Assembly (NCBI GenBank): GCA_944385485.1
Contig: CALWXL010000001.1
Location: 57,072-121,071, forward strand
Source: an uncultured Oscillospiraceae bacterium
GTDB lineage: Bacteria > Bacillota > Clostridia > Oscillospirales > Oscillospiraceae
Reading direction: 5' to 3'
DNA: 64,000 nt
Under the pieces are notes generated by a model that saw nothing but the letters and a program-made list of their open reading frames with translations, was not told the origin of the DNA and did no database searches. Shown here in pieces: positions 1 to 64,000 of the stretch. Position 1 is the stretch's first letter. Each line of letters begins with the position of its first letter. Both the position numbers and the translations under genes were made by a program.

Positions 1-1026
1 CTGCACCAGCTGCTCAATGAGGTCCCCGTCGTCGTGGATCTCCAGACCACAGCGCTGGGACACCGTCTCATAGAACAGGCTGCGAGGCAGTTCCAACACT
101 GCTGTTACCACGCCGCTCCCCATGTCCATGCGGGTGATCCGGGCCGAAGCGATCTCATCTCGCTGGTCCAACGCATCCACCGCCTGCTCAGTATCTCGCA
201 GCCGTTCCAGTTCCCCAGCCTCTTGGCGAATCATTCCGTAGAGCTGGCTTTTGATGGGGTGATCAAAAGGCAGTACATCCACCCAAGAGGGCAAATACAG
301 TTCCAACTGCTTCATGGGGAATTCGTGGAGCACACCGCTTAAAATGGCCTCCACCGTCTCCTCGTCCAGCGTCAGGCAGTTGACTGCCAGACAAGTGACC
401 TGATACTGCTGGGCAATGTCCGCCTGAATGGCCTGGGCCCGATCGCTGTACGGCTGGGCAGAGTTGAGCAGTACTACAAAGGGCTTCCCCATGGCTTTGA
501 GCTCCTGAATGACCCGCTCCTCAGCCTCCAGGTAGTCCTCTCGTGGAATGTCAGAGATGGTGCCGTCGGTGGTGACGACAATTCCAATGGTGGAGTGGTC
601 AGTGATGACTTTCTGAGTCCCCAACTCCGCGGCCTGGGTCATGGGAATCTCATGATCCATCCAAGGGGTGGTCACCATACGGGGCTGATCCCCGTCCATC
701 TGACCCAGAGCCCCGGGCACCATGTAGCCCACGCAGTCAATGAGGCGCACCGAAAATGAGCTGCCGTCGTCCATGGACAAACTCACCGCATCCTCGGGGA
801 CGAACTTGGGTTCTGCCGTCATGACCACCCGGCCCGAACCACTCTGGGGCAATTCATCCCGGGCCCGATCCCGCAGGTAAGTATTTTGAATCTCCGGCAA
901 CACCATGGTCTCCATAAACCGCTTGATAAAGGTGGACTTCCCCGTGCGGACCGGGCCCACCACGCCGATGTAGATATCCCCCTGGGTCCGCTGGGCGATA
1001 TCCTCATACAGTTTGTTGTGATCCAA
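1..1026 (-). CDS. spoIVA: Stage IV sporulation protein A (3' end outside the window)
   Basis: SpoIVA is the mother-cell ATPase that polymerises on the forespore surface as the basement layer of the coat. The first 342 codons are present and the C-terminus runs off the left edge. Near the N-terminus the protein reads LYEDIAQRTQGDIYIGVVG followed at once by PVRTGKST, the family's hallmark P-loop. A Walker-B-like segment RLIDCVGYMVPGALGQ follows around residue 90-105. No ATG fits. A TTG at 1026-1024, about 5 nt after a GGAGGAG ribosome site, restores the usual short N-terminus. It is preceded by its own SigE-like promoter and by the terminator of sipL, so it is probably a separate sporulation transcription unit. 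SpoVM and SipL, its two known partners, are the next two genes upstream. Confidence 0.95.
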   Translation of the reverse strand, partial: MDHNKLYEDIAQRTQGDIYIGVVGPVRTGKSTFIKRFMETMVLPEIQNTYLRDRARDELPQSGSGRVVMTAEPKFVPEDAVSLSMDDGSSFSVRLIDCVGYMVPGALGQMDGDQPRMVTTPWMDHEIPMTQAAELGTQKVITDHSTIGIVVTTDGTISDIPREDYLEAEERVIQELKAMGKPFVVLLNSAQPYSDRAQAIQADIAQQYQVTCLAVNCLTLDEETVEAILSGVLHEFPMKQLELYLPSWVDVLPFDHPIKSQLYGMIRQEAGELERLRDTEQAVDALDQRDEIASARITRMDMGSGVVTAVLELPRSLFYETVSQRCGLEIHDDGDLIEQLVQ

Positions 1027-1056
1027 TGCAACTCCTCCTCCCGCAAGTTCTCTACA

Positions 1057-1085
1057 TATGTATGGGGATAAGCTGTATAATATAC
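1057..1085 (-). promoter_or_regulatory. SigE-type promoter of spoIVA
   Basis: On the minus strand a -35 of GTATATT is followed by a 14-nt spacer and a -10 of CATACATA, close to the mother-cell SigE consensus (KMATATT, 14-15 nt, CATACANT). It lies between the sipL terminator and the spoIVA start, giving a leader of about 25 nt. SigE control is what is known for spoIVA in Bacillus and Clostridioides. The assignment here is by sequence match only. Confidence 0.7.
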
Positions 1086-1091
1086 CACATC

Positions 1092-1127
1092 AAAAAACCG
1101 ACCGGAGAAAACTCCGATCGGTTTTTT
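1092..1127 (-). terminator. Intrinsic terminator after sipL
   Basis: An inverted repeat AAAAAACCGACCGGAG / CTCCGATCGGTTTTTT around an AAAA loop, with A and T tracts on both flanks. It begins 3 nt past the sipL stop and separates sipL from the spoIVA promoter. Confidence 0.8.
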
Positions 1128-1129
1128 CC

Positions 1130-2644
1130 TTATACCCGTTTGGTGGGAATGAGGAGAACCATACTCTGAGGCACGGTTTCCGAGGCCAGCTCATTGGCGG
1201 TGCAGATGTCCTGGATGGTTGCACCGCAGGCTTTGGCCACATCCCAAAGCTGCTCTCCGGCATCCACCCGGCGAATGACCAGAGAAGGACGGCTGCACGG
1301 GCCATCATAGTTCCCCGCAGAGGCCACAGAGTTGACGCACAGCAACTCCTCCTCCTTGGTGGTCAACCAGCGGAACTCCAATTCGAACCGCAAATCAATC
1401 CCGCCGCTTACCGCCGCAGCGGATACATCGCCCATGGCCCGACAATGGACCTTCCGCTCACAGCCCTGCGGAACCTGATACGGACAGGTGACCAACACGC
1501 TATCGGTGGCTCCCCGCAGCTGGCCTTCCTCATCCAAATACAGCATATGTACCTGGATCTGGGCGGCCAGTTCACTGCCATGTTCTCCATTGCGCTGAGT
1601 TACTTCCTTGACCACAGCAAAGCTGTCCAGCACCTGCTTGGCCTCCACAGAGGTCTGATAAAAGTGCCGTACACTCTGGCTGGTTCCCCCTGTCTCCGCC
1701 AGAGTACACATGGTACAGGGAGCACGCTGGGCATCCAGGCGACAGCTGACTGAATACACATCAGACAGCAAAGTCACCTCCCGCTCCACACGCACCACAA
1801 CCTGAGCACAGGCCTCCACCGTCACCTCCAGCTCTCCATCCCGCAGACGGCAATCCACACTTTTGAGCCGCACATCCACCTGGGAACCCTGATCTCCAGC
1901 TTCCTGTTCCATGTCCAACACTTGGGAGAACGGGAGTTCGAAGCAGGTGGAAGTGGGGGCATCTCCACACTGGTAGAGCACATACAGCTTCACGGATCCT
2001 TTGACCACCAGCTTGCGTCCAATGAGCTTGCCTTCCATGACATCCAACTGGGGACGGCATAGCATCAGATGTTCAATTTCACCCTTGGATGGGGGCATGC
2101 GAATGAGGTCTGAGAAAAGAAACGGTTTTTCCACCACTCCGGTCACCACGATGTCCCGGGCGGTAAGCAGTCGCTTTTCCAGGCTTCCCTCCGGCCCTCC
2201 CTCCACATCACACGTCAGTTCTCTGGTGCTCAGCTCATAGGCGGTCAGATCTACCACCACCTCTGCCCGCGCCACCACTTTTCTGGGGTTCACCGCCCGA
2301 GCATCCGCAAAGGTCACACAGGCGTTGGCCTGTACGATACTGGTGGGATGGAGGGCCGGGTGATCTTTCATACACTGGAAGGGAATGGCCACGTCCAATG
2401 TCTTGGGTTGTGGCTCTCCCTCTGGGATGTAAAACACCGTGGTCTGGATGGTTCCGGTCAGGCGGACGGTTCCCTCTCCTGCCTCACAGTCCCGTACGTA
2501 CACCCGGCCCACCGCCGAAACAATCCGTGCGATATCCGGGTAAGTATCCGGCACAATGCTCTCCAACGTCTCCTCTTGGGTCACCGAGGCGTCCAACACC
2601 TCACGATACCCCTCCAACATCACGGGCTGCAACTCCATATCCAT
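1130..2644 (-). CDS. sipL: SpoIVA-interacting spore coat morphogenetic protein SipL (SPOCS repeats + LysM)
   Basis: About 504 residues, matching clostridial SipL (roughly 520). Most of the chain is made of repeated beta-rich SPOCS/DUF3794 units. One covers about residues 20-140 (TYPDIARIVSAVGRVYV) and others are near 160-280 and 300-440. The last 45 residues form a LysM domain (VDAGEQLWDVAKACGATIQD). In Clostridioides difficile the LysM end of SipL binds SpoIVA and is needed for coat attachment; Bacillus lacks the gene. The chosen ATG at 2644 sits 6 nt after AAAGGGAGG. Upstream in-frame ATGs at 2650 and 2668 have no usable ribosome site. Its position between spoVM and spoIVA strongly supports the call. 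Confidence 0.92.
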   Translation of the reverse strand: MDMELQPVMLEGYREVLDASVTQEETLESIVPDTYPDIARIVSAVGRVYVRDCEAGEGTVRLTGTIQTTVFYIPEGEPQPKTLDVAIPFQCMKDHPALHPTSIVQANACVTFADARAVNPRKVVARAEVVVDLTAYELSTRELTCDVEGGPEGSLEKRLLTARDIVVTGVVEKPFLFSDLIRMPPSKGEIEHLMLCRPQLDVMEGKLIGRKLVVKGSVKLYVLYQCGDAPTSTCFELPFSQVLDMEQEAGDQGSQVDVRLKSVDCRLRDGELEVTVEACAQVVVRVEREVTLLSDVYSVSCRLDAQRAPCTMCTLAETGGTSQSVRHFYQTSVEAKQVLDSFAVVKEVTQRNGEHGSELAAQIQVHMLYLDEEGQLRGATDSVLVTCPYQVPQGCERKVHCRAMGDVSAAAVSGGIDLRFELEFRWLTTKEEELLCVNSVASAGNYDGPCSRPSLVIRRVDAGEQLWDVAKACGATIQDICTANELASETVPQSMVLLIPTKRV

Positions 2645-2677
2645 AGACATCCTCCCTTTGTCCAACATTCTGAGGTA

Positions 2678-2706
2678 TCTATATGACTGGGAGTGCCGGG
2701 ATATAC
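2678..2706 (-). promoter_or_regulatory. SigE-type promoter of sipL
   Basis: Minus-strand -35 GTATATC, 14-nt spacer, -10 CATATAGA. It has the same geometry as the element before spoIVA. It begins 3 nt past the spoVM stop codon, so sipL can be transcribed separately from spoVM. Confidence 0.6.
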
Positions 2707-2708
2707 CC

Positions 2709-2783
2709 TCATTCTGAGATGCCGAAAATTCGACGCATCAGCCCGCACAGGGCCTTGGGAAATTTCACAACCACAATACGCAT
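2709..2783 (-). CDS. spoVM: Stage V sporulation protein SpoVM (24-residue membrane-curvature peptide)
   Basis: SpoVM is a tiny amphipathic helix that senses the convex forespore membrane and recruits SpoIVA. The peptide reads MRIVVVKFPKALCGLM then RRIFGISE. It aligns without gaps to Bacillus SpoVM: Lys7, the functionally important Pro9, Lys10, Leu12, Gly14, Arg17 and Gly21 all coincide. The ribosome site AAAGGAGGGG lies about 10 nt before the ATG. The gene lies immediately after rsgA and before sipL-spoIVA; in Bacillus it also lies just beyond the prpC-prkC-rsgA cluster. At 25 codons with the stop it is too short for most gene finders. No SigE promoter was convincing directly upstream, where the ribosome site is folded into a stem-loop. 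Confidence 0.9.
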   Translation of the reverse strand: MRIVVVKFPKALCGLMRRIFGISE

Positions 2784-2785
2784 CA

Positions 2786-2841
2786 GAAAAAGCCCCTCCT
2801 TTCTATGCTGAATTCTAGTACAGCATATGAAAGAAGGGGCT
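2786..2841 (-). terminator. Stem-loop terminator after rsgA that overlaps the spoVM ribosome site
   Basis: On the minus strand AGCCCCTTCTTTCATATGCTG and CAGCATAGAAAGGAGGGGCT pair around a 10-nt loop and are followed by TTTTT. The 3' arm holds the AAAGGAGGGG ribosome site of spoVM. The element could both end the rsgA transcript and hide the spoVM start in any read-through transcript. Confidence 0.7.
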
Positions 2842-2859
2842 GTCTGGTTCCTTGGTTTT

Positions 2860-3738
2860 TTATTTTTCCCACAGAGGACGGGATTTTACTTGTTCATACA
2901 GTTTCACGTAACTGTGGTAACGGCTGGGAGCAATGGCGCCATCGTCCACCGCCTCACGCACGGCGCAGCCCCTCTCCTTCACGTGGGCACAGCCCACAAA
3001 CCGGCACTGTTCCAGATAAGGCCCGAACTCCCGGAAGGTACGTTCCAATTCCTCTTTGGGGATCAGTTCCATCTGCTCCACATCAAAAGCGGAAAAGCCA
3101 GGCGTATCTGCCACCAGGCCTCCACCCACACGGAACAATTCCACGTGGCGGGTGGTATGGCGGCCACGGCCCAACTTCTCGCTGACCTGTCCTACCTTCA
3201 AATCAAACTGAGGGCACAGGGCGTTGAGCACGCTGGACTTTCCCACACCGGAATTTCCCGTAAAGGCGGAGATCTTTCCGTTCAAAATCTCCATCAACTG
3301 CTCCAATCCTTCCCCGGTATAGGCGCTGATGGCAAAGCATTGAAATCCCGCTTGGCGGTACAGCTCTACCATCTCCTGGGACGGCTCTAAATCACATTTG
3401 TTGAAGCAGATGATGGGCTCACACCCCTTGTACTCCGCCAACGAGATCATACGGTCAATGAGAAATGGGTCTGTGATGGGGATCGCCCCGGAGGCCAAAA
3501 TGACCAACTGGTCCATATTGGCCACCATAGGGCGCTGAAACTGATTGGACCGCGGCAGAACTTCATCCACCATGCCCGTCCCGTCCTCTGTCATGGTGAT
3601 TGCCACATGATCACCCACCAGAGGGGTAACTTTCTGGTGTCGAAGCTTTCCCCGACCTCGACAGGTCACCGGTTCATGCTCTGCCCCCACATCCACATAA
3701 TAGAAGCCACTGAGGGCTTTGATGATCGTACCCGTCAT
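2860..3738 (-). CDS. rsgA: Ribosome small-subunit-dependent GTPase A
   Basis: RsgA (CpgA/YloQ) is a circularly permuted GTPase that checks late 30S subunit assembly. The chain has 292 residues, the usual length. An N-terminal OB fold comes first, then the permuted G motifs: G4 NKCD near residue 117, G1 GNSGVGKSS near 165, and G3 DTPG near 215. The C-terminal zinc module follows (CRFVGCAHVKERGC). The ATG is 3 nt after the prkC stop, so the two are translationally close. In Bacillus CpgA is a PrkC substrate, which agrees with the prpC-prkC-rsgA order seen here. Confidence 0.95.
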   Translation of the reverse strand: MTGTIIKALSGFYYVDVGAEHEPVTCRGRGKLRHQKVTPLVGDHVAITMTEDGTGMVDEVLPRSNQFQRPMVANMDQLVILASGAIPITDPFLIDRMISLAEYKGCEPIICFNKCDLEPSQEMVELYRQAGFQCFAISAYTGEGLEQLMEILNGKISAFTGNSGVGKSSVLNALCPQFDLKVGQVSEKLGRGRHTTRHVELFRVGGGLVADTPGFSAFDVEQMELIPKEELERTFREFGPYLEQCRFVGCAHVKERGCAVREAVDDGAIAPSRYHSYVKLYEQVKSRPLWEK

Positions 3739-3741
3739 ACA

Positions 3742-5748
3742 TCAAAACTCCAGATCATAGCTCTCCACCCGGTCTCCATCAATGTAGATGGTGACCCGCT
3801 TGGTGGTTCCAGGATTCTGGGTCACCTCACGGGAGAAGTTCCCCTGCTCATCCACATTCCAGGCCCCATCAAAAATGGTGGTAGATCCCAAGGTCACCTT
3901 GAGGGTAACGGTGCCTGTATAGTCACTCAAATCCACCTGGATGGTCTTCTTCACCGGGGCATCTGTGGTCACCACCGGAGGATTGGTGACAGGAGGCTTG
4001 GTGGCCTCTGGGCCCAGACTGACTTGGAGGTCAATGGTGGTACCTGGGTCCACCTGAGCACCCTTATCAATGCTCTGCCACATCACCTTGCCTGCAGCAT
4101 AGGTGTCGCTGTGATATTCCTTCACGTTGGCCTGGAGGCCCTGCAGCTCCAGCTGTGCCTTTACCTGCTCCAAGCTCAAGCCAACGTAATTTCCTACGGT
4201 AACCTTTTCCTCTTCCTTGCCCTTGCTGATGACGATGGTCACCTCATCGCCCTCTTCCAGCTCGGTATCCTCTTCTGGGCTGAAGGAAATGATGTATCCC
4301 TTTTCGATGGTGGAGGAGTACTGGTATTCCTGAGTTACCTTCAGTTTCATGTCCTCTTCCAGTCTCTTCAGGGCCCGCTCGGAGTCCCATCCCGTGACAT
4401 CAATCATCTTCAGCTCCTCGGTGCCACCACTGATGGTAACGGTGATGGTGGTCTCTCCATCCTTCACCTTGGAGTCTGCCTCGGGGGTCTGCTCACAGAT
4501 CTGGTCCTTCTCGTATTTCTCGTCGAACACAGTCTCACCGATCTCAATTTTGAAATCGCCCAGGATGGAGGGGTCTTTTTTCAACTCTTCCAGGGTATAG
4601 CCCAGCAAATTGGGAACGGTGTACTCTGTGGCCGGAGCAAAAATAGCGCCCCGGATGAAGTTGAACAGGAAGATGATGATACCCACGACAAAGATGAGGA
4701 TGGCTCCCACTGCCACTGCAATGGGTGGGACCTTAAACCGCCCGAACAGCTTAATGCTCTCGGTTTTCTCTCCGTCTTCATAGTCCTCGTCGTAGTCGTC
4801 ATACACCTCTCCGGTGTCATCTTCCGACTCCTGATCCATCTCGCGCACTCCACTGACTGGAATTACCCGGGTGGGTTCCTCCACATCACCTACACGGATG
4901 GTATCACTGGGGACAAAGGAGGGATTTTTCTGAAACTCCGTCACTGCATCCAGCATATCCTGCGCAGAGAGGTACCGCTGGTTGGGATTGGGGGCCATGG
5001 CCTTCATAATAATGGCCTCCAGCCCCACAGGAATGTCCGGATTGAGTTCCCGAGGTTGGATGGGAATGGAGTTGATATGCTGAATGGCCACCAGAACCGG
5101 GGTCTCCCCCTCAAAAGGCAGACGTCCCGTGAGCATCTCGTAGAGCATGACACCCACAGAGTAAAGATCGGAGCGCCCGTCAATGTGGCTTCCCTTGGCC
5201 TGCTCGGGAGAAATGTAGTGGACAGAACCCAACGCCTCCTGAGTCATGGTATTCTGGGAGGATGTCAACCGGGCAATGCCGAAGTCCGCCACTTTGATGC
5301 TGCCATCCCGCAACACCAAAATATTGTGCGGCTTGATATCCCGGTGAATGATTCCCCGGCTATGGGCATGATCCAGGGCCCGAAGAATCTGGGAAATGAA
5401 GTGCAGAGCCTCCTGCCACTTCAGGGGAGTCCCACGCTTTTGCATATACTGCTTCAGCGTCATGCCGTCAATGAGTTCCATGACAATGTAGTTGAGCCCA
5501 TCGCTCTGGCACACGTCGTAAACTCCCACAATGTTGACGTGGGACAGCATGGCCACAGCCTGGGATTCCGCCTGAAATCGACGGCGAAAATCTGCATCGC
5601 TGGCCAATTCCGGCTTGAGGATTTTAATGGCCACCAGGCGATTGAGACGATGACAACGGGCTTTGTACACCACGGCCATGCCTCCAACGCCGATACGCTC
5701 CAAAATCTCGTAGCGGTTGTCCAGCATTTTACCTATGTATTGATCCAT
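3742..5748 (-). CDS. prkC: Membrane Ser/Thr protein kinase with PASTA repeats
   Basis: A eukaryotic-type kinase that senses peptidoglycan fragments and phosphorylates translation and cell-wall proteins. The 668 residues comprise a cytoplasmic kinase domain (about 1-275), an acidic linker, a single membrane span (about 341-364), and three extracellular PASTA repeats (about 377-442, 446-510, 514-582). A Thr/Pro linker and an extra beta-rich C-terminal domain follow. Kinase motifs are complete: glycine loop GVGGMAVVYKA, Lys42, HRDIKPHN with Asp137, DFG at 155-157, and SPEQ. The ATG at 5748 is about 10 nt after GAGGAGG. The longer ORF would start inside prpC. It is paired with its phosphatase prpC upstream. 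Confidence 0.95.
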   Translation of the reverse strand: MDQYIGKMLDNRYEILERIGVGGMAVVYKARCHRLNRLVAIKILKPELASDADFRRRFQAESQAVAMLSHVNIVGVYDVCQSDGLNYIVMELIDGMTLKQYMQKRGTPLKWQEALHFISQILRALDHAHSRGIIHRDIKPHNILVLRDGSIKVADFGIARLTSSQNTMTQEALGSVHYISPEQAKGSHIDGRSDLYSVGVMLYEMLTGRLPFEGETPVLVAIQHINSIPIQPRELNPDIPVGLEAIIMKAMAPNPNQRYLSAQDMLDAVTEFQKNPSFVPSDTIRVGDVEEPTRVIPVSGVREMDQESEDDTGEVYDDYDEDYEDGEKTESIKLFGRFKVPPIAVAVGAILIFVVGIIIFLFNFIRGAIFAPATEYTVPNLLGYTLEELKKDPSILGDFKIEIGETVFDEKYEKDQICEQTPEADSKVKDGETTITVTISGGTEELKMIDVTGWDSERALKRLEEDMKLKVTQEYQYSSTIEKGYIISFSPEEDTELEEGDEVTIVISKGKEEEKVTVGNYVGLSLEQVKAQLELQGLQANVKEYHSDTYAAGKVMWQSIDKGAQVDPGTTIDLQVSLGPEATKPPVTNPPVVTTDAPVKKTIQVDLSDYTGTVTLKVTLGSTTIFDGAWNVDEQGNFSREVTQNPGTTKRVTIYIDGDRVESYDLEF

Positions 5749-5773
5749 AGTCTGTGATCCTCCTCGTTGCACG

Positions 5774-6511
5774 TCACAACTGTGCCATGACAATGGTCAC
5801 ATTGTCCGGCGCACCCTGCTCCAGCGTCATGCGCATCATGGTCCGGCAGCGCTCCTCCAAAGGCTCCTGCTTCACCGCCTGCTCCAGCAGCTCCTCGTCG
5901 GTCAGCACATTGGATAGGCCGTCACTGCACAACAACAGGCCATCGCCTTCCTCCAACTGCGCATGATAGCAATCACCGGCCACATCTCGATCAATGCCCA
6001 TGGCACGGGTGATGAGGTTTTTCTTGGGGTGGCTGCGGGCTTCATCCGGGGTGATGTCCCCTCGGTTGACCAGAAGCTGAACCAGCGAATGGTCACAAGT
6101 CACCTGCTGGATGTTTTCCTTGTGGATCAGGTAACAGCGGCTGTCTCCCACATTGACCACATAGGCATCCAGGCCCATCAGCAATACACCGACCAGGGTT
6201 GTGCCCATGCCACGGTATTGCTCATCGGAGCGGGAAAGCTGATAGACCTGAGTGTTGGCATGCAGGCACGCCTCACGCAGAAGTCGGTAACAGGCCCGCT
6301 CCCCTTCCGGCACTTCCTGGCGATACAGATCCTCTACAGCAGCAGCAAAAGTCTCCACCGCCACCGCACTGGCCACGTTTCCTGCACGGGCTCCGCCCAT
6401 GCCGTCACATACCACCGCCACCGCGGCATGCTCACCCAGTTGACGTACGGTATAGCTGTCCTGGTTCTCACTGCGGACGGTACCGATATCCGTCATTCCA
6501 AATATATTCAT
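5774..6511 (-). CDS. prpC: PP2C-family protein serine/threonine phosphatase
   Basis: PrpC removes phosphates placed by PrkC. The 245 residues hold the PPM metal-binding motifs in order: SENQDSY, VCDGMGGARAG, GMGTTLVG, NVGDSRCYL, CSDGLSNVL and PDNVTIV. These include the aspartates that bind the two Mn/Mg ions. The start overlaps the rlmN stop as ATGA, with an AAAGGA site inside rlmN. It is translated as part of the fmt-rsmB-rlmN-prpC-prkC-rsgA run. Confidence 0.95.
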   Translation of the reverse strand: MNIFGMTDIGTVRSENQDSYTVRQLGEHAAVAVVCDGMGGARAGNVASAVAVETFAAAVEDLYRQEVPEGERACYRLLREACLHANTQVYQLSRSDEQYRGMGTTLVGVLLMGLDAYVVNVGDSRCYLIHKENIQQVTCDHSLVQLLVNRGDITPDEARSHPKKNLITRAMGIDRDVAGDCYHAQLEEGDGLLLCSDGLSNVLTDEELLEQAVKQEPLEERCRTMMRMTLEQGAPDNVTIVMAQL

Positions 6512-7560
6512 AGAACTTCGTCCTTTCCAGACTGGAGTTGCTCTTGTTTCATTTGTTTCCGGCGTAACTGGCCACAGGAGGCATCGATGTCGCTGCCCAG
6601 CTTACGCCGCACCGTGGCGGTGACCCCTTGGGATTCCAGACGTTTCTGGAACTGACGCACCCGACGGCTTGGCTTTAAGGGGGACTCCTCCACGTGGTTG
6701 AGGGGAATCAAATTCACGTGTCCCGGCTGTCCACGCAGCAGCTTCACCAGCAAATCCGCCTGGGCATCGCTGTCGTTGACCCCGTCAATCATGGCATATT
6801 CATAAGAGATACGACGGCCGGTTGTCTCAAAGTAACGCCGGCAGGTGTCCATGAGCAGGTCCACACCTACGGCACGGTTCACCGGCATCAACTTGGACCT
6901 GGTCTCATCATCTGGGGCGTGAAGAGATACGCTGAGAGTTAATTGTAACCCCAACTGGGCCAATTTGTCAATTTTCTTCACCAGGCCACAGGTAGACAGA
7001 GATATGTGGCGCATCCCGATGTTCACCCCATCTGGGTGGTTGACCAACTGTAAAAACTGGGTAACGTTGTCAAAGTTGTCCAGCGGCTCCCCGATTCCCA
7101 TCATCACAATGTTGGAAATCTCCACGCCGCTGTCCAGCTGGGTAAAAATAATCTGGTCCAGGATTTCACTGGGCTGCAAATCCCGCACCTTACCACCCAG
7201 AGTGGAGGCACAGAACTTACATCCCATGTTGCATCCCACCTGGCACGAGACACACACGGTGTTTCCATGCTGATAGCGCATCAGCACCGTCTCCACACAG
7301 TTTCCGTCCCGCAGCCGCCACAGGTACTTGATGGTTCCGTCCAAAGCAGACTGCTGCTTTCGCTCTACCAAGGGCACTGTGATGTAGCTCTGTTCCTTCA
7401 GCGTCTCCCGCAGAGTTTTGGGTAGGTTGGTCATCTCGTCAAAGGAGGTCACACCCCGGTGCAGCCATTGAAAAATCTGCTTGGCTCGGAAGCTGGGCTG
7501 CCCCAGCTCCTTCAGCCATACCCCCAGCTCCTGGGGAAGCATGGATTTGATGTCAATCAC
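6508..7560 (-). CDS. rlmN: Dual-specificity 23S rRNA/tRNA adenine-C2 methyltransferase (radical SAM)
   Basis: RlmN methylates C2 of A2503 in 23S rRNA and A37 in some tRNAs. It has 350 residues. The radical-SAM cluster motif is CNMGCKFC near residue 110, preceded by the substrate motif CVSCQVG. The family segments MGIGEPLDN and STCG are present. The second catalytic cysteine is in the STCG stretch or near the C-terminus. The gene follows rsmB with a 3-nt gap and overlaps prpC by 4 nt, the conserved Firmicutes order. Confidence 0.95.
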   Translation of the reverse strand: MIDIKSMLPQELGVWLKELGQPSFRAKQIFQWLHRGVTSFDEMTNLPKTLRETLKEQSYITVPLVERKQQSALDGTIKYLWRLRDGNCVETVLMRYQHGNTVCVSCQVGCNMGCKFCASTLGGKVRDLQPSEILDQIIFTQLDSGVEISNIVMMGIGEPLDNFDNVTQFLQLVNHPDGVNIGMRHISLSTCGLVKKIDKLAQLGLQLTLSVSLHAPDDETRSKLMPVNRAVGVDLLMDTCRRYFETTGRRISYEYAMIDGVNDSDAQADLLVKLLRGQPGHVNLIPLNHVEESPLKPSRRVRQFQKRLESQGVTATVRRKLGSDIDASCGQLRRKQMKQEQLQSGKDEVL

Positions 7561-7563
7561 AGG

Positions 7564-8889
7564 TTACGCCTCCTTTTTGCGCAGACGGGCTACAAAAAAC
7601 CCATCGGTATGATGCATATGCGGCCAGAAGGTCATCATGCCTTCCTGACGCCCAAATTCAGGCAACTCGAAGGTCTCCAGTTGAAATTCTGGATGCTTCT
7701 TCAAAAACCACTCCACGACTTCCTGGTTTTCTCTGGCCCGCAGCGTGCATGTGGCGTAGATCATCACACCGCCGGGACGTACATAGGCCCCACAGTTATC
7801 CACAATCTCCCGCTGCACCTTGGGCAGTCCATCCAGGGGTTTGGGGTCCTTGTATCGGATGTCTGGCTTTTTGCGGATGATGCCAAGTCCTGAACAGGGC
7901 ACATCCACCAATACCGTGTCAAAGCCCTCCACCCAGTCCTCCCGACGAACTGCCGCACTTTGCAGCTGGGCCTCCAGAATGGACAGGCCCAGACGATTGG
8001 CTCCAGCCTCCAGCAGTTTGATCTTGTGGGGGTGGATGTCGCAGGAGATGATCTCTCCCCGATTTTCCATGTCCACCCCCGCAGCAAAGGACTTTCCGCC
8101 GGGAGCAGCACAGCAGTCCAGAACCCGCTGACCGGGCTGCACCTGGGCGGCCGTGACAGCCAGCCGGGCGGCCACATCCTGAATATAGAAATATCCCTTC
8201 CGGTAGCTGCTCAGCCGTTCCAGGTCTCCCGTCCCAGCCAGCAGCAGACAGCCGGGCAGCCAGGGATGGGGTGTCACCTCCACCCCGTCCCGCTCCAGCT
8301 CTGCCACAGCCTGCTCCACAGAACACAGGCAGGTGTTCACTTGGGCGGTGGTGGGAGGCTGGCAATTATCGGCCTCCAGCCACGCCTTCACCCCGTCCAT
8401 ACCCAGTACCTGGGCAAATTCCTCCACCAGCCACCGGGGGTGACTGGTCCGGATGGACAGGGTCTCTACTTCATCCTCTCCCTGTGGAAGTGACAGGGGC
8501 ATATCTCGCACGATGCCACGCAGCACCCCGTTGACCATTCCGGCCGCACGAGGGTTTCTGCAGTGCTTCTTGGTCAGCTGTACCCCTTCATTGACCGCTG
8601 CACTGGCAGGGATCTTATCCATATACAAAATTTGATACAGGGAAAGGCGTAAAATGGAAAGCACCTTGGGCTCCAGCTTTTTCAGTCCTCCGGAACACCG
8701 GCGGGCCAGATACCAGTCCAGCGTCATTCTGGTCTGCAACACACCAAAACACAGCCGTGTGGCCAGAGCGGCATCCCGGCGGTCCAGGCCGCTTTCCTTT
8801 AGAACCCGCTTCAAATGTCCCTCCGACCATGCCCCTTGCCGATCACAGGCAGTCAGGGTCAGCATGGCCGCTTCTCTGGCAGAACCCAT
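7564..8889 (-). CDS. rsmB: 16S rRNA cytosine-967 C5-methyltransferase
   Basis: RsmB methylates C967 of 16S rRNA. It has 441 residues: an N-terminal NusB-like RNA-binding domain (about 1-140) and a C-terminal Rossmann methyltransferase domain. The latter carries VLDCCAAPGGKSFA, DVPCSGLG (catalytic cysteine of the PCSG motif) and ATCTL. The ATG at 8889 was chosen because AGAGGAG lies 7 nt upstream; the longer ATG at 8916 is inside fmt and has no ribosome site. Confidence 0.94.
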   Translation of the reverse strand: MGSAREAAMLTLTACDRQGAWSEGHLKRVLKESGLDRRDAALATRLCFGVLQTRMTLDWYLARRCSGGLKKLEPKVLSILRLSLYQILYMDKIPASAAVNEGVQLTKKHCRNPRAAGMVNGVLRGIVRDMPLSLPQGEDEVETLSIRTSHPRWLVEEFAQVLGMDGVKAWLEADNCQPPTTAQVNTCLCSVEQAVAELERDGVEVTPHPWLPGCLLLAGTGDLERLSSYRKGYFYIQDVAARLAVTAAQVQPGQRVLDCCAAPGGKSFAAGVDMENRGEIISCDIHPHKIKLLEAGANRLGLSILEAQLQSAAVRREDWVEGFDTVLVDVPCSGLGIIRKKPDIRYKDPKPLDGLPKVQREIVDNCGAYVRPGGVMIYATCTLRARENQEVVEWFLKKHPEFQLETFELPEFGRQEGMMTFWPHMHHTDGFFVARLRKKEA

Positions 8890-8902
8890 GGGTTCACTCC
8901 TC

Positions 8903-9832
8903 TCAGATGTTTTCATTCTCCTTCAGGGGATGGCCCAGTAGGAACGCATGGGCCGCCATGGCCTTTTTCCCATCGGGCTGAAGCTCTACAATCTCCAAAA
9001 CGGTTCCCTGCCCGCAGGCCACCCAGAGCCCGTGCTTATCCGCCTTCAAGCAGGTACCCGGATCCTTTTGAGTGGTCTGATCCAACACAGCGGTGCGGAT
9101 GATCTTGCACCGCACCCCGTCTACCACAGCGGTGGCAGATGGCCAGGGGCGCAGGCCCCGCACCTGATTGTGCAGCTCCAGAGCGGTGTGGCTCCAATCC
9201 ATGGCAGACAGCTCCCGGGAGAGCATGGGTGCATAACAGGACAAGCTGTCATCCTGAGGCACTGGCACTGCCGTACCATTCTGCAGCTGCTCCACCACCT
9301 GGGGCAGCAGGTCCGCTCCCATCTGAGCCAGGCGATCGTGGAGCTGCTGGGCAGACTCGTTGAGGTCAATGGGGGTGGCGCAGCTGGCCAACATATCTCC
9401 GGTGTCCAAGCCTTCCGCCATATACATGATGGTGACACCCGTCTCCTTCTCCCCGTTGAGGATGGCCCAGTTGATGGGGGCCGCACCCCGGTACTTGGGC
9501 AGCAGCGAGGAGTGGACATTGATACAGCCCAGAGGGGGCAACTGCAAAATGTCCACCGGTAGAATCTTTCCGTAAGCTGCCACCACAATCAGCTCAGGGG
9601 CCAGCTCACGCAGCTGCTCCAGGGCACTTCCATCCCGCAAGGTAGCAGGTTGAAACACAGGGATTCCAAGCGACAAGGCATATTCCTTCACAGGCGGCGG
9701 CAACAGCTTCATGCCCCGATTTTTGGGTTTATCAGGCTGGGTAAACACCCCGCACACCTCATGGCCGCACTCCACCAGCTTGCGCAGCGAGGGAACGGCG
9801 AAGTCGGGGGTCCCCATAAAGACGATCCTCAT
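8903..9832 (-). CDS. fmt: Methionyl-tRNA formyltransferase
   Basis: Fmt formylates initiator Met-tRNA with 10-formyl-THF. The 309 residues begin MRIVFMGTPDFAVPSL, and the hydrolase-type core holds the folate and catalytic motif (NVHSSLLPKYRGAAPI; HDGDTG-like segment reads AEGLDTGDM). A smaller C-terminal domain binds the tRNA. It overlaps def by 4 nt (ATGA). Its partner for removing formyl groups, def, is directly upstream. Confidence 0.96.
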   Translation of the reverse strand: MRIVFMGTPDFAVPSLRKLVECGHEVCGVFTQPDKPKNRGMKLLPPPVKEYALSLGIPVFQPATLRDGSALEQLRELAPELIVVAAYGKILPVDILQLPPLGCINVHSSLLPKYRGAAPINWAILNGEKETGVTIMYMAEGLDTGDMLASCATPIDLNESAQQLHDRLAQMGADLLPQVVEQLQNGTAVPVPQDDSLSCYAPMLSRELSAMDWSHTALELHNQVRGLRPWPSATAVVDGVRCKIIRTAVLDQTTQKDPGTCLKADKHGLWVACGQGTVLEIVELQPDGKKAMAAHAFLLGHPLKENENI

Positions 9833-10317
9833 GCGTTCTCGTCCTCCATGGCCTCCAGCTCTTCCACGGTATAGAGGCGGTCGGTGTGCTCCACAAACAG
9901 GTGTCCATCCAGGTGTTCCAGCTCATGGCAGAAGCAGCGGGCCACAATGCCTTCCCCGCTCATTTCAAAGAACTCGCCGTTGCGGTCCTGAGCCCGCACC
10001 GTAGCAGTGGCAGGACGAGTGACCACGCCATACTTGCCAGGCACGGACAGACAGCCCTCCAGACCCGTCTGCTCGCCATCGGAGGCAATGATCTGGGGAT
10101 TGACCAACTCCACCATGTTCTCGTCTTCATCCATAACAACCGCTACACGGCGGAGAATACCGATCTGTGGGGCAGCCAGACCCACACCGTTGGCCTGCAC
10201 CAGGGTTTCTTTCATATCATCCAGCAACTCATGGAGCTTCTGGTCAAACTTCTCCACCGGGCGGCAAGTCTTTGCCAGCGCGGGGTCTCCTTGGGTCAAA
10301 ATCGTTCTCAATGACAT
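9829..10317 (-). CDS. def: Peptide deformylase
   Basis: A metalloenzyme that removes formyl from nascent peptides. It has 162 residues with the three signature motifs: GVGLAAPQIG near 45, EGCLSVPG near 93 (metal-ligand cysteine), and HELEHLDG near 137 (HExxH). It lies between priA and fmt, with a GAGGAC-type site before the ATG. Confidence 0.96.
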   Translation of the reverse strand: MSLRTILTQGDPALAKTCRPVEKFDQKLHELLDDMKETLVQANGVGLAAPQIGILRRVAVVMDEDENMVELVNPQIIASDGEQTGLEGCLSVPGKYGVVTRPATATVRAQDRNGEFFEMSGEGIVARCFCHELEHLDGHLFVEHTDRLYTVEELEAMEDENA

Positions 10318-10340
10318 ATCTCATGTCCTCCTTTATCTGG

Positions 10341-12815
10341 TTAGTCCTGGGGGTTGAGATCCCCATAGACGGAAACGCCTCGGTTTGCTTTATCGGTCTG
10401 GGCCTGGCGCACCATGTGGGCCACCAGTTCCCGCATCGCCTTGGTGTTTTGGGTTTGCAGCGTCAGGTGATAGCGGTATCGGTTGTTCACCTTGACTACC
10501 CCATCCGGAGCGGGGCCCAATAGGCGACATGCCGTTGCGCCATAGCTTCCCCGGGATAGGATTTGGTCCAGAGCCTGGCGCAGGCGGGCACACACCCGCA
10601 GCACCTCCTCTTCCACCTCTCCGGTGATGTGGAGCACAAAGAAGTCTCCAAAGGGCGGATAGTCCCGCAGCTGACGCATTCGGATTTCCTGGGCATAAAA
10701 GCCATCATAGTCCTGACGGGCAGCACACTCGATGACCTCGTTGCCGGGCGTAAAGGTCTGGATGATCGCTCGCCCCGCCTTGCCGCCACGGCCTGCCCGG
10801 CCCACCACCTGGGTGAGCAGAGAAAAAGTACGCTCTCCGCCTCGATAGTCCTCCACATACAGCGTCTGATCGGCAGCCACAGCCCCCACCAGAGTCACAT
10901 TTTCAAAATCCAAGCCTTTGGCCACCATCTGGGTGCCCACCAACACGGGAATCTTCTCGGTTCGGAATCGGGCCAACAGTTTGGCATGGCCCTGAACCCC
11001 CGACACCGTGTCCGTATCCATCCGCAACACCGGCATATCGGGGAATAGGCGGTGCAGTTCCTCCTCCACCTTTTGGGTTCCAACTCCCTGGAAACTGAAC
11101 ATTCCGCCGCATTGCGGGCAGGTAGGCGGCAGAGGCTGGGAATAGCCGCAGTAGTGGCACATCAGGCGTCCGTTGGCCTTATGATAGGTCAGGTGTACAG
11201 AACACCTGGGACAAGTGGGGGATGCTCCGCACTCTCCGCATACCACCATGTTGCTGCTTCCCCGGCGGTTGACAAAGAGAATCGCCTGCTCTCCCCGGTC
11301 CACAGTCTCACGCAGCGCCTGTTCCAGGGGGGCACTGATGATGACGCTGTGCCCCTCTCTCAGTTCCTGACGCATATCCACCACAGTCACCTGCGGCAGC
11401 TCCCGCTCATTGAATCGGTGGTTAATCTGAAAGAAATGGTACGGTCCTTCTAAAGCGTGATACATAGTTTCCACCGATGGAGTGGCAGAGCCCAGCAGCA
11501 ACAAGGCCCCTTCCTTTCCGCACCGGAACTTAGCCACATCTCGGGCATGGTAGCGAGGGTTTTGTTCGGACTGGTAGGTGGGTTCCTGCTCCTCATCCAG
11601 AACAATGAGCCCCAGATGTCTCACGGGGGCAAACACCGCCGACCGGGTGCCCACTACCACCATAGCCTTTCCAGTGCGTACCCGTTTCCACTCATCATAC
11701 CGCTCTCCGGCGGACAATGCACTGTGGAGGCTAGCCACCTGCTGGCCAAACTGTCGGGTAAACAGTTCCATAAGCTGAGGGGTCAGAGAGATTTCCGGGA
11801 CCAGAACCATGGCCCCTCGCCCTTGCTCCAGGCATCGATGAATGAGACGAATGTATACCTGGGTTTTTCCGCTTCCGGTCACACCATACAGCAGAGCAGC
11901 CGCTGGTTTTGCCTCTTCGATCAGTGTCCAGAGCCCTTCCATGGCCCGCTGCTGCTGCTCATTGAGGGTGATGGGCACCGCTGGCTCCTGAGGATCCTCC
12001 ACCAGAACAGGCCGGCGGTACACTTCCTGCTTGCGCAAAGTGAGAATTCCCTGCTTTTCCAGGGAGCGCAGGGTAGACAGAGAGGCTCCGGTGAAATAGC
12101 ACAGCTCCTTGGCAGACACCTCTCCCATTTCGCAGAGCACCTTTACAGCCTCATATTGCAGGGGTGCCCGTCGTCTTCGTCCGGACACCTGGGCTAAAGC
12201 CTCCTCCGGTGGAATGGACAGGGAGGCTCGCTGCTCCAGCTTATCCTTTACGCCAGGGATGCCGTCTGCACAGCGCACAATGCCGCCCGCCTGGGACAAT
12301 TGACGCAGGGCTGGCCAGGGGTCTCTCCCGTCAAACCCTGCTTGAATTTCTCCCAACTCCGCGCTGCCCCCATGGGCACAGAGAATATCTGCCAGGTGAA
12401 TGGCCGCCTTCTGCTCTCCCGCCAGCTGGTAGAGTTGTTCTCGATCCACACCGGGAGCTACCTTCCAGCTCTCCTTCAGTGAATACCAAAGTCCGGCAGG
12501 GAGCATGACACGAATGGCCTCATAGACGGTACAGAAATAGCGTTCCCGCATCCATAGCGCCAGCTGAATGTTCTCCTGGGTGAGAATTGGCTCCTGATCC
12601 AGTACGGACTGGATGGGCTTTAGTCCCGTCGTGTCCACTGTCTCGCCCAGTGCCAGCACAATGCCGTCACTGAGACGATTGCCCCGACCGAAGGGAACTG
12701 CCACTCGCATGCCTGGCTGGACTCGCTGCTCCATGTGGCTGGGAATGGAATAATCAAAGGGTCTGTCAATGGCATAGACGGCGGCCGCCACCGCTATTTT
12801 CGCACTTTTGGGCAC
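10341..12815 (-). CDS. priA: Primosomal replication-restart helicase PriA
   Basis: PriA recognises stalled forks and reloads the replisome. It has 824 residues: an N-terminal 3'-end binding domain, a helicase core with Walker A GVTGSGKTQVY and Walker B LIVLDEEQ, and a two-zinc insertion made of paired CxxC motifs (CGECG, CPRC, CHYCG, CPQCGG). Motifs V-VI follow (GTQMVAKGLDF; QVVGRAGRG). The Walker B motif ends in Gln where DEEH is usual. The start is a GTG at 12815, 7 nt after GGAGGAGG. Confidence 0.95.
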   Translation of the reverse strand: MPKSAKIAVAAAVYAIDRPFDYSIPSHMEQRVQPGMRVAVPFGRGNRLSDGIVLALGETVDTTGLKPIQSVLDQEPILTQENIQLALWMRERYFCTVYEAIRVMLPAGLWYSLKESWKVAPGVDREQLYQLAGEQKAAIHLADILCAHGGSAELGEIQAGFDGRDPWPALRQLSQAGGIVRCADGIPGVKDKLEQRASLSIPPEEALAQVSGRRRRAPLQYEAVKVLCEMGEVSAKELCYFTGASLSTLRSLEKQGILTLRKQEVYRRPVLVEDPQEPAVPITLNEQQQRAMEGLWTLIEEAKPAAALLYGVTGSGKTQVYIRLIHRCLEQGRGAMVLVPEISLTPQLMELFTRQFGQQVASLHSALSAGERYDEWKRVRTGKAMVVVGTRSAVFAPVRHLGLIVLDEEQEPTYQSEQNPRYHARDVAKFRCGKEGALLLLGSATPSVETMYHALEGPYHFFQINHRFNERELPQVTVVDMRQELREGHSVIISAPLEQALRETVDRGEQAILFVNRRGSSNMVVCGECGASPTCPRCSVHLTYHKANGRLMCHYCGYSQPLPPTCPQCGGMFSFQGVGTQKVEEELHRLFPDMPVLRMDTDTVSGVQGHAKLLARFRTEKIPVLVGTQMVAKGLDFENVTLVGAVAADQTLYVEDYRGGERTFSLLTQVVGRAGRGGKAGRAIIQTFTPGNEVIECAARQDYDGFYAQEIRMRQLRDYPPFGDFFVLHITGEVEEEVLRVCARLRQALDQILSRGSYGATACRLLGPAPDGVVKVNNRYRYHLTLQTQNTKAMRELVAHMVRQAQTDKANRGVSVYGDLNPQD

Positions 12816-12844
12816 ACCGCCACCTCCTCCTTTTGACCACGAAA

Positions 12845-12901
12845 GGGCAAGCAGCGTACACTGCTTGCCCTGTATCTACGGAAAGGGAGCCTCCCTTTCC
12901 C
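12845..12901 (-). terminator. Two adjacent stem-loops between rpoZ and priA
   Basis: Two inverted repeats lie in the 95-nt gap: GGAAAGGGAG / CTCCCTTTCC and GGGCAAGCAG / CTGCTTGCCC. The second is followed by only a short T run (CCCTTTCG). They look like a weak terminator or an mRNA-stabilising intercistronic structure, not a strong stop. Confidence 0.45.
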
Positions 12902-12910
12902 GCAGAACTG

Positions 12911-13123
12911 TTACTCCTCGACGGTCTCTTCAGGCTCCTCCACCTTCAGCTCACCGCTAGCCACTTCACGCACGGCCAGAGTCACAGCCTTCTCAGTCAG
13001 GGGAATCCCGGTCTTTTCCGACTCACTGGAAATCTCCCGGGCACGGTGTGCCACCACATTCACCAGCATGTAACGGCTGGGCACATTCTCCAGCAGGTCC
13101 TTCATAGGGGGATAGAGCAACAT
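12911..13123 (-). CDS. rpoZ: DNA-directed RNA polymerase omega subunit
   Basis: A 70-residue protein of normal length. The family core PSRYMLVNVVAHRAREI sits at about residues 15-31, followed by the KAVTLAVREVASG helix. Omega helps fold and assemble the beta' subunit. Its place between gmk and priA is the standard Firmicutes order. The C-terminal tail is acidic (EEPEETVEE). Confidence 0.93.
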   Translation of the reverse strand: MLLYPPMKDLLENVPSRYMLVNVVAHRAREISSESEKTGIPLTEKAVTLAVREVASGELKVEEPEETVEE

Positions 13124-13151
13124 AATCTTTCAATCCTTTCCGTTTCTTCCT

Positions 13152-13772
13152 TTAGTCTTGGGTGCCAATGATGCTATCGGCCAAATGGATCCGCTTTTTC
13201 ACGCGACAACGTTCCGCCTCCAAAATGGCCAGAATCTCCTGGGCGGCGGACATCACGTTGTCGTTGACCACCAAGTAGTCATACTTGACGCTCTCCCGGC
13301 ACTCCGCCCGGGATTTCTCCAGCCGCTGGGCAATCACGTCCACGCTATCCGTATTTCGGTTGCGCAGCCGACGGGAGAGTTCCTCCAGGGAAGGGGGAAT
13401 GATAAAGATGAGAACCGCCTCCGGGCACTTCTCCCGTACTTTGGCCGCGCCCTGCACCTCGATGTCCAACAGGACGTCGGTGCCCTGCTGTAAGTAGTCC
13501 TCAATCACCTTCAAGGATGTCCCATAGTAGTTGCCTACATACTCGGCATACTCCAGCAATTCTCCGTCGCGGATCATCCGCTCAAACTCTTCTCGGGTGA
13601 CAAAGTTATAGTTGACCCCGTCTTCCTCTCCTACCCGAGGCGCTCGGGTGGTAAAGGACACAGAGAAGTGGATGTCACGCCGACTGCTGAGCAACTCCGC
13701 AATCACCGTGCTTTTCCCCACTCCAGAGGGGCCGGAGAGTACAATCAGTTCTCCTCTTCGCTTCTTTATCAT
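13152..13772 (-). CDS. gmk: Guanylate kinase
   Basis: Gmk phosphorylates GMP to GDP. The 206-residue form starts [17 protein letters not shown] and carries the P-loop GPSGVGKST. The GMP-binding segments [19 protein letters not shown] and GNYYGT follow, then the [10 protein letters not shown] stretch. The ATG at 13772 overlaps the remA stop as ATGA. The ORF extends further upstream only by running into remA. Confidence 0.96.
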
Positions 13773-14041
13773 ACCTCTTCCTCTCCCATCTGCTCGTCTT
13801 CCTGTGGCTGTGCGGTTCCTCGTTGTTGGATTACCTCCGGCAACAGAGAGGACCACACCACATGGCCACTGTCCATAATCAGCACTGACTTGGTCTTCCG
13901 TCCAAAGCTGGCATCGATCAGCATGCCTCGCTCCCGTGCCTCCTGCCCCAGCCGTTTAATGGGGGCTGATTCGGGGCTGACCACAGCGATAATTCTGCGG
14001 GCTGACACCACATTGCCAAATCCAATGTTGATGAGTTCCAT
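13769..14041 (-). CDS. remA: RemA-like DNA-binding regulatory protein (DUF370)
   Basis: A 90-residue DUF370 protein ([23 protein letters not shown] at the start, then [18 protein letters not shown]). In Bacillus RemA is a ring-forming DNA-binding activator of matrix and osmoprotection genes. The first 75 residues fit the family. The C-terminal 15 residues form an acidic, Gln-rich tail. yicC-remA-gmk-rpoZ is a conserved cluster. Confidence 0.92.
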
Positions 14042-14059
14042 CTTCTCACCTCGCCCACA

Positions 14060-14947
14060 TCATTCCAAATTCTGTACCTGCTCTCGAATCTTCTCGATCT
14101 CCGCTTTGATGTCCACCACCACGCGGGCAATCTCGATATCGTTGCACTTGGAACCAATGGTATTGGCCTCACGGTTAAATTCCTGGATGAGAAAATCCAG
14201 CTTGCGGCCCACAGCGCCGCCCTGCTCCAGCATCTCCCGAAGCTGTACCATATGGCTGCGCAGGCGCACCGTCTCTTCATCCACCGCTACCTTATCAGCA
14301 AAAATGGCAGCTTCGGTGAGAATCCGGCTCTCCTCAATCTGGGTGTTTTGGAGGATCTCCGCCATCTTGGCCTCCAAGCGAGCCCGGTACTCCGCCACGG
14401 TCTGAGGAGAACGCTCCTCCACCTTGGCAACCAGGCGCTCTATGGTATTCACGCGTCCCAGAATATCCTGAGCCAGACGCTGTCCCTCCCGAACACGCAT
14501 GGAATCAAAGTCGGCCAACGCCGCATCCAAAGCACCCAGCAGTCCCGCCTTCACCTGATCCTGGTCCTGCTCCTTTTTCTCCACGGTGAGGATATCGGGG
14601 AAACGAGCCAGGTCCGTGGCGTAATAGCTGCCCTTCACCCACTGGCCTTTTCCCAAGTCATAAAGCTTGGCCAGAGCCAGAATGTAGGATTTCGCCAGGC
14701 CCTCATTGACCGTGACGGTGGAGTCATCCTCCGCCTGGGAGGTCTGGGTAACGAACACATCCACCTTACCCCGGGAAATGGAGGCCTGTACCAGTGCCTT
14801 CATGGCATCCTCTGCAAAAATATAGGCACGAGGCATCTTAATGCCACAGTCCAGATATCGATTGTTTACCGACCGCACTTCGATGGTAAAGGTGCCGCCC
14901 TCATAGCTGCACTCTCCTCTGCCATACCCGGTCATGCTTTTCACCAT
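14060..14947 (-). CDS. yicC: YicC-family endoribonuclease
   Basis: A 295-residue YicC/YloC protein beginning MVKSMTGYGRGE, the family signature. The conserved C-terminal DUF1732 part holds QLREMLEQGGAVGRKLDFL and EFNREANTIGSK. YicC is an RNase linked to RNA turnover. It precedes remA by 18 nt in the conserved order. Confidence 0.94.
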   Translation of the reverse strand: MVKSMTGYGRGECSYEGGTFTIEVRSVNNRYLDCGIKMPRAYIFAEDAMKALVQASISRGKVDVFVTQTSQAEDDSTVTVNEGLAKSYILALAKLYDLGKGQWVKGSYYATDLARFPDILTVEKKEQDQDQVKAGLLGALDAALADFDSMRVREGQRLAQDILGRVNTIERLVAKVEERSPQTVAEYRARLEAKMAEILQNTQIEESRILTEAAIFADKVAVDEETVRLRSHMVQLREMLEQGGAVGRKLDFLIQEFNREANTIGSKCNDIEIARVVVDIKAEIEKIREQVQNLE

Positions 14948-14953
14948 GGTCTA

Positions 14954-15484
14954 TCAGCCCTTTCTCCAGTTTGTCCCTTTTCTCATGCGAGAAAGGTAGG
15001 CTCCAATCAGCCTGCTAAATCCAAAATCATACAACAAGAATACCACATTCCCAGCCAAGTAGATCAGTGCCAGGGGAAAACGCTCCAGGGGAAGGCCATC
15101 CAAAGCCACTGCCTTGGTCACCCACACCACCACAGTACAAGACAGGTTAAAAAATACCAGCTTGCACACCACGCTCCACACATTTCGCTTCATTCCCTCG
15201 ACCACAGACTTCACCACAGGGTACAATCCAAACATAGCCGCATAGAGAAGCACACAAAATTTGTCCGGCACCAACAGCAACCCCAGCAGGGACACCGTAG
15301 CCCAACACAACAGCCCGGCGGTGGTGCCTCCGGCAATGACCACACCAGCACAAGGCAGTCCCGCCAGGGCCACCAATCCAATGGCTCCCGTGGGAGAAAT
15401 AGCCGAGCCATACAGCAAAATGAGAGACACCGCTCCCAACAGCGCCGGGTATGTGATATTGCGGGCAGATTTGCCTGGTTTCAT
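14954..15484 (-). CDS. Uncharacterised polytopic membrane protein
   Basis: About 176 residues with roughly five hydrophobic spans (near 10-30, 35-60, 62-85, 105-125 and 135-155) and a basic C-terminus (YLSRMRKGTNWRKG). I recognise no family. The ATG at 15484 follows a GGGGG stretch by about 9 nt; a GTG at 15502 in the same frame would overlap the J-domain gene. Spacing to its neighbours is only a few nt, so it is co-transcribed with the J-domain and DUF5685 genes upstream and yicC downstream. Confidence 0.75.
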   Translation of the reverse strand: MKPGKSARNITYPALLGAVSLILLYGSAISPTGAIGLVALAGLPCAGVVIAGGTTAGLLCWATVSLLGLLLVPDKFCVLLYAAMFGLYPVVKSVVEGMKRNVWSVVCKLVFFNLSCTVVVWVTKAVALDGLPLERFPLALIYLAGNVVFLLYDFGFSRLIGAYLSRMRKGTNWRKG

Positions 15485-15485
15485 A

Positions 15486-16977
<1,492 letters not shown>

Positions 16978-16980
16978 AAG

Positions 16981-18246
16981 TTATGCCCTATACAGAGAGA
17001 CCACAATTTTGTAGTCTCTTCCCACCACATCGATCTGATCTCGGGTCCCCACGCTATCCAGATACACATTGGCCGTTACGGTGTACTGTCCAGCCGCCTG
17101 ATTGATGTCCTTGAGGTCCGCCACCACCCGAATTTTATCAGGGGTAACCGCATCCAGCAATTCCTTGCTGCCTCGGACCTCCACCTCCAGCATCTGTGTC
17201 AGCGTCTTGGCTGCCCATCCATCCGGCGGAGAAATGCAGTCGATGTTGGTGACCTCCACTGTCTTGCTCTGCAGCGAGTCGTCCAAGTCAATGGTAGCTG
17301 TCACCTGGGTGACACCGCTGATGTTGGTCAGCTCATCGGTCAGGGCAATATCGAAGGTGATCTCATCTCCGTCGTGAACCGTCCCCAAATCAATGGTACC
17401 TAGGACAATGGAACCTTCCGACTGGATGGCCTCCACCGCTGTTTTGCTGCCTGCCACCGTCAGAGAGTCCAGACTCAAGGAGCATTTCACCTGGTCCAGG
17501 GAGACACCGCCACCCTCTTTCAGCTCCACCTTCAGAGGAATATCCGCTGTAGCCAAAATGGGGAAGGTAGTGTGTACGGTAGCCACCGAGCACTCCACAT
17601 CCAAATTCTCGATGACGTCGCCACTGGCGCCGATGAACCGATAGGGGAAGTCTCCACGCACCGTGTCAGAGAGGTTCTCGCCGGTGACAACCACCTCAGC
17701 GTAGGATACTTGGTTGACCAGTTCTGCCTGACCACTGATGGTAATCTTTCCAGGGGTAAAGACAAAGTCCTCCTGGTCTCCGGCCAGGTAACCCTCGGCG
17801 GTAGTCCCTTCAAATTTACCCCGCAACTCAATCTCACGCTGGCGGTACTCTGCCACCGTGAAGGAGACATTACCCGTGCCTTCGTTGATGACCTGCACTT
17901 GGCTGGAACTGATGTTGCTGGGCAGTTGAACGGTATACGCCAATGTATAATCTCCTGCCCGCTCGATGGTGGCCACATCCACCACCAATTCCACCGTTTT
18001 ATCGGTGAGCTGGGCCAGTACCGAGGGCTTGGCCTTCACCGTAATGCTGGCGGTGGGTGCATCTCCGGCAATCATCAGCCCGTTGCTCTCCAACTGTTCC
18101 TCCCCCGAGAATGTAACGGTGACATTCTTGATGGACTTGGGCTCCTGATTTCCATTTATAGAGGTCACATAGAACCACATGACCACTGCAATAACAATGG
18201 ATAATACCACATAGAGTGCCTTACTGTCGAGAATCTTCTTCCCCAT
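16981..18246 (-). CDS. cdaR: CdaA regulator with YbbR repeats
   Basis: CdaR regulates the membrane diadenylate cyclase CdaA. 421 residues: a short cytoplasmic N-terminus, one membrane span (ALYVVLSIVIAVVMWFYV, about 10-27), then about four extracytoplasmic YbbR repeats. The spacing of the segments resembling VELRGKFEG and IEVTNIDC fits tandem YbbR units. It overlaps cdaA by 26 nt, the usual coupling. Unlike many Firmicutes, glmM does not follow; DUF5685 does. Confidence 0.92.
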   Translation of the reverse strand: MGKKILDSKALYVVLSIVIAVVMWFYVTSINGNQEPKSIKNVTVTFSGEEQLESNGLMIAGDAPTASITVKAKPSVLAQLTDKTVELVVDVATIERAGDYTLAYTVQLPSNISSSQVQVINEGTGNVSFTVAEYRQREIELRGKFEGTTAEGYLAGDQEDFVFTPGKITISGQAELVNQVSYAEVVVTGENLSDTVRGDFPYRFIGASGDVIENLDVECSVATVHTTFPILATADIPLKVELKEGGGVSLDQVKCSLSLDSLTVAGSKTAVEAIQSEGSIVLGTIDLGTVHDGDEITFDIALTDELTNISGVTQVTATIDLDDSLQSKTVEVTNIDCISPPDGWAAKTLTQMLEVEVRGSKELLDAVTPDKIRVVADLKDINQAAGQYTVTANVYLDSVGTRDQIDVVGRDYKIVVSLYRA

Positions 18247-19114
18247 CTGGCTTATCCCCCTTTATCGGTTTCAGCATACTGGTCAGCCACGCGGTACCGG
18301 AGGGCTTATTTTCCTCCGGCTGCGGCATCAGCTCATTGCGCAGCATCTGCTCCAGAGTAGCAGGTGCCAGATGCCGCTTGAGCATCCCGTTGATGGCCAC
18401 GGAAATGGAACCCGTCTCCTCGGAAACCAGAGCCACCACCGCATCGGAATTCTCGCTGATGCCAATGCCAGCCCGGTGGCGCATCCCCAAGTCCCGGCTG
18501 ATGTTGACATTCCCGGACATGGGCAACATACATCCTGCGCCTACAATGCGCCCGTTTCGGACAATGACGGCACCGTCATGCAGAGGGGCCTTGTTCCAAA
18601 ACAGATTCTTCAGCAACTCTGCGGACACACGGGCATCCAAAGGCGTTCCCGTCTTGAGCACATCGTCCAGCATGGTCTTACGTTCAAACACCATCAAAGC
18701 GCCCACCTTATCCTTGGACATGGAGGTGTAGGCCTCCACCGTCTCACGGATAGCATATTCCAGCTCGTCATCGATGGTCTCACGGACGAACATTTCCTTA
18801 ATCTTACCACTGCCCATCTGTTCCAGAAAGCGGCGAATCTCCGGTTGGAAGATAATGACCAGGGCAATAAAACCCAGCTCCACGGCGTTATTCAGCACAA
18901 AGCTGACCACCTGCAGCTGAAGCAAATTGGCAACACCCAGAGCCACCACAATCAGCAGAATAGCCTTGACAACCTGTCCGGACCGACTGCGGCGAACAAA
19001 GCGAAATATGTGGTATACCACAAAGGCCACAATGGCCATGTCCAGCACGTCAAACACATCAATGATTTTCACGTATTCCTGAACCGTGCTCAGAAATCGC
19101 TCAATATGTTCCAT
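18221..19114 (-). CDS. cdaA: Diadenylate cyclase CdaA (c-di-AMP synthase)
   Basis: CdaA makes c-di-AMP, the essential second messenger for potassium and cell-wall homeostasis. 297 residues: three N-terminal membrane spans (about 15-100), then the DAC domain with the catalytic DGA motif (PLHDGAVIVRNGRIVGAGC) and the RHR motif (GMRHRAGIG). The family stretch VVALVSEETGSISVA follows. The ATG at 19114 is 7 nt after GGAGG; the longer start at 19147 lies almost on the promoter's transcription start. It is the first gene of the long minus-strand run. Confidence 0.95.
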   Translation of the reverse strand: MEHIERFLSTVQEYVKIIDVFDVLDMAIVAFVVYHIFRFVRRSRSGQVVKAILLIVVALGVANLLQLQVVSFVLNNAVELGFIALVIIFQPEIRRFLEQMGSGKIKEMFVRETIDDELEYAIRETVEAYTSMSKDKVGALMVFERKTMLDDVLKTGTPLDARVSAELLKNLFWNKAPLHDGAVIVRNGRIVGAGCMLPMSGNVNISRDLGMRHRAGIGISENSDAVVALVSEETGSISVAINGMLKRHLAPATLEQMLRNELMPQPEENKPSGTAWLTSMLKPIKGDKPDGEEDSRQ

Positions 19115-19165
19115 TTCATCGCCTCCAACCACATGGCAAAACGCCATAGTATGGCTATCTTATGT

Positions 19166-19194
19166 ATTATAGCTCATAAACGCCGAATTGGCAA
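19166..19194 (-). promoter_or_regulatory. SigA-type promoter of the cdaA operon
   Basis: Minus-strand TTGCCA, 17-nt spacer, TATAAT, about 52 nt before the cdaA start. It is the only strong vegetative promoter seen at the head of the 19-kb minus-strand run. Confidence 0.8.
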
Positions 19195-19276
19195 GCCAAT
19201 GGGGTTAAAACTTCATCCTATCTCGTGTTATCAGCAAAACAGCCTGTACCCTCTTCCCTTCCTGCGCCGTCTATTG

Positions 19277-19282
19277 TATAAT
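19277..19282 (+). promoter_or_regulatory. -10 element of the amidohydrolase promoter
   Basis: A perfect TATAAT with TG directly before it, 38 nt upstream of the gene start. The -35 region (TTCCCT at 17 nt) is a poor match, so only the -10 is claimed. Confidence 0.45.
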
Positions 19283-19320
19283 TTCGTAAGATACACAAAG
19301 CACCCAGGAGGTATTCCCTT

Positions 19321-20463
19321 ATGTTAATCCAAAACGCACAAATCTATGATGCCGTACACCCCGAACCTTATCAGGGAGATGTACGGGTGGAAGGTGGTCG
19401 GATTCAGGCTATTGGCACCAATCTCTCTGCCTCCAACGAGGAAGTATTCGACGCCCGTGGTCTGCGCCTCTACCCCGGCTTCGTAGATGCCCACAGTCAT
19501 CTGGGCCTGGACAACTACGGCATGGGATTTGAAGGCCACGACTACAATGAGATGGGAGACATTGTCGCCGCCCACCTCCGAGGCATTGACAGCTTTAATC
19601 CTCTGGAACTTGGAGTACGTCGAGCATTGGAAGGTGGTGTCACCACCGTAGGTACCGGCCCGGGCAGCGCCAATGTGCTGGGCGGCACTTTCTTTGCCGT
19701 CAAGACCCACGGCAACTGCGTGGACGACATGGTATTGCGGGACCCGGTGGCCATGAAGTGTGCCTTCGGCGAAAACCCCAAGCGTTGCTATCAGAGCAAG
19801 GGCAACTCCGCCCGCATGAGCACCGCTGCCAAGCTGCGGGAAATGCTCTTTGCCGCCCAGGATTACCTGGCCCGCAAAGAAGCCGCCGGGGACGACCCTC
19901 TGAAACGTCCCAAGTATGATATGAAGCTGGAAGCTCTCATTCCTGTGCTCCGGGGCGAGATTCCCCTCAAAGCCCACGCCCACCGAGCCGATGATATCTG
20001 CACCGCCATCCGCATTGCCAAGGAATTTGGCGTCAAGATGACTCTGGAACATTGCACCGAGGGACATCTCATCCCGGATGTTGTGGCCCGTTCCGGTTTC
20101 CCCGCTGCCGTAGGTCCCACCCTCACCAATGCCAGCAAAATTGAGCTAGTCAACAAGACCTTTGAAACTCCCGGTGTGCTGGCTCGGGCCGGGGTACAGG
20201 TGAGCATCATCACGGATAACCCTGTCATTCCCCAATCCTACCTGCCCTTGTGTGCAGGACTGGCCGTGAAAGCGGACATGGACCCCTTCGAAGCGTTGAA
20301 GGCCATCACCATCAACCCCGCCAAGCATCTGGGCGTGGACGACCGGGTGGGCTCCCTGGAATCCGGAAAAGATGCCGATCTGGTTTTGGTGGACGGTAAC
20401 CCCATGGTCAGTGACAGTCACATCCGCGCCGTCTGGGTCAACGGCGAACAAGTGGTCGGTTAA
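19321..20463 (+). CDS. Metal-dependent amidohydrolase (imidazolonepropionase-like)
   Basis: 380 residues. Beta-sandwich ends flank a TIM barrel of the amidohydrolase superfamily. The first metal motif is VDAHSHLG near residue 58. Later motifs include KAHAHRADD (His pair near 220), EHCTEGHL (near 245) and the catalytic aspartate in SIITDNP near 300. The C-terminal AITINPAKHLGVDDRVGSL and DADLVLVDGNP are typical of imidazolonepropionase/adenine-deaminase relatives (COG1228). The substrate cannot be told from sequence. The ribosome site is AGGAGGT, 8 nt before ATG. It stands alone between cdaA (divergent) and glyA (convergent). Confidence 0.85.
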   Translation: MLIQNAQIYDAVHPEPYQGDVRVEGGRIQAIGTNLSASNEEVFDARGLRLYPGFVDAHSHLGLDNYGMGFEGHDYNEMGDIVAAHLRGIDSFNPLELGVRRALEGGVTTVGTGPGSANVLGGTFFAVKTHGNCVDDMVLRDPVAMKCAFGENPKRCYQSKGNSARMSTAAKLREMLFAAQDYLARKEAAGDDPLKRPKYDMKLEALIPVLRGEIPLKAHAHRADDICTAIRIAKEFGVKMTLEHCTEGHLIPDVVARSGFPAAVGPTLTNASKIELVNKTFETPGVLARAGVQVSIITDNPVIPQSYLPLCAGLAVKADMDPFEALKAITINPAKHLGVDDRVGSLESGKDADLVLVDGNPMVSDSHIRAVWVNGEQVVG

Positions 20464-20469
20464 AATATA

Positions 20470-20510
20470 ACATGTGCCTGACTGCATCACGCGTCAGGCA
20501 CATGTTTTTG
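20470..20510. terminator. Bidirectional terminator between the amidohydrolase and glyA
   Basis: A perfect 13-bp stem ACATGTGCCTGAC / GTCAGGCACATGT with a 10-nt loop, TTTTTG on the plus side and an A-rich flank on the other. It serves both convergent genes. Confidence 0.85.
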
Positions 20511-20511
20511 T

Positions 20512-21762
20512 TTATCGGTAAATGGGGTGGGCCTGGGTCAGCTGAGCCACACCCTGGCGGATCTCCTCCGCTTTGTTTTCAAAGTCCGTAGCAGCCCAAG
20601 CAATATACTGGGCTACCTGATCCATGTCAGCAGTGGTAAACCCACGGCTGGTCACCGCAGGGCTGCCCACCCGAATGCCGCTGGTCTGGAAGGGAGACCG
20701 GGGATCTCCAGGCACCTTGTTCTTATTGACGGTGATACGCACCTCATCCAAGCGTCGCTCCAGCTCTTTGCCGGTGAGGTCACCCAGATTGCGCAGATCC
20801 ACCAGAGCCAAATGGTTGTCGGTACCACCAGACACCAGGTTCATGCCCCGATTCATCAGGCCTTGAGCCAAAGCCTGGGCGTTAGCCACCACCTGCTGCT
20901 GATACACCTTAAACTCCGGCTTCAGGGCCTCACCCAAAGCGACCGCTTTGGCGGCGATGATGTGCATCAGAGGACCGCCCTGGGCGCCGGGGAAGATGGC
21001 AGAGTTGATCTTCTTGGCCAGATCCTCGTCATCGGTCAGGATCATACCGCCTCGAGGTCCCCGCAGGGTCTTGTGGGTGGTGGTGGTCACCACATGCGCA
21101 TAAGGCACCGGAGAGGGGTGCAGCCCTGCGGCCACCAGGCCGGCAATGTGAGCCATATCCACCCACAGATAAGCTCCTACCTCATCGGCAATGGCACGGA
21201 ACCGGGCAAAATCAATGGTTCTGGGATAGGCAGAGGCGCCAGCCACAATCATCTTGGGCTTGCACTCACGGGCCACCCGCTCCAGCTGGTCATAGTCAAT
21301 ATACCCAGTCTGCTCGTCCACGCCGTAGGCCACAACATTGTAGTATTTACCAGAGAAATTCACAGGACTGCCATGAGTCAGATGTCCGCCGTGATCCAGA
21401 TTCATACCCAGAACCGTGTCCCCGGGCTGGCACAAAGCCATATACACTGCATAGTTGGCTTGAGCTCCCGAGTGTGGCTGCACATTGGCGAATTTGGCCC
21501 CATAGAGCTGACAGGCACGCTGAATGGCCAGGGTTTCCACCACGTCCACACACTGACAGCCGCCATAATAGCGCTTGCCGGAGTACCCTTCCGCGTACTT
21601 ATTGGTCAGCACGCTGCCAGCTGCAGCCAACACCGCCTCAGAGACGATATTTTCCGAAGCAATCAGCTCAATGTTATCACACTGTCTCTGATACTCTGCT
21701 TGAATGGCTGCACCCACTTCAGGGTCCATCTTGGATACAAAATCCATATATTCCAAAACCAT
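20512..21762 (-). CDS. glyA: Serine hydroxymethyltransferase
   Basis: GlyA interconverts serine and glycine, charging tetrahydrofolate with a one-carbon unit. 416 residues, the usual size. N-terminal [15 protein letters not shown] and the PLP site [15 protein letters not shown] (Lys near 227) are clear. The ATG is about 7 nt after GGAAGGTGG. It is monocistronic by its own promoter and terminator. folD, which acts next in the one-carbon pathway, is 0.8 kb away. Confidence 0.97.
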
Positions 21763-21799
21763 GGTCGTTCCACCTTCCCTTTCCGGTTGAGTTGTTCCT

Positions 21800-21828
21800 A
21801 TTATATCCGCTTTACCTCAATACAGCAA
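21800..21828 (-). promoter_or_regulatory. SigA-type promoter of glyA
   Basis: Minus-strand TTGCTG, 17-nt spacer, TATAAT. The predicted leader is only about 30 nt, leaving no room for a riboswitch. Confidence 0.75.
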
Positions 21829-21897
21829 TAGACAAACCGTAAACTTTCGTGGATTTCTCCCCAGCTCTATGGTATGATATCGCCAGAGGTGATACAC

Positions 21898-22536
21898 ATG
21901 AAAACAAAGAAGCAGGTACAAGCCATGGTGGACGGTCTCAAAGAACTCTACCCCGACGGCATCTGCTCCTTGCAATATGAGAAGGATTACGAGCTGCTCT
22001 TCGCCGTGCGGCTCTCTGCCCAGTGTACCGACGAGCGGGTCAATCAGGTCACCCCCGCCCTTTTCGCCCGTTTCCCCACGCTGGAGGATTTCGCCCAGGC
22101 CGATGTGGAAGAAGTTGGAGAGTACATCCACTCGTGTGGATTTTTCCGGGCCAAAAGCCGGGACCTGGTTCTGTGTGCCCAGATGCTTTTGTCTCAGCAC
22201 GGCGGAAAGGTCCCCGGCACCATGGAAGAGCTGGTAGCGCTCCCTGGCGTGGGTCGAAAAACCGCCAATCTCATTTTGGGAGACGTGTTCCACACCCCCG
22301 GCGTGGTGGTGGCAGATACCCACTGCATCCGCATCGCCGGGCGTCTGGGCCTCACCGACGGCACCAAAGACCCGGTCAAGGTGGAAAAACAGCTGCGGGA
22401 AATCCTCCCCCCGGAGGAGTCCAATAACTTCTGCCACCGCCTGGTGCTCCATGGACGGGCCATCTGCACCGCCCGGCAGGCCAAGTGTGGGATGTGCCCC
22501 TTGGCTCCGGTGTGTGACTATGCTGCCAAACAGTAA
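21898..22536 (+). CDS. nth: Endonuclease III (DNA glycosylase/AP lyase)
   Basis: Nth removes oxidised pyrimidines. 212 residues with the helix-hairpin-helix LPGVGRKTANLIL carrying the catalytic lysine, the catalytic aspartate in VADTHCIRIAGRLGLT, and the 4Fe-4S loop C-x6-C-x2-C-x5-C (CTARQAKCGMCPLAPVC). The start at 21898 follows AGAGGTG; an in-frame ATG 24 nt upstream has no ribosome site. Confidence 0.95.
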   Translation: MKTKKQVQAMVDGLKELYPDGICSLQYEKDYELLFAVRLSAQCTDERVNQVTPALFARFPTLEDFAQADVEEVGEYIHSCGFFRAKSRDLVLCAQMLLSQHGGKVPGTMEELVALPGVGRKTANLILGDVFHTPGVVVADTHCIRIAGRLGLTDGTKDPVKVEKQLREILPPEESNNFCHRLVLHGRAICTARQAKCGMCPLAPVCDYAAKQ

Positions 22537-22540
22537 AGAG

Positions 22541-22570
22541 ACAAGCCCCGCCGATATTGGCGGGGCTTGT
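22541..22570. terminator. Bidirectional terminator between nth and folD
   Basis: A perfect 12-bp stem ACAAGCCCCGCC / GGCGGGGCTTGT around GATATT, lying between the stop codons of the two convergent genes. Confidence 0.8.
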
Positions 22571-22571
22571 T

Positions 22572-23411
22572 TCATTTCAAATGGTTTTTTGCCGCTGTCA
22601 GGGTATTGAGCATGAGCATGGCCCGGGTCATGGGACCAACGCCGCCGGGCACCGGGGTGAGATAGGATGCCTTAGGCTCTACCTCTTCCACCACCACGTC
22701 GCCACACAGCTTTCCCTCTGCATTGCGGTTCATGGCCACATCGATAACCACAGCGCCCTCTTTCACCATATCTCCGGTGACCAGGCCCACCTGTCCCACC
22801 GCAGAGACCAGAATGTCCGCCGTAGCGGCAATCTCTTTCATATCCGGGGTGCGGGAATGACAAACGGTGACGGTACCGTGGGCGTGGAGCAGCAGCATGG
22901 CCATGGGCTTGCCCACAATGTTGGAGCGGCCCAGCACCACGCACCGCTTCCCGGTGGGATCAATGTGGTATTCCTTCAGCAGTTCCATCACACCACCGGG
23001 GGTGCAAGGCTGGAATACAGGCTGACCAATGGTAAGCTGTCCCACATTATAGGGGTGGAAGCAATCCACATCCTTGCTGGGGTCAATGGCCAGCAGCACC
23101 TCTTCCTCGCAGAAGCCTTTGGGCAGAGGCAGCTGCACCAGAATGCCGTCGATGTCCTCCCGGCGGTTCAGCTCCCCAATGAGCTGCAACAGTTCCTGCT
23201 GGGTGCTGGCCTCGGGCAGGGCATACTCCTCGCTGTAATAGCCGCACTCCTCACAGTCCTTGCGCTTGCTGTTGACATATATCCGAGAGGCGGGGTTGTC
23301 TCCCACAATGATGACCGCCAGCCCCGGACGGCGGCTCAACTGTGCCACCTCCGCCCGAGCTTGTTCCTTCAACTTCTTGGCCAAGGCCAAGCCATCCATT
23401 TTAATTGCCAT
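22572..23411 (-). CDS. folD: Methylene-THF dehydrogenase / methenyl-THF cyclohydrolase
   Basis: Bifunctional one-carbon enzyme. 279 residues with the conserved catalytic segment YVNSKRKDCEECG (Lys near 53), QLPLPKG, the dinucleotide-binding VVLGRSNIVGKPMA, and the C-terminal PVPGGVGPMTRAML. It overlaps lgt by 11 nt, with GGAAGGAG inside lgt serving as its ribosome site. It is the last gene of the ymfF-ymfH-lgt-folD run. Confidence 0.96.
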   Translation of the reverse strand: MAIKMDGLALAKKLKEQARAEVAQLSRRPGLAVIIVGDNPASRIYVNSKRKDCEECGYYSEEYALPEASTQQELLQLIGELNRREDIDGILVQLPLPKGFCEEEVLLAIDPSKDVDCFHPYNVGQLTIGQPVFQPCTPGGVMELLKEYHIDPTGKRCVVLGRSNIVGKPMAMLLLHAHGTVTVCHSRTPDMKEIAATADILVSAVGQVGLVTGDMVKEGAVVIDVAMNRNAEGKLCGDVVVEEVEPKASYLTPVPGGVGPMTRAMLMLNTLTAAKNHLK

Positions 23412-24324
23412 GTTCTTCTTGCTCCTTCCCCGCAGCGGTCAGAGGTGGGGTAACACCCTTTCCTCGCTTCCATTGAATCACCATAATCGCAATGGCAACC
23501 ACCGCAGAAATAATTCCTACCATTTGAGAGGTGCGCAGCCCGGTGCCAAAGAAATACAGGCTGTCGGTGCGCATTCCCTCGATGATGGCACGGCCCACGC
23601 CGTACCAGGCCACATAGGACAGGAAAATCTGTCCGTCAAATTCCCGTCCCTTTCGGGCCAACAGCACCAGCAACACAAATCCCAACACATTCCACAAAGA
23701 CTCATAAAGGAAGGTAGGGTGTACGCCCACAGTGCCATCCAAGATACTCTGGTAAACCTCCTGGGACTCCAGCAGTCCCTTGTTCATTAACTCATCGGCA
23801 ATGGAGGTGGAGCACATCCGCCAGGGCAGCGTCGTCAGGCCGCCGTATGCCTCCACGTTGACAAAGTTGCCCCAACGTCCAATGGCCTGGCCAATGAGCA
23901 GTCCGTAACAGCCCACGTCGGCATAGTTCCAAAAGGACTGCTTGCGCACCTTGCAGTATACTGCCACTGTGATCACCGCCGCAATGACACCACCGTAAAT
24001 GGCCAATCCGCCATCCCAGATGGCCACTGCCCTGCCCCAGTCAAAGGATCCGTCCGCATTGCGGTACATAGACAGGTAGAAAATCACATAGTAGGCCCGG
24101 GCGCCGATGATTGCCAACGGCACAGCAAAAAAGAGCATGTCCGTCAGCTTCTCTCCGTCCACACCAAAAAACGATGCCTTTCGGTAGCAGTAGAGCACCG
24201 CCAGCAAAAAGCCGCAGGCGATGATGACGCCATACCAGTAAATATCTTTTCCGAACAGCTGCAAAGCCACCCGATTCAAGGTAAACTCCAACCCCAATCC
24301 GGGGAAGGTCACTGTATTGACCAT
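23401..24324 (-). CDS. lgt: Prolipoprotein diacylglyceryl transferase
   Basis: Lgt attaches diacylglycerol to the lipobox cysteine of lipoproteins at the membrane. 307 residues with about seven membrane spans. Family motifs are YWYGVIIACGF near 28, GARAYYVIF, GQAIGRWGNFVNVEAYGG near 135, and HPTFLYESLWN near 205. The ATG at 24324 follows AGGTGG by 8 nt; the longer ORF start lies inside ymfH. The lipoprotein at 39683 would be among its substrates. Confidence 0.94.
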   Translation of the reverse strand: MVNTVTFPGLGLEFTLNRVALQLFGKDIYWYGVIIACGFLLAVLYCYRKASFFGVDGEKLTDMLFFAVPLAIIGARAYYVIFYLSMYRNADGSFDWGRAVAIWDGGLAIYGGVIAAVITVAVYCKVRKQSFWNYADVGCYGLLIGQAIGRWGNFVNVEAYGGLTTLPWRMCSTSIADELMNKGLLESQEVYQSILDGTVGVHPTFLYESLWNVLGFVLLVLLARKGREFDGQIFLSYVAWYGVGRAIIEGMRTDSLYFFGTGLRTSQMVGIISAVVAIAIMVIQWKRGKGVTPPLTAAGKEQEEHGN

Positions 24325-24326
24325 GG

Positions 24327-25622
24327 TCAGTCCCACCTTTCCTGTCCTGCAGTGCCCACAGGGCACACCACCGAGAGGGCAACCCGCTCCGGTACACACC
24401 ACTGTTCCAGCAGATGTCTGACATCCTCCCACTCAATGCTCTGGAAGCACTGGGGAAAGTTGAAATAATCCTCGCCCCGGAAATAGTTTTGCGCCAGCTC
24501 AATGCAGGTGTCTTCCAGAGAGTTCAGCCGCCGCACCATGCTGCCATAGGCCGCTTTTTTCAGGCGATCCCAGAGCTGAGGGTCAATTCCCTCCCGGCAC
24601 AGGCGCTGGGCTTCTGCCACCACGGCATCCCGCACCGCCCGGGGGTCCCGGCTCTCTCCGCCCGCCATCAGGTAGGCGCAGCCGGGCACAGACTCGTAAT
24701 CCCCGCCAAAGCTGCTGTTGATGAGCCCTTCCTCATACAACTTACTATACAGGGGAGCCGAGGCGCAAAACAGCACGTCGCACACCAGCTCTCCCACCAG
24801 TTGCTGCCGCAACTCCTGGCCTTCCGGAGCCGGGGTCCCCTTCACTCCCAACTCGAAGACGGGAACCGACACCGGCATCTCCCTCTCCACAAAGTTGGCC
24901 GACACCCCCACAGGCTCCCACTGGCCCAAATCCGCCTGACCCAGGCATCCACCCGGATGGGGCAAAACCTGTCGGGCCAGTTCCACCACCTTCTCCGGGT
25001 CCACGTTACCAGCCACGCATAGCACCATATTTTCCGGGCGATAAAAGGCCTCATGGCAGCGGTAGAGCACTTCCGGGGTGATTTGGGCAATGGACTCCTC
25101 GCTGCCTGCCACCCGCACACGCACCGGGTGATTTTGATACATGGACTCCATCAGTTGATAGTACACTTCCACGTCAGGATCGTCCAGGCACATGCGTATT
25201 TCCTGGGCAATGATTCCCTGCTCCTTGTCCACACTCTCTTTGGTGAAATAGGGTGTGCTGACAAAACTCAACAGGGTTCGAAGATTTTCATCAAAGCCCC
25301 GTGTACACTCAAAGTAGTAGCCGGTGATGGCTGCCGCAGTAAACGCATTGTCCACCGCCCCGTTGGCCGCCATAATTTGAAGCACGTTTCCCTCTTCCGA
25401 GTCGAACATCTTGTGCTCCAAAAAGTGGGCAACCCCCGCCGGAGTGTCCACCCAGTGGCCATCCTCATTGTGAAAGCGCAGGTGCATCCCACCATAACGG
25501 GTAGCAAAGAAGGCAAACTGCTTGCCATACTCCGGCCGTACATCCACCAGGATCTCCAGCCCGTTTTCCAGCCGCTGGCGATAAACCTTCTCGCCCAGCA
25601 GGGTATATTCCCGCAGTTCCAT
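24327..25622 (-). CDS. ymfH: M16-family zinc peptidase, catalytic partner (YmfH-like)
   Basis: 431 residues of the pitrilysin (M16) family. The inverted zinc motif HFLEH is at about residue 66, with the downstream glutamate region (DKEQGIIAQEIRM) near 140. Bacillus ymfF and ymfH form the same tandem pair; NCBI has linked the pair by name to EF-P 5-aminopentanol modification, which I treat as tentative. The gene is 5 nt after ymfF and just upstream of lgt. Confidence 0.88.
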   Translation of the reverse strand: MELREYTLLGEKVYRQRLENGLEILVDVRPEYGKQFAFFATRYGGMHLRFHNEDGHWVDTPAGVAHFLEHKMFDSEEGNVLQIMAANGAVDNAFTAAAITGYYFECTRGFDENLRTLLSFVSTPYFTKESVDKEQGIIAQEIRMCLDDPDVEVYYQLMESMYQNHPVRVRVAGSEESIAQITPEVLYRCHEAFYRPENMVLCVAGNVDPEKVVELARQVLPHPGGCLGQADLGQWEPVGVSANFVEREMPVSVPVFELGVKGTPAPEGQELRQQLVGELVCDVLFCASAPLYSKLYEEGLINSSFGGDYESVPGCAYLMAGGESRDPRAVRDAVVAEAQRLCREGIDPQLWDRLKKAAYGSMVRRLNSLEDTCIELAQNYFRGEDYFNFPQCFQSIEWEDVRHLLEQWCVPERVALSVVCPVGTAGQERWD

Positions 25623-25627
25623 CTTCC

Positions 25628-26911
25628 TTACCCCTCCTCTCCCGTGAGATAGTAAATGGTGTCTAGGGTCAGGGCGTGAGCCACTCCCACCACATCTTGG
25701 TGGGTGACCTGCTCCACTCTGGCCGCCATGTTGTTGACATCGGTGGGATCTCCCCCTGTAAGAGCCACGGTAACACAGTCATCTTCCATCATTCCCTGGC
25801 TGTCCTTGCGGCTGACCAGAGCATTGACCACAGAGCGAATGGCCGCTTGCAACTCCTCCTGGGTAAACTCTCCCTGGCGGATGGCTTCAAGCTGATTCAA
25901 GATAGCCTCTTTGGCCACAGAGAACTTGGAAAACTCCACCCCAGAGGACACCACCATCAGTCCCTTGATCTTATCCAGCAGGGACGAAGCAAAGTAGCAC
26001 AGGCTCATTTTCTCCCGCACATTGGTAAACAACTTGGAGTGAGCTGTCCCCCCGTACAAGGCATTGCACACCATCAGGGCAGGCATCTTGGGGTGATTGC
26101 CCGCAATCCCTCCGGTGCGGAAGCCCAGAGCCAATTTCCCCTGGGTCACGTCCAGCACATCGGTCACCTCCCGCACCTCACTGTGCGGCGGTTTGTCCAG
26201 CACCTGGCACTCCACCGGTGCCTGTCTGCCCCGAAGCAGTGGGGCAAAGGAGGCGGCAATGGCCTGCCCCACCCGGTCTACTCCGGCGGAGCCTCCATAA
26301 TAAAAGGTAACATGACTGTGAGCAAGCAGATTTTGATAATGCTGCCATAGATTCTCTGCGGTCATCTCTCTGGCTTGTTGGGCATCCCCCAGCTTGTCCA
26401 ACGCATATCGTTCCTGACTGCACATCTCCTGCACCAGGCGGAAGATGGACCAGCCCCGTTTGTCGTTGATGCGTGCCCCAATGCGGTCTGCCAAATTAGC
26501 CCCTTCACTGGAGACAAACTCCCCATCAAACGCTCCATTCACAGTGTAGGGGTCCAACAGGATCTCGCCCACCAGAGAAATGGCAGGCTCCAACACCGCC
26601 ATGCCATCCAGGGCATAGTGGTCGTCAATGAAACTGCATTGGAATCCCACGCACTGGCTTTCTCCCCGCTGACGCACGGCAGGGCCCAGAGACGCCCCAT
26701 ATAATTCATCGGTGGCCGCGGACAAGCTCTCAATATCAGGGTGCCGACGGCTACCTCGGTAAAGCACATCGGGGATCAGGGCATACGCCGTAGCGGTCTC
26801 CTCATGCAGCGGTACGGTCAGCGTCACGCTGAACACACCGGTTTTAAACTGGCTCGTCTGAGTCATTACCAGCTCAACCCCTTCCGCCAGGGTTTTGTGG
26901 AATCGCTCCAT
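25628..26911 (-). CDS. ymfF: M16-family peptidase-like subunit lacking the zinc site (YmfF-like)
   Basis: 427 residues with the two-domain M16 fold (for instance LGFRTGGIAGNHPKMPALMV and GGTAHSKLFTNVREK). The HxxEH zinc motif is replaced by a stretch reading VLYRGSRRHPDIES, so it should be catalytically dead. M16 enzymes commonly pair one active and one inactive chain, and ymfH beside it is intact. The AAGGAGG site lies about 8 nt before the ATG. Confidence 0.87.
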   Translation of the reverse strand: MERFHKTLAEGVELVMTQTSQFKTGVFSVTLTVPLHEETATAYALIPDVLYRGSRRHPDIESLSAATDELYGASLGPAVRQRGESQCVGFQCSFIDDHYALDGMAVLEPAISLVGEILLDPYTVNGAFDGEFVSSEGANLADRIGARINDKRGWSIFRLVQEMCSQERYALDKLGDAQQAREMTAENLWQHYQNLLAHSHVTFYYGGSAGVDRVGQAIAASFAPLLRGRQAPVECQVLDKPPHSEVREVTDVLDVTQGKLALGFRTGGIAGNHPKMPALMVCNALYGGTAHSKLFTNVREKMSLCYFASSLLDKIKGLMVVSSGVEFSKFSVAKEAILNQLEAIRQGEFTQEELQAAIRSVVNALVSRKDSQGMMEDDCVTVALTGGDPTDVNNMAARVEQVTHQDVVGVAHALTLDTIYYLTGEEG

Positions 26912-26949
26912 AGACTTCCTCCTTATAAAGGCATCTTTTGTGTCTGTAT

Positions 26950-26978
26950 ATTATACATCATTTCCCTCGCCTTGCCAC
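26950..26978 (-). promoter_or_regulatory. Promoter of the ymfF-ymfH-lgt-folD operon
   Basis: Minus-strand TATAAT with TG directly before it, 17-nt spacer, and GTGGCA at -35 (four of six). It lies 38 nt upstream of ymfF. Confidence 0.6.
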
Positions 26979-27092
26979 TACAAACTTTCCTCCCCCCTGT
27001 TTTTCAGCCTTTTGCGTCATTTCTTCCAATTCTCCCGCTCTCTGGTTTTGCATTTTGTGAAAATTCACCTTATCCATGGTAAGTGTTTTTCC

Positions 27093-27121
27093 TTGACACA
27101 TCCCCATGCCTATGGTATAGT
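27093..27121 (+). promoter_or_regulatory. Strong SigA-type promoter of the ylxM-ffh operon
   Basis: TTGACA, 17-nt spacer, TATAGT. Predicted transcription start is near 27128. It drives the SRP and ribosome-maturation genes. Confidence 0.85.
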
Positions 27122-27128
27122 ATCTACT

Positions 27129-27150
27129 TGTAAAGCCCGCGTGCTTTACA
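27129..27150 (+). promoter_or_regulatory. Stem-loop at the 5' end of the ylxM mRNA
   Basis: A perfect 8-bp inverted repeat TGTAAAGC / GCTTTACA with a 6-nt loop, starting essentially at the predicted transcription start. A 5'-terminal hairpin can protect an mRNA from 5'-end-dependent decay; no T run follows, so it is not a terminator. Confidence 0.5.
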
Positions 27151-27174
27151 CACTGCGGTGAAGGAGGTAGCACC

Positions 27175-27546
27175 ATGAAGAATCAAGCATACCGCATGGC
27201 CATGCTCTATGATTTTTATGGAGACCTGCTCACCGACCGTCAGAAAGAGTTTTATGACCTCTACTATAATGAGGATCTGTCTCTCTCCGAAATTGCCGAA
27301 AACTACGGTATTTCCCGTCAGGGCGTCCGGGACGTGATTGTGCGTGCCGAGGCCGCTATGGACGAGATTGAGGAGAAAACCCATTTGATTCGCCGTTTTC
27401 ATCAGAGCCAGAAAGAGCTGCTGGCCATTGACGAGGCGGCTGATCGCTTGCTTCAGGCTGTGCGTGCAGGTTCCTGCACCGCCTCCACCCTGGAGGAGAT
27501 CGCCCTGAGCATCAAAGAACACACCGCCAAGCTCAAACAGGAGTAA
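27175..27546 (+). CDS. ylxM: YlxM-family HTH protein, SRP-associated
   Basis: 123 residues with a sigma-factor region-4-like helix-turn-helix (LTDRQKEFYDLYYNEDLS; EIAENYGISRQGVRDVI) at about 18-55, then a helical C-terminal half. YlxM/p13 genes sit before ffh in Firmicutes and the Streptococcus protein affects SRP function. AAGGAGG precedes the ATG. ffh follows after 3 nt. Confidence 0.92.
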   Translation: MKNQAYRMAMLYDFYGDLLTDRQKEFYDLYYNEDLSLSEIAENYGISRQGVRDVIVRAEAAMDEIEEKTHLIRRFHQSQKELLAIDEAADRLLQAVRAGSCTASTLEEIALSIKEHTAKLKQE

Positions 27547-27549
27547 GCC

Positions 27550-28890
27550 ATGGCATTTGAAAGCTTAACTGAGAAACTTTCTGCCACCTTCCGCCGTCTG
27601 CGCGGCAAGGGACGCATCAGCGAGGCCGACGTAAAAGCCGCCATGAAAGAGATCAAAATGGCTCTTTTGGAGGCGGACGTCAACTTCAAAGTAGTCAAAA
27701 GCTTTGTGGCCTCGGTGACCGAGCGGGCCGTGGGCACCGACGTACTGGAGTCCCTCACCCCTGCTCAGATGATCGTCAAGATCGTCAACGAGGAGCTCAC
27801 CGCCCTCATGGGTGGCGGTGACAGCAAACTCACCATCGCCTCTGCCCCACCCACCGTAGTCATGCTGGTGGGTTTGCAAGGCGCCGGTAAGACCACCAAC
27901 GGCGCCAAACTGGCCGGATTGATGAAGAAACAGGGTAAACGCCCCCTGCTGGCTGCCTGTGACATCTACCGCCCCGCTGCCATTCGACAGCTGGAAGTAG
28001 TGGGTGAGCAGCTGGACATCCCTGTCTTCCAGATGGGTCAAGCCAACCCCGTGGACATCGCCAAAGCTGCCGTGGAGCACGCCAAAAAGCACGGCAACGA
28101 TATGGTGTTCTTAGATACCGCAGGCCGTCTGCACATCGACGAGCAGCTCATGGACGAACTTCGAGCCGTCAAAGCTGCTGTCAACCCCACCGAGATCTTG
28201 CTGGTGGTAGATGCCATGATCGGCCAGGATGCGGTCAACGCCGCTAAGGCCTTTGATGAGGCTCTGGACATTGACGGTGTCATGCTCACCAAGTTGGACG
28301 GCGATGCCCGTGGTGGCGCTGCCTTGTCCATCCGTTCCGTCACCGGAAAGCCCATCAAGTTCGCCGGTACCGGAGAGAAGCTGGACAACATCGAGGTGTT
28401 CCACCCCGACCGTATGGCCAGCCGCATTTTGGGCATGGGCGACGTGCTCTCCCTCATTGAGAAAGCCGAGCAGAGCCTGGATGCCAAAAAGGCCGCCGAA
28501 CAGATGGAGCGGCTGCGCAAAAACAAGTTCACTCTGGCCGACTTCTATGACCAGCTGGTACAGGTCAAGAAGATGGGCTCTATGCAGGACATCGCCGCTA
28601 TGCTTCCCGGTATGAACGGCAAAAAGATGGACTTCAACGTGGACGAGGCTGGTCTTGCCAAAATCGAGGCCATCATCCAGTCTATGACTCCCTACGAGCG
28701 AGAGAACCCCTCCGTGCTCAACTCCAGCCGGAAAAAGCGTATTGCTGCCGGGTCCGGTACCCAAGTGGTGGATGTCAACCGCCTGCTCAAACAGTTTGAG
28801 GCGATTCAGATGCTCACCCGCCAGTTCTCCAATCCCAAGAAGGCCAAAGGCCTGCTCAGCCGGATCAAAGGCATGGGATTGCCCTTTTAA
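27550..28890 (+). CDS. ffh: Signal recognition particle GTPase Ffh
   Basis: Ffh binds signal sequences and SRP RNA and targets ribosomes to FtsY. 446 residues: N domain (1-about 85), G domain with GLQGAGKTT near 105, DTAGRL near 190 and TKLDGDARGG near 245, then a methionine-rich M domain (MGSMQDIAAMLPGMNGKK) with the RNA-binding helices. Its receptor ftsY is in the smc operon at 44302. Confidence 0.97.
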   Translation: MAFESLTEKLSATFRRLRGKGRISEADVKAAMKEIKMALLEADVNFKVVKSFVASVTERAVGTDVLESLTPAQMIVKIVNEELTALMGGGDSKLTIASAPPTVVMLVGLQGAGKTTNGAKLAGLMKKQGKRPLLAACDIYRPAAIRQLEVVGEQLDIPVFQMGQANPVDIAKAAVEHAKKHGNDMVFLDTAGRLHIDEQLMDELRAVKAAVNPTEILLVVDAMIGQDAVNAAKAFDEALDIDGVMLTKLDGDARGGAALSIRSVTGKPIKFAGTGEKLDNIEVFHPDRMASRILGMGDVLSLIEKAEQSLDAKKAAEQMERLRKNKFTLADFYDQLVQVKKMGSMQDIAAMLPGMNGKKMDFNVDEAGLAKIEAIIQSMTPYERENPSVLNSSRKKRIAAGSGTQVVDVNRLLKQFEAIQMLTRQFSNPKKAKGLLSRIKGMGLPF

Positions 28891-28953
28891 GGTTGGTTTC
28901 TGTCCCCCACGGACATTGCCATATACGATAGAATCTATGGAGGTGAAAATACA

Positions 28954-29190
28954 ATGGTTAAGATCAGACTGCGTCGTATGGGCGCCAAGAAGGCTCCCTT
29001 CTACCGTGTTGTGGTTGCCGATTCCCGCTATCCCCGTGATGGCCGTTTCATCGAGGAGTTGGGCACCTATGATCCCCGTCAGAACCCCGCTGCCGTCAAC
29101 ATCGATGTGGAGCGTGCTCAGGCTTGGATTAAGACCGGCGCTCAGCCCACCGACACCGTGCGTGACCTGCTGAAGAAGGCTGGCCTGTAA
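28954..29190 (+). CDS. rpsP: 30S ribosomal protein S16
   Basis: 78 residues starting [20 protein letters not shown] and containing [19 protein letters not shown], the S16 signature. A GGAGGTG site lies 8 nt before the ATG. The ffh-rpsP-khpA-rimM-trmD order is widely conserved. Confidence 0.97.
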
Positions 29191-29210
29191 GCGCACGATT
29201 GGAGGTCCTC

Positions 29211-29441
29211 ATGAAGGAATTGCTCACTTATATTGCCCAAAACCTGGTGGAGCATCCAGACCAGGTTTCTGTGACCGAGCATGAGACTCCCGCAGAAACC
29301 GTTTTGGAGCTGCGTGTAGCCGCTGAGGACATGGGCAAGGTGATCGGCCGTCAGGGTCGCATCGCCAAGGAAATCCGCGCGCTGATGCGCTCGGTTGCCC
29401 AACGTCAGGGCAAGAAGGTTTCAGTTGACATCCTCGACTGA
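29211..29441 (+). CDS. khpA: KH-domain RNA-binding protein KhpA
   Basis: 76 residues: a single KH domain with the GxxG loop in IGRQGRIAKEIRALM. KhpA (YlqC) pairs with KhpB to bind RNA in Firmicutes. The ATG at 29211 follows GGAGG; the TTG 12 nt upstream lies within the ribosome site. rpsP ends 20 nt upstream. Confidence 0.92.
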   Translation: MKELLTYIAQNLVEHPDQVSVTEHETPAETVLELRVAAEDMGKVIGRQGRIAKEIRALMRSVAQRQGKKVSVDILD

Positions 29442-29452
29442 TACAGCCGTTG

Positions 29453-29478
29453 AGGCGGGGGCTTGCCCCCGCCTTTTT
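29453..29478 (+). terminator. Intercistronic terminator between khpA and rimM
   Basis: Stem AGGCGGGGG / CCCCCGCCT with a CTTG loop followed by TTTTTG. It should end a share of transcripts after khpA, lowering rimM-trmD output relative to ffh and rpsP. Confidence 0.8.
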
Positions 29479-29509
29479 GATTTCTACAACATAAGAGGTG
29501 AACCAAATC

Positions 29510-29995
29510 ATGATCCATCCCTATTTGGAATGCGGCCAGATCGTCAACACCCACGGCATTCGCGGCGAGGTGAAAATCGTCCCCTGGGCGGACAGCGCCG
29601 AATTCCTCTGCCAGTTCTCCACCCTGTACATTGACGAGAAGCCTGTCAAAGTCCAAAACGCCCGTGTCCACAAGGGCAGCGTCATTGCTCTGCTGGAAGG
29701 GGTCAACGATGTCAACACCGCCATGCTGCTGAAGAACAAGGTGGTACACATCCGCCGGGAGGACGCCAACCTGCCCGAGGGTTCTTTCTTCCTGGCTGAT
29801 ATCATCGGCCTGGACGTGGTGGACGAACAGGGAACCAAACTGGGTGTTTTGAAAGACATTCTCTCCCCCTCCCGCCAGCAAGTGTATGTGGTGAAGGGCG
29901 AACGAGAAATTCTCATTCCCGCCGTCCCCGAGTTTATCCTGGAGACCAATGTGGACGGGGGATATATCAAGGTTCGCCTCATCGAGGGGATGTGA
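29510..29995 (+). CDS. rimM: Ribosome maturation factor RimM
   Basis: 161 residues. N-terminal RimM domain opens with CGQIVNTHGIRGEVKIVPW; a C-terminal PRC-barrel-type half follows (VYVVKGEREILIPAVPEFI). RimM binds S19 and assists 30S head assembly. The ATG at 29510 follows AGAGGTG by about 9 nt; a GTG at 29498 lies inside that ribosome site. Confidence 0.95.
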   Translation: MIHPYLECGQIVNTHGIRGEVKIVPWADSAEFLCQFSTLYIDEKPVKVQNARVHKGSVIALLEGVNDVNTAMLLKNKVVHIRREDANLPEGSFFLADIIGLDVVDEQGTKLGVLKDILSPSRQQVYVVKGEREILIPAVPEFILETNVDGGYIKVRLIEGM

Positions 29996-30000
29996 GAGGC

Positions 30001-31191
30001 ATGTATCACATCGATATCATGACCCTGTTCCCCGATACCGTGGGGGATGTGTTGAGCGAATCCATTCTGGGCCGTGCTCAGGAGCGAGACCATATTCGTA
30101 TCCTCACCCATCAAATTCGGGATTACACCAAAAACAAGCAAAAGCAGGTGGACGACTACCCCTATGGGGGCGGTCAGGGGGCGGTTCTTCAGGCAGATCC
30201 CCTCTACCAGTGCTGGAGCCACATCTGCCAGCAGTATGACACCCAGCCCCACACCATTTACCTCTCCCCCTGCGGGAAAACCTTCACCCAGGAGGATGCC
30301 CGGCGTTTGGCTCGGGAGCATAACCACCTGATTTTGGTCTGCGGCCACTATGAGGGCATTGACCAGCGGTTCATTGATGGCTATGTGGACGAAGAGATCT
30401 CTCTGGGCGACTTTGTGCTCACCGGCGGCGAAATTGCTGCCATGGCCGTGGCAGATGCCGTGTGTCGTCTCATCCCCGGGGTGCTCTCTCATGATGCCTG
30501 TTTCGAGGACGAAAGCCACTGGAATGGCATGCTGGAATACCCCCAATATTCCCGCCCCGCCCAGTGGCATGGCATGGAGGTGCCCCCAGTTCTCACCTGC
30601 GGAGACCATAAAAAAGTGGAGCGGTGGCGACGCAAGCAGTCCATTCTTCGTACCCGGGACCGTCGCCCGGATCTGTACGCCAAACTGGACTTGTCCTCCA
30701 AAGAAGATCAGAAGTTACTGGCAGAAATTCGGGCCGAGGAGCTGTACAAGCCCCTCCCGCACCCTGTCTCTATCGCATCTGCCACACAGGAGGCGTGGGA
30801 CACCCTGCCCTGGCCTCACAGCCCCAATATGCCCGAACACAGCTACATTCTCTGCCACGGCGACCAGGCCGCAGCCTGTTTCTCCCTCACGCCTCTGGAG
30901 GCCCAGGCATACATGGAAATTCAAGACGGAAAATGGTCCGCCCAAGAGCCCAGCCTGTGGTTCCAGCTGCACGGCACCGACCCAGAGTTGACCCACACGG
31001 ATTTGGTCCCCCAGATGCTGGCCTGTGTGCGAAATTTAGGGCGGGACCTGCATGCCCCCTGGATTCGCACCGCAGCAGACAAACGTAACAAAGCCTGGCT
31101 GGCTCATCTGAAACAGGCAGGCTTCCAATACCGTGGCAACCTGTCCTATGACAACCTCCGTCAGGTGGCCTATGAACTGCGTTTGAAATAA
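30001..31191 (+). CDS. trmD: tRNA guanosine-37 N1-methyltransferase with a C-terminal extension
   Basis: TrmD makes m1G37 in tRNA and prevents frameshifting. Residues 1-about 245 are a normal TrmD: YHIDIMTLFP start, YGGGQGAVLQADP, knot motifs LSPCGKTF, CGHYEGIDQR and EISLGDFVLTGGE. The protein continues to 396 residues where about 240-250 is usual. The extra 150 residues include IRTAADKRNKAWLAHLKQAG followed by FQYRG, reminiscent of the C-terminal strand-helix of GNAT acetyltransferases, though the acetyl-CoA P-loop is not evident. The ATG at 30001 gives the family N-terminus; the GTG at 29992 sits on the ribosome site. Confidence 0.93.
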   Translation: MYHIDIMTLFPDTVGDVLSESILGRAQERDHIRILTHQIRDYTKNKQKQVDDYPYGGGQGAVLQADPLYQCWSHICQQYDTQPHTIYLSPCGKTFTQEDARRLAREHNHLILVCGHYEGIDQRFIDGYVDEEISLGDFVLTGGEIAAMAVADAVCRLIPGVLSHDACFEDESHWNGMLEYPQYSRPAQWHGMEVPPVLTCGDHKKVERWRRKQSILRTRDRRPDLYAKLDLSSKEDQKLLAEIRAEELYKPLPHPVSIASATQEAWDTLPWPHSPNMPEHSYILCHGDQAAACFSLTPLEAQAYMEIQDGKWSAQEPSLWFQLHGTDPELTHTDLVPQMLACVRNLGRDLHAPWIRTAADKRNKAWLAHLKQAGFQYRGNLSYDNLRQVAYELRLK

Positions 31192-31209
31192 CGAAGAGAG
31201 GTATCTGCC

Positions 31210-32025
31210 ATGATCTTGGGAATTGACGCCGGGACCAGCGCTGTGAAGTTGGCAGTGCTGGACGGAAACATCATTCACACCACGTACTACCAACCCAACC
31301 ATGATACCACCGCCCACACCCTCCAGTTGGCACTGGAGCGCTCCGGCATTGACTCCCTGCCCATCACCCATGTTGGCATCACTGGACTCAATGGCTCTCG
31401 CTGTGGCGTGGAACACCTTGGGCTGCCCCACTGCACCGTATCCGAGTTGGATGCCATCGGCTGTGCGGGGTGTTTTCTCTCGGGCAAGGACAATGCCCTG
31501 GTGGTAAACATGGGCACCGGTACCACCTTTGTGCCGGCCCATGGAGGACAATATACCCATCTGGGTGGCACCGGCATCGGCGGAGGCACTCTCATGGGGT
31601 TGGGCCGTGGCCTATTGGGTGTCGATACCCCGCTAGAGCTATTTCATCTGGCAGATCAAGGGGATATGGGCCAGGTGGACCTGCGCATTGGCGACTTGTT
31701 CCAGGGCTCTGAGACTCTGGACCCCACCCTCACCTCCTCCAACCTGGCCAAGGCCTCGCCCAGCTCCACCCAGGCGGACTGGGCCGCCGGACTTCTCAAC
31801 CTGGTGCTGGAGTGCACCGGGACCATGGCTATGCTGGCCTGTGGGACGCACCAGGTATCGGATGTGGTACTGCTGGGCGCTCTCACAAAGCTGCCCCAGG
31901 CTAAGGCCCGTTTTCAGGTGTTTACCCAGTTCTATTCCCCCAACTACCACATCGCCCCCCACGCCGATTGCGCCACCGCCATCGGCACAGCCTTGCTGGC
32001 AAAGGAGAACACATCATGGATTTGA
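31210..32025 (+). CDS. coaW: Type II pantothenate kinase
   Basis: Catalyses the first step of coenzyme A synthesis. 271 residues of the acetate kinase/Hsp70 fold: ATP phosphate 1 motif LGIDAGTSAVKLAV, MGTGTTFV, and the family signature LGGTGIGGGTLMGLG near residue 125. Type II kinases are those of staphylococci and related Firmicutes and of eukaryotes. It lies between trmD and rsmA and overlaps rsmA by 10 nt. GAGAGG lies before the ATG. Confidence 0.9.
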   Translation: MILGIDAGTSAVKLAVLDGNIIHTTYYQPNHDTTAHTLQLALERSGIDSLPITHVGITGLNGSRCGVEHLGLPHCTVSELDAIGCAGCFLSGKDNALVVNMGTGTTFVPAHGGQYTHLGGTGIGGGTLMGLGRGLLGVDTPLELFHLADQGDMGQVDLRIGDLFQGSETLDPTLTSSNLAKASPSSTQADWAAGLLNLVLECTGTMAMLACGTHQVSDVVLLGALTKLPQAKARFQVFTQFYSPNYHIAPHADCATAIGTALLAKENTSWI

Positions 32026-32873
32026 CCAACATCTCTGACATCAAAACTCTGCTGGCCCGACATGGATTTCATTTTTCCAAATCCATGGGCCAGAACTTTC
32101 TCATTGAGGACTGGGTGCCCCGGGACATCGCCCACAGCGCCCAGCTGGACGTACACTGCGGCGTGCTGGAAATCGGCCCCGGTATCGGCCCTCTCACGGT
32201 ACAGCTGGCCCAACAGGCTGGCAAGGTGGTGTCGGTGGAGCTAGACCGCTCCCTGCTCCCCATTCTGGCTGAGACGGTGGGCAGCTACTCCAACGTAGAG
32301 ATCGTCCCTGGGGACGTGATGAAGTTGAACATCCCTCAGTTGGTGGAAGAAAAGTTCCAAGGGCTGACTCCCATGGCCTGTGCCAATCTGCCCTACAACA
32401 TCACCACCCCTGTCATCACGCTCTTGCTGGAGAGCGGTTGTTTCCGCCGTGTCACCGTGATGATCCAGCGCGAGGTGGCAAAGCGCATCTGCGCCCAGCC
32501 CGGCACCTCGGACTTCGGAGCCTTCTCCCTATTTTGCCAATACCACGCCGTGTGCGACTACCTCTTTGAGGTGCCCGCCCAGTGCTTCCTTCCCGCCCCC
32601 AAGGTGACTTCTGCGGTCATTGGCATGACTTTGCGGGACAAGCCTCCGGTGGGCTGTCCCCCCAAGCAGCTCTTCTCTGTCATTCGAGCCTCCTTTGCGC
32701 AGCGGAGAAAGACTCTGCTCAACGCCCTCTCCTCTGCCTACGGCAGCCAGCTATCCAAGGATCAGCTGCGCGAAATTCTGGCTGAGTGCGGATTTGCTGA
32801 AACGGTACGAGGGGAACAGTTGGGATTGGAGGACTTTTCCCGCCTGGCTCACACCCTATACGCCCATATGTAA
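32016..32873 (+). CDS. rsmA: 16S rRNA A1518/A1519 dimethyltransferase
   Basis: RsmA (KsgA) dimethylates two adenosines at the 3' end of 16S rRNA. 285 residues with KSMGQNFLIED, SAM motif VLEIGPGIGPLT near 58, and the catalytic NLPYNITTP near 122. The C-terminal helical domain includes FAQRRKTLLNAL. The ATG at 32016 follows AAAGGAG and overlaps the coaW 3' end. Confidence 0.96.
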   Translation: MDLTNISDIKTLLARHGFHFSKSMGQNFLIEDWVPRDIAHSAQLDVHCGVLEIGPGIGPLTVQLAQQAGKVVSVELDRSLLPILAETVGSYSNVEIVPGDVMKLNIPQLVEEKFQGLTPMACANLPYNITTPVITLLLESGCFRRVTVMIQREVAKRICAQPGTSDFGAFSLFCQYHAVCDYLFEVPAQCFLPAPKVTSAVIGMTLRDKPPVGCPPKQLFSVIRASFAQRRKTLLNALSSAYGSQLSKDQLREILAECGFAETVRGEQLGLEDFSRLAHTLYAHM

Positions 32874-32878
32874 ACTCA

Positions 32879-32908
32879 ACCCTTCCCGGCGTTGCGTCCC
32901 GGGGAGGG
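32879..32908 (+). terminator. Weak stem-loop after rsmA
   Basis: CCCTTCCCGG pairs with CCGGGGAGGG (one G-U pair) across a 7-nt loop just past the rsmA stop. The following sequence CTGTCATTTTAC is only mildly T-rich, so termination would be partial. Confidence 0.4.
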
Positions 32909-32929
32909 CTGTCATTTTACGCTCAGGGG

Positions 32930-32937
32930 CATACACT
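32930..32937 (+). promoter_or_regulatory. Sporulation-type -10 element before the amidase
   Basis: CATACACT matches the SigE/SigK-type -10 consensus (CATACANT) exactly. The upstream TCATTTT resembles a SigE -35 but is only 11 nt away instead of 14-15. The predicted leader would be about 14 nt and begin just before AAGGAGG. Suggestive only. Confidence 0.35.
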
Positions 32938-32957
32938 GGGATGAAGGAGGTAACATC

Positions 32958-33698
32958 ATGCCTATCATTTATCTATCTCCCTCCACCCAGGAGAATAATT
33001 TATACGTCAACGGCGGAAGCGAAGAGGAGTGGATGAACCGTCTGGCCGACGCCATGGTTCCATATCTGGACGCCACAGGCATTCAATATAGCCGCAATAC
33101 CCCTGATATGACTGCTGCGTCCTCCATCCGGGCCTCCAACGCAGGAAACTATGACCTGCACCTAGCGCTTCACTCCAATGCCTCCCCAGAAGGTCTGTAT
33201 GGCCAGAACCGGGGTGTGCTGGTCTTTCACTACCCCGGCAGTGTCCAAGGCACCAAAGCCGCCACGATCATGGCTGACCAGCTGCGGGAGATCTACCCCT
33301 TGCCGGACAAGGTGCGGGTAGAACCCACCCGCACCATCGGTGAGGTACGGCTCACCCGTGCCCCATCGGTGTTTTTGGAGCTGGGCTATCACGACAATCT
33401 GGACGATGCCGTATGGGTCCAGTCCAACCTGGATCTCATTGCCCAGACCATTGTCAGAGCTCTGGCGGAATACTTCAAGATTCCCTTTCTCTCCCCCAAT
33501 GCACCCCGGCAGGGTGTGGTGGATGTGAGTTGGGGATACCTCAACATCCGCTCTCGCCCCTCCCTGACAGCTCCTGTCATCGCCAAAGCCTATGACGGAG
33601 CCACGCTCACCATCCTCAACCAGTGGCAGGACTGGTATCTCGTCTCTCTGGATGGGACAGAAGGATATGCAAGCGCAGAGTTTATCACTCTGGTGTGA
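32958..33698 (+). CDS. N-acetylmuramoyl-L-alanine amidase (Amidase_3 type) with SH3 domain, no signal peptide
   Basis: 246 residues. The catalytic domain (1-about 175) carries the zinc His in LHLALHSNAS near 72 and the catalytic-Glu strand in SVFLELGYHDN near 140. The first zinc ligand, normally in DPGHGG, is absent: the strand reads IYLSPSTQENN. Residues about 185-246 form a bacterial SH3 domain (WGYLNIRSRPSLTAPVIAKA). There is no signal peptide, as in mother-cell lysis amidases such as CwlC. AAGGAGG sits 7 nt before the ATG. Whether it is active with the altered ligand cannot be judged here. Confidence 0.85.
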   Translation: MPIIYLSPSTQENNLYVNGGSEEEWMNRLADAMVPYLDATGIQYSRNTPDMTAASSIRASNAGNYDLHLALHSNASPEGLYGQNRGVLVFHYPGSVQGTKAATIMADQLREIYPLPDKVRVEPTRTIGEVRLTRAPSVFLELGYHDNLDDAVWVQSNLDLIAQTIVRALAEYFKIPFLSPNAPRQGVVDVSWGYLNIRSRPSLTAPVIAKAYDGATLTILNQWQDWYLVSLDGTEGYASAEFITLV

Positions 33699-33849
33699 GC
33701 ATCCGCTGCGAGAGATTCCCATCCCGTGGGACCACGTCTGGCTCCCACTCTCTCACCCGGACCAGGCTATGCTGGCCTGGAGCCTCCTGCAAACTCTGGC
33801 CTGCAAGCCGGATGTGCCACAACCTCCTCCTCCCCAAGACAGCATTTGA
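33667..33849 (+). CDS. Possible small ORF overlapping the amidase 3' end
   Basis: 60 codons in a different frame from the amidase, starting within its last 32 nt and extending 150 nt beyond it. The part past the amidase stop has coding-like composition (PLREIPIPWDHVWLPLSH; LAWSLLQTLACKP; proline-rich tail). AGAAGG lies only 2-3 nt before the ATG, too close to be convincing. No family is recognised. It may be a coupled small protein or the relic of a longer 3' gene. Confidence 0.25.
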   Translation: MQAQSLSLWCEHPLREIPIPWDHVWLPLSHPDQAMLAWSLLQTLACKPDVPQPPPPQDSI

Positions 33850-33964
33850 GTTATTCATAATTTCTTCAAAATTTCTTCAAAGAATGTCCACTCTCCAAAT
33901 TTGGAATATGGTATTCTAATGATGTCAGCAATGACAACTCCTCCCTCTCTCTTTTGAAAACCAT
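33850..33964. other. Gene-free AT-rich spacer
   Basis: After the small ORF the sequence becomes AT-rich, with runs such as CAAAATTTCTTCAAAG and the short palindrome CCAAATTTGG at about 33894-33903. No ORF, RNA gene or convincing promoter was seen before the terminator at 33965. Confidence 0.5.
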
Positions 33965-34004
33965 GCCCCCTCCATCCGCCCACGATGGAGGGGGCACCTT
34001 TTTT
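33965..34004 (+). terminator. Terminator of the ffh-rsmA-amidase region
   Basis: Perfect 12-bp stem GCCCCCTCCATC / GATGGAGGGGGC with a 7-nt loop, then ACC and six T. Confidence 0.85.
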
Positions 34005-34043
34005 CACTGTCCAAAAATTTTTCCAATTTTTTTGATTTTTATA

Positions 34044-34072
34044 TTGACAAGATGTTATCTTCATGTTAGAAT
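34044..34072 (+). promoter_or_regulatory. Promoter of the tRNA-Thr-tRNA-Arg unit
   Basis: TTGACA, 17-nt spacer, TAGAAT, 48 nt before the first tRNA. Confidence 0.8.
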
Positions 34073-34119
34073 AATCTAGCTTTTGAGCCTCGCCTCTGCC
34101 ACGTGGGCATGACAGGAAT

Positions 34120-34195
34120 GCTGGTGTAGCTCAGTTGGTAGAGCAGCTGATTCGTAATCAGCAGGTCGCGTGTTCAAGTCACGTCACCAGCTCCA
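34120..34195 (+). tRNA. tRNA-Thr (anticodon CGU)
   Basis: Full cloverleaf: acceptor GCTGGTG / CACCAGC, D arm with AGCTCAGTTGGTAGAGC, anticodon stem GCTGA / TCAGC around loop TTCGTAA, T loop TTCAAGT, and an encoded CCA at 34193-34195. Anticodon CGT reads ACG. Confidence 0.95.
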
Positions 34196-34209
34196 AAAGC
34201 TTTTCATAT

Positions 34210-34286
34210 GCGGCTGTAGCTCAGCTGGATAGAGTGTTTGGCTACGAACCAAAAGGTCGGGGGTTCGAATCCCTCCAGCCGTACCA
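34210..34286 (+). tRNA. tRNA-Arg (anticodon ACG)
   Basis: Acceptor GCGGCTG / CAGCCGT (terminal G-U pair), anticodon stem TTTGG / CCAAA around CTACGAA, T loop TTCGAAT, and an encoded CCA at 34284-34286. Anticodon ACG, expected to be edited to ICG to read CGN codons. Confidence 0.95.
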
Positions 34287-34326
34287 AGGGCAGGACACAC
34301 CTCGGTGTGTCCTGCCCTTGTTTTTT
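34286..34326 (+). terminator. Terminator of the tRNA unit
   Basis: Perfect 15-bp stem AAGGGCAGGACACAC / GTGTGTCCTGCCCTT with a CTCG loop, then G and six T. It begins at the last base of the tRNA-Arg CCA. Confidence 0.9.
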
Positions 34327-34444
34327 CCCAGCTTCCCCTTGGAAATCTTTTTTCAAGCAATCCCCAGCTTTTCCCTGTTTTTCTTCACATCGGTCTCATC
34401 TTCCTGTGAAACAGCTGGTATCACTGGGTCGAACTTGAGAATTT

Positions 34445-34465
34445 TGTGCAATTAAGAATTGCACA
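34445..34465. promoter_or_regulatory. Inverted repeat overlapping the pyr promoter (candidate operator)
   Basis: TGTGCAATT-AAG-AATTGCACA is a perfect 9-bp inverted repeat with a 3-nt centre. Its right arm covers the -35 element of the pyr promoter. That placement and symmetry suit a repressor site; no regulator gene is nearby to name it. Confidence 0.5.
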
Positions 34466-34487
34466 GCTGGTAGATTTCAGGTATAAT
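34459..34487 (+). promoter_or_regulatory. SigA-type promoter of the pyr operon
   Basis: TTGCAC, 17-nt spacer, TATAAT. The leader is only about 35 nt, so there is no PyrR-type attenuator. Confidence 0.8.
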
Positions 34488-34529
34488 AGGCCGAATATAT
34501 CTATATGACTTGTTATGATTTTAGGAGTG

Positions 34530-35813
34530 ATGAACTTGAAATTACTGGTGAAAGGTGGACATGTGGTTGACCCCTCCACCGGCCTGGATCAAATCTGTGA
34601 TGTGCTGGTCAGCAATGGCCGCATCGCTGCCGTCGGAGAATCCCTCCCCACACCAGAACACTGCTCGGTGCTGGATGCCTCCGGTCTGATTGTGGCGCCT
34701 GGCTTGGTGGACCTTCATGTGCATTTGAGAGAGCCGGGCTTTGAAGACAAAGAAACCATCGCCACTGGCTGTGCCGCTGCCGCCCGAGGTGGTGTGACTA
34801 CCCTGGTGGCCATGCCCAACACCCGTCCCGCCACCGACTCTCCGGAGATGGTGGCGCGCATCCGGGATAAAGCCGCCCATACTGGCGTCACCGTCTATCC
34901 CGCTGCTGCGGTCACCCAGGGGCAAAAGGGCGAGGCCCTGACCGACTTTCAGGCGCTTTGGAAAGTGGGTGTCCCTGCCCTCACCGACGATGGTGTCCCC
35001 ATTCAAAACCTGGCTCTGCTGCGCCATGCCATGCAGCAGGCCCGTACCATGGGCCTGACCATTTTGGATCACTGCGAAGACCGAGACATGGTGCGCAATT
35101 ATGCCGTCAATGAAGGGGCTGTCTCCCGCCAGCTTGGCCTCCCAGGCCGCCCTGCCATTGCCGAAGAAGTACAGGTCATGCGAGATGTGATGCTATCCAA
35201 AGAGACCGGGGCCCGGGTTCACATCTGCCACATTTCCACGGCCGGTACGGTGGATATCATCCGCCGGGCCAAAGCGGATGGTGTCCCTGTGACCTGTGAA
35301 ACCTGCCCCCAGTATTTCATTCTCACCGAGGATGAGATTCTCCGCCAGGGTACCATGGCCCGGGTCAACCCGCCTCTGCGCACCGCAGCGGACCGGGCTG
35401 CCATTCTGGAGGGCTTGAAGGACGGCACCATCGATGCCATCGTCACCGACCATGCTCCCCACTGTGCGTGGGAGAAGGCCCAGCCTCTGGAAACTGCCCC
35501 CAGCGGTATGGTAGGCTTGGAGACGTCCCTGGGCCTGGCTTTGACCTACCTTTATCACGCTGGACATATGAGCCTGATGGAGGTCATCGACCATATGAGT
35601 ACCACCCCCGCCTCCCTGCTTCGTCTGCCCAAGGGCACCCTTCAGGTGGGCCAGCAGGCTGACCTGGTTCTCTTCGATTGCAATCAGGCGTGGACGGTGG
35701 ACAAGGAGGCCTTTGCCTCCAAGGGGCGCAACACCCCCTTCCACGGCTTCCAACTCAAAGGCAAAGTTAAATATACCATTTCCATGGGTCAGATTATTTA
35801 TCAGGAGGATTGA
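34530..35813 (+). CDS. pyrC: Dihydroorotase
   Basis: PyrC closes carbamoyl aspartate to dihydroorotate. About 427 residues with the binuclear metal motifs DLHVHLREPG near 60, the substrate motif MPNTRP near 95, HCEDRDM, CHISTAGTVD and the catalytic VTDHAPH near 310. The start is uncertain. The ATG at 34530 is only 2 nt from AGGAG; a TTG at 34536 is 8 nt away and gives a typical KLLVKGG N-terminus. Confidence 0.95.
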   Translation: MNLKLLVKGGHVVDPSTGLDQICDVLVSNGRIAAVGESLPTPEHCSVLDASGLIVAPGLVDLHVHLREPGFEDKETIATGCAAAARGGVTTLVAMPNTRPATDSPEMVARIRDKAAHTGVTVYPAAAVTQGQKGEALTDFQALWKVGVPALTDDGVPIQNLALLRHAMQQARTMGLTILDHCEDRDMVRNYAVNEGAVSRQLGLPGRPAIAEEVQVMRDVMLSKETGARVHICHISTAGTVDIIRRAKADGVPVTCETCPQYFILTEDEILRQGTMARVNPPLRTAADRAAILEGLKDGTIDAIVTDHAPHCAWEKAQPLETAPSGMVGLETSLGLALTYLYHAGHMSLMEVIDHMSTTPASLLRLPKGTLQVGQQADLVLFDCNQAWTVDKEAFASKGRNTPFHGFQLKGKVKYTISMGQIIYQED

Positions 35814-35816
35814 GCT

Positions 35817-36740
35817 ATGTCATTCGATATTTTGCAAGAAAAAATCCGTGAGAAAGCAAACCCCACTGTGGCCGGTCTGGATGCCCGGGTGGAGTACATC
35901 CCCCCTCACATTCTGAAGAAGTACACGGATCAGCTGGGTGAGACCCTGGAGGCCGCCGCCGAGGCTGTCCGTGAGTTCGACTGCGGCCTTATCGACGCTC
36001 TGTGCGATATTGTCCCCGCTGTGAAGCCCCAGGCCGCCTATTTTGAGATGCTGGGCTGGCGTGGCATGAAGGTCATGGAGAAAGTGATGGCTTACGCCAA
36101 GAGCAAGGGCCTGTACGTCATCGCTGACATCAAGCGTGGCGACATTGGCACCACCGCCACAGCTTACGCCGAGGGCTGGCTGGGTACCACCCAGGTGGGG
36201 AGCACCGCTCTGCCCGCTTTCAACGCCGACTGCGTGACCCTCAACGGCTATATGGGCTCTGATGCCATCAACCCCTTCCTCAAGGAGTGCGTAGCCCACA
36301 ACAAGTCCGCCTTCGTGCTTGCTAAGACCTCCAACCCCTCTTCTGCTGACCTCCAGGACATGGTGGCTGGCGATCGGGTGGTTTATACGGTCATGGGTGA
36401 TTTGATCCAGCAGTGGGGCAAGGATACCGCCGGAACCTATGGCTATCAGGCACTGGGTGCTGTGGTGGGTGCCACCCATCCCTCCGTGCTGAAAGAGCTG
36501 CGCCACCGTCTGCCCAACACCTTCTTCCTGGTCCCCGGATATGGCGCTCAGGGCGGTACCGCCGAGGATGTACGCAACGCCTTTGACGAGCAGGGCCACG
36601 GCGCCATCATCAACGCCTCCCGTTCCATCATGTGTGCCTGGAAAAAGACCGGCAAGGACGGTGTGGACTACCAGGAGGCCGCCCGTGCTGCCGCTTTGAA
36701 GATGCGGGACGAGCTGAAGGAATACATCACCGTACAATAA
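35817..36740 (+). CDS. pyrF: Orotidine 5'-phosphate decarboxylase (long type)
   Basis: Makes UMP from OMP. 307 residues, the longer group of PyrF. The catalytic Asp-Lys array is DIKRGDIG near residue 105. Early AGLDARVEYIP and later LVPGYGAQGGTAEDV are phosphate-binding segments. It is 3 nt after pyrC, with AGGAGG overlapping the pyrC end. Confidence 0.95.
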   Translation: MSFDILQEKIREKANPTVAGLDARVEYIPPHILKKYTDQLGETLEAAAEAVREFDCGLIDALCDIVPAVKPQAAYFEMLGWRGMKVMEKVMAYAKSKGLYVIADIKRGDIGTTATAYAEGWLGTTQVGSTALPAFNADCVTLNGYMGSDAINPFLKECVAHNKSAFVLAKTSNPSSADLQDMVAGDRVVYTVMGDLIQQWGKDTAGTYGYQALGAVVGATHPSVLKELRHRLPNTFFLVPGYGAQGGTAEDVRNAFDEQGHGAIINASRSIMCAWKKTGKDGVDYQEAARAAALKMRDELKEYITVQ

Positions 36741-36767
36741 CGACACATAGAGAGGGAGAGAACAGAT

Positions 36768-37544
36768 ATGACAGTGCAACAACGCTGCACCATCGTGGAA
36801 GCGGTCCAGCTTCCCTCCGGCGGTGTGTCCATGACGTTTCAGAGCCACGGCATGGCGGCTCAGATCGCCGGCCCCGGCCAATTTGTTCACGTCCGCTGCG
36901 GCGAGGGACTGCTGCTGCGCCGCCCCATCTCCATTTGCAGCTGGTCTGTGGAGGGAGATCTGATCCGTATGGTCTTTGAAGCCCGTGGGGAAGGCACCGC
37001 ATGGCTTGCTCAGCGCCAGGTGGGCGAGGAGCTGGATGTGCTGGGCCCCCTGGGCCACGGCTTCCAGATGGAGCCCCAGGGCCGCTATCTGTTGGTAGGC
37101 GGTGGCATCGGAGTCCCCCCCATGCTGGGCTGTGCCAAGCACACCGGAGAGCACAACACCGCTATTCTGGGCTTCCGCTCTAAGGACAACGCCATGCTGG
37201 TGGAGGAGTTTGCCACCTGCTGTGAGTCCGTGCGTGTGGCCACCGACGATGGCAGCATGGGCCACCACGGCTTTGTGGATGCCCTGGTTCGGGAAGAGCT
37301 GGAGCGCAACCCCGGCTATACCGCTGTGCTGGCCTGCGGCCCCAAGCCTATGCTTCGCTCCGTGGCCAAGGTAGCCGAGTCCTTTGGGGTCCCCTGCAAG
37401 GTCTCCATGGAAGAGCGCATGGGCTGCGGCGTAGGGGCTTGTCTGGTGTGCGCCTGCAAGAGCGCCGATGGGCACCAGAAGCATGTGTGCAAAGACGGTC
37501 CCGTCTTTGATTCCAAGGAGGTGGCTTGGGATGACCGAACCTAA
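36768..37544 (+). CDS. pyrK: Dihydroorotate dehydrogenase B, electron-transfer subunit
   Basis: PyrK carries FAD and a 2Fe-2S cluster and lets PyrD reduce NAD+. 258 residues with the FAD motif RRPISICSW near 45, NAD-site GGGIGVPPMLG near 110, and the cluster cysteines in GCGVGACLVCACK plus HVCKDGPVF near the C-terminus. Its 3' end overlaps pyrD by 14 nt. Confidence 0.95.
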   Translation: MTVQQRCTIVEAVQLPSGGVSMTFQSHGMAAQIAGPGQFVHVRCGEGLLLRRPISICSWSVEGDLIRMVFEARGEGTAWLAQRQVGEELDVLGPLGHGFQMEPQGRYLLVGGGIGVPPMLGCAKHTGEHNTAILGFRSKDNAMLVEEFATCCESVRVATDDGSMGHHGFVDALVREELERNPGYTAVLACGPKPMLRSVAKVAESFGVPCKVSMEERMGCGVGACLVCACKSADGHQKHVCKDGPVFDSKEVAWDDRT

Positions 37545-38448
37545 CATGAAGGTAAATTTGGCCGGGGTTGAACTGAAAAACCCCGTGGTCGTGGCATCCG
37601 GCACCTTTGGTTTTGGCCGGGAGTATGGCCAGTTCTATGATCTGTCCGAATTGGGCGGTATTTGCGTCAAGGGCCTCACCGCCCAGCGTCGGGAGGGTAA
37701 CCCCGCCCCCCGTATCGCAGAGACTCCCATGGGCATTCTCAACTCCGTTGGTCTGCAAAATCCCGGTGTGGACGCCTTCATCGCCGAAGAGCTGCCCTTC
37801 CTGCGTCAGTATGATGTAAAGGTCATCGCCAACATCTCGGGCAACACCCCCGAGGAGTACGGCGAGATGTGTGAGAAGCTGTCTGCCGCCGGCGTCGACA
37901 TGATCGAGGTGAACATCTCCTGCCCCAACGTCAAGGCAGGTGGACTGGCCTACGGCACCAAGCCGGAGTTGGCCGCCGAGGTCACCCATATGGCCAAGTC
38001 TCACTCCACCGTCCCCGTGATGGTCAAACTCTCCCCCAACGTCACGGACATCACTGAGATCGCCCGTGCTGTGTCTGATGCCGGTGCCGATGCTCTCTCC
38101 CTCATCAATACCTTGCGTGGTATGCGCATTGATATCAACACCCGCCGTCCCATCTTGAAGATGAACACCGGCGGTCTGTCTGGCCCCGCCGTTCTTCCCG
38201 TGGCGGTGCGTATGGTCTGGGAGGTAGCTCAGGCTGTGAACCTGCCCATTCTGGGTATGGGCGGCGTAGCCAAATCCGACGATGCCGCCCAGCTGATGCT
38301 GGCCGGTGCCACCGCAGTGGCAGTGGGCACCGCCTGCTTTGCTGATCCTTACACCCCTGTAAAGGTGCGTGACGGTCTGAAGGAATTGGCCCACAAGCAG
38401 GGTCTGGAGTCCATCACCCAGCTCACCGGTGGCGTACGCCCCTGGTAA
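37531..38448 (+). CDS. pyrD: Dihydroorotate dehydrogenase B, catalytic subunit
   Basis: Class 1B enzyme. 305 residues with the FMN-site ASGTFGFGREY, the catalytic cysteine in EVNISCPNVKAGG near 130, and GMGGVAKSDDAAQLMLAG. The ATG at 37531 follows AAGGAGG inside pyrK; an ATG at 37546 is an alternative. Pairing with pyrK identifies it as type B. Confidence 0.95.
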   Translation: MTEPNMKVNLAGVELKNPVVVASGTFGFGREYGQFYDLSELGGICVKGLTAQRREGNPAPRIAETPMGILNSVGLQNPGVDAFIAEELPFLRQYDVKVIANISGNTPEEYGEMCEKLSAAGVDMIEVNISCPNVKAGGLAYGTKPELAAEVTHMAKSHSTVPVMVKLSPNVTDITEIARAVSDAGADALSLINTLRGMRIDINTRRPILKMNTGGLSGPAVLPVAVRMVWEVAQAVNLPILGMGGVAKSDDAAQLMLAGATAVAVGTACFADPYTPVKVRDGLKELAHKQGLESITQLTGGVRPW

Positions 38449-38476
38449 TTGCCCCACGAAAGAAGAGAACAACGAC

Positions 38477-39634
38477 ATGACCACAATCTATCTCATTCGG
38501 CATGCCCAGGCTGAGGGCAATCTGTACCGCCGTTGTCACGGCTGGTACGACGGCCTGCTCACGGCCCTGGGACGCCGTCAGGTGCAAGCTCTGGCCGCCC
38601 GCTTTGAAGGCGTCCCCATTGATGCCGCCTACTCCAGCGACCTGACTCGCACCATGGAGACAGCCAAGGCCGTCTGTCTCTCCCGGGGGCTGTCCTTGTG
38701 CCTGGATGCAGACCTGCGGGAAATCGGCGCAGGCTGTTGGGAGGACCGCAGTTGGGGAGATTTGCTTCACGCCGATCCTGAACATTTGCGTCAGTTTTTC
38801 CTGTGCGACCCTCAATGGCACGTGGATGGAAGTGAAACCTTTCCCGGCGTGCGGGAACGCATGATGTGCGCCATTACCAGCATTGCTGCCGCACACCCCG
38901 ATCAAACTGTGGCGGTATTCTCCCACGGCAGTGCCATTCGTGCCGCCTTGTCCGGTTGGCTGGGCATTCCCCTGGAGGAAATGGGCCAAATGTCCCTAGG
39001 CGACAACACCTGTGTGGCAAAGCTCCTCGTTCAAGGTGAGCAAGTTGACGTGGAATACTACAACGACAACAGTCACCTGGGTGATCTGGCCAACCGCATC
39101 CACCCCAAGAATAACTCCGGCGGTGATATGTTGGAGACCTTGAAGCAAAACTCCCTGCGGTTTCGTCCCCTCCAGTTGCCCCAGGAGACTGCATTCTACC
39201 AGCAGGCTCGTCAGGAGGCGTGGATGACCAGCCACGGCACCATGGACCACTTCACCCCAGACGCCTTCCTGGAGGTTATGAAGCGCAATTCCAATTATGC
39301 ACCGGAGAGCGTTCTGGTGGCCCTGGCGGAAGATCACCCCGTGGCCATCCTTCAGATGGACTGGCAGCAGCAGGCGGAAGAAGGTGTGGGCCGCATCCCC
39401 TTCTTCTATGTACTGCCCGCATACCGTTCCCACGGCTTTGGTGCACAAATGCTGGGTCAGGCCATCTCCTCCTATCGAAAGCTGGGCCGCAAGCGTTTGT
39501 TGCTGCGCTGTGCTCCAGAAAATCATCGTGCGAAGAATTTTTATCTGCGCCATGAATTTCACAAAATTGGTGAGGAGCCCGGCGGTACCGGGGTCTTGGA
39601 CACCATGGAGAAAGATATCGATCCTCACCCCTAA
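38477..39634 (+). CDS. Histidine phosphatase-GNAT acetyltransferase fusion
   Basis: 385 residues, two domains. Residues 1-about 205 are a phosphoglycerate mutase-like histidine phosphatase: the phospho-acceptor motif is LIRHAQAEGN (RHA rather than RHG), YSSDLTRTMETA follows, and the second catalytic His is in VFSHGSAIRAAL. After a linker, residues about 235-385 form a GNAT domain with the acetyl-CoA motif VLPAYRSHGFGAQML and CAPENHRAKNFYLRHEF. Substrates of either half are not predictable. It is 28 nt after pyrD and probably in the pyr transcript. Confidence 0.85.
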   Translation: MTTIYLIRHAQAEGNLYRRCHGWYDGLLTALGRRQVQALAARFEGVPIDAAYSSDLTRTMETAKAVCLSRGLSLCLDADLREIGAGCWEDRSWGDLLHADPEHLRQFFLCDPQWHVDGSETFPGVRERMMCAITSIAAAHPDQTVAVFSHGSAIRAALSGWLGIPLEEMGQMSLGDNTCVAKLLVQGEQVDVEYYNDNSHLGDLANRIHPKNNSGGDMLETLKQNSLRFRPLQLPQETAFYQQARQEAWMTSHGTMDHFTPDAFLEVMKRNSNYAPESVLVALAEDHPVAILQMDWQQQAEEGVGRIPFFYVLPAYRSHGFGAQMLGQAISSYRKLGRKRLLLRCAPENHRAKNFYLRHEFHKIGEEPGGTGVLDTMEKDIDPHP

Positions 39635-39636
39635 TA

Positions 39637-39681
39637 GGGAGCAGCTGTCAAAGGCCATCGGCCCTGACAGCTGCTCCTTTT
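39637..39681. terminator. Terminator after the pyr operon
   Basis: Stem GGAGCAGCTGTCA / TGACAGCTGCTCC, 14-nt loop, then TTTTCTC. Convergent with the lipoprotein gene, which it may also serve. Confidence 0.75.
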
Positions 39682-39682
39682 C

Positions 39683-40063
39683 TCATTTCCCCGATTGGGT
39701 CATGTCATTTTTCATCCGATTCATCTCATCTTTGACCCCATCGGTGACATCTTCAATGCCGCGTTTGGCATCATTGATGCCATCCTCTACCCCTTTCTTC
39801 ACATCATCTACGCCATCTTCGATATCTTGTTTGACATCGTCCATGCCATCGTCCACCCGCTCATCCACATCGGGGGTGGAGTCCGGAGTCCCGTCGTTGT
39901 TCTGATCGCTGGTTCCTCCCGCTCCGCCGCCCTGACTGGCATCGTTGGGCACCTGGACTGATGGCGTGGGCTGAGGCGTGGTTTCTGCAGGTTCTTTGGA
40001 ACATCCGGCAAACAAAAACGTCGCTAGAATGGCCATACATATCACAGAGATTCTTCGTTTCAT
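39683..40063 (-). CDS. Lipoprotein with 11-residue amphipathic repeats
   Basis: 126 residues. The signal peptide ends in the lipobox LFAGC (Cys20), so it should be lipidated and anchored outside the membrane. A Pro/Gly/Asp-rich low-complexity stretch (about 25-65) follows. Then come tandem 11-residue units such as MDDVKQDIEDG, VDDVKKGVEDG, INDAKRGIEDV and TDGVKDEMNRM, which should form an amphipathic acidic helix like LEA or apolipoprotein repeats. No enzyme domain. Function unknown. Confidence 0.8.
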   Translation of the reverse strand: MKRRISVICMAILATFLFAGCSKEPAETTPQPTPSVQVPNDASQGGGAGGTSDQNNDGTPDSTPDVDERVDDGMDDVKQDIEDGVDDVKKGVEDGINDAKRGIEDVTDGVKDEMNRMKNDMTQSGK

Positions 40064-40084
40064 ATCCTCACACTCCTTCTGGTG

Positions 40085-40112
40085 ATAGTAGAAGTATGGG
40101 GCAGAAAATCAA
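40085..40112 (-). promoter_or_regulatory. Candidate promoter of the lipoprotein gene
   Basis: Minus-strand TTGATT, 16-nt spacer, TACTAT, 22 nt before the start. Confidence 0.45.
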
Positions 40113-40135
40113 AAAATAATTCAATAAATTTTTTC

Positions 40136-40164
40136 TTGCCACCGGTCCATATGCGTAGTATGAT
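40136..40164 (+). promoter_or_regulatory. SigA-type promoter of rubrerythrin
   Basis: TTGCCA, 17-nt spacer, TATGAT. An inverted repeat GCTCAT-GCT-ATGAGC follows at 40173-40187, right at the predicted transcription start. It could be an operator or a 5'-terminal hairpin. Confidence 0.75.
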
Positions 40165-40208
40165 GAAGAAGAGCTCATGCTATGAGCATCACTAAAGGAG
40201 GTACTATC

Positions 40209-40742
40209 ATGGAACTCAAAGGAAGCAAAACCGAGGCCAACCTGTGGGCAGCCTTTGCCGGAGAGAGCCAGGCCCGCAACAAATACACCTACTTCGCCAG
40301 CAAGGCTAAGAAGGAAGGATATGAGCAGATCTCTGCTCTGTTTACGGAGACGGCCAACAACGAGAAGGAGCATGCCAAAATTTGGTTTAAGGAACTGGGC
40401 GGCATTGGCAACACCCGTGAGAACCTGAAGGCTGCCGCCGAGGGCGAGAACTACGAGTGGGTGACCATGTATAAGGAGATGGCTGAGACCGCTCGTGAAG
40501 AGGGCTTCGACCGCATTGCCGAGCTCTTCGAGGGCGTGGCTGTCATCGAGAAGGAGCACGAGGAGCGCTATCTGAAGCTACTGGCCAACCTGGAGAATGA
40601 TATGGTGTTCTCTGCCGGTGAGCAGACTGTGTGGATTTGCCGCAACTGCGGCCACGTTCATGTGGGCAATGATGCTCCCGAGGTCTGTCCCGTGTGCGCC
40701 CATCCTCAGGCTTACTTTGAGCGTCGCGCTGTCAACTACTAA
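40209..40742 (+). CDS. rbr: Rubrerythrin
   Basis: A non-haem di-iron peroxidase that protects anaerobes from hydrogen peroxide. 177 residues: four-helix ferritin-like domain with the metal residues in FAGESQARNKY, NNEKEHAK and IEKEHEERY, and a C-terminal rubredoxin-like domain with two CxxC pairs (CRNCG, CPVC). The ATG at 40209 follows AAAGGAGG. It is monocistronic between its own promoter and terminator, in line with stress-inducible expression. Confidence 0.95.
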   Translation: MELKGSKTEANLWAAFAGESQARNKYTYFASKAKKEGYEQISALFTETANNEKEHAKIWFKELGGIGNTRENLKAAAEGENYEWVTMYKEMAETAREEGFDRIAELFEGVAVIEKEHEERYLKLLANLENDMVFSAGEQTVWICRNCGHVHVGNDAPEVCPVCAHPQAYFERRAVNY

Positions 40743-40758
40743 TTCCCTCGTTCACATG

Positions 40759-40793
40759 AAAACACCCCGTGTCCTGGGACACGGGGTGTTTTT
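40759..40793. terminator. Bidirectional terminator between rbr and rsfS
   Basis: Perfect 16-bp stem AAAACACCCCGTGTCC / GGACACGGGGTGTTTT with a 2-nt loop on paper (4 in practice), T and A runs on opposite sides. Confidence 0.85.
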
Positions 40794-40797
40794 CTTA

Positions 40798-41166
40798 TTA
40801 CTGTTCGGGCTTTGCCAGGTACTCGTCCAGATCCACCACAGTGGCATCCGACCACAGACGTTCCAGGGCATAGAAGTCCCGGGCCTCTTCAGTGAACACG
40901 TGCACCACAATGGCGGAGTAGTCCAACAGGGTCCACTGTCCGCCCCGGTGTCCCTCTACGTGGTGGGGCTCCTCCCCGGCACGGGTCATGGTGTCCTCTA
41001 CAGCATCTGCCAGAGCCTTGACCTGGGTGCTGGAAGTACCCGTGCAGATGACAAAGTAATCCGCCAGAGTGGTCTGGTCGGCGGTGTAAAGCACCTTAAT
41101 ATCTTTTCCCTTCTTGGCGTCCAGAGCCTGAACGGCCAACGCGATCATTTCCTTCGAAGTTAACAA
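40798..41166 (-). CDS. rsfS: Ribosome silencing factor RsfS
   Basis: RsfS binds L14 and blocks subunit joining in slow growth. 122 residues with ALDAKKGKDIKVL, the family segment LADYFVICTGTSSTQVKAL and DYSAIVVHVFTEEARDFY. The start is a TTG at 41166, about 9 nt after AAAGGGG; the next ATG would remove conserved residues. It is the last gene of the smc operon, following nadD-yqeK as in many Firmicutes. Confidence 0.94.
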   Translation of the reverse strand: MLTSKEMIALAVQALDAKKGKDIKVLYTADQTTLADYFVICTGTSSTQVKALADAVEDTMTRAGEEPHHVEGHRGGQWTLLDYSAIVVHVFTEEARDFYALERLWSDATVVDLDEYLAKPEQ

Positions 41167-41194
41167 TGCTAGTTTCCCCTTTCATGGTCACCCA

Positions 41195-42394
41195 TCACGG
41201 GTGGTTGGATGCAATTTCATCGTTGAGCCAATGATAGGCGTTCAACGTATTGGGATGGATGGGCTGTTTCCGCTCCTGCATGTCCTCCATGGACATCTCC
41301 ACTCCCATGAGCATGGCCGCTTTCAGGTCCTGGTAGGCCAGGGCTCGCATCTCCTCCACCCCGTCAAACACCCGGTTGGGCTCGATGTAGTCGGCCATAT
41401 ACAGGATCATCTCTTCCAGTGTCATATTGGCTCGCCCGGTGGTATGGTAAGAGATGGCCTGGACCACGGTCGGCTCCTGTCCGAAAACATGCTGGGCCAG
41501 GGCAGCCCCACTCTTGGAATGGAGCAGTTTTTCAGACCTGCGCTCCATCTCATCCAAAGAAAAGCCATACCGGTCACAGATTGCCAAGTGCTCTTCCAGA
41601 GGAAAATACTTGGTGCAGTCGTGCAAAATCCCCGCCCGGCGCAGCTGATCCACATCGGCACCCCAACGGCGTGCCAGCCGCACGGCTTCTTCCTCTGTCC
41701 CCTTGATATGGGCCAAACGCTTTGCCTTCACCATAGAATTGGACACACACCGCAGTTCCTCTACCGACAGCTGTGCCAAATTTGCATGGGTATGATAGAG
41801 GTGCTCCCGCAGGATGTAGCCGCATACCTGCTGTGAGAGGTGTTCCATTCCCTCGCCCTGAGCGAGTTGTCCCCGAATCTGTGTGGAGGAAACCTCCCGC
41901 AAATCGGGAATCTCAATCACCTGTACGCGCGCATTGTATCGCTGGATCAGAGCTGCGCAATGTGTATGACAGCGTTCCATGTCCTCCCGGGTACGAGCAA
42001 AGGCGCAAATACCCGCCAACTCCATAATACGTTGAGGCAGATGCCAGTCCTCCAGGGACAGGAACATATCCGAGCCCATCAGCAGCCACAGTTCATCCTC
42101 CGGCCATCGCTCCACCGCCTCCTCCAGGGTATCCACAGTGTAGCTTTTCCCTTGCCGTCTGAGCTCTACATCCCAGACTTCTGCCTGAGGCCCCAGTTGA
42201 TCCGCTGTCAACGCCGTCATGGCCATGCGTTGCTGCGGAGTAGGGCTGCCCAGAGGCAGTTGCTTGTGGGGAGGTTGACTGTTGGGGACCAAGACCAGCC
42301 GATCCAGGTTCAGACTGTCTATGGCAGCCCGGGCTGCGGCCATGTGGCCCAGATGCGGGGGATTGAAGCTTCCGCCGTAAATGCCGATTCTCAT
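41195..42394 (-). CDS. nadD: NadD-YqeK fusion: nicotinate-mononucleotide adenylyltransferase + HD-domain Ap4A hydrolase
   Basis: 399 residues. Residues 1-about 197 are NadD: nucleotidyl-transferase motif GGSFNPPHLGH and SSTQIRG near 169-174. Residues about 205-395 are YqeK: HD motif His258-Asp259 in GILHDCTKY, an upstream His229, and the C-terminal LYMADYIEPNR segment. NadD makes deamido-NAD; YqeK hydrolyses diadenosine tetraphosphate symmetrically. In Bacillus the two are adjacent separate genes, so this is a fusion of neighbours. No stop or frameshift separates them here. Confidence 0.93.
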   Translation of the reverse strand: MRIGIYGGSFNPPHLGHMAAARAAIDSLNLDRLVLVPNSQPPHKQLPLGSPTPQQRMAMTALTADQLGPQAEVWDVELRRQGKSYTVDTLEEAVERWPEDELWLLMGSDMFLSLEDWHLPQRIMELAGICAFARTREDMERCHTHCAALIQRYNARVQVIEIPDLREVSSTQIRGQLAQGEGMEHLSQQVCGYILREHLYHTHANLAQLSVEELRCVSNSMVKAKRLAHIKGTEEEAVRLARRWGADVDQLRRAGILHDCTKYFPLEEHLAICDRYGFSLDEMERRSEKLLHSKSGAALAQHVFGQEPTVVQAISYHTTGRANMTLEEMILYMADYIEPNRVFDGVEEMRALAYQDLKAAMLMGVEMSMEDMQERKQPIHPNTLNAYHWLNDEIASNHP

Positions 42395-42445
42395 CTTCCC
42401 ATCACATTCCTTTCCCTTTTGAATGTTCTCTGTGTCAACCGAAAT

Positions 42446-42751
42446 TCACTTGACCAATTTGATGCGCTTGTCCTTCTCCTTGCTGTGGGTCTCCCGATAC
42501 AGCACAAACTTGGTCCCGATGACCTGCACCACTTGGCTGCGGGTAGCCCGGGCCAGCTCCTCCGCACCTTCACGGGCGGAGAGCATGGAGTTTTCCAGCA
42601 CCTTGCCCTTGATCAGCTCCCGGGCTTCCAGGGCATCATCTGCCTGGCGGATGAGGTTGTCTCCAATGCCGTCCTTCCCGATGTGAAGGATGGTGTCAAT
42701 GTTGTTGGCCAGCCCACGCAGCTGGGCTCTCTGCTTGCTTGTCAAATCCAT
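42446..42751 (-). CDS. yhbY: YhbY/CRS1-type RNA-binding protein
   Basis: 101 residues of the YhbY family (YqeI in Bacillus): LTSKQRAQLRGLA start, IGKDGIG loop, and GTKFVLYRE. The fold is KH-like and the family is associated with pre-50S ribosomes. Next to nadD, as in Bacillus (yqeI-nadD-yqeK-rsfS). Confidence 0.93.
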   Translation of the reverse strand: MDLTSKQRAQLRGLANNIDTILHIGKDGIGDNLIRQADDALEARELIKGKVLENSMLSAREGAEELARATRSQVVQVIGTKFVLYRETHSKEKDKRIKLVK

Positions 42752-42766
42752 ATGTTTGGAACTCCT

Positions 42767-43357
42767 TTATTTCTCCAAATATTCTTTCAGCTTCTCCTGG
42801 AACAAGGCCAGAGCCTTGCCCCGATGAGAAATCTCATTTTTCTCCTCTGCCGTCAGCTGAGCAAAGGTCTTTTTCCGCTGGGGCAGGAAGAACACCGGGT
42901 CGTACCCAAATCCACCTTCCCCTTGGGGTGCATAGGCGATGGTGCCCTCGCACTCCCCCCGGGCAGTCAGCACATCCCCGTTGGGAAAGCAGCAGGTGAT
43001 AACGGAGACAAAGCGGGCGGTACGAGGTGTCTGCCCCCGCATGTTCTCCAGCAACAGACGATATCGTCCCGTATCATCCAGGCCAGGGCCGCCGTATCGG
43101 GCAGAATACACCCCGGGGGCTCCTCCCAGAGCGTCCACGCACAGCCCGGAATCGTCGGCAATGGCGGGCATTCCCGTGGCCTCCATCACTGCATGGGCCT
43201 TGAGCAGGGAGTTGGCCTCAAAGGTGTCCCCGGTCTCTTCCACGTCCACATGAACCCCCAGCTGGGATTGCAGGCATACCTCAATGCCCAGGTGGGAGAG
43301 AATGTCGTTCATCTCTTTGAGCTTCTTCTCATTTTGGCTGGCCAGTACCAGTTTCAT
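42767..43357 (-). CDS. rdgB: RdgB/HAM1 non-canonical purine NTP pyrophosphatase
   Basis: Removes dITP, XTP and related nucleotides. 196 residues with LASQNEKKLKEM, ETGDTFEANSLLKA, ADDSGLCVDALGGAPGVYSA and GGFGYDPVFF. It overlaps rph by 4 nt, the common rph-rdgB pairing. Confidence 0.96.
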   Translation of the reverse strand: MKLVLASQNEKKLKEMNDILSHLGIEVCLQSQLGVHVDVEETGDTFEANSLLKAHAVMEATGMPAIADDSGLCVDALGGAPGVYSARYGGPGLDDTGRYRLLLENMRGQTPRTARFVSVITCCFPNGDVLTARGECEGTIAYAPQGEGGFGYDPVFFLPQRKKTFAQLTAEEKNEISHRGKALALFQEKLKEYLEK

Positions 43358-44076
43358 TGTACTCCCTCCAAAATCTCTTTCTGACGCTGAATCAGCTCCT
43401 CAATGCCCTTCTGACACAGGGCCACCAGCTGCTGCTGCTCAGCCAAGGTGAAGGCCCGGCCCTCTCCGGTACCCTGCAGCTCTACCAGCTCGCCCCGCTC
43501 ATTCATCACACAGTTCAGATCCACCATGGCGGAGGAATCCTCCTCATAGCACAGATCCAGCATGGGCACGTTGTCCACGATACCGGCGGAGATTGCCGCC
43601 ACATAGTGCTTCACAGGCGAGGCGGGCAGAACCCCGTCTTTAACCAGCTTGTTGCAGGCCATGGCCAGAGCCAAAAAACCTCCGGTGACGCTGGCGGTGC
43701 GGGTGCCACCGTCTCCTTGCAGCACATCACAGTCCACGGTAATGGTCATATCCGGCAGCATGGTCAAATCCACCGCAGCCCGGAGAGAGCGGCCAATGAG
43801 CCGCTGAATCTCGGCGGAGCGGGGGGACAGCTTCAGCTTGGACACGTCCCGACGGGACCGCTCCCGGTTGGCTCGAGGCAACATGGAATACTCCGCTGTC
43901 ACCCAGCCTGTCCCCTCAGCCACATGGCGGGGCGCAGTCATCTCCACGCTGGCACAGCACAACACTTTGGTATTGCCGCAGCTGATGAGAACACTGCCCT
44001 CGGGAAATTTGACAAAATCGGTTTCAATGTGAATGTCTCTGAGCTGATCCACCGCTCTTCCATCCAAACGAGTCAT
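43354..44076 (-). CDS. rph: RNase PH
   Basis: A phosphorolytic 3' exonuclease for tRNA end maturation. 240 residues: RLDGRAVDQLR start, GNTKVLC, the SAEIQRLIGRSLRA helix, DCDVLQGDGGTRTAS (phosphate and catalytic Asp) and GEGRAFT. The ATG at 44076 follows AAGGAGGAG by about 6 nt; the longer start lies in the upstream gene. Confidence 0.96.
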   Translation of the reverse strand: MTRLDGRAVDQLRDIHIETDFVKFPEGSVLISCGNTKVLCCASVEMTAPRHVAEGTGWVTAEYSMLPRANRERSRRDVSKLKLSPRSAEIQRLIGRSLRAAVDLTMLPDMTITVDCDVLQGDGGTRTASVTGGFLALAMACNKLVKDGVLPASPVKHYVAAISAGIVDNVPMLDLCYEEDSSAMVDLNCVMNERGELVELQGTGEGRAFTLAEQQQLVALCQKGIEELIQRQKEILEGVQ

Positions 44077-44095
44077 ATCTTTCTCCTCCTTACAC

Positions 44096-44302
44096 TTAAC
44101 CCAACAGGCCAAGGCCCACAGCCTGATAAATAGCCACGCCCAGGCCCAACACCGTCAGAACAATCCCCACCATACGGGCAGTCTTCACAGATTGCTCTGG
44201 CACATCCTTGCGCTTCATGCGCCGCTGCAAATAGGGACGGGGATTGACGGCATACCACACGCCGTACACCGCCACCAACAGGCTGACAATCATCCAAGTC
44301 AT
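44096..44302 (-). CDS. Small two-span membrane protein
   Basis: 68 residues with membrane spans at about 3-18 and 45-66 and a basic cytoplasmic-type loop (NPRPYLQRRMKRKDVPEQS) between them. The layout resembles small DUF6199-type proteins, which is a guess. The ATG shares one base with the ftsY stop (TAATG), so translation is coupled. Confidence 0.7.
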   Translation of the reverse strand: MTWMIVSLLVAVYGVWYAVNPRPYLQRRMKRKDVPEQSVKTARMVGIVLTVLGLGVAIYQAVGLGLLG

Positions 44303-45168
44303 TATAGCAACGCCTCCACAAATGCCTTGGCATCAAAGGGCTGCAAGTCTCCCACCTGCTCGCCCACGCCCACATACTTCACAGGCACGCCCAGCTCCTT
44401 GGCGATGGCGATGACAATACCACCCTTGGCGGTACCGTCCAACTTGGTCAGGACAATGCCGGTGATGCCTGCGCTCTCTCCAAATTGCTTGGCCTGGATG
44501 AGACCGTTCTGGCCCGTGGTGGCATCCAGCACCAGTAGCGTCTCCCGGCTGGCATCGGGACACTCCCGATCGATGACGCGGGAGATCTTATTGAGCTCAT
44601 TCATCAGGTTCTGCTTGTTGTGCAGCCGTCCAGCAGTGTCCACCAGAACCACGTCCGCTTTTCTGGCCTTGGCAGCGCTCATGGCGTCATACACCACGGC
44701 GGCAGGATCCGCCCCTTCATGCTGCTTGATGATCTCCACCCCGGCCCGCTCCGACCAGATGGTGAGCTGGTCCGCAGCGGCAGCACGGAAGGTATCTCCG
44801 GCACAGAGAAGCACTCGCTTCCCTTCCCCCTTCCATCGGGCTGCCAATTTTCCAATGGAGGTGGTCTTTCCCACCCCGTTGACGCCGATGAAGAGCACCA
44901 CGGCGGGGGACCGACTCATATCCACGCTGGGATCTCCCACGGTGAGCAGCTCGGCCAGGATTTCCTTCATACAGGCCTTGGCACCCTCGGTGTCTTTGAT
45001 CTTGTTCTTCTTACACCGCTGTTTCAGCTCCTCCACAGCTTCCATGGTGGTCTCTGCCCCCATGTCTGCCATCACCAGGGACTCCTCCAGCTCGTCATAG
45101 AAGTCGTCGTCCAGCTGGGAGAACCCGTTAAAAATACCGATCTTTTTAATTTTATCAAAAAAACCCAT
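44302..45168 (-). CDS. ftsY: SRP receptor GTPase FtsY
   Basis: FtsY docks SRP-bound ribosomes at the membrane. 288 residues, the short form without the acidic A domain: N domain from residue 1, G motifs GVNGVGKTTSIGKL, DTFRAAAADQL, DTAGRLHNKQNLM, TKLDGTAKGG, and the C-terminal GVGEQVGDLQPFDA. smc lies 19 nt upstream. Confidence 0.97.
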   Translation of the reverse strand: MGFFDKIKKIGIFNGFSQLDDDFYDELEESLVMADMGAETTMEAVEELKQRCKKNKIKDTEGAKACMKEILAELLTVGDPSVDMSRSPAVVLFIGVNGVGKTTSIGKLAARWKGEGKRVLLCAGDTFRAAAADQLTIWSERAGVEIIKQHEGADPAAVVYDAMSAAKARKADVVLVDTAGRLHNKQNLMNELNKISRVIDRECPDASRETLLVLDATTGQNGLIQAKQFGESAGITGIVLTKLDGTAKGGIVIAIAKELGVPVKYVGVGEQVGDLQPFDAKAFVEALL

Positions 45169-45187
45169 GTCATTTCACCTCTGTATT

Positions 45188-48100
45188 TCATTGGGCGTTC
45201 AGATTCAATTCCTGCTCCATCTCGTTGAGGTTGATGGTGAGGATGCGGCTGATACCCTGCTCCTGCATGGTCACGCCATACAGCACGTCCGCCTCCTCCA
45301 TCGTACCCCGACGATGGGTGATGGCAATAAACTGAGTGCGGTCGCTCATGCGGCGCAAGTATTGGGCATAACGCACCACATTGGCATCATCCAGTGCCGC
45401 CTCGATCTCGTCCATGACGCAAAAGGGGGTGGGCCGCACCTTCAAAATGGCAAAGTATAGGGCAATGGCCACAAAGGCCTTTTCCCCGCCGGAGAGCAGG
45501 CTGATGATCTTCAGCGCCTTGCCCGGAGGCTGGGCCTTGATCTCGATGCCGCAATTGAGAATGTCCTCCGGGTCCTCCAGCTCCAGGGTGGCCTTACCGC
45601 CCCGGAACAGCTCCAAGAAGGTCTCCTGGAAGGTCTCCCGGATCTGCTGGAACTTCTCCTGAAAAATCTCCTTCATTTCTTGGGTGATCTGTCGGATGAT
45701 CTCCTCCAACTCCCGTTTGGAAGCGGTGACATCGTCCCGCTGCCCGGTGAGGTAGCTGTACCGCTCGTAAATACGGCGATACTCCTCCACCGCATCGGGG
45801 TTGATGCTGCCCAGAGCCGCAATGGCCCGTTTCAGCTCTCCAATCCGTCTCTGTGCCCGAGGCACCGACTCCAGCTCCACCCGTTGCGCGCGGGCCGCCT
45901 CATGGGAGAGCTGATAGTTCTCCCATAGTTTGTCCAGAATCTGGCTTTCCTCCATGGCCGCAGCCATGGTTTTCTGCTCCAGCGCCGACACCTCACGCTC
46001 CATGCCCAGAAGGTCGTTATTTTTCTCACGGGCCAGCTTATCGGCCTGGTTGCGCTTACCCTCCAGCTCCAGCTTGTCCCGGTTGACCCCGGCGAGCTTA
46101 CGAGCCGACTCCTCTTTCTGCCGCAGCAGAGCCTGCACCTGTTGGTCCTGCTCTACCATCTGCTGCTGGAGCTGTCGGTTGGCCTCTTCCAACTCGGCAA
46201 TCATATCCTGGCGGCCTGCGGTATCCCCGGAGAGATCCTGTTGGAGCTGTTCCAGTTGCCCCAGGTTCGCCTGCATGGCGGTCTGTTCTCCTTCCAGACC
46301 CGCCAACTGGGCCCGGAGGGCCGCTTGCTCCTGACTGCATTCCTCCAACTGTTGTTGCAGCGTGCTCTGTCCATGGCTTTTATCCTGGGACTGGGCCTGG
46401 AGAGCCGCCGCCGTTCCTTCCAACTGAGCAATGCGGGCCTTGGCCTGTCGGGCCGCCTCCAGGTTTTCCTCCCCGCGCCGTTGCAGACCTGCCCGCTCCT
46501 GACGCAGAGCCTCGCAGCGCTGCTGGGCCTGCAAGAGCTGCTGGGCCTGGTGCTCCACCTGTTGGGACTGGGTGAGCACCCCATCCTCAGCCTGCCGCAG
46601 CTGGGCCTGGGCCGCGTCCAATTCATATTGGGCCGCTGTCTGTTCCCTTTGAGCCTGTGCCAGCTGTTCCTTGGCCCCTGTGGCCTCCTGGGTGAGGGTC
46701 TTCATCTGTCCTCTCAACCGCTCCAGCTCATTGGCCCGGGAGAGAATTCCAGCCGAGCGGGAGACAGATCCGCCAGTCATGGCTCCTCCGGCGTTGAGCA
46801 CCTGCCCGTCTAAAGTGACAATGCGAAAGCGATGTCCATAGCGACGGGCCATGGCCATGGCCTGCTCCAGGTCCTGGGCGATGATGATACGCCCCAACAA
46901 GTTGGACATCACATTGCGATAATCCTCATGGTATTCAATCAGTTCGTTGGCCATCCCCACGTAGCCAGGCTGCTCTTCCAGCCCGGTCTCCCGCAAGCTG
47001 CCCGGTCGAATGGTGTTCATGGGCAGGAAGGTGGCCCGTCCGCCATCCCGGCGTTTGAGCCATCCGATGGCCTGCTTGGCATCCTGGTCCCGCTCCACCA
47101 CTACGTGCTGCATGGCGCCGCCCAAAGCGATCTCAATGGCCACTGCATAGGCATCCGGCACATGGATCAGGCCCGCCACCGGGCCACGGACCCCAGACAG
47201 CCCGCCGCGCTTGGCCTCCCCCATCAGCAGCTTCACCGACTTAGAATATCCCTCATAGAGTTTTTCCATTTCTGAGAGCATATGAATGCGGGATTGCAGG
47301 TTGTTCTGTTCCATCTCCAGACGTCGGAACACCTCCTGGGCCTGCTGAACTTTGCGCTGCCGAGTTTGCAGCCGCATTTGGTAGCCGGACACGGTGTTGG
47401 AGATTCCATCTCGCTCTTGCTCCAACTGGGCCAGCCGGGCCTTCATCTGCCCTTGCTCTTCCTCCAGCTCTCGCTTCTGGGTCTCCTGGTCCAACAGCTC
47501 ACGGGCGATACTCTCCTCCCGGTCCATGAGTTCCTGCCCCGCTGCGGACAAAGCAGATAGCAGTGCCTTGGCTTCTCCAGCGGAGGCCTGCTCCAGTCGC
47601 TCTCGCTCCCGCAGCTGAGCCAGTTCTTCATCCAATCCCCCTACGGAGTCCATGAGGTGCTGACTCTTCGCCTCCAGTTCTTCCAACTGGCCCTGGAGAC
47701 GGCCCATCTCCTCTTCCACCTGGGCCAGCCGCTGTCTGCGCTGGGCCACCTGCTGAGCCAGAGACCCAGCCCGGCCAGCCTGCTGTTCCAGTTCACTCTG
47801 AATGCGCTGGATGTTGTCGGCATTGTTTTTCTGATCCCGACGCAGCAGTTCCAGCTGGCTTTGCCCCTGATGTACCTGCTGTTCCAATGCGCTTTGGGCC
47901 TGGCGCATCTCTTCCGCCTGCACTTCCTGGCTCTGCATCTGCTCGGTGTACACTTCCACCTGCCCATAGAGCTCATCCAGCTGGCGACGCAAATCCTCTC
48001 GCTGGGCCACGGCTGCGTCGAAGGCGGTTTTCAACTGGATGCTGCTGGCCCGAAGCTGCTCCAACTGGTCCAGCCACACGGAAATTTCCAGACCACGCAG

Positions 48101-48763
48101 CTCGTCCCGCATCACCAGATACTTTTTGGTTTTCTCTGCCTGGAGCCGCAGGGGTTCCACCTGGAGCTCCAATTCGTCGATCTTATCGTTGATGCGCACC
48201 AGGTTCTCCTGGGTGCGCCCCAGCTTGCGCTCCGCCTCCTCCTTGCGGTGACGGAACTTGGAGATTCCGGCGGCCTCCTCAAACACCTCACGCCGATCGG
48301 AACTTTTCACCGAGAGGATTTCGTCAATTTTGCCCTGGCCGATGATGGAATACCCCTCCCGGCCCAGGCCCGTATCCATAAACAACTCATTGATGTCCCG
48401 CAAGCGGCAGGAACGCCGGTTGATATAGTACTCACTCTCGCCCGAGCGGTAATATCGGCGGGTTACCGCCACCTCCTGCTCCTCCAGGTCCAGCAGGTGC
48501 TGGCTGTTGTCCAGAACCAGGGTCACCTCTGCAAAGCCCAGACTTTTGCGCTTGGCGGTGCCGTCGAAGATCACGTCCTCCATCTTGTTGCCCCGCAGCG
48601 TACGGGTGGACTGCTCCCCCATCACCCAGCGAATGGCATCGGCAATATTGGATTTTCCAGATCCATTGGGTCCTACGATCACGGTGATATCGGCGCCAAA
48701 GGTCAGCACCGTTTTCTCCGGAAATGACTTGAACCCCTGGATCTCCAAGCCCTTTAAATACAA
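45188..48763 (-). CDS. smc: Chromosome partition protein SMC
   Basis: SMC is the ATPase of bacterial condensin. 1191 residues: N-terminal Walker A GPNGSGKSNIADAIRW, long Gln-rich coiled coils (about 170-500 and 680-1020), a hinge (about 515-670, with ALGGAMQHVVVE and GGAMTGGS), and C-terminal signature LSGGEKAFVAIALYF with Walker B FCVMDEIEAALDD. The start is taken as TTG at 48763, giving the usual YLKGLEIQGFKSF N-terminus; a GTG at 48772 is an alternative. It heads the operon that runs to rsfS. Confidence 0.96.
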   Translation of the reverse strand: MYLKGLEIQGFKSFPEKTVLTFGADITVIVGPNGSGKSNIADAIRWVMGEQSTRTLRGNKMEDVIFDGTAKRKSLGFAEVTLVLDNSQHLLDLEEQEVAVTRRYYRSGESEYYINRRSCRLRDINELFMDTGLGREGYSIIGQGKIDEILSVKSSDRREVFEEAAGISKFRHRKEEAERKLGRTQENLVRINDKIDELELQVEPLRLQAEKTKKYLVMRDELRGLEISVWLDQLEQLRASSIQLKTAFDAAVAQREDLRRQLDELYGQVEVYTEQMQSQEVQAEEMRQAQSALEQQVHQGQSQLELLRRDQKNNADNIQRIQSELEQQAGRAGSLAQQVAQRRQRLAQVEEEMGRLQGQLEELEAKSQHLMDSVGGLDEELAQLRERERLEQASAGEAKALLSALSAAGQELMDREESIARELLDQETQKRELEEEQGQMKARLAQLEQERDGISNTVSGYQMRLQTRQRKVQQAQEVFRRLEMEQNNLQSRIHMLSEMEKLYEGYSKSVKLLMGEAKRGGLSGVRGPVAGLIHVPDAYAVAIEIALGGAMQHVVVERDQDAKQAIGWLKRRDGGRATFLPMNTIRPGSLRETGLEEQPGYVGMANELIEYHEDYRNVMSNLLGRIIIAQDLEQAMAMARRYGHRFRIVTLDGQVLNAGGAMTGGSVSRSAGILSRANELERLRGQMKTLTQEATGAKEQLAQAQREQTAAQYELDAAQAQLRQAEDGVLTQSQQVEHQAQQLLQAQQRCEALRQERAGLQRRGEENLEAARQAKARIAQLEGTAAALQAQSQDKSHGQSTLQQQLEECSQEQAALRAQLAGLEGEQTAMQANLGQLEQLQQDLSGDTAGRQDMIAELEEANRQLQQQMVEQDQQVQALLRQKEESARKLAGVNRDKLELEGKRNQADKLAREKNNDLLGMEREVSALEQKTMAAAMEESQILDKLWENYQLSHEAARAQRVELESVPRAQRRIGELKRAIAALGSINPDAVEEYRRIYERYSYLTGQRDDVTASKRELEEIIRQITQEMKEIFQEKFQQIRETFQETFLELFRGGKATLELEDPEDILNCGIEIKAQPPGKALKIISLLSGGEKAFVAIALYFAILKVRPTPFCVMDEIEAALDDANVVRYAQYLRRMSDRTQFIAITHRRGTMEEADVLYGVTMQEQGISRILTINLNEMEQELNLNAQ

Positions 48764-48837
48764 TCCACGCACCCCATTGTTTAACGGTCTGCTTCTGAGC
48801 ATGCCTGTAGCAAAAAATCACAAGGCAATACAGGTTG

Positions 48838-48866
48838 ATTGTACCATTATACCGTCCATTTTGCAA
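48838..48866 (-). promoter_or_regulatory. SigA-type promoter of the smc operon
   Basis: Minus-strand TTGCAA, 17-nt spacer, TACAAT, about 75 nt before the smc start. Confidence 0.7.
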
Positions 48867-48894
48867 CCGTTTCCCCAGCCATTCCCCCAAACAC

Positions 48895-48927
48895 ACAAAA
48901 AGGGGCGGCTCATAGAGCCACCCCTTT
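48895..48927 (-). terminator. Terminator after lysC
   Basis: On the minus strand AAAGGGGTGGCTC / GAGCCGCCCCTTT around a 3-nt loop, followed by TTTTTG. It lies between the lysC stop and the smc promoter. Confidence 0.8.
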
Positions 48928-48931
48928 CCCA

Positions 48932-50158
48932 TTATTGTGCACCGTTGAACTCATCATAGAACCGGTCGTGCACCACCTGCACGGCGCGATCCGCATCGTG
49001 GATGTCCACCAGCACGGAGACCTTGATCTCACTGGTGGAAATCATATTGATGTTGATGCCTGCATTAAACAAAGCCTCAAACATGGCAGCTGCCACACCG
49101 GGATTGTTGATCATGCCCGCACCCACAATGGACACCTTGGCAATGTTATCCGAGACATCAATGTGGTCGAAGGCGATGACCTCCCGATTCTCCTCCAGCA
49201 GTTTCCGGGCCAGATCCAAATCACTCTTGGCAACGGTAAAGCTGATGTCCTTGGTCTCACTGCGGCCAATGGACTGAAGGATGATGTCCACGTTGACGTT
49301 GTTGCGAGCCAGAAGGGAGAAGATCTTAAAGGCAATACCCGGGGTATCCTCCAGACCCACCAAGGCCAGGCGGGCAATGCTTTTATCCTTGGCCACGCCG
49401 CTGATATGAGACTTTTCCATGCGCTTGACTACCTCCTTGACTTTTGTACCAGGTTTATCGGAAAAGCTGGAGAGCACCTCCAGCTCCACATCATATCGTT
49501 TTGCCATTTCCACGGAGCGGTTATGCAGGACCTGAGCCCCCAATGTGGCCAGTTCCAACATCTCCTCGTAAGTAATCTCATCCAACTTACGGGCCGTGGG
49601 CACCAGACGAGGATCGGCGGTATACACACCATCCACGTCCGTGTAGATCTGACACAGATCTGCGTGGAGCACGGCAGCCAATGCCACTGCCGAGGTGTCT
49701 GAGCCACCGCGGCCTAACGTGGTGATGTCCCCGTATTTGTTGATTCCCTGGAAGCCGGTGACGATGACAATCCGCCGCTTATCCAGCTCTTCCAGAATGC
49801 GTTCCGGCTTTACCCGCTTGATACGGGCATTGGTGTAGCCAGAGTTGGTATGGAATCCGGCCTGCCACCCGGTCAGAGACACCACCGGGAACCCCAGACT
49901 CTCAATGGCCATAGCGCACAAGGCGCAGGATATCTGCTCTCCTGTGGACAAGAGCATATCCATCTCTCGTCGAGAGGGATTGGGATTCAGCTCTTGGGCC
50001 TTTTCAATCAAATCATCGGTGGTGTCGCCCTGGGCGGAGAGCACCACCACCACACTATTTCCCTTCTGATATGTCTCCGTGATGATGCGGGCCACATTGC
50101 GCACCCGCTGGGCATTCGCCACGGAAGACCCTCCAAATTTTTGTACGATCAGTGCCAT
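48932..50158 (-). CDS. lysC: Aspartate kinase
   Basis: First step of the lysine, threonine and methionine pathway. 408 residues: N-terminal kinase domain with VQKFGGSSVAN, STGEQISCAL, TTLGRGGSDTSA and TDVDGVYTADPR, then two ACT domains (about 265-405) for feedback control. The single-chain length fits the class that is regulated by lysine or by lysine plus threonine. The ATG at 50158 follows AAAGGA by about 10 nt; the ATG at 50170 abuts the ribosome site. Confidence 0.95.
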   Translation of the reverse strand: MALIVQKFGGSSVANAQRVRNVARIITETYQKGNSVVVVLSAQGDTTDDLIEKAQELNPNPSRREMDMLLSTGEQISCALCAMAIESLGFPVVSLTGWQAGFHTNSGYTNARIKRVKPERILEELDKRRIVIVTGFQGINKYGDITTLGRGGSDTSAVALAAVLHADLCQIYTDVDGVYTADPRLVPTARKLDEITYEEMLELATLGAQVLHNRSVEMAKRYDVELEVLSSFSDKPGTKVKEVVKRMEKSHISGVAKDKSIARLALVGLEDTPGIAFKIFSLLARNNVNVDIILQSIGRSETKDISFTVAKSDLDLARKLLEENREVIAFDHIDVSDNIAKVSIVGAGMINNPGVAAAMFEALFNAGININMISTSEIKVSVLVDIHDADRAVQVVHDRFYDEFNGAQ

Positions 50159-50215
50159 CGCTTTTTCCATCCTTTCGAGCCGTGTTCCTGCCCCAGTCTA
50201 TGCTGTGCCTTTGGC

Positions 50216-51439
50216 TTAGTTGAGCACACGAATCAGGGACAACACGTTCATCCCGTCCAGTTTCTCTCTCAGCTGTGCCTCGGTCATGGTCTGCTCCGTG
50301 ATTCCGGCAGTCTCTCCAGCTGCTGCGCCGCTGCGAGCCAACAGTTTGATCTCTCCCACCTGCTTGCGCAGCTGCTCTGCTCCGCCCTGCACGCGCACAT
50401 AGAAGCGGCTGGCCAACTCCTCGGTACCACACACCAGGGAAGGTTCTCCTGCCTCCCAGGTGATGGGGCTGCGGTGGCCCTTGCTGCGGGCAATGTCCAT
50501 CACATCCGCCACCACAGCGGAGGCAGTGGGCAGTTTGCCTGCCCCTCGGCCATAGAACATCACGTCACCCACAGCGTTTCCGTGGACAAACACAGCATTG
50601 AATACATCATCCACTCCGGCAATGGGGTGGCCTGCATCCACCAAGTGGGGCGCCACATAGGCACACACCCGGCCGTCTGCCTGGCGCACTGCCCGGCCCA
50701 GCAGCTTGATTTTCTTGCCTGCGCCATCTGCATAGTCCACGTCCGCCAGAGAAATTCCAGTGATTCCTTCGGTGGGCACCAGCTGGGGGTCCACATTCTT
50801 ACCAAAGGCCAAGTCTGCCAGAATACAGATCTTTCGGCAGGCATCATACCCCAGAATATCCGCCGACGGATCCCGCTCGGCATAGCCATTTTCCTGGGCT
50901 TCCTTCAGGGCCGCCTCAAAGGACAAACCTGCACCAATCATACGGGTGAGGATGTAGTTGGTGGTGCCGTTGAGAATGCCGCATACCTCCTCCACCTGAT
51001 TGGCTGCCAAGCACACCGTCAAGGGGCGAATGATGGGGATGCCACCACCCACGCTGGCCTCAAAGAGGTAACTCACACCCTTTTCCTGCGCCAGGCGGGT
51101 CAGCTCCAGCCCGTGGCAAGCTACCAACTCCTTGTTGGAGGTCACCACACTCTTTCCAGCTCGGAGCGCCCGCTGGGTAAAGTTCAGGGCTACGGTTGCA
51201 CCGCCAATGGTCTCCACCACAATGGAAACCTCTTCATCTTCCTCGATGACCGAGAAGTCCTTGACAAACTTGCCCCCATAAGGAGAGTGGTCAAAATCCC
51301 GCACGTCCAAAATATACTTGACCTCGACCTCATCCCCCACACTGCGAGCGATGGAGTCTCGGTTTTCAAACAGCACCTGAGCTACACCAGAGCCCACGGT
51401 GCCATATCCCAAAATTGCTACCTTTACCACGTCAGTCAC
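50216..51439 (-). CDS. hom: Homoserine dehydrogenase
   Basis: 407 residues: NAD(P)-binding VAILGYGTVGSGVAQVL, VETIGG, TSNKEL, catalytic region VSYLFEASVGGGIPII and GILNGTTNYIL, and a C-terminal ACT domain (about 330-407) for threonine feedback. It lies between pheB and lysC. Confidence 0.95.
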   Translation of the reverse strand: MTDVVKVAILGYGTVGSGVAQVLFENRDSIARSVGDEVEVKYILDVRDFDHSPYGGKFVKDFSVIEEDEEVSIVVETIGGATVALNFTQRALRAGKSVVTSNKELVACHGLELTRLAQEKGVSYLFEASVGGGIPIIRPLTVCLAANQVEEVCGILNGTTNYILTRMIGAGLSFEAALKEAQENGYAERDPSADILGYDACRKICILADLAFGKNVDPQLVPTEGITGISLADVDYADGAGKKIKLLGRAVRQADGRVCAYVAPHLVDAGHPIAGVDDVFNAVFVHGNAVGDVMFYGRGAGKLPTASAVVADVMDIARSKGHRSPITWEAGEPSLVCGTEELASRFYVRVQGGAEQLRKQVGEIKLLARSGAAAGETAGITEQTMTEAQLREKLDGMNVLSLIRVLN

Positions 51440-51456
51440 CTCGTCAATTTCTGATT

Positions 51457-51897
51457 TTAACCGGCCAACACTTCACAGCGCAGCACCTCAGGCAGATCCC
51501 GCAACGTGGACAGCAGATCCTCCAGTTCCATACTCAGCCCAGAGGTCTCCAAGCCCAGCGTCACCGCGGCGGACTCCCCGCCGGGAATCGCCTGGTTGAT
51601 GGTAAGCACATTGCCTCCCCAGTCCGCAAACATATTCAAAACCCCAGACAGGGCCCCGGGGCGGTTGCGCAACAGGATCTGAATGGTCACGATCCGACCA
51701 TGGAGCATATCCCGAAACGGACGCACCGCATCCTTGTACTTGTAGAATGCACTGCGGCTAATCCCCACCCGCTGGGTGGCGGCATTCACCGTCTGCACCT
51801 CACCAGTTTCCAACATGCGCTTGGCATCTGCCACCTTCAGATAGATTTCCGGCAGCGCCGATGCTTCCACGATGAAATACCTGGGTCTTTGCGACAT
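51457..51897 (-). CDS. pheB: ACT-domain protein of the PheB/UPF0735 family
   Basis: 146 residues. The N-terminal half (MSQRPRYFIVEASALPEIYL) holds a helix-turn-helix-like stretch (ATQRVGISRSAFYKYKD), and the C-terminal half is an ACT domain (RPGALSGVLNMFADWGGNVL). The family has no settled function but occurs beside hom and amino-acid genes, which suggests amino-acid sensing. The ATG at 51897 follows GGGAGG by 9 nt; the frame stays open far upstream without a site. Confidence 0.88.
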   Translation of the reverse strand: MSQRPRYFIVEASALPEIYLKVADAKRMLETGEVQTVNAATQRVGISRSAFYKYKDAVRPFRDMLHGRIVTIQILLRNRPGALSGVLNMFADWGGNVLTINQAIPGGESAAVTLGLETSGLSMELEDLLSTLRDLPEVLRCEVLAG

Positions 51898-51952
51898 AGA
51901 TTTGATCCTCCCTTTTGCAAAGCACTTTGCTGATGTCTTTCTGTTGTGGTCT

Positions 51953-51981
51953 ATTGTATCACGTAGATGGACATATGGCAA
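51953..51981 (-). promoter_or_regulatory. SigA-type promoter of pheB-hom-lysC
   Basis: Minus-strand TTGCCA, 17-nt spacer, TACAAT. The leader of about 50 nt shows no T-box or riboswitch. Confidence 0.8.
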
Positions 51982-52055
51982 TTTTCTTTTCCTCGCATTT
52001 TGCACAAAGTTCTTCCCAGGTTTGTTTCCGTTTCCGTGGAAATGATGAGGGCGCA

Positions 52056-52090
52056 AAAATACTCCCTGGAGTTCATCCAGGGAGTATTTT
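52056..52090. terminator. Terminator after the class A PBP gene
   Basis: Perfect 15-bp inverted repeat AAAATACTCCCTGGA / TCCAGGGAGTATTTT around GTTCA. Confidence 0.85.
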
Positions 52091-52112
52091 GTACCATATG
52101 AGTGGAAACCCG

Positions 52113-54827
52113 TCAATCGTCTGGTTCCTGTGAGGCGCTGGGTTTGGCATCCGGGCTCTCACTGACTCCCGGATCCGGGGAAACCACAGGCTCACTGGGC
52201 AGGGGATCCGAAGGCTCAGGCTGGGCTTCTGTGTGCACAGTACACACACCACCGTTCTCCAGTCCATTGAAGATGGACATCAGAGCATAGGTATCTTCGA
52301 TGGCTGCGCCGGACTGATTGGCCTGGCGCTGATAGTCCACCATGGTCACCTGCTTCTTGGAGCTGTCCGGGCAATAGGGGCCTGCAATGTGATAGGCTCC
52401 CGTGGGATTTCCGTTGGCATTCAAAATGGGGCAGTCGGTACAGATGGTCACCGGCACATGACAGGTACAGTGCTGGGTGGGCACATCACTGCTGAGCAAG
52501 GTCATACTGGTGACACGGCTGCCTCGGATATCCAGAGAGCAGTTGTCCGTGGCCAGTTTGCCGCAGTCCTTACAAATGCCCACAGTCACCAGTCCAGCAG
52601 GCTCTGTGAAGCTTTCCTTGGGCAAGTTTTCATGCACCCGGCTCATGACCTTCTGCCACAACAGCGTAGAGGGACTGGGCCACATGCCGCCGATGGATTC
52701 ACTGTTGGAGTAACCAATCCAAACCGCCGCAGTATAGTGTTTGGTGTAGCCCACAAACCACTGGTCATAGGCATTATCCGTGGTACCCGTCTTACCGGCG
52801 ACAATCTGGCCGGAAATGCGGGCAGCCGTACCGGTACCGCTGCTGACCACGTTGGTGAGCATCTGGTTAATATAGTAGGTGGTACGCTGCTCCAGAATAT
52901 ACTCGGTAGAGGGAGTATTATCAATGAGCAGGTTTCCATCATGGTCCTTGACCGTCAAATAGGTGGTCGCCTCTGTGTAGGCACCGTCGCGGGGGAAGGT
53001 GGCATAGGCAGCTGCCATTTCAAAGGTAGAGATACCCTTGGTCAAACCACCGATGGCCAGCTGGCTGATACCCACATCTGTCTCTTCCACCAAAGTGCTG
53101 ATGCCAAACTTCTCGGTCATATACTCATAGGAGGTTCTGGGTGTGAGCATCTCCATGACGTTGGCCGACACGGTGTTAATCGAGACCGTGACACCTTCCA
53201 GCACCGTGGTCAGACCACGATAGCGGTTCGGTTCGTTTTTCAGCCAATAAGAACCCATCCACCGGGGCACATCATCGGTGACCGTTGCGGGCGTGATGAG
53301 TCCCTCTTCAATGGCGGGAGCATAGACTGCCAAAGGCTTGATGGACGAACCGGGCTGACGCACCGTATCTGTGGCGTGGTTCCAGCCTCGGTTGATGGTC
53401 TTTTCTCCCACATCACCGGCCAGAGCCACCACATATCCGGTTTCATTGTCCACCACGGTAATGCCCGACTTCATCTCCTGTCCACTCTGGGAGACATAGT
53501 TGAGGTTGCTCTTATCATTGTAAACCGCATCGACCGCCGCCTGCACCTCTGGGTCATAGGGAACCACAATTTGCAGGCCGCCGCTGTACACCATCTTGGT
53601 GACCACCTCATAGGACAGTCCAGTCTGCTCCATCAGGTCTGCGGTAACCTCGTCGATCACCGCCTCCACATACCAGGAATAGACCGTCTTGGTGCTGGTG
53701 TTTGCGTTGTTATACTCTTCCTTCTTTTCGTCATCCCAATCGCTGCGGAATACCAGCTCCTCGGCCTTGGCCTTCTCGGCCTCTTCCTTGCTGATGACTC
53801 GATCTCCACTTTCTTCGGGATCTGCCATCAGATTCAGGATCATCTCCTGTCGGGACTTGTTGTAGTCTCGAGCCGTCCACACCGTGCCGTCGTCAAAGCT
53901 GTCCTTGGCTCCACACTCCGAACACACATCATCCTTGGTCAAGGAGTACTTTTTACAGTTGGAGCACTGATAACGGGTGACTTCCAGCGTGGAATATGGG
54001 CTGTACAGAGAGGGGTTGTTGGTGATGCCGGCCAAGCTGGCACACTCGGCCAAAGACAGCTCGGAGACATCCTTGCCGAAGTACATCTGAGAGGCAGACT
54101 GCACCCCGTAGCACCCCTGTCCCAGGTAGATCTCATTGAGATAGTAGGTGATAATATCTTCCTTTGAATAGTTCTTCTCCAGTTCCAGAGCGGTGAAAAT
54201 CTCCAGAATCTTACGCTTGACCGTGACATCATCATACTCGGTGATATTCTTCACCAACTGCTGAGTCAGGGTGGAACCGCCGAACGTATTGCGCATGCCG
54301 ATGAACATATTGACAAATGCACCGGCCGTGCGGTACCAGTCCACACCGTTGTGCTCGTAAAAGCGCTTGTCCTCTACCACCACCACGGCATTGATCAGGT
54401 CCTGAGGAATGTCCTCGTAATCCACCCACTGGCGGTTTTCCGCACCCACCAATGTTTGCAACTCCACCAACTGACCATCCTTTTCATAGGAGATCACAGA
54501 GTTTTCATTGAGGCTGTACGAAGACAAATCCAGACTTGCCTGGGGAATAATGACGGTTTTGATATACACCGCAGCATAACAGGCCATAAATGCCCCGGTC
54601 ACAATACCCAGCAGCAGCAGCGTGCCAAGGACCTTTCCTACACGCATCGCAATGACGGATCCACGACTGGGCTTCTTCTTCCCACCGGTGCTGTGCTCTC
54701 GGCTCTGCCCGGCTCGGTGCTGGCTGTGCGCCGCCCGCTCTGAGCTGTGGTCCTGGGTCCGGGATGTGTCGTGTCGACGCCTGGGCCTGCGCTCAGGTGA
54801 GGGCCGATGTTGATTCATCTCTGACAT
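52113..54827 (-). CDS. Class A penicillin-binding protein (PBP1A type)
   Basis: 904 residues. A basic, Ser/His-rich cytoplasmic tail (1-58), one membrane span (about 65-90), a GT51 transglycosylase domain (about 110-280; EDKRFYEHNGVDW, GGSTLTQQLVKN), and a transpeptidase domain with SSIK near 492, SIN, and KTGTT near 677. Between them, near residues 285-305, lies a CSNC ... CSEC pair resembling a zinc ribbon. The C-terminal part has further cysteines (CKDCG, CTCH, CTDC) and an acidic Pro/Ser tail. It should polymerise and cross-link peptidoglycan outside the membrane. GGAGGT lies 8 nt before the ATG. Confidence 0.94.
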   Translation of the reverse strand: MSEMNQHRPSPERRPRRRHDTSRTQDHSSERAAHSQHRAGQSREHSTGGKKKPSRGSVIAMRVGKVLGTLLLLGIVTGAFMACYAAVYIKTVIIPQASLDLSSYSLNENSVISYEKDGQLVELQTLVGAENRQWVDYEDIPQDLINAVVVVEDKRFYEHNGVDWYRTAGAFVNMFIGMRNTFGGSTLTQQLVKNITEYDDVTVKRKILEIFTALELEKNYSKEDIITYYLNEIYLGQGCYGVQSASQMYFGKDVSELSLAECASLAGITNNPSLYSPYSTLEVTRYQCSNCKKYSLTKDDVCSECGAKDSFDDGTVWTARDYNKSRQEMILNLMADPEESGDRVISKEEAEKAKAEELVFRSDWDDEKKEEYNNANTSTKTVYSWYVEAVIDEVTADLMEQTGLSYEVVTKMVYSGGLQIVVPYDPEVQAAVDAVYNDKSNLNYVSQSGQEMKSGITVVDNETGYVVALAGDVGEKTINRGWNHATDTVRQPGSSIKPLAVYAPAIEEGLITPATVTDDVPRWMGSYWLKNEPNRYRGLTTVLEGVTVSINTVSANVMEMLTPRTSYEYMTEKFGISTLVEETDVGISQLAIGGLTKGISTFEMAAAYATFPRDGAYTEATTYLTVKDHDGNLLIDNTPSTEYILEQRTTYYINQMLTNVVSSGTGTAARISGQIVAGKTGTTDNAYDQWFVGYTKHYTAAVWIGYSNSESIGGMWPSPSTLLWQKVMSRVHENLPKESFTEPAGLVTVGICKDCGKLATDNCSLDIRGSRVTSMTLLSSDVPTQHCTCHVPVTICTDCPILNANGNPTGAYHIAGPYCPDSSKKQVTMVDYQRQANQSGAAIEDTYALMSIFNGLENGGVCTVHTEAQPEPSDPLPSEPVVSPDPGVSESPDAKPSASQEPDD

Positions 54828-54973
54828 ATTGGGTACCTCCGATGTATTGGGGCGAATCCTCGCCCATCTTGTCTTCCTTGTTCATTCATATTCCGAATTG
54901 TTTGACGTCATTTTCCTGAATTTCAGCTGAAATTTTCACCAATTTTCACCGATATCCAGAATTGACTCCAGAC
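54828..54973 (-). promoter_or_regulatory. Long leader of the PBP gene with repeats and a hairpin
   Basis: The predicted 5' UTR is about 140 nt. It holds a 16-bp palindrome AATTTCAGCTGAAATT (54919-54934), two tandem copies of AATTTTCACC (54931-54950), and a hairpin GGGCGA / TCGCCC (54862-54877) about 22 nt before the ribosome site. No known riboswitch is recognised. The palindrome and repeats may be protein sites. Confidence 0.4.
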
Positions 54974-55002
54974 ATTATAGCACATCCCCCTTCATTTGTC
55001 CA
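54974..55002 (-). promoter_or_regulatory. SigA-type promoter of the PBP gene
   Basis: Minus-strand TGGACA, 17-nt spacer, TATAAT. Confidence 0.75.
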
Positions 55003-55057
55003 CCCTGCCCCCCGTGCCCGTCTCCTTCCTTCGATGTTCTTTTCCCAATTCTCCCCC

Positions 55058-55086
55058 TTGCATTTTCTCTTCATTCCAGTTACAAT
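55058..55086 (+). promoter_or_regulatory. SigA-type promoter of the DUF1292 gene
   Basis: TTGCAT, 17-nt spacer, TACAAT, 51 nt before the start. It may also supply the 6S RNA precursor downstream. Confidence 0.75.
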
Positions 55087-55137
55087 AAACTCAGCGAAAG
55101 ACATTCGCCCAAATAAGCCCAAGGAGGACTTCAAGGC

Positions 55138-55425
55138 ATGAGCGAAGAATTTGGACCTGATTTTGTCACCGTCACCGACGAGGACGGCAACGAATTTGAA
55201 CTGGAGCATCTGGGCACACTGGACCATAAGGGCAACACCTACATGGCCTTTGTCCCTGCGGATATGGACGAAGACGACGAGGACTTTGGCCTGATTCTTC
55301 TGCGTGTGGCAGAGGAAAATGGCGAGCAGATCCTGGCCGACATCGACGACCAGACCGAGCTGGACGAGGTCTATGAGCAGTTTATGACCGAGTTGTTCGC
55401 AGACGACGAGGAAGCTTCTGAGTGA
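55138..55425 (+). CDS. DUF1292 family protein (YrzB-like)
   Basis: 95 residues, very acidic. The pattern FVTVTDEDGNEFELEHLGTL then YMAFVPAD and LILLRVAEENGEQIL is that of DUF1292/UPF0473. Function unknown; in Firmicutes it usually sits near alaS and yrrK (ruvX), which are not in this window. AAGGAGG precedes the ATG. Confidence 0.88.
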   Translation: MSEEFGPDFVTVTDEDGNEFELEHLGTLDHKGNTYMAFVPADMDEDDEDFGLILLRVAEENGEQILADIDDQTELDEVYEQFMTELFADDEEASE

Positions 55426-55435
55426 CCCCCTACCT

Positions 55436-55626
55436 CCCTGCCTTGTCTCGTGACCACTTTTTTAAAACCCACATCTCTATAACGGGATGTCCCCTCATCT
55501 GGCGGAGCGCAGGCCTCCCGGACCTCTTTACGAGGATTTGGACGTTGGAAGTGTGGAAACCAGATGGAGACAACCCACCTGCATTTGCGTGCAGGTTTTT
55601 AATTGAGTGGCACGGCTATGGCGGGG
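55436..55626 (+). ncRNA. ssrS: 6S RNA (RNA polymerase regulator)
   Basis: A 191-nt stretch folds into the 6S rod. Outer stem: CCCTGCC (55436-55442) with GGCGGGG (55620-55626), CGTG-A-CCACT (55449-55458) with AGTGGCACG (55606-55614), and TTAAAA with TTTTAA. A central bubble follows: 16 nt on the 5' side (55468-55483). The 3' side carries a small hairpin ACCTGCA / TGCAGGT, as in known 6S RNAs. The inner arm pairs GGG-A-TGTC with GACA-A-CCC and CATCTGG with CCAGATG and ends in a branched loop. 6S RNA binds the housekeeping holoenzyme in stationary phase and templates pRNA. In Bacillus 6S-1 lies next to yrvM (tcdA), and tcdA is nearby here. Ends are estimated from pairing. Confidence 0.8.
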
Positions 55627-55640
55627 ATTTTAGATTTTTC

Positions 55641-55673
55641 AGCGATGCAGGGACTTCTCTGCATCGCTTTTTC
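55641..55673 (+). terminator. Terminator of the 6S RNA
   Basis: Perfect 10-bp stem AGCGATGCAG / CTGCATCGCT, 8-nt loop, five T. Confidence 0.85.
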
Positions 55674-55707
55674 ACGCTCTGATTCCTGCCAATTTTTGAT
55701 TTTTTCC
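55674..55707. other. Gene-free AT-rich spacer
   Basis: A short stretch between the 6S terminator and the foldase promoter; nothing else is seen. Confidence 0.5.
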
Positions 55708-55736
55708 TTGAAAGCTCTGTTTCATCGTGCTATAAT
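55708..55736 (+). promoter_or_regulatory. SigA-type promoter of the foldase gene
   Basis: TTGAAA, 17-nt spacer, TATAAT. Confidence 0.8.
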
Positions 55737-55745
55737 ATGCCCGTT

Positions 55746-55796
55746 CGGCGCATCCTGTCAGATAGATGCGCCGATGTCCCCATATGCGGGGGACAT
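55746..55796 (+). promoter_or_regulatory. Two back-to-back stem-loops in the foldase leader
   Basis: CGGCGCATC / GATGCGCCG (55746-55773) is followed without a gap by ATGTCCCC / GGGGACAT (55774-55796). They start near the transcription start and lack a T run. No known riboswitch is recognised; mRNA stabilisation is possible. Confidence 0.45.
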
Positions 55797-55823
55797 CACT
55801 GTTAACTTGAGAGGATTGATACC

Positions 55824-57371
55824 ATGAGCGCATCCAGAGAGAAGAAGCAGCGCCAAGGCGTTGCCCCTTCTGACAAGAACGCCAAAGCCCGTTCCGAGCA
55901 GGCCGCCTACAAACGCAAGGTCCGCACCTACACCGCCATCGGCGTGGTGGTCGTGATCTTGGTTGCCGCCCTCCTCACCTGGAACTCCGGCTTTTTCCAG
56001 AGTCGTGCCACCGCAGCCACCATCGGTGACCACAAACTGACCGTGTCTGAGCTGAGTTACTACTACAATGGTATCCGCAGCGTGTACGCCAACTATCAGA
56101 TCATTGATACCACCAAGTCCGACAGCGAGCAGATGTACAACGAGGACGAGGGTACCACCTACCGGGATTATTTTCTGGATTCCGCTCTGACCCAGGCCCA
56201 GACTGTCCAGGCTCGCTATGATGCTGCTTTGGAAGCTGGTTATACCCTGGACGATATTCAGGAGGACCTGGACGCCGAGATTCAGGCCGTCAAGGACACC
56301 GCTGCCTCCGGTCTGTATAGTTACTCTGCCTATGTGAAGAATATGTACGGACGCTACATGAGCACCGGTACTTTTGAGGATCTGGTCGCTCGTAAGCTGC
56401 TGGCCACCAAGTACTACAACGATGTGATGGAGGAGACCTCGGACGGCTTTACCGATGAGGATTTGGACTCCTACTATCAGGAGCACAAGGATGATGTGGA
56501 CACCTTCAAGTACTCCTACCTCTACTTCAAGGCCGCTGACGTGGAGGACACCGATGCCGAAGGTAACACCCTGAGCAATGACGAGATTACCAAGCTCAAG
56601 GAGGAGGCCATGGCCGACGCCAAGGCCAAGGCCGACGAAGCTCTGGCTGCTTACCAGAATGGTTCCACTGTGGCCCAGGTCATCAACGAGTATTCTCCCG
56701 ACGATTCCAAGACCGACAACACTGTGGTGGGCACCAGTACCATTTCCAGCATCTACAAAGATGAGCTGCTGAAGCTGGAGCAGAACGAGGCCGCTGTGGT
56801 GGAGAATGCCGACACTGGTTATTACCTGATTGTCAACCAGGCTCGCTATCAGGACACCGCCACTCCCGCCACTATCCGTGACATTCTCATCAAGGCTGAA
56901 ACCACCACCGATGAGGACGGCAACACCGTTGTTCCCACCCAGGAAGCTTGGGACGCCGCTAAGGCCAAGGCCGATGAGGTTATGGCCAAGTGGGAGGAGA
57001 GCGACAAGACTCCCGAGGCCTTCGGCAAGCTGGCCGAGGAGTACTCTGCCAGCTCCAACGCCTCCAACGGCGGCCTGACCACCGGAGTGACTTCTGGCTC
57101 TCTGGGCGACGATCGGGATAGCTGGCTGTTTGATGAGGAGCGTACCGCTGGAGACATTACTACCATCCAGCACCAGGACAACCCTGATTCCTCCACCGCT
57201 TACTGGGGCTACCACATCACCTACTTCCAGGAGTGGGAAGAGGAATCCTGGAAGCAGACCGCCCGCTCTGCTCTCACCAGCGAGGCCATGACTGACTGGT
57301 CCGAGAAGTTGCTGGAGGGCGATGCCTATGCCATCAACCAGGCGGACGGCGCCAAGTACTTCGGTTTCTAA
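55824..57371 (+). CDS. Membrane-anchored SurA/PrsA-like peptidyl-prolyl isomerase
   Basis: 515 residues. A basic cytoplasmic N-terminus (1-32), one membrane span (about 36-52), then a SurA/PrsA-type chaperone region (about 60-260) and a parvulin-like rotamase part (about 310-450, with TPEAFGKLAEEYSASSNASN and GGLTTG). It should help fold secreted proteins on the outer face. There is no lipobox. Highly acidic and Tyr-rich. A ribosome site GAGAGGA lies about 9 nt before the ATG. Confidence 0.85.
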   Translation: MSASREKKQRQGVAPSDKNAKARSEQAAYKRKVRTYTAIGVVVVILVAALLTWNSGFFQSRATAATIGDHKLTVSELSYYYNGIRSVYANYQIIDTTKSDSEQMYNEDEGTTYRDYFLDSALTQAQTVQARYDAALEAGYTLDDIQEDLDAEIQAVKDTAASGLYSYSAYVKNMYGRYMSTGTFEDLVARKLLATKYYNDVMEETSDGFTDEDLDSYYQEHKDDVDTFKYSYLYFKAADVEDTDAEGNTLSNDEITKLKEEAMADAKAKADEALAAYQNGSTVAQVINEYSPDDSKTDNTVVGTSTISSIYKDELLKLEQNEAAVVENADTGYYLIVNQARYQDTATPATIRDILIKAETTTDEDGNTVVPTQEAWDAAKAKADEVMAKWEESDKTPEAFGKLAEEYSASSNASNGGLTTGVTSGSLGDDRDSWLFDEERTAGDITTIQHQDNPDSSTAYWGYHITYFQEWEEESWKQTARSALTSEAMTDWSEKLLEGDAYAINQADGAKYFGF

Positions 57372-57384
57372 TTGACCCTTTACA

Positions 57385-57419
57385 TTCCCCGGCGTACTGG
57401 TTACGCCGGGGAACTTTTT
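57385..57419 (+). terminator. Terminator between the foldase and tcdA
   Basis: Stem TTCCCCGGCGTA / TACGCCGGGGAA with a 5-nt loop, then CTTTTTA. It ends 15 nt before the tcdA start, so tcdA depends partly on read-through. Confidence 0.8.
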
Positions 57420-57434
57420 ATCAGGAGGTATCCC

Positions 57435-58160
57435 ATGGAAGACCAATTCATTCGCACCCGGATGCTGCTGGGCGACGAGGCCATCCAACGGCTCCAGAAC
57501 AGCCACGTTGCCATCTTTGGCCTGGGTGGTGTAGGCAGCTGGTGTGCTGAGGCCCTGTGCCGCTCCGGTGTGGGAGAACTGACTCTCGTTGATTTGGATG
57601 AGCTGTCCGTAAGCAACATCAACCGCCAAGCTTTTGCCCTCCACTCCACCGTGGGCATGAAAAAAGCGGAGGCCGCTGCCCTCCGCCTGTCTGACATCTC
57701 CCCTACCTGCCGTCTCCACCCCATAGCTGCCCGCTATGAGGCACAGACCCGGGAGGAATTTTTCACCCGCCCCTATGACTGCATCGTGGATGCCATTGAT
57801 CTGGTCTCCTGCAAGCTGGACCTGATTGAAACCGCCCACGCCCGGGGGATCCCCATGATCTCCGCCATGGGAACCGGAAACAAGTTGGACGCGCAGCAGC
57901 TGCGCATTGCAGACCTGTCCAAAACGGAGGGCTGCCCTCTGGCCCGCATTGTCCGGAAAGAACTGAAAGCCCGGGGGATCATCCACTACCCTGTGGTGTT
58001 CTCCCCCGAGCTTCCCTCTCGTGCTCATGATGGAACGGAGACCCCTCCGCCGGGCCGACGCTCTATCCCCGCCAGCTCCATGTGGGTCCCCGCCAGCGCA
58101 GGACTACTGCTGGCTCAGTGGGTCATCTCCCTGCTTGCCGACGGGCCCAAGCATCCCTGA
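57435..58160 (+). CDS. tcdA: tRNA threonylcarbamoyladenosine dehydratase
   Basis: TcdA cyclises t6A37 to ct6A in tRNAs reading ANN codons. 241 residues of the E1/ThiF family: nucleotide-binding GLGGVGSWCAEAL near 30, DLDELSVSNINRQ near 53, DAIDLVSCKLDLI near 120 and ISAMGTGNKLD. The ATG at 57435 follows AGGAGG. Its 3' end overlaps the convergent PAP2 gene by 38 bp. Confidence 0.92.
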   Translation: MEDQFIRTRMLLGDEAIQRLQNSHVAIFGLGGVGSWCAEALCRSGVGELTLVDLDELSVSNINRQAFALHSTVGMKKAEAAALRLSDISPTCRLHPIAARYEAQTREEFFTRPYDCIVDAIDLVSCKLDLIETAHARGIPMISAMGTGNKLDAQQLRIADLSKTEGCPLARIVRKELKARGIIHYPVVFSPELPSRAHDGTETPPPGRRSIPASSMWVPASAGLLLAQWVISLLADGPKHP

Positions 58161-58686
58161 CCCACAGCGTGATGCGGCTGGCCAGCACGCCGCATACGGT
58201 GCCAATCACCGCACCAGCCAACACGTCGGTGGGGAAATGCACCCCCACATACAGCCGAGACAATCCCATCAAGGCCGCAGCGATGATCGCTGCGGCCTTC
58301 GCCCATTTCTGAGGCAGAGTCAGCAGCAACGCCACACCAAAGGCAAACGCCGCTGTGGTGTGTCCCGACGGGAATGAATGGGGATCAGAGCTGGTAACCA
58401 GGCTCACAAAGTCCTCCATAGCCACCCAGGGCCGAGGCCGGGTAATCAGAGGCTTGATGGTCAGATTGGTCACCAGAAGTCCCAACCCCATGGCGGTCAG
58501 CGCAGTGGCTCCGCTCCACCGGGTCTTTCGAAACACCACCAACAACAAGGCAATCCCAATGAAGCATAGCCCTGCATTTCCCAGACTGGTGTAGGCAATC
58601 ACCAGTGGGTTGAGCCAATCTACGCGCCAGTGCTCAGCAATCCAGCACAGGAGGCTCTCATCCAATTGTTGTATTCCTTGCAACAC
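58123..58686 (-). CDS. PAP2-family membrane phosphatase
   Basis: 187 residues, about five membrane spans. The three phosphatase motifs are present: KPLITRPRP near 82, SFPSGHTT near 106, and SRLYVGVHFPTD near 153. These enzymes dephosphorylate undecaprenyl pyrophosphate or phosphatidyl lipids; the substrate is not certain. The start is a GTG at 58686, 8 nt after AAAGGAG; the longer frame has no ribosome site. Confidence 0.88.
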   Translation of the reverse strand: MLQGIQQLDESLLCWIAEHWRVDWLNPLVIAYTSLGNAGLCFIGIALLLVVFRKTRWSGATALTAMGLGLLVTNLTIKPLITRPRPWVAMEDFVSLVTSSDPHSFPSGHTTAAFAFGVALLLTLPQKWAKAAAIIAAALMGLSRLYVGVHFPTDVLAGAVIGTVCGVLASRITLWVRDAWARRQAGR

Positions 58687-58703
58687 GATATATGCTCCTT
58701 TCC

Positions 58704-58733
58704 TTGACCAGAGGGCCAAGCGTATTGTATAAT
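58704..58733 (+). promoter_or_regulatory. Promoter of the glycosyltransferase gene
   Basis: TTGACC, 18-nt spacer, TATAAT, 86 nt before the start. It begins only 17 nt upstream of the divergent PAP2 gene. Confidence 0.6.
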
Positions 58734-58818
58734 TCTCATAGCGCAAAATTAGGTTTATTCTACTGTATTTTGTCTGGATATGCAAGAAGATTTTCACAGG
58801 ATCTCTGAGGTGAGTGAC

Positions 58819-59898
58819 ATGAAGCAACTGCTATGCCTGTCCCATACTCCATGGCAGGCTCGCCCCAACCGAACCCAACAACTGCTGGCCCGGCTCAACG
58901 ATGTACAGATTCTCTTTATTGAGCCCCCGGTTTCCCCGGGAGTGCCCAAACCCAAGCAGGGGCGAAAAATGCGCCCCCATATTACCGTCTACACCCTTCC
59001 CACCCCTGTGCTGGCCCACTGGGGACACCCCTCCATCCAAAAGCGCAACGACACTCGCGCTGCCTACTTCATCCATCGCGTTTTGGCTCACCACCACTTC
59101 ATTGAGCCCGTGCTGTGGTGTACCAGCCCACAGCAGGCCATTTATCTGGATCACATCGCGTACAGTGGTCTGATTTACGACTGTTACCGGGAATGGCCGG
59201 AGCGCGATGTGGACCAGGAGAGCGACCTGACCTGTCACGCCGATGTGGTATTTGCTGCATCTCCCGGTCTGGTGCAGCGCCTCTCCCCTTGCAACGACAA
59301 TGTGGTGCTCTTGCCCAACGGAGTCAACGACCGCATGTTCACCCGGACAGGTCTCGCAGTCCCCATGCAGCTCTCCAAGCTCTCCTCCCCCATTCTGGGG
59401 CGTGTGGGGGACATCAACGACCGCATCGAACTGGAGCCCATGCTTCGGGCTGCCCGCATCCACCCTGAGTGGACCTTTTTGCTCATGGGCCGTGTGACCA
59501 CCGGGGTGCGCACCCGCCTGAAGCGATACCCCAACATCGTCCTCACCGGACCTGTCAACCCGGTGGAACTGCCCGACTATCTGTACGCCTGCGACGTACT
59601 CTTTGACCTGTTCCACACAGATCTGAAGGGCAGTGATGTGATCCCTTCCCGCATCTACGAATACCTGGCATCGGGCAAACCCATTGTGTCCATGATCGAT
59701 TCCAACCAGGTAGAAGTATTCCCCGACGTGATTTATACTGCCTATGATGCCTCTGGCTTTCTCCGCCGTTGTCAACGGGCTTTAGAAGAGGAATCCTCTC
59801 TGGCCGCCCCTCGCAGACAGAACTATGCCTGCCAGGCCTCGTGGGCGGGAAGAGCCCGGGTGGTGATGGAAATTTTGGAACATACCGGGTTATTCTGA
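58819..59898 (+). CDS. Group 1-like glycosyltransferase
   Basis: 359 residues with a GT-B layout: N-terminal LCLSHTPWQARPNRTQQLL, the middle segment VVLLPNGVNDRMF, and a C-terminal donor-site half with the family pattern PNIVLTGPVNPVELPDYLYA and SRIYEYLASGKPIVS. It resembles TuaH-type enzymes of cell-surface polysaccharide synthesis. No other polysaccharide genes are adjacent, so the acceptor is unknown. The ATG at 58819 follows GAGGTGA. Confidence 0.82.
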   Translation: MKQLLCLSHTPWQARPNRTQQLLARLNDVQILFIEPPVSPGVPKPKQGRKMRPHITVYTLPTPVLAHWGHPSIQKRNDTRAAYFIHRVLAHHHFIEPVLWCTSPQQAIYLDHIAYSGLIYDCYREWPERDVDQESDLTCHADVVFAASPGLVQRLSPCNDNVVLLPNGVNDRMFTRTGLAVPMQLSKLSSPILGRVGDINDRIELEPMLRAARIHPEWTFLLMGRVTTGVRTRLKRYPNIVLTGPVNPVELPDYLYACDVLFDLFHTDLKGSDVIPSRIYEYLASGKPIVSMIDSNQVEVFPDVIYTAYDASGFLRRCQRALEEESSLAAPRRQNYACQASWAGRARVVMEILEHTGLF

Positions 59899-59959
59899 CC
59901 ATGGCCTTAGAAAATGCCCCCTGTGACATTGTGTAAGCTAACGAAAAAAATTTTATACC

Positions 59960-59989
59960 TTGATTTGCACGGGAATTTATGTATAGAAT
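59960..59989 (+). promoter_or_regulatory. Promoter of the purine operon
   Basis: TTGATT, 18-nt spacer, TAGAAT. The transcription start near 59996 gives a 170-nt leader to purE. Confidence 0.55.
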
Positions 59990-60020
59990 AAAGATACTTT
60001 TTGTAGAGAGGTGTTGCCCT

Positions 60021-60092
60021 GTGAAGGCCGAGCATTTTTCTGTTGCATCTGGTATGTCTCAGGGCATCTCTGCGTCCAAATTCCGTCCATAA
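60021..60092 (+). CDS. Candidate leader peptide upstream of purE
   Basis: 24 codons from a GTG, reading MKAEHFSVASGM then SQGISASKFRP and a TAA stop. GAGAGGTG lies 7 nt upstream, a near-ideal site. The stop is 3 nt before the terminator stem at 60096. A second pairing, AGAGA ... TGCCCTG (60005-60021) with CAGGGCATCTCT (60060-60071), covers its start region. The geometry matches attenuators controlled by leader translation. No purine-related codon bias is visible in the peptide. It could instead be chance within an unrecognised riboswitch. Confidence 0.4.
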   Translation: MKAEHFSVASGMSQGISASKFRP

Positions 60093-60095
60093 TCC

Positions 60096-60138
60096 AAACA
60101 GGCCGACTACACTCATGTGGTTGGCCTGTTTGCTTTTT
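60096..60138 (+). terminator. Leader terminator (attenuator) of the purine operon
   Basis: AAACAGGCCGACTACA pairs with TGTGGTTGGCCTGTTT across CTCA (one mismatch, one G-U), then GC and five T. It lies within the purE leader 27 nt before the purE ATG, so operon expression requires read-through. Confidence 0.75.
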
Positions 60139-60164
60139 GGCACTTTGTAAAGGAGAATGGAAGT

Positions 60165-60665
60165 ATGAGTAAAAAAGTTGCAGTGATCATGGGCTCTGAC
60201 TCCGATTGGCCCGTGGTGAAGGCCGCCTGTCAGCAGCTGGCCCAGTATGGAATTCCCTACGAGGCCCACATCATGAGCGCCCACCGCACTCCGGTGCAGG
60301 CCGCCGAATTTGCCCGCTCTGCCCGTAAAAATGGCTTTGGCGTGATCATCTGTGCCGCCGGCATGGCCGCACACCTGGCCGGCGCCTTTGCCGGAAACTC
60401 CACCCTCCCCGTCATCGGCATCCCCCTGAAGGGCGGCGCCATGGACGGCCTGGACGCCCTGCTGGCCACCGTCCAGATGCCCAGCGGCATTCCTGTGGCC
60501 ACGGTAGCTCTCAACGGTGCCAAGAACGCTGCCGTCCTGGCCGCTCAGATCTTGGCCGTGTCTGACGACGAACTGGCTTCCCGCCTGGATGGCGACCGTG
60601 AGATCATGGCAGCCCAAATCGCCGCCAAGGAAGACAAGCTCCAGCAGGAGCTGACCCAACTGTAA
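60165..60665 (+). CDS. purE: N5-carboxyaminoimidazole ribonucleotide mutase
   Basis: Class I PurE. 166 residues with GSDSDWP near 10, MSAHRTP near 38, [10 protein letters not shown] near 68 and a helical C-terminus. Class I enzymes normally need PurK, which is not in view. The ATG at 60165 follows AAAGGAG; the frame's longer start would lie in the attenuator. Confidence 0.96.
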
Positions 60666-60702
60666 TCCCATTCACTTCGACATAGAGAAAGGACGAAACA
60701 TC

Positions 60703-61413
60703 ATGAACAAACTGGAGCAGCTGTACGAAGGAAAAGCCAAGAAGGTATTTGCCACCGAGGACCCCAACGTGGTCATCGTCTCTTACAAGGATGACGCCAC
60801 CGCTTTTGACGGTGCCAAGAAGGGCACCATCCTGGGCAAGGGTGCCATCAACAACCAGATGAGCAATTTCCTCATGTCCCAGCTGGAGAAGGCCGGTGTT
60901 CCCACCCACCTGGTGGAAGAGCTCAACGAGCGTGAGACCGCTGTGAAGAAGGTGTCCATCGTCCCCCTGGAGGTCATCATCCGCAACATCTCCGCCGGTT
61001 CCTTTGCCAAGCGCTACGGCGTGGAAGAGGGCATTGTGTTCGACCAGCCCACCATCGAGTTCTCCTACAAGAACGATGATCTCCATGACCCCCTCATCAA
61101 CGATTACCACGCTGTGGCTCTGAAGCTGGCCACCTGGGAGGAGATCGAGCAGATCAAGACCTATGCCTTCGCTGTCAACGAGTTCTTGAAGAAGACTCTG
61201 GCCGAGTGCGGCGTGACCCTGGTGGACTTCAAGCTGGAGTTCGGCAAGACCTCCGACGGCACCATCGTCCTGGCCGACGAGATCAGCCCCGACACCTGCC
61301 GTTTCTGGGACTCCAAGACCGGCGAGAAGCTGGACAAGGACCGTTTCCGTCGTGACCTGGGCAACGTGGAGGGCGCTTATCAGGAGATGAGCCGCCGTCT
61401 GATGGGCAAGTAA
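60703..61413 (+). CDS. purC: SAICAR synthetase
   Basis: Joins CAIR and aspartate. 236 residues, the short bacterial form, with [38 protein letters not shown], and [22 protein letters not shown] lies before the ATG. Confidence 0.97.
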
Positions 61414-61431
61414 TTTACTAGGAGGAACAGC

Positions 61432-62856
61432 ATGGGAGGCTTTTTTGGCGCCGTCTCCAAGCGAGACGTCACTCTTGATATCTTTTTCGGCGTGGACTAC
61501 CACTCTCATCTGGGTACCCGTCGGGGCGGCATGATCATTCATGACGCCACCGACGGCTTCCAGCGTCAGATCCACTCCATTGAAAACACCCCCTTCCGCA
61601 CCAAGTTCGAGAAGGATCTCCAAGACTTTCACGGCTGCAGCGGCATCGGCTGCATCAGCGACACCGACCCCCAGCCTCTGCTGGTTCGCTCTCACCTGGG
61701 TCTGTACGCCATCACCACCGTGGGTGTCATCACCAACACCGACCAGCTGGTGGCTGAGCACTTCTCCACCCCCGGTCACCAGTTCATGGCCATGAGCTCC
61801 GGCAAGGTCAACTCCACCGAGCTCACCGCCGCCCTCATCAACCAGAAAACCAACCTCATCGACGGCATCCGTCACGCGCAGGAGCAAATTGAAGGGTCCA
61901 TGACCCTGCTGATCCTCACCGAGCGAGGCGAGATCATCGCCGCTCGTGACCGCCTGGGCCGTCTGCCGGTACTTATCGGCAAGGGTCCCGAGGGCCACTG
62001 CGTGTCCTTCGAGTCCTTCGCCTACCACAAGCTGGGCTACGAGGACGCCTACGAGCTGGGCCCCCGGGAAATCGTTCAGGTCACCGCCGATGGCTTCCAG
62101 ACCCTGGTGCCCGCCGGTGATGATATGAAGATCTGCGCCTTCCTGTGGACCTACTACGGCTACCCCAACTCCAATTACGAGGGGGTCAACGTGGAGGTCA
62201 TGCGCTACCGCAACGGTGAGATTATGGCCCGGGACGAAAAGGCCCGAGGCGTCATGCCTGATGTGGACTTTGTGGCCGGTGTGCCCGACTCCGGCGTGCC
62301 CCACGCCATCGGCTACGCCAACAAAAGCGGCAAGCAGTTTGCCCGTCCCTTCGTGAAATACACTCCCACCTGGCCCCGCTCCTTCATGCCCGCCAACCAG
62401 GAGGTGCGCAACCAGGTGGCCAAGATGAAGCAGATCCCTGTGCCCGAGCTCATCCAGGACAAGAAGCTTCTGTTCGTGGATGACTCCATCGTCCGTGGCA
62501 CCCAGCTGCGGGAGACCGTCGACTTCCTCTACGAGTCCGGAGCCAAGGAAGTGCACATGCGCTCTGCCTGCCCCCCCATCATGTACAGCTGCAAGTATCT
62601 GAACTTCTCCCGAGGCAACTCCGACATGGACCTGCTGGCCCGCCGCACCATCCAGGAGCTGGAGGGCGACGAAGGCCAGAAGCATCTGGAGGAGTACGCC
62701 GACGCCAACACAGAGCGTGGCCAGTGCATGCTCAAGGCCATCTGTGAGAAGATGGGCTTTGACTCCCTGGGCTATCAGTCCTTGGATGGCCTGCTGGAGT
62801 CCATTGGTCTGGATCGTGACAAGGTGTGCACCTACTGCTGGAACGGAAAGGAGTAA
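61432..62856 (+). CDS. purF: Amidophosphoribosyltransferase homologue lacking the glutaminase cysteine
   Basis: PurF makes phosphoribosylamine from PRPP. 474 residues. The phosphoribosyltransferase half is intact (PRPP loop [12 protein letters not shown], about 346-357), and the Fe-S cysteines of Bacillus PurF have counterparts (Cys235, Cys387, Cys466, Cys469). The N-terminal glutaminase-type domain is altered: the protein starts MGGFFGAV where active enzymes have Met-Cys-Gly, so the nucleophile is Gly. The region equivalent to RGQEGAGI reads RRGGMIIHD, and the NGNL loop is not evident. AGGAGG lies 6 nt before the ATG, so the start is firm. It may use free ammonia or a partner glutaminase. 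Confidence 0.9.
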
Positions 62857-62861
62857 TCTTC

Positions 62862-63911
62862 ATGAATCATTCTGACTCTCACTCTGCTTCCTACGCCGCC
62901 GCTGGCGTGGACGTCACCGCCGGTTATGAGGCGGTACGCCGCATCAAGCCCATGGTGGAATCCACCTACATCCCCGGGGTCATGGGTACCCTGGGTGGCT
63001 TTGGCGGCATGTTTGCCCCCGACATGAGCGGCATGAAGAAGCCCGTGCTAGTGTCCGGCACCGACGGCGTGGGCACCAAGCTGAAGCTGGCCTTTTTGAT
63101 GAACAAGCACGACACCGTGGGTATTGACTGCGTAGCCATGTGCGTCAACGACATCATCTGCGGCGGCGCCATGCCTCTGTTCTTCCTGGACTACATCGCC
63201 TGCGGCAAGAACGACCCCGCCCGCATCGCTGACATCGTCACTGGCATCACCGAGGGCTGCCGTCAGGCTGGCTGCGCCCTGGTGGGCGGCGAGACCGCCG
63301 AGATGCCCGGCTTCTACCCCGTGGACGAGTACGACCTGGCTGGGTTCTCCGTTGGTATGGTGGACGAGGAGAAGATCATCGACGGCAAGGCCCTCACCGA
63401 GGGTGACGTGCTCATCGGTCTGGCCTCCTCCGGCGTGCACTCCAACGGCTTCTCCCTGGTGCGTAAGGTCTTTGACGTGGAGCACGCCGACCTCACCACC
63501 CCCATGGATGAGCTGAACGGCAAGAGCCTGGGCGAGGCCTTGCTGGAGCCCACCCGCATCTATGTCAAGGCCGTGAAGGCCGTTCTGGGTGCTGGCGTAG
63601 ATGTCCATGCGGTTAGCCACATCACCGGCGGCGGCTTCTATGAGAATGTGCCCCGCATGATGGTGGACGGTCTCACCGCCCAGATCAAGCTGGACTCCTT
63701 CCCCACCCTGCCCATCTTCTCCCTCATCCAGAAGGCGGGCAACATTCCCTCTCGGGACATGTACAACACCTTTAACATGGGCATCGGCATGATTCTGGCT
63801 GTCCCCGCCGCTCAGGCCCAGGCCGCTTTGGACGCCCTGGCCGCAGCTGGCGAGACCGCCTACCAGATCGGCAGCGTGGTCGCTGGCGAGGCTGGCGTGG
63901 AGCTGGTGTAA
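62862..63911 (+). CDS. purM: Phosphoribosylformylglycinamidine cyclo-ligase (AIR synthetase)
   Basis: 349 residues: [19 protein letters not shown] start, [19 protein letters not shown] (ATP site), [31 protein letters not shown], and [14 protein letters not shown]. The ATG at 62862 follows AAAGGAG inside the purF end. Confidence 0.97.
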
Positions 63912-63914
63912 TCC

Positions 63915-64000
63915 ATGGGAAAGCGTATTGCCGTTTTGGTGTCCGGCGGCGGCACCAACCTGCAAGCCCTCATTGACGCCCAGGCCCGGGGTGAGCTGGG
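63915..64000 (+). CDS. purN: Phosphoribosylglycinamide formyltransferase (5' end only)
   Basis: The first 28 codons read MGKRIAVLVSGGGTNLQALI, the PurN N-terminus with its substrate phosphate loop. It begins 3 nt after the purM stop with only a weak GGAG upstream, so it is probably translated by coupling. The rest lies outside the window. Confidence 0.9.
   Translation, partial: MGKRIAVLVSGGGTNLQALIDAQARGEL

Follow-up and report, generated by a model that had tools for sequence, protein, structure and literature searches.

As generally taught, purine synthesis depends on glutamine in its first committed step: in PurF, glutamine is hydrolysed in the N-domain, and the ammonia is handed over for the amination of PRPP. 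The asparagine synthetases AsnA and AsnB offer a case of ammonia and glutamine use similar to that of the NAD synthetases considered below. In the gut, free ammonia is plentiful.

Several described systems come close to the gene reported here. In E. coli PurF, replacing the catalytic Cys with Ala or Ser abolishes the use of glutamine and leaves that of external ammonia (Mei and Zalkin 1989, as given in the excerpted text of PMC3261824); for the yeast enzyme, use of ambient NH3 is described in PMC12017579. The excerpts of PMC3261824 also describe Mlab_0150 of Methanocorpusculum labreanum, a PurF paralogue that has Ser in place of the Cys, occurs beside a normal PurF and is a recent duplicate of the archaeon's own PurF. 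In the NAD synthetases, as described in PMC3376133, ammonia-using and glutamine-using forms swap between lineages, the ammonia-using enzyme being single-domain, with the glutaminase domain absent.

Here we describe a PurF homologue, hereafter P, which lacks the same residue as the E. coli mutants, and for which ammonia use is to be expected; compared with those mutants, the state of P is natural, ancient and fixed, the rest of the glutamine site has been rebuilt too, and P is known from sequence. Like Mlab_0150, P can be found without Cys beside a normal PurF, but it forms a separate deep subfamily, often lies in the purine operon and sometimes occurs alone. The swapping of forms between lineages recalls the NAD synthetases, although P keeps a dead glutaminase domain. 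We consider it probable (roughly 70%) that P is a phosphoribosylamine (PRA) synthase with a dead glutaminase half, which takes its nitrogen from ammonia in solution and is the sole first-step enzyme in some lineages.

A PurF homologue without the catalytic cysteine in a purine operon

The window, that is, the whole stretch of 64,000 nucleotides analysed, comes from an uncultured Oscillospiraceae bacterium and carries P as an open reading frame of 474 aa on the plus strand (61432..62856). The frame opens with ATG GGA GGC (Met-Gly-Gly), giving the N-terminus MGGFFG, and the Gly2 codon GGA (61435..61437, plus strand) takes the position of the catalytic Cys. Specifically, Gly2 occupies the canonical Cys place in an ungapped register; MAFFT puts a gap there. 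A ribosome-binding site, AGGAGG (61420..61425, plus strand), lies six bases 5' of the ATG. From stop to stop the frame measures 480 aa, with six codons 5' of the ATG and no Cys among them, and this Cys-free upstream frame rules out a hidden Cys-bearing propeptide in the window's P.

P is composed of an N-terminal domain of class II glutaminase fold (residues 1 to about 230), from which the glutamine site is gone, and a phosphoribosyltransferase (PRT) domain (residues about 231-474). Against TIGR01134, the PurF model, it scores 175 bits, which is below the curated cut-off of 350.

The genes flanking P were located as tblastn matches and named from NCBIfam. All lie on the plus strand: purE (60165..60665; 58% to the purE named by TIGR01162, with the ATG at 60165 chosen within an ORF from GTG 60117), purC (60703..61413; 82% to the purC named by TIGR00081) and purM (62862..63911; 78% to the purM named by TIGR00878, with the ATG at 62862 chosen within an ORF from GTG 62826). 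The gene order is purE-purC-P-purM, and both the window and the contig stop after purM. In a relative, Candidatus Enterenecus avicola (locus L025), in which P is 97% identical, the operon continues with purN, IMP cyclohydrolase, AICAR formyltransferase and purD. An earlier note on this DNA had described MGG in place of MCG at a firmly placed start, inside a purine operon; the ribosome-binding site and the Cys-free upstream frame bear out the former point, and the flanking purE, purC and purM the latter.

Loss of the glutaminase site across the P subfamily

The 213 sequences extracted comprise 180 distinct ones, 134 of P and 46 of canonical PurF. Residue 2 of P is Gly in 129 of the 134 distinct sequences and Ser in 5, and a Cys within residues 1-4 is found in 0/134. 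The glutaminase positions Arg26, Arg73, Asn101, Gly102 and Asp127 are given in E. coli PurF numbering. At these positions, all 134 P sequences show Leu for Arg26, a gap in the Arg73 segment and Val, Ile or Thr for Asn101; Asp127 is Asp in 1/134, and Gly102 is retained in 133/134. The 46 distinct canonical sequences have the Cys in 45 cases, Arg26 in 46, Arg73 in 45, Asn101 in 46 and Asp127 in 46. All 134 P sequences have the PRPP loop, and 133 have the four Fe-S cysteines found in PurF of the B. subtilis type; the exception, L045, is truncated where its contig ends. Where canonical PurF reads K-N-[RK]-Y-[IV]-x-R-T-F, moreover, the PRT half of P carries an inserted, changed stretch (10 protein letters, not shown); one might speculate that this change alters feedback control.

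A sequencing error behind the Cys loss is ruled out, the Cys being absent from all 134 distinct P sequences, and a decaying pseudogene is ruled out by the 53-97% identity together with the conserved N-domain. The class is also cleanly separated: in 299 genomes of the phylum, P scores at least 779 bits and all other matches at most 237. These alignments indicate that P is a distinct deep subfamily in which the loss of the Cys and of the glutamine site is fixed. P is homologous to PurF and stands in the PurF place, yet judged by its residues it does not pass the defining tests of a glutamine amidotransferase. In open-licence PubMed Central we found no title or abstract describing a Cys-less PurF subfamily.

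The changed glutaminase residues and the retained PRPP loop and Fe-S cysteines, which the earlier note had read from the single gene, hold for the subfamily, and the alignment of homologues that it had proposed, as a way to see whether the loss is fixed in a clade, returned no N-terminal Cys in any of the 134.

The one Cys-less sequence among the 46 canonical ones is a second copy of canonical type in Frisingicoccus caecimuris (L239:4091-5416), with the N-terminus MSRSGLFAM and Ser replacing the Cys. This copy sits in purE-[copy]-purM-purN-purD, in a genome that also encodes a normal PurF and a P at other sites, and is possibly a second, independent loss of the glutaminase. Four late-starting canonical-like matches (G046, G134, G055 and G115) were considered as further Cys-less forms and rejected, as their N-termini read HEECG or QEECG.

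Fold and conservation of the dead domain

An AlphaFold2 model (pLDDT 91.7, pTM 0.89) predicts the whole PurF fold for P, and when this model was used as a Foldseek query, ranks 1-17 were all PurF chains, with TM values of 0.80-0.83 to the predicted structure. Compared with PurF of the B. subtilis type (1AO0, 1GPH; TIGR01134), P is alike in its modelled two-domain fold (TM 0.81-0.82), its PRPP loop, its four Fe-S cysteines and its place in the operon; it differs in having neither the Cys nucleophile nor the glutamine site and in its catalytic-loop region, with 27% identity to 1AO0.

The conservation of the two domains was compared in genomes that carry both forms, using 20 of the 24 matched pairs; G066, G104, G060 and G022 were left out because one row of each was identical to another locus. 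Over 190 genome pairs from these 20 genomes, P averages 65.6% identity over the N-domain and 72.9% over the PRT domain, against 59.4% and 63.6% for canonical PurF over the same pairs; the N/PRT ratio is thus 0.90 for P and 0.93 for canonical PurF. Furthermore, of 56 columns whose residues P keeps near-invariant but which are rare in canonical PurF, the N-domain has 21 and the PRT half 35. The conservation of the N-domain, together with near-invariant columns of its own, argues that the dead glutaminase domain has some function, and by this measure the domain appears to be under conservation and not in decay.

P beside canonical PurF and in its place

In the window's genome, P is a second copy beside a canonical PurF, which lies on another contig (C45), scores 515.8 bits to TIGR01134 and starts MSIHEECGLFG. 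Both forms are also present in the genus genomes G066 and G145.

The family was surveyed over 150 genomes, canonical PurF being called by TIGR01134 over its cut-off, P by a profile of 16 P sequences and purD by TIGR00877. Good genomes, at least 90% complete and with at most 5% contamination, numbered 96. Canonical PurF, P and purD occur together in 30 of these; 33 have canonical PurF and purD without P, 17 have P and purD with canonical PurF absent (P-only), 15 have none of the three, and 1 has canonical PurF but no purD. At least one PurF form is thus present in every good genome with purD (80/80), and purD in every good genome with P (47/47). Across all 150 genomes, incomplete ones included, there are 5 P genomes without purD and 5 purD genomes without either form.

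The 17 P-only genomes were searched again with TIGR01134 to E 0.001: the best match after P reached at most 119 bits, and none passed the cut-off. From their length and profile range, these second-best matches would be GlmS or asparagine-synthase-like proteins. All 17 contain purL. One P-only genome, G078, consists of one contig of 4.3 Mb; it lacks canonical PurF, and its operon reads purE-purC-P-purM-purN-IMP cyclohydrolase-AICAR formyltransferase-purD.

These counts bear on the idea that P is catalytically idle and either regulates or stabilises canonical PurF or senses PRPP or nucleotides. The presence of canonical PurF in the window's genome, in 30 of the 47 good family genomes with P and in all 16 phylum-sample P genomes outside the genus would suit such a role, but we regard it as rather improbable, given the P-only genomes with purD (in the family and in Eggerthellaceae) and with purL (in the family), as well as the PRPP loop in 134/134 P sequences. 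Indeed, the P-only genomes with purD indicate that P is more than a mere helper of a second PurF.

The preferred reading, of P as a PRA synthase, finds a further argument in Salmonella, where, according to the excerpted text of PMC3485032, no PurF-independent route gave enough PRA for purines; on this ground the simplest view is that the P-only genomes with purD and purL use P as their PRA synthase. The same excerpts state that PRA forms non-enzymatically from ribose 5-phosphate and ammonia, which counts against this reading.

The earlier note had suggested a search of the whole genome for a second PurF, and had offered two views of P, as an enzyme supplied with ammonia from outside its own glutaminase or as a regulatory paralogue of a second PurF. 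The search did recover a canonical copy (N-terminus MSIHEECGLFG), and the idea of a second PurF elsewhere is right for the window's genome; it does not extend to the family (17/96 P-only) or to Eggerthellaceae (8/60 P-only), and if P did nothing but regulate another PurF, the P-only genomes with purD would be left unexplained. The genome evidence is in favour of the outside ammonia.

The P-only state on the P tree

Loss by chance through incompleteness predicts 1.7 P-only genomes among the 47, against 17 observed. On a tree built only with P from good family genomes, the P-only state requires 14 changes, at least 9 of which are forced by well-supported branches. Shuffled labels give a mean of 14.4 changes, and 255 of 500 shuffles are as low, so that the P-only state is no more clustered than the shuffled labels are. 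In the sister pairs G132/G044 and G029/G122 (SH-aLRT 99 and 100), both members are P-only.

This scatter fits a repeated loss of the canonical gene, and random assembly gaps would look alike. Both the scatter, which matches that of shuffled labels, and the draft state of most genomes could be taken to mean that P-only genomes are mere assembly gaps and that P is a dispensable duplicate. We find this scarcely credible because of the excess of P-only genomes over the expectation, the single contig of G078, the two P-only sister pairs and the P-only named isolates.

P outside the family

P was found in Clostridia, Coriobacteriia and Bacteroidales. In the phylum sample, 18 of the 299 genomes carry P at 779 bits or more, and canonical PurF is present in all 16 of those outside the window's genus; because these 16 keep it, sole use of P seems to be confined to the window's family and Coriobacteriia.

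Eggerthellaceae, the family of Adlercreutzia and members of another phylum, were sampled with 60 genomes, for which 90% completeness was requested. Matches in the P range (151-186 bits) occur in 42 of the 60, and canonical PurF alone in the other 18. Among the 42, canonical PurF is present in 33, absent altogether in 8 and reduced to its C-terminal half in G512; purD is found in all 9 genomes in which canonical PurF is absent or incomplete and in all 18 with canonical PurF alone. Eleven of the 42 matches were read, and all are P by sequence; the N-terminus, visible in 10 of the 11 (the alignment of G471 runs from residue 8), is MGG or VGG, and P of Adlercreutzia starts VGGFFG. Among the genomes of named records, 5 of 11 are P-only, and purD is present in 9 of the 9 in which it was sought. 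The named P-only isolates are Evtepia gabavorous KLE1738 and, among the Eggerthellaceae, Adlercreutzia equolifaciens DFI.6.87; purD is present in both.

In G512, which has P, the front part of CTP synthase is followed directly by the C-terminal half of canonical purF (L249:2487-4318), the glutaminase halves of both being missing; the junction is either a deletion or an assembly fault.

P of Bacteroides finegoldii and Parabacteroides distasonis has about 49% identity, starts MGGFFG and is directly followed by pepT and gcvT (L261:3001-6904 and L263:3001-6783), and P of Peptoclostridium acidaminophilum has pepT downstream (L262:3001-5800). The records name two of these three P proteins amidophosphoribosyltransferase and one hypothetical protein. 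GcvT is part of glycine cleavage, which yields ammonia and one-carbon units, both of them purine inputs.

Four matches to P were also obtained among 7 plasmid records and one among 8 phage records. Transfer of P by phage or plasmid is not claimed, since these look chromosomal by content (L263 has ribosomal genes and L264 a pur operon). Record MT836108.1, filed as a bacteriophage, is at L264:4961-12919 a bacterial pur operon in which P and canonical purF form a tandem.

A proposed role for P

P is probably active as an enzyme, and free ammonia would be its most likely nitrogen donor. In the mechanism that we propose, the PRT half would aminate PRPP to PRA, and the dead glutaminase half would be kept as a structural or regulatory domain. 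P would perform the first purine step in lineages that have it alone and would work beside glutamine-dependent PurF elsewhere. Where both forms occur, P might serve at high ammonia and canonical PurF at low, a plain guess made by analogy with the ammonia- and glutamine-using NAD synthetases described in PMC3376133. The points that we set against this explanation are the Ser at residue 2 in 5 of the 134 P sequences, the co-occurrence with canonical PurF in 16/16 of the phylum-sample genomes, the unclustered P-only state and, over all 150 family genomes, the 5 with P but no purD and the 5 with purD but neither form. In a bolder version, gut anaerobes from two or more phyla would have exchanged the glutamine-dependent first step for an ammonia-dependent one, with the dead domain rebuilt, near-invariant residues of its own included, as a new sensor or ammonia-handling domain and the canonical enzyme lost repeatedly; this version is tentative, and we lean against it.

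Many gut bacteria carry P, and some appear to depend on it alone. If P uses ammonia, part of the gut flora would be bound to the ammonia supply for its purine synthesis, and glutamine analogues directed against PurF would fail to stop P. Genome-scale metabolic models and auxotrophy predictions would then be wrong wherever P is taken for an ordinary amidophosphoribosyltransferase or a hypothetical protein, or is scored by TIGR01134. P would also be a clear example from nature of an inactive Ntn-glutaminase domain retained under selection.

Gene neighbourhood of P

The neighbourhood survey covered 98 loci, six others having been left out as duplicates or as loci without P. Genes of the pur pathway lie within 2.6 kb of P at 79 of the 98 loci, and purM adjoins P at 75. 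At the 19 loci where P is away from pur genes, the genomes are chiefly Coriobacteriia and Lachnospiraceae-like. Canonical PurF stands in tandem with P, on either side, at 7 of the 98 loci. No partner gene or shared glutaminase was found beside P in the operon maps or among the scanned neighbours of seven non-operon loci.

This last result speaks against a PRA synthase fed through a tunnel by a separate glutaminase protein, as do three of the 17 P-only genomes (G004, G112 and G131), in which P is the sole TIGR01134 match at E 0.001, although the search missed GlmS there too. The strongly conserved N-domain, with its 21 of the 56 P-specific columns, is as a docking surface might be, and the tandem canonical PurF at 7 of 98 loci could serve P in this way; on balance we think such a partner unlikely. 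The same survey touches on the proposal that the PRPP reaction of P is akin to that of PurF but differs from it in nitrogen donor or product. The 19 of 98 loci away from pur genes would accord with it, and so would the 35 P-specific near-invariant columns of the PRT half, including the inserted, changed stretch. In most of the loci, however, P occupies the position of purF in the operon, and in P-only genomes it stands in for PurF; we judge a different reaction quite improbable. An ammonia-using PRA synthase remains the reading that we prefer.

ZTP riboswitches sense purine and folate shortage. One was found within the P operon at 8 of the 24 loci scanned (L009:6145-6227, L010:9250-9333 on the minus strand, L025:11150-11228, L047:6601-6683, L049:6650-6735, L051:7337-7421, L074:7329-7428 and L090:7310-7390), and 7 of these lie immediately 5' of purE. 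The riboswitch of L025, close kin of the window, is placed between purN and the IMP cyclohydrolase gene. In the window's own stretch the scan found none.

Other features of individual loci were recorded. The purC adjoining P comes in two very different forms, which share about 80% and about 33% identity, respectively, with purC of L005 and are mixed among the loci (L007, L009, L013, L023 and others). At L005, IMP cyclohydrolase and AICAR formyltransferase are separate genes (12560-13264 and 13287-14456), and this IMP cyclohydrolase is a weak match to archaeal PurO (58.8 bits, cut-off 150). An EamA-family transporter follows P at both Coriobacteriia loci L058 and L053. Finally, in a single case, in Frisingicoccus, a choloylglycine hydrolase gene, of another Ntn amidase family, lies directly downstream of P on the opposite strand (L040:9482-10456, minus strand).
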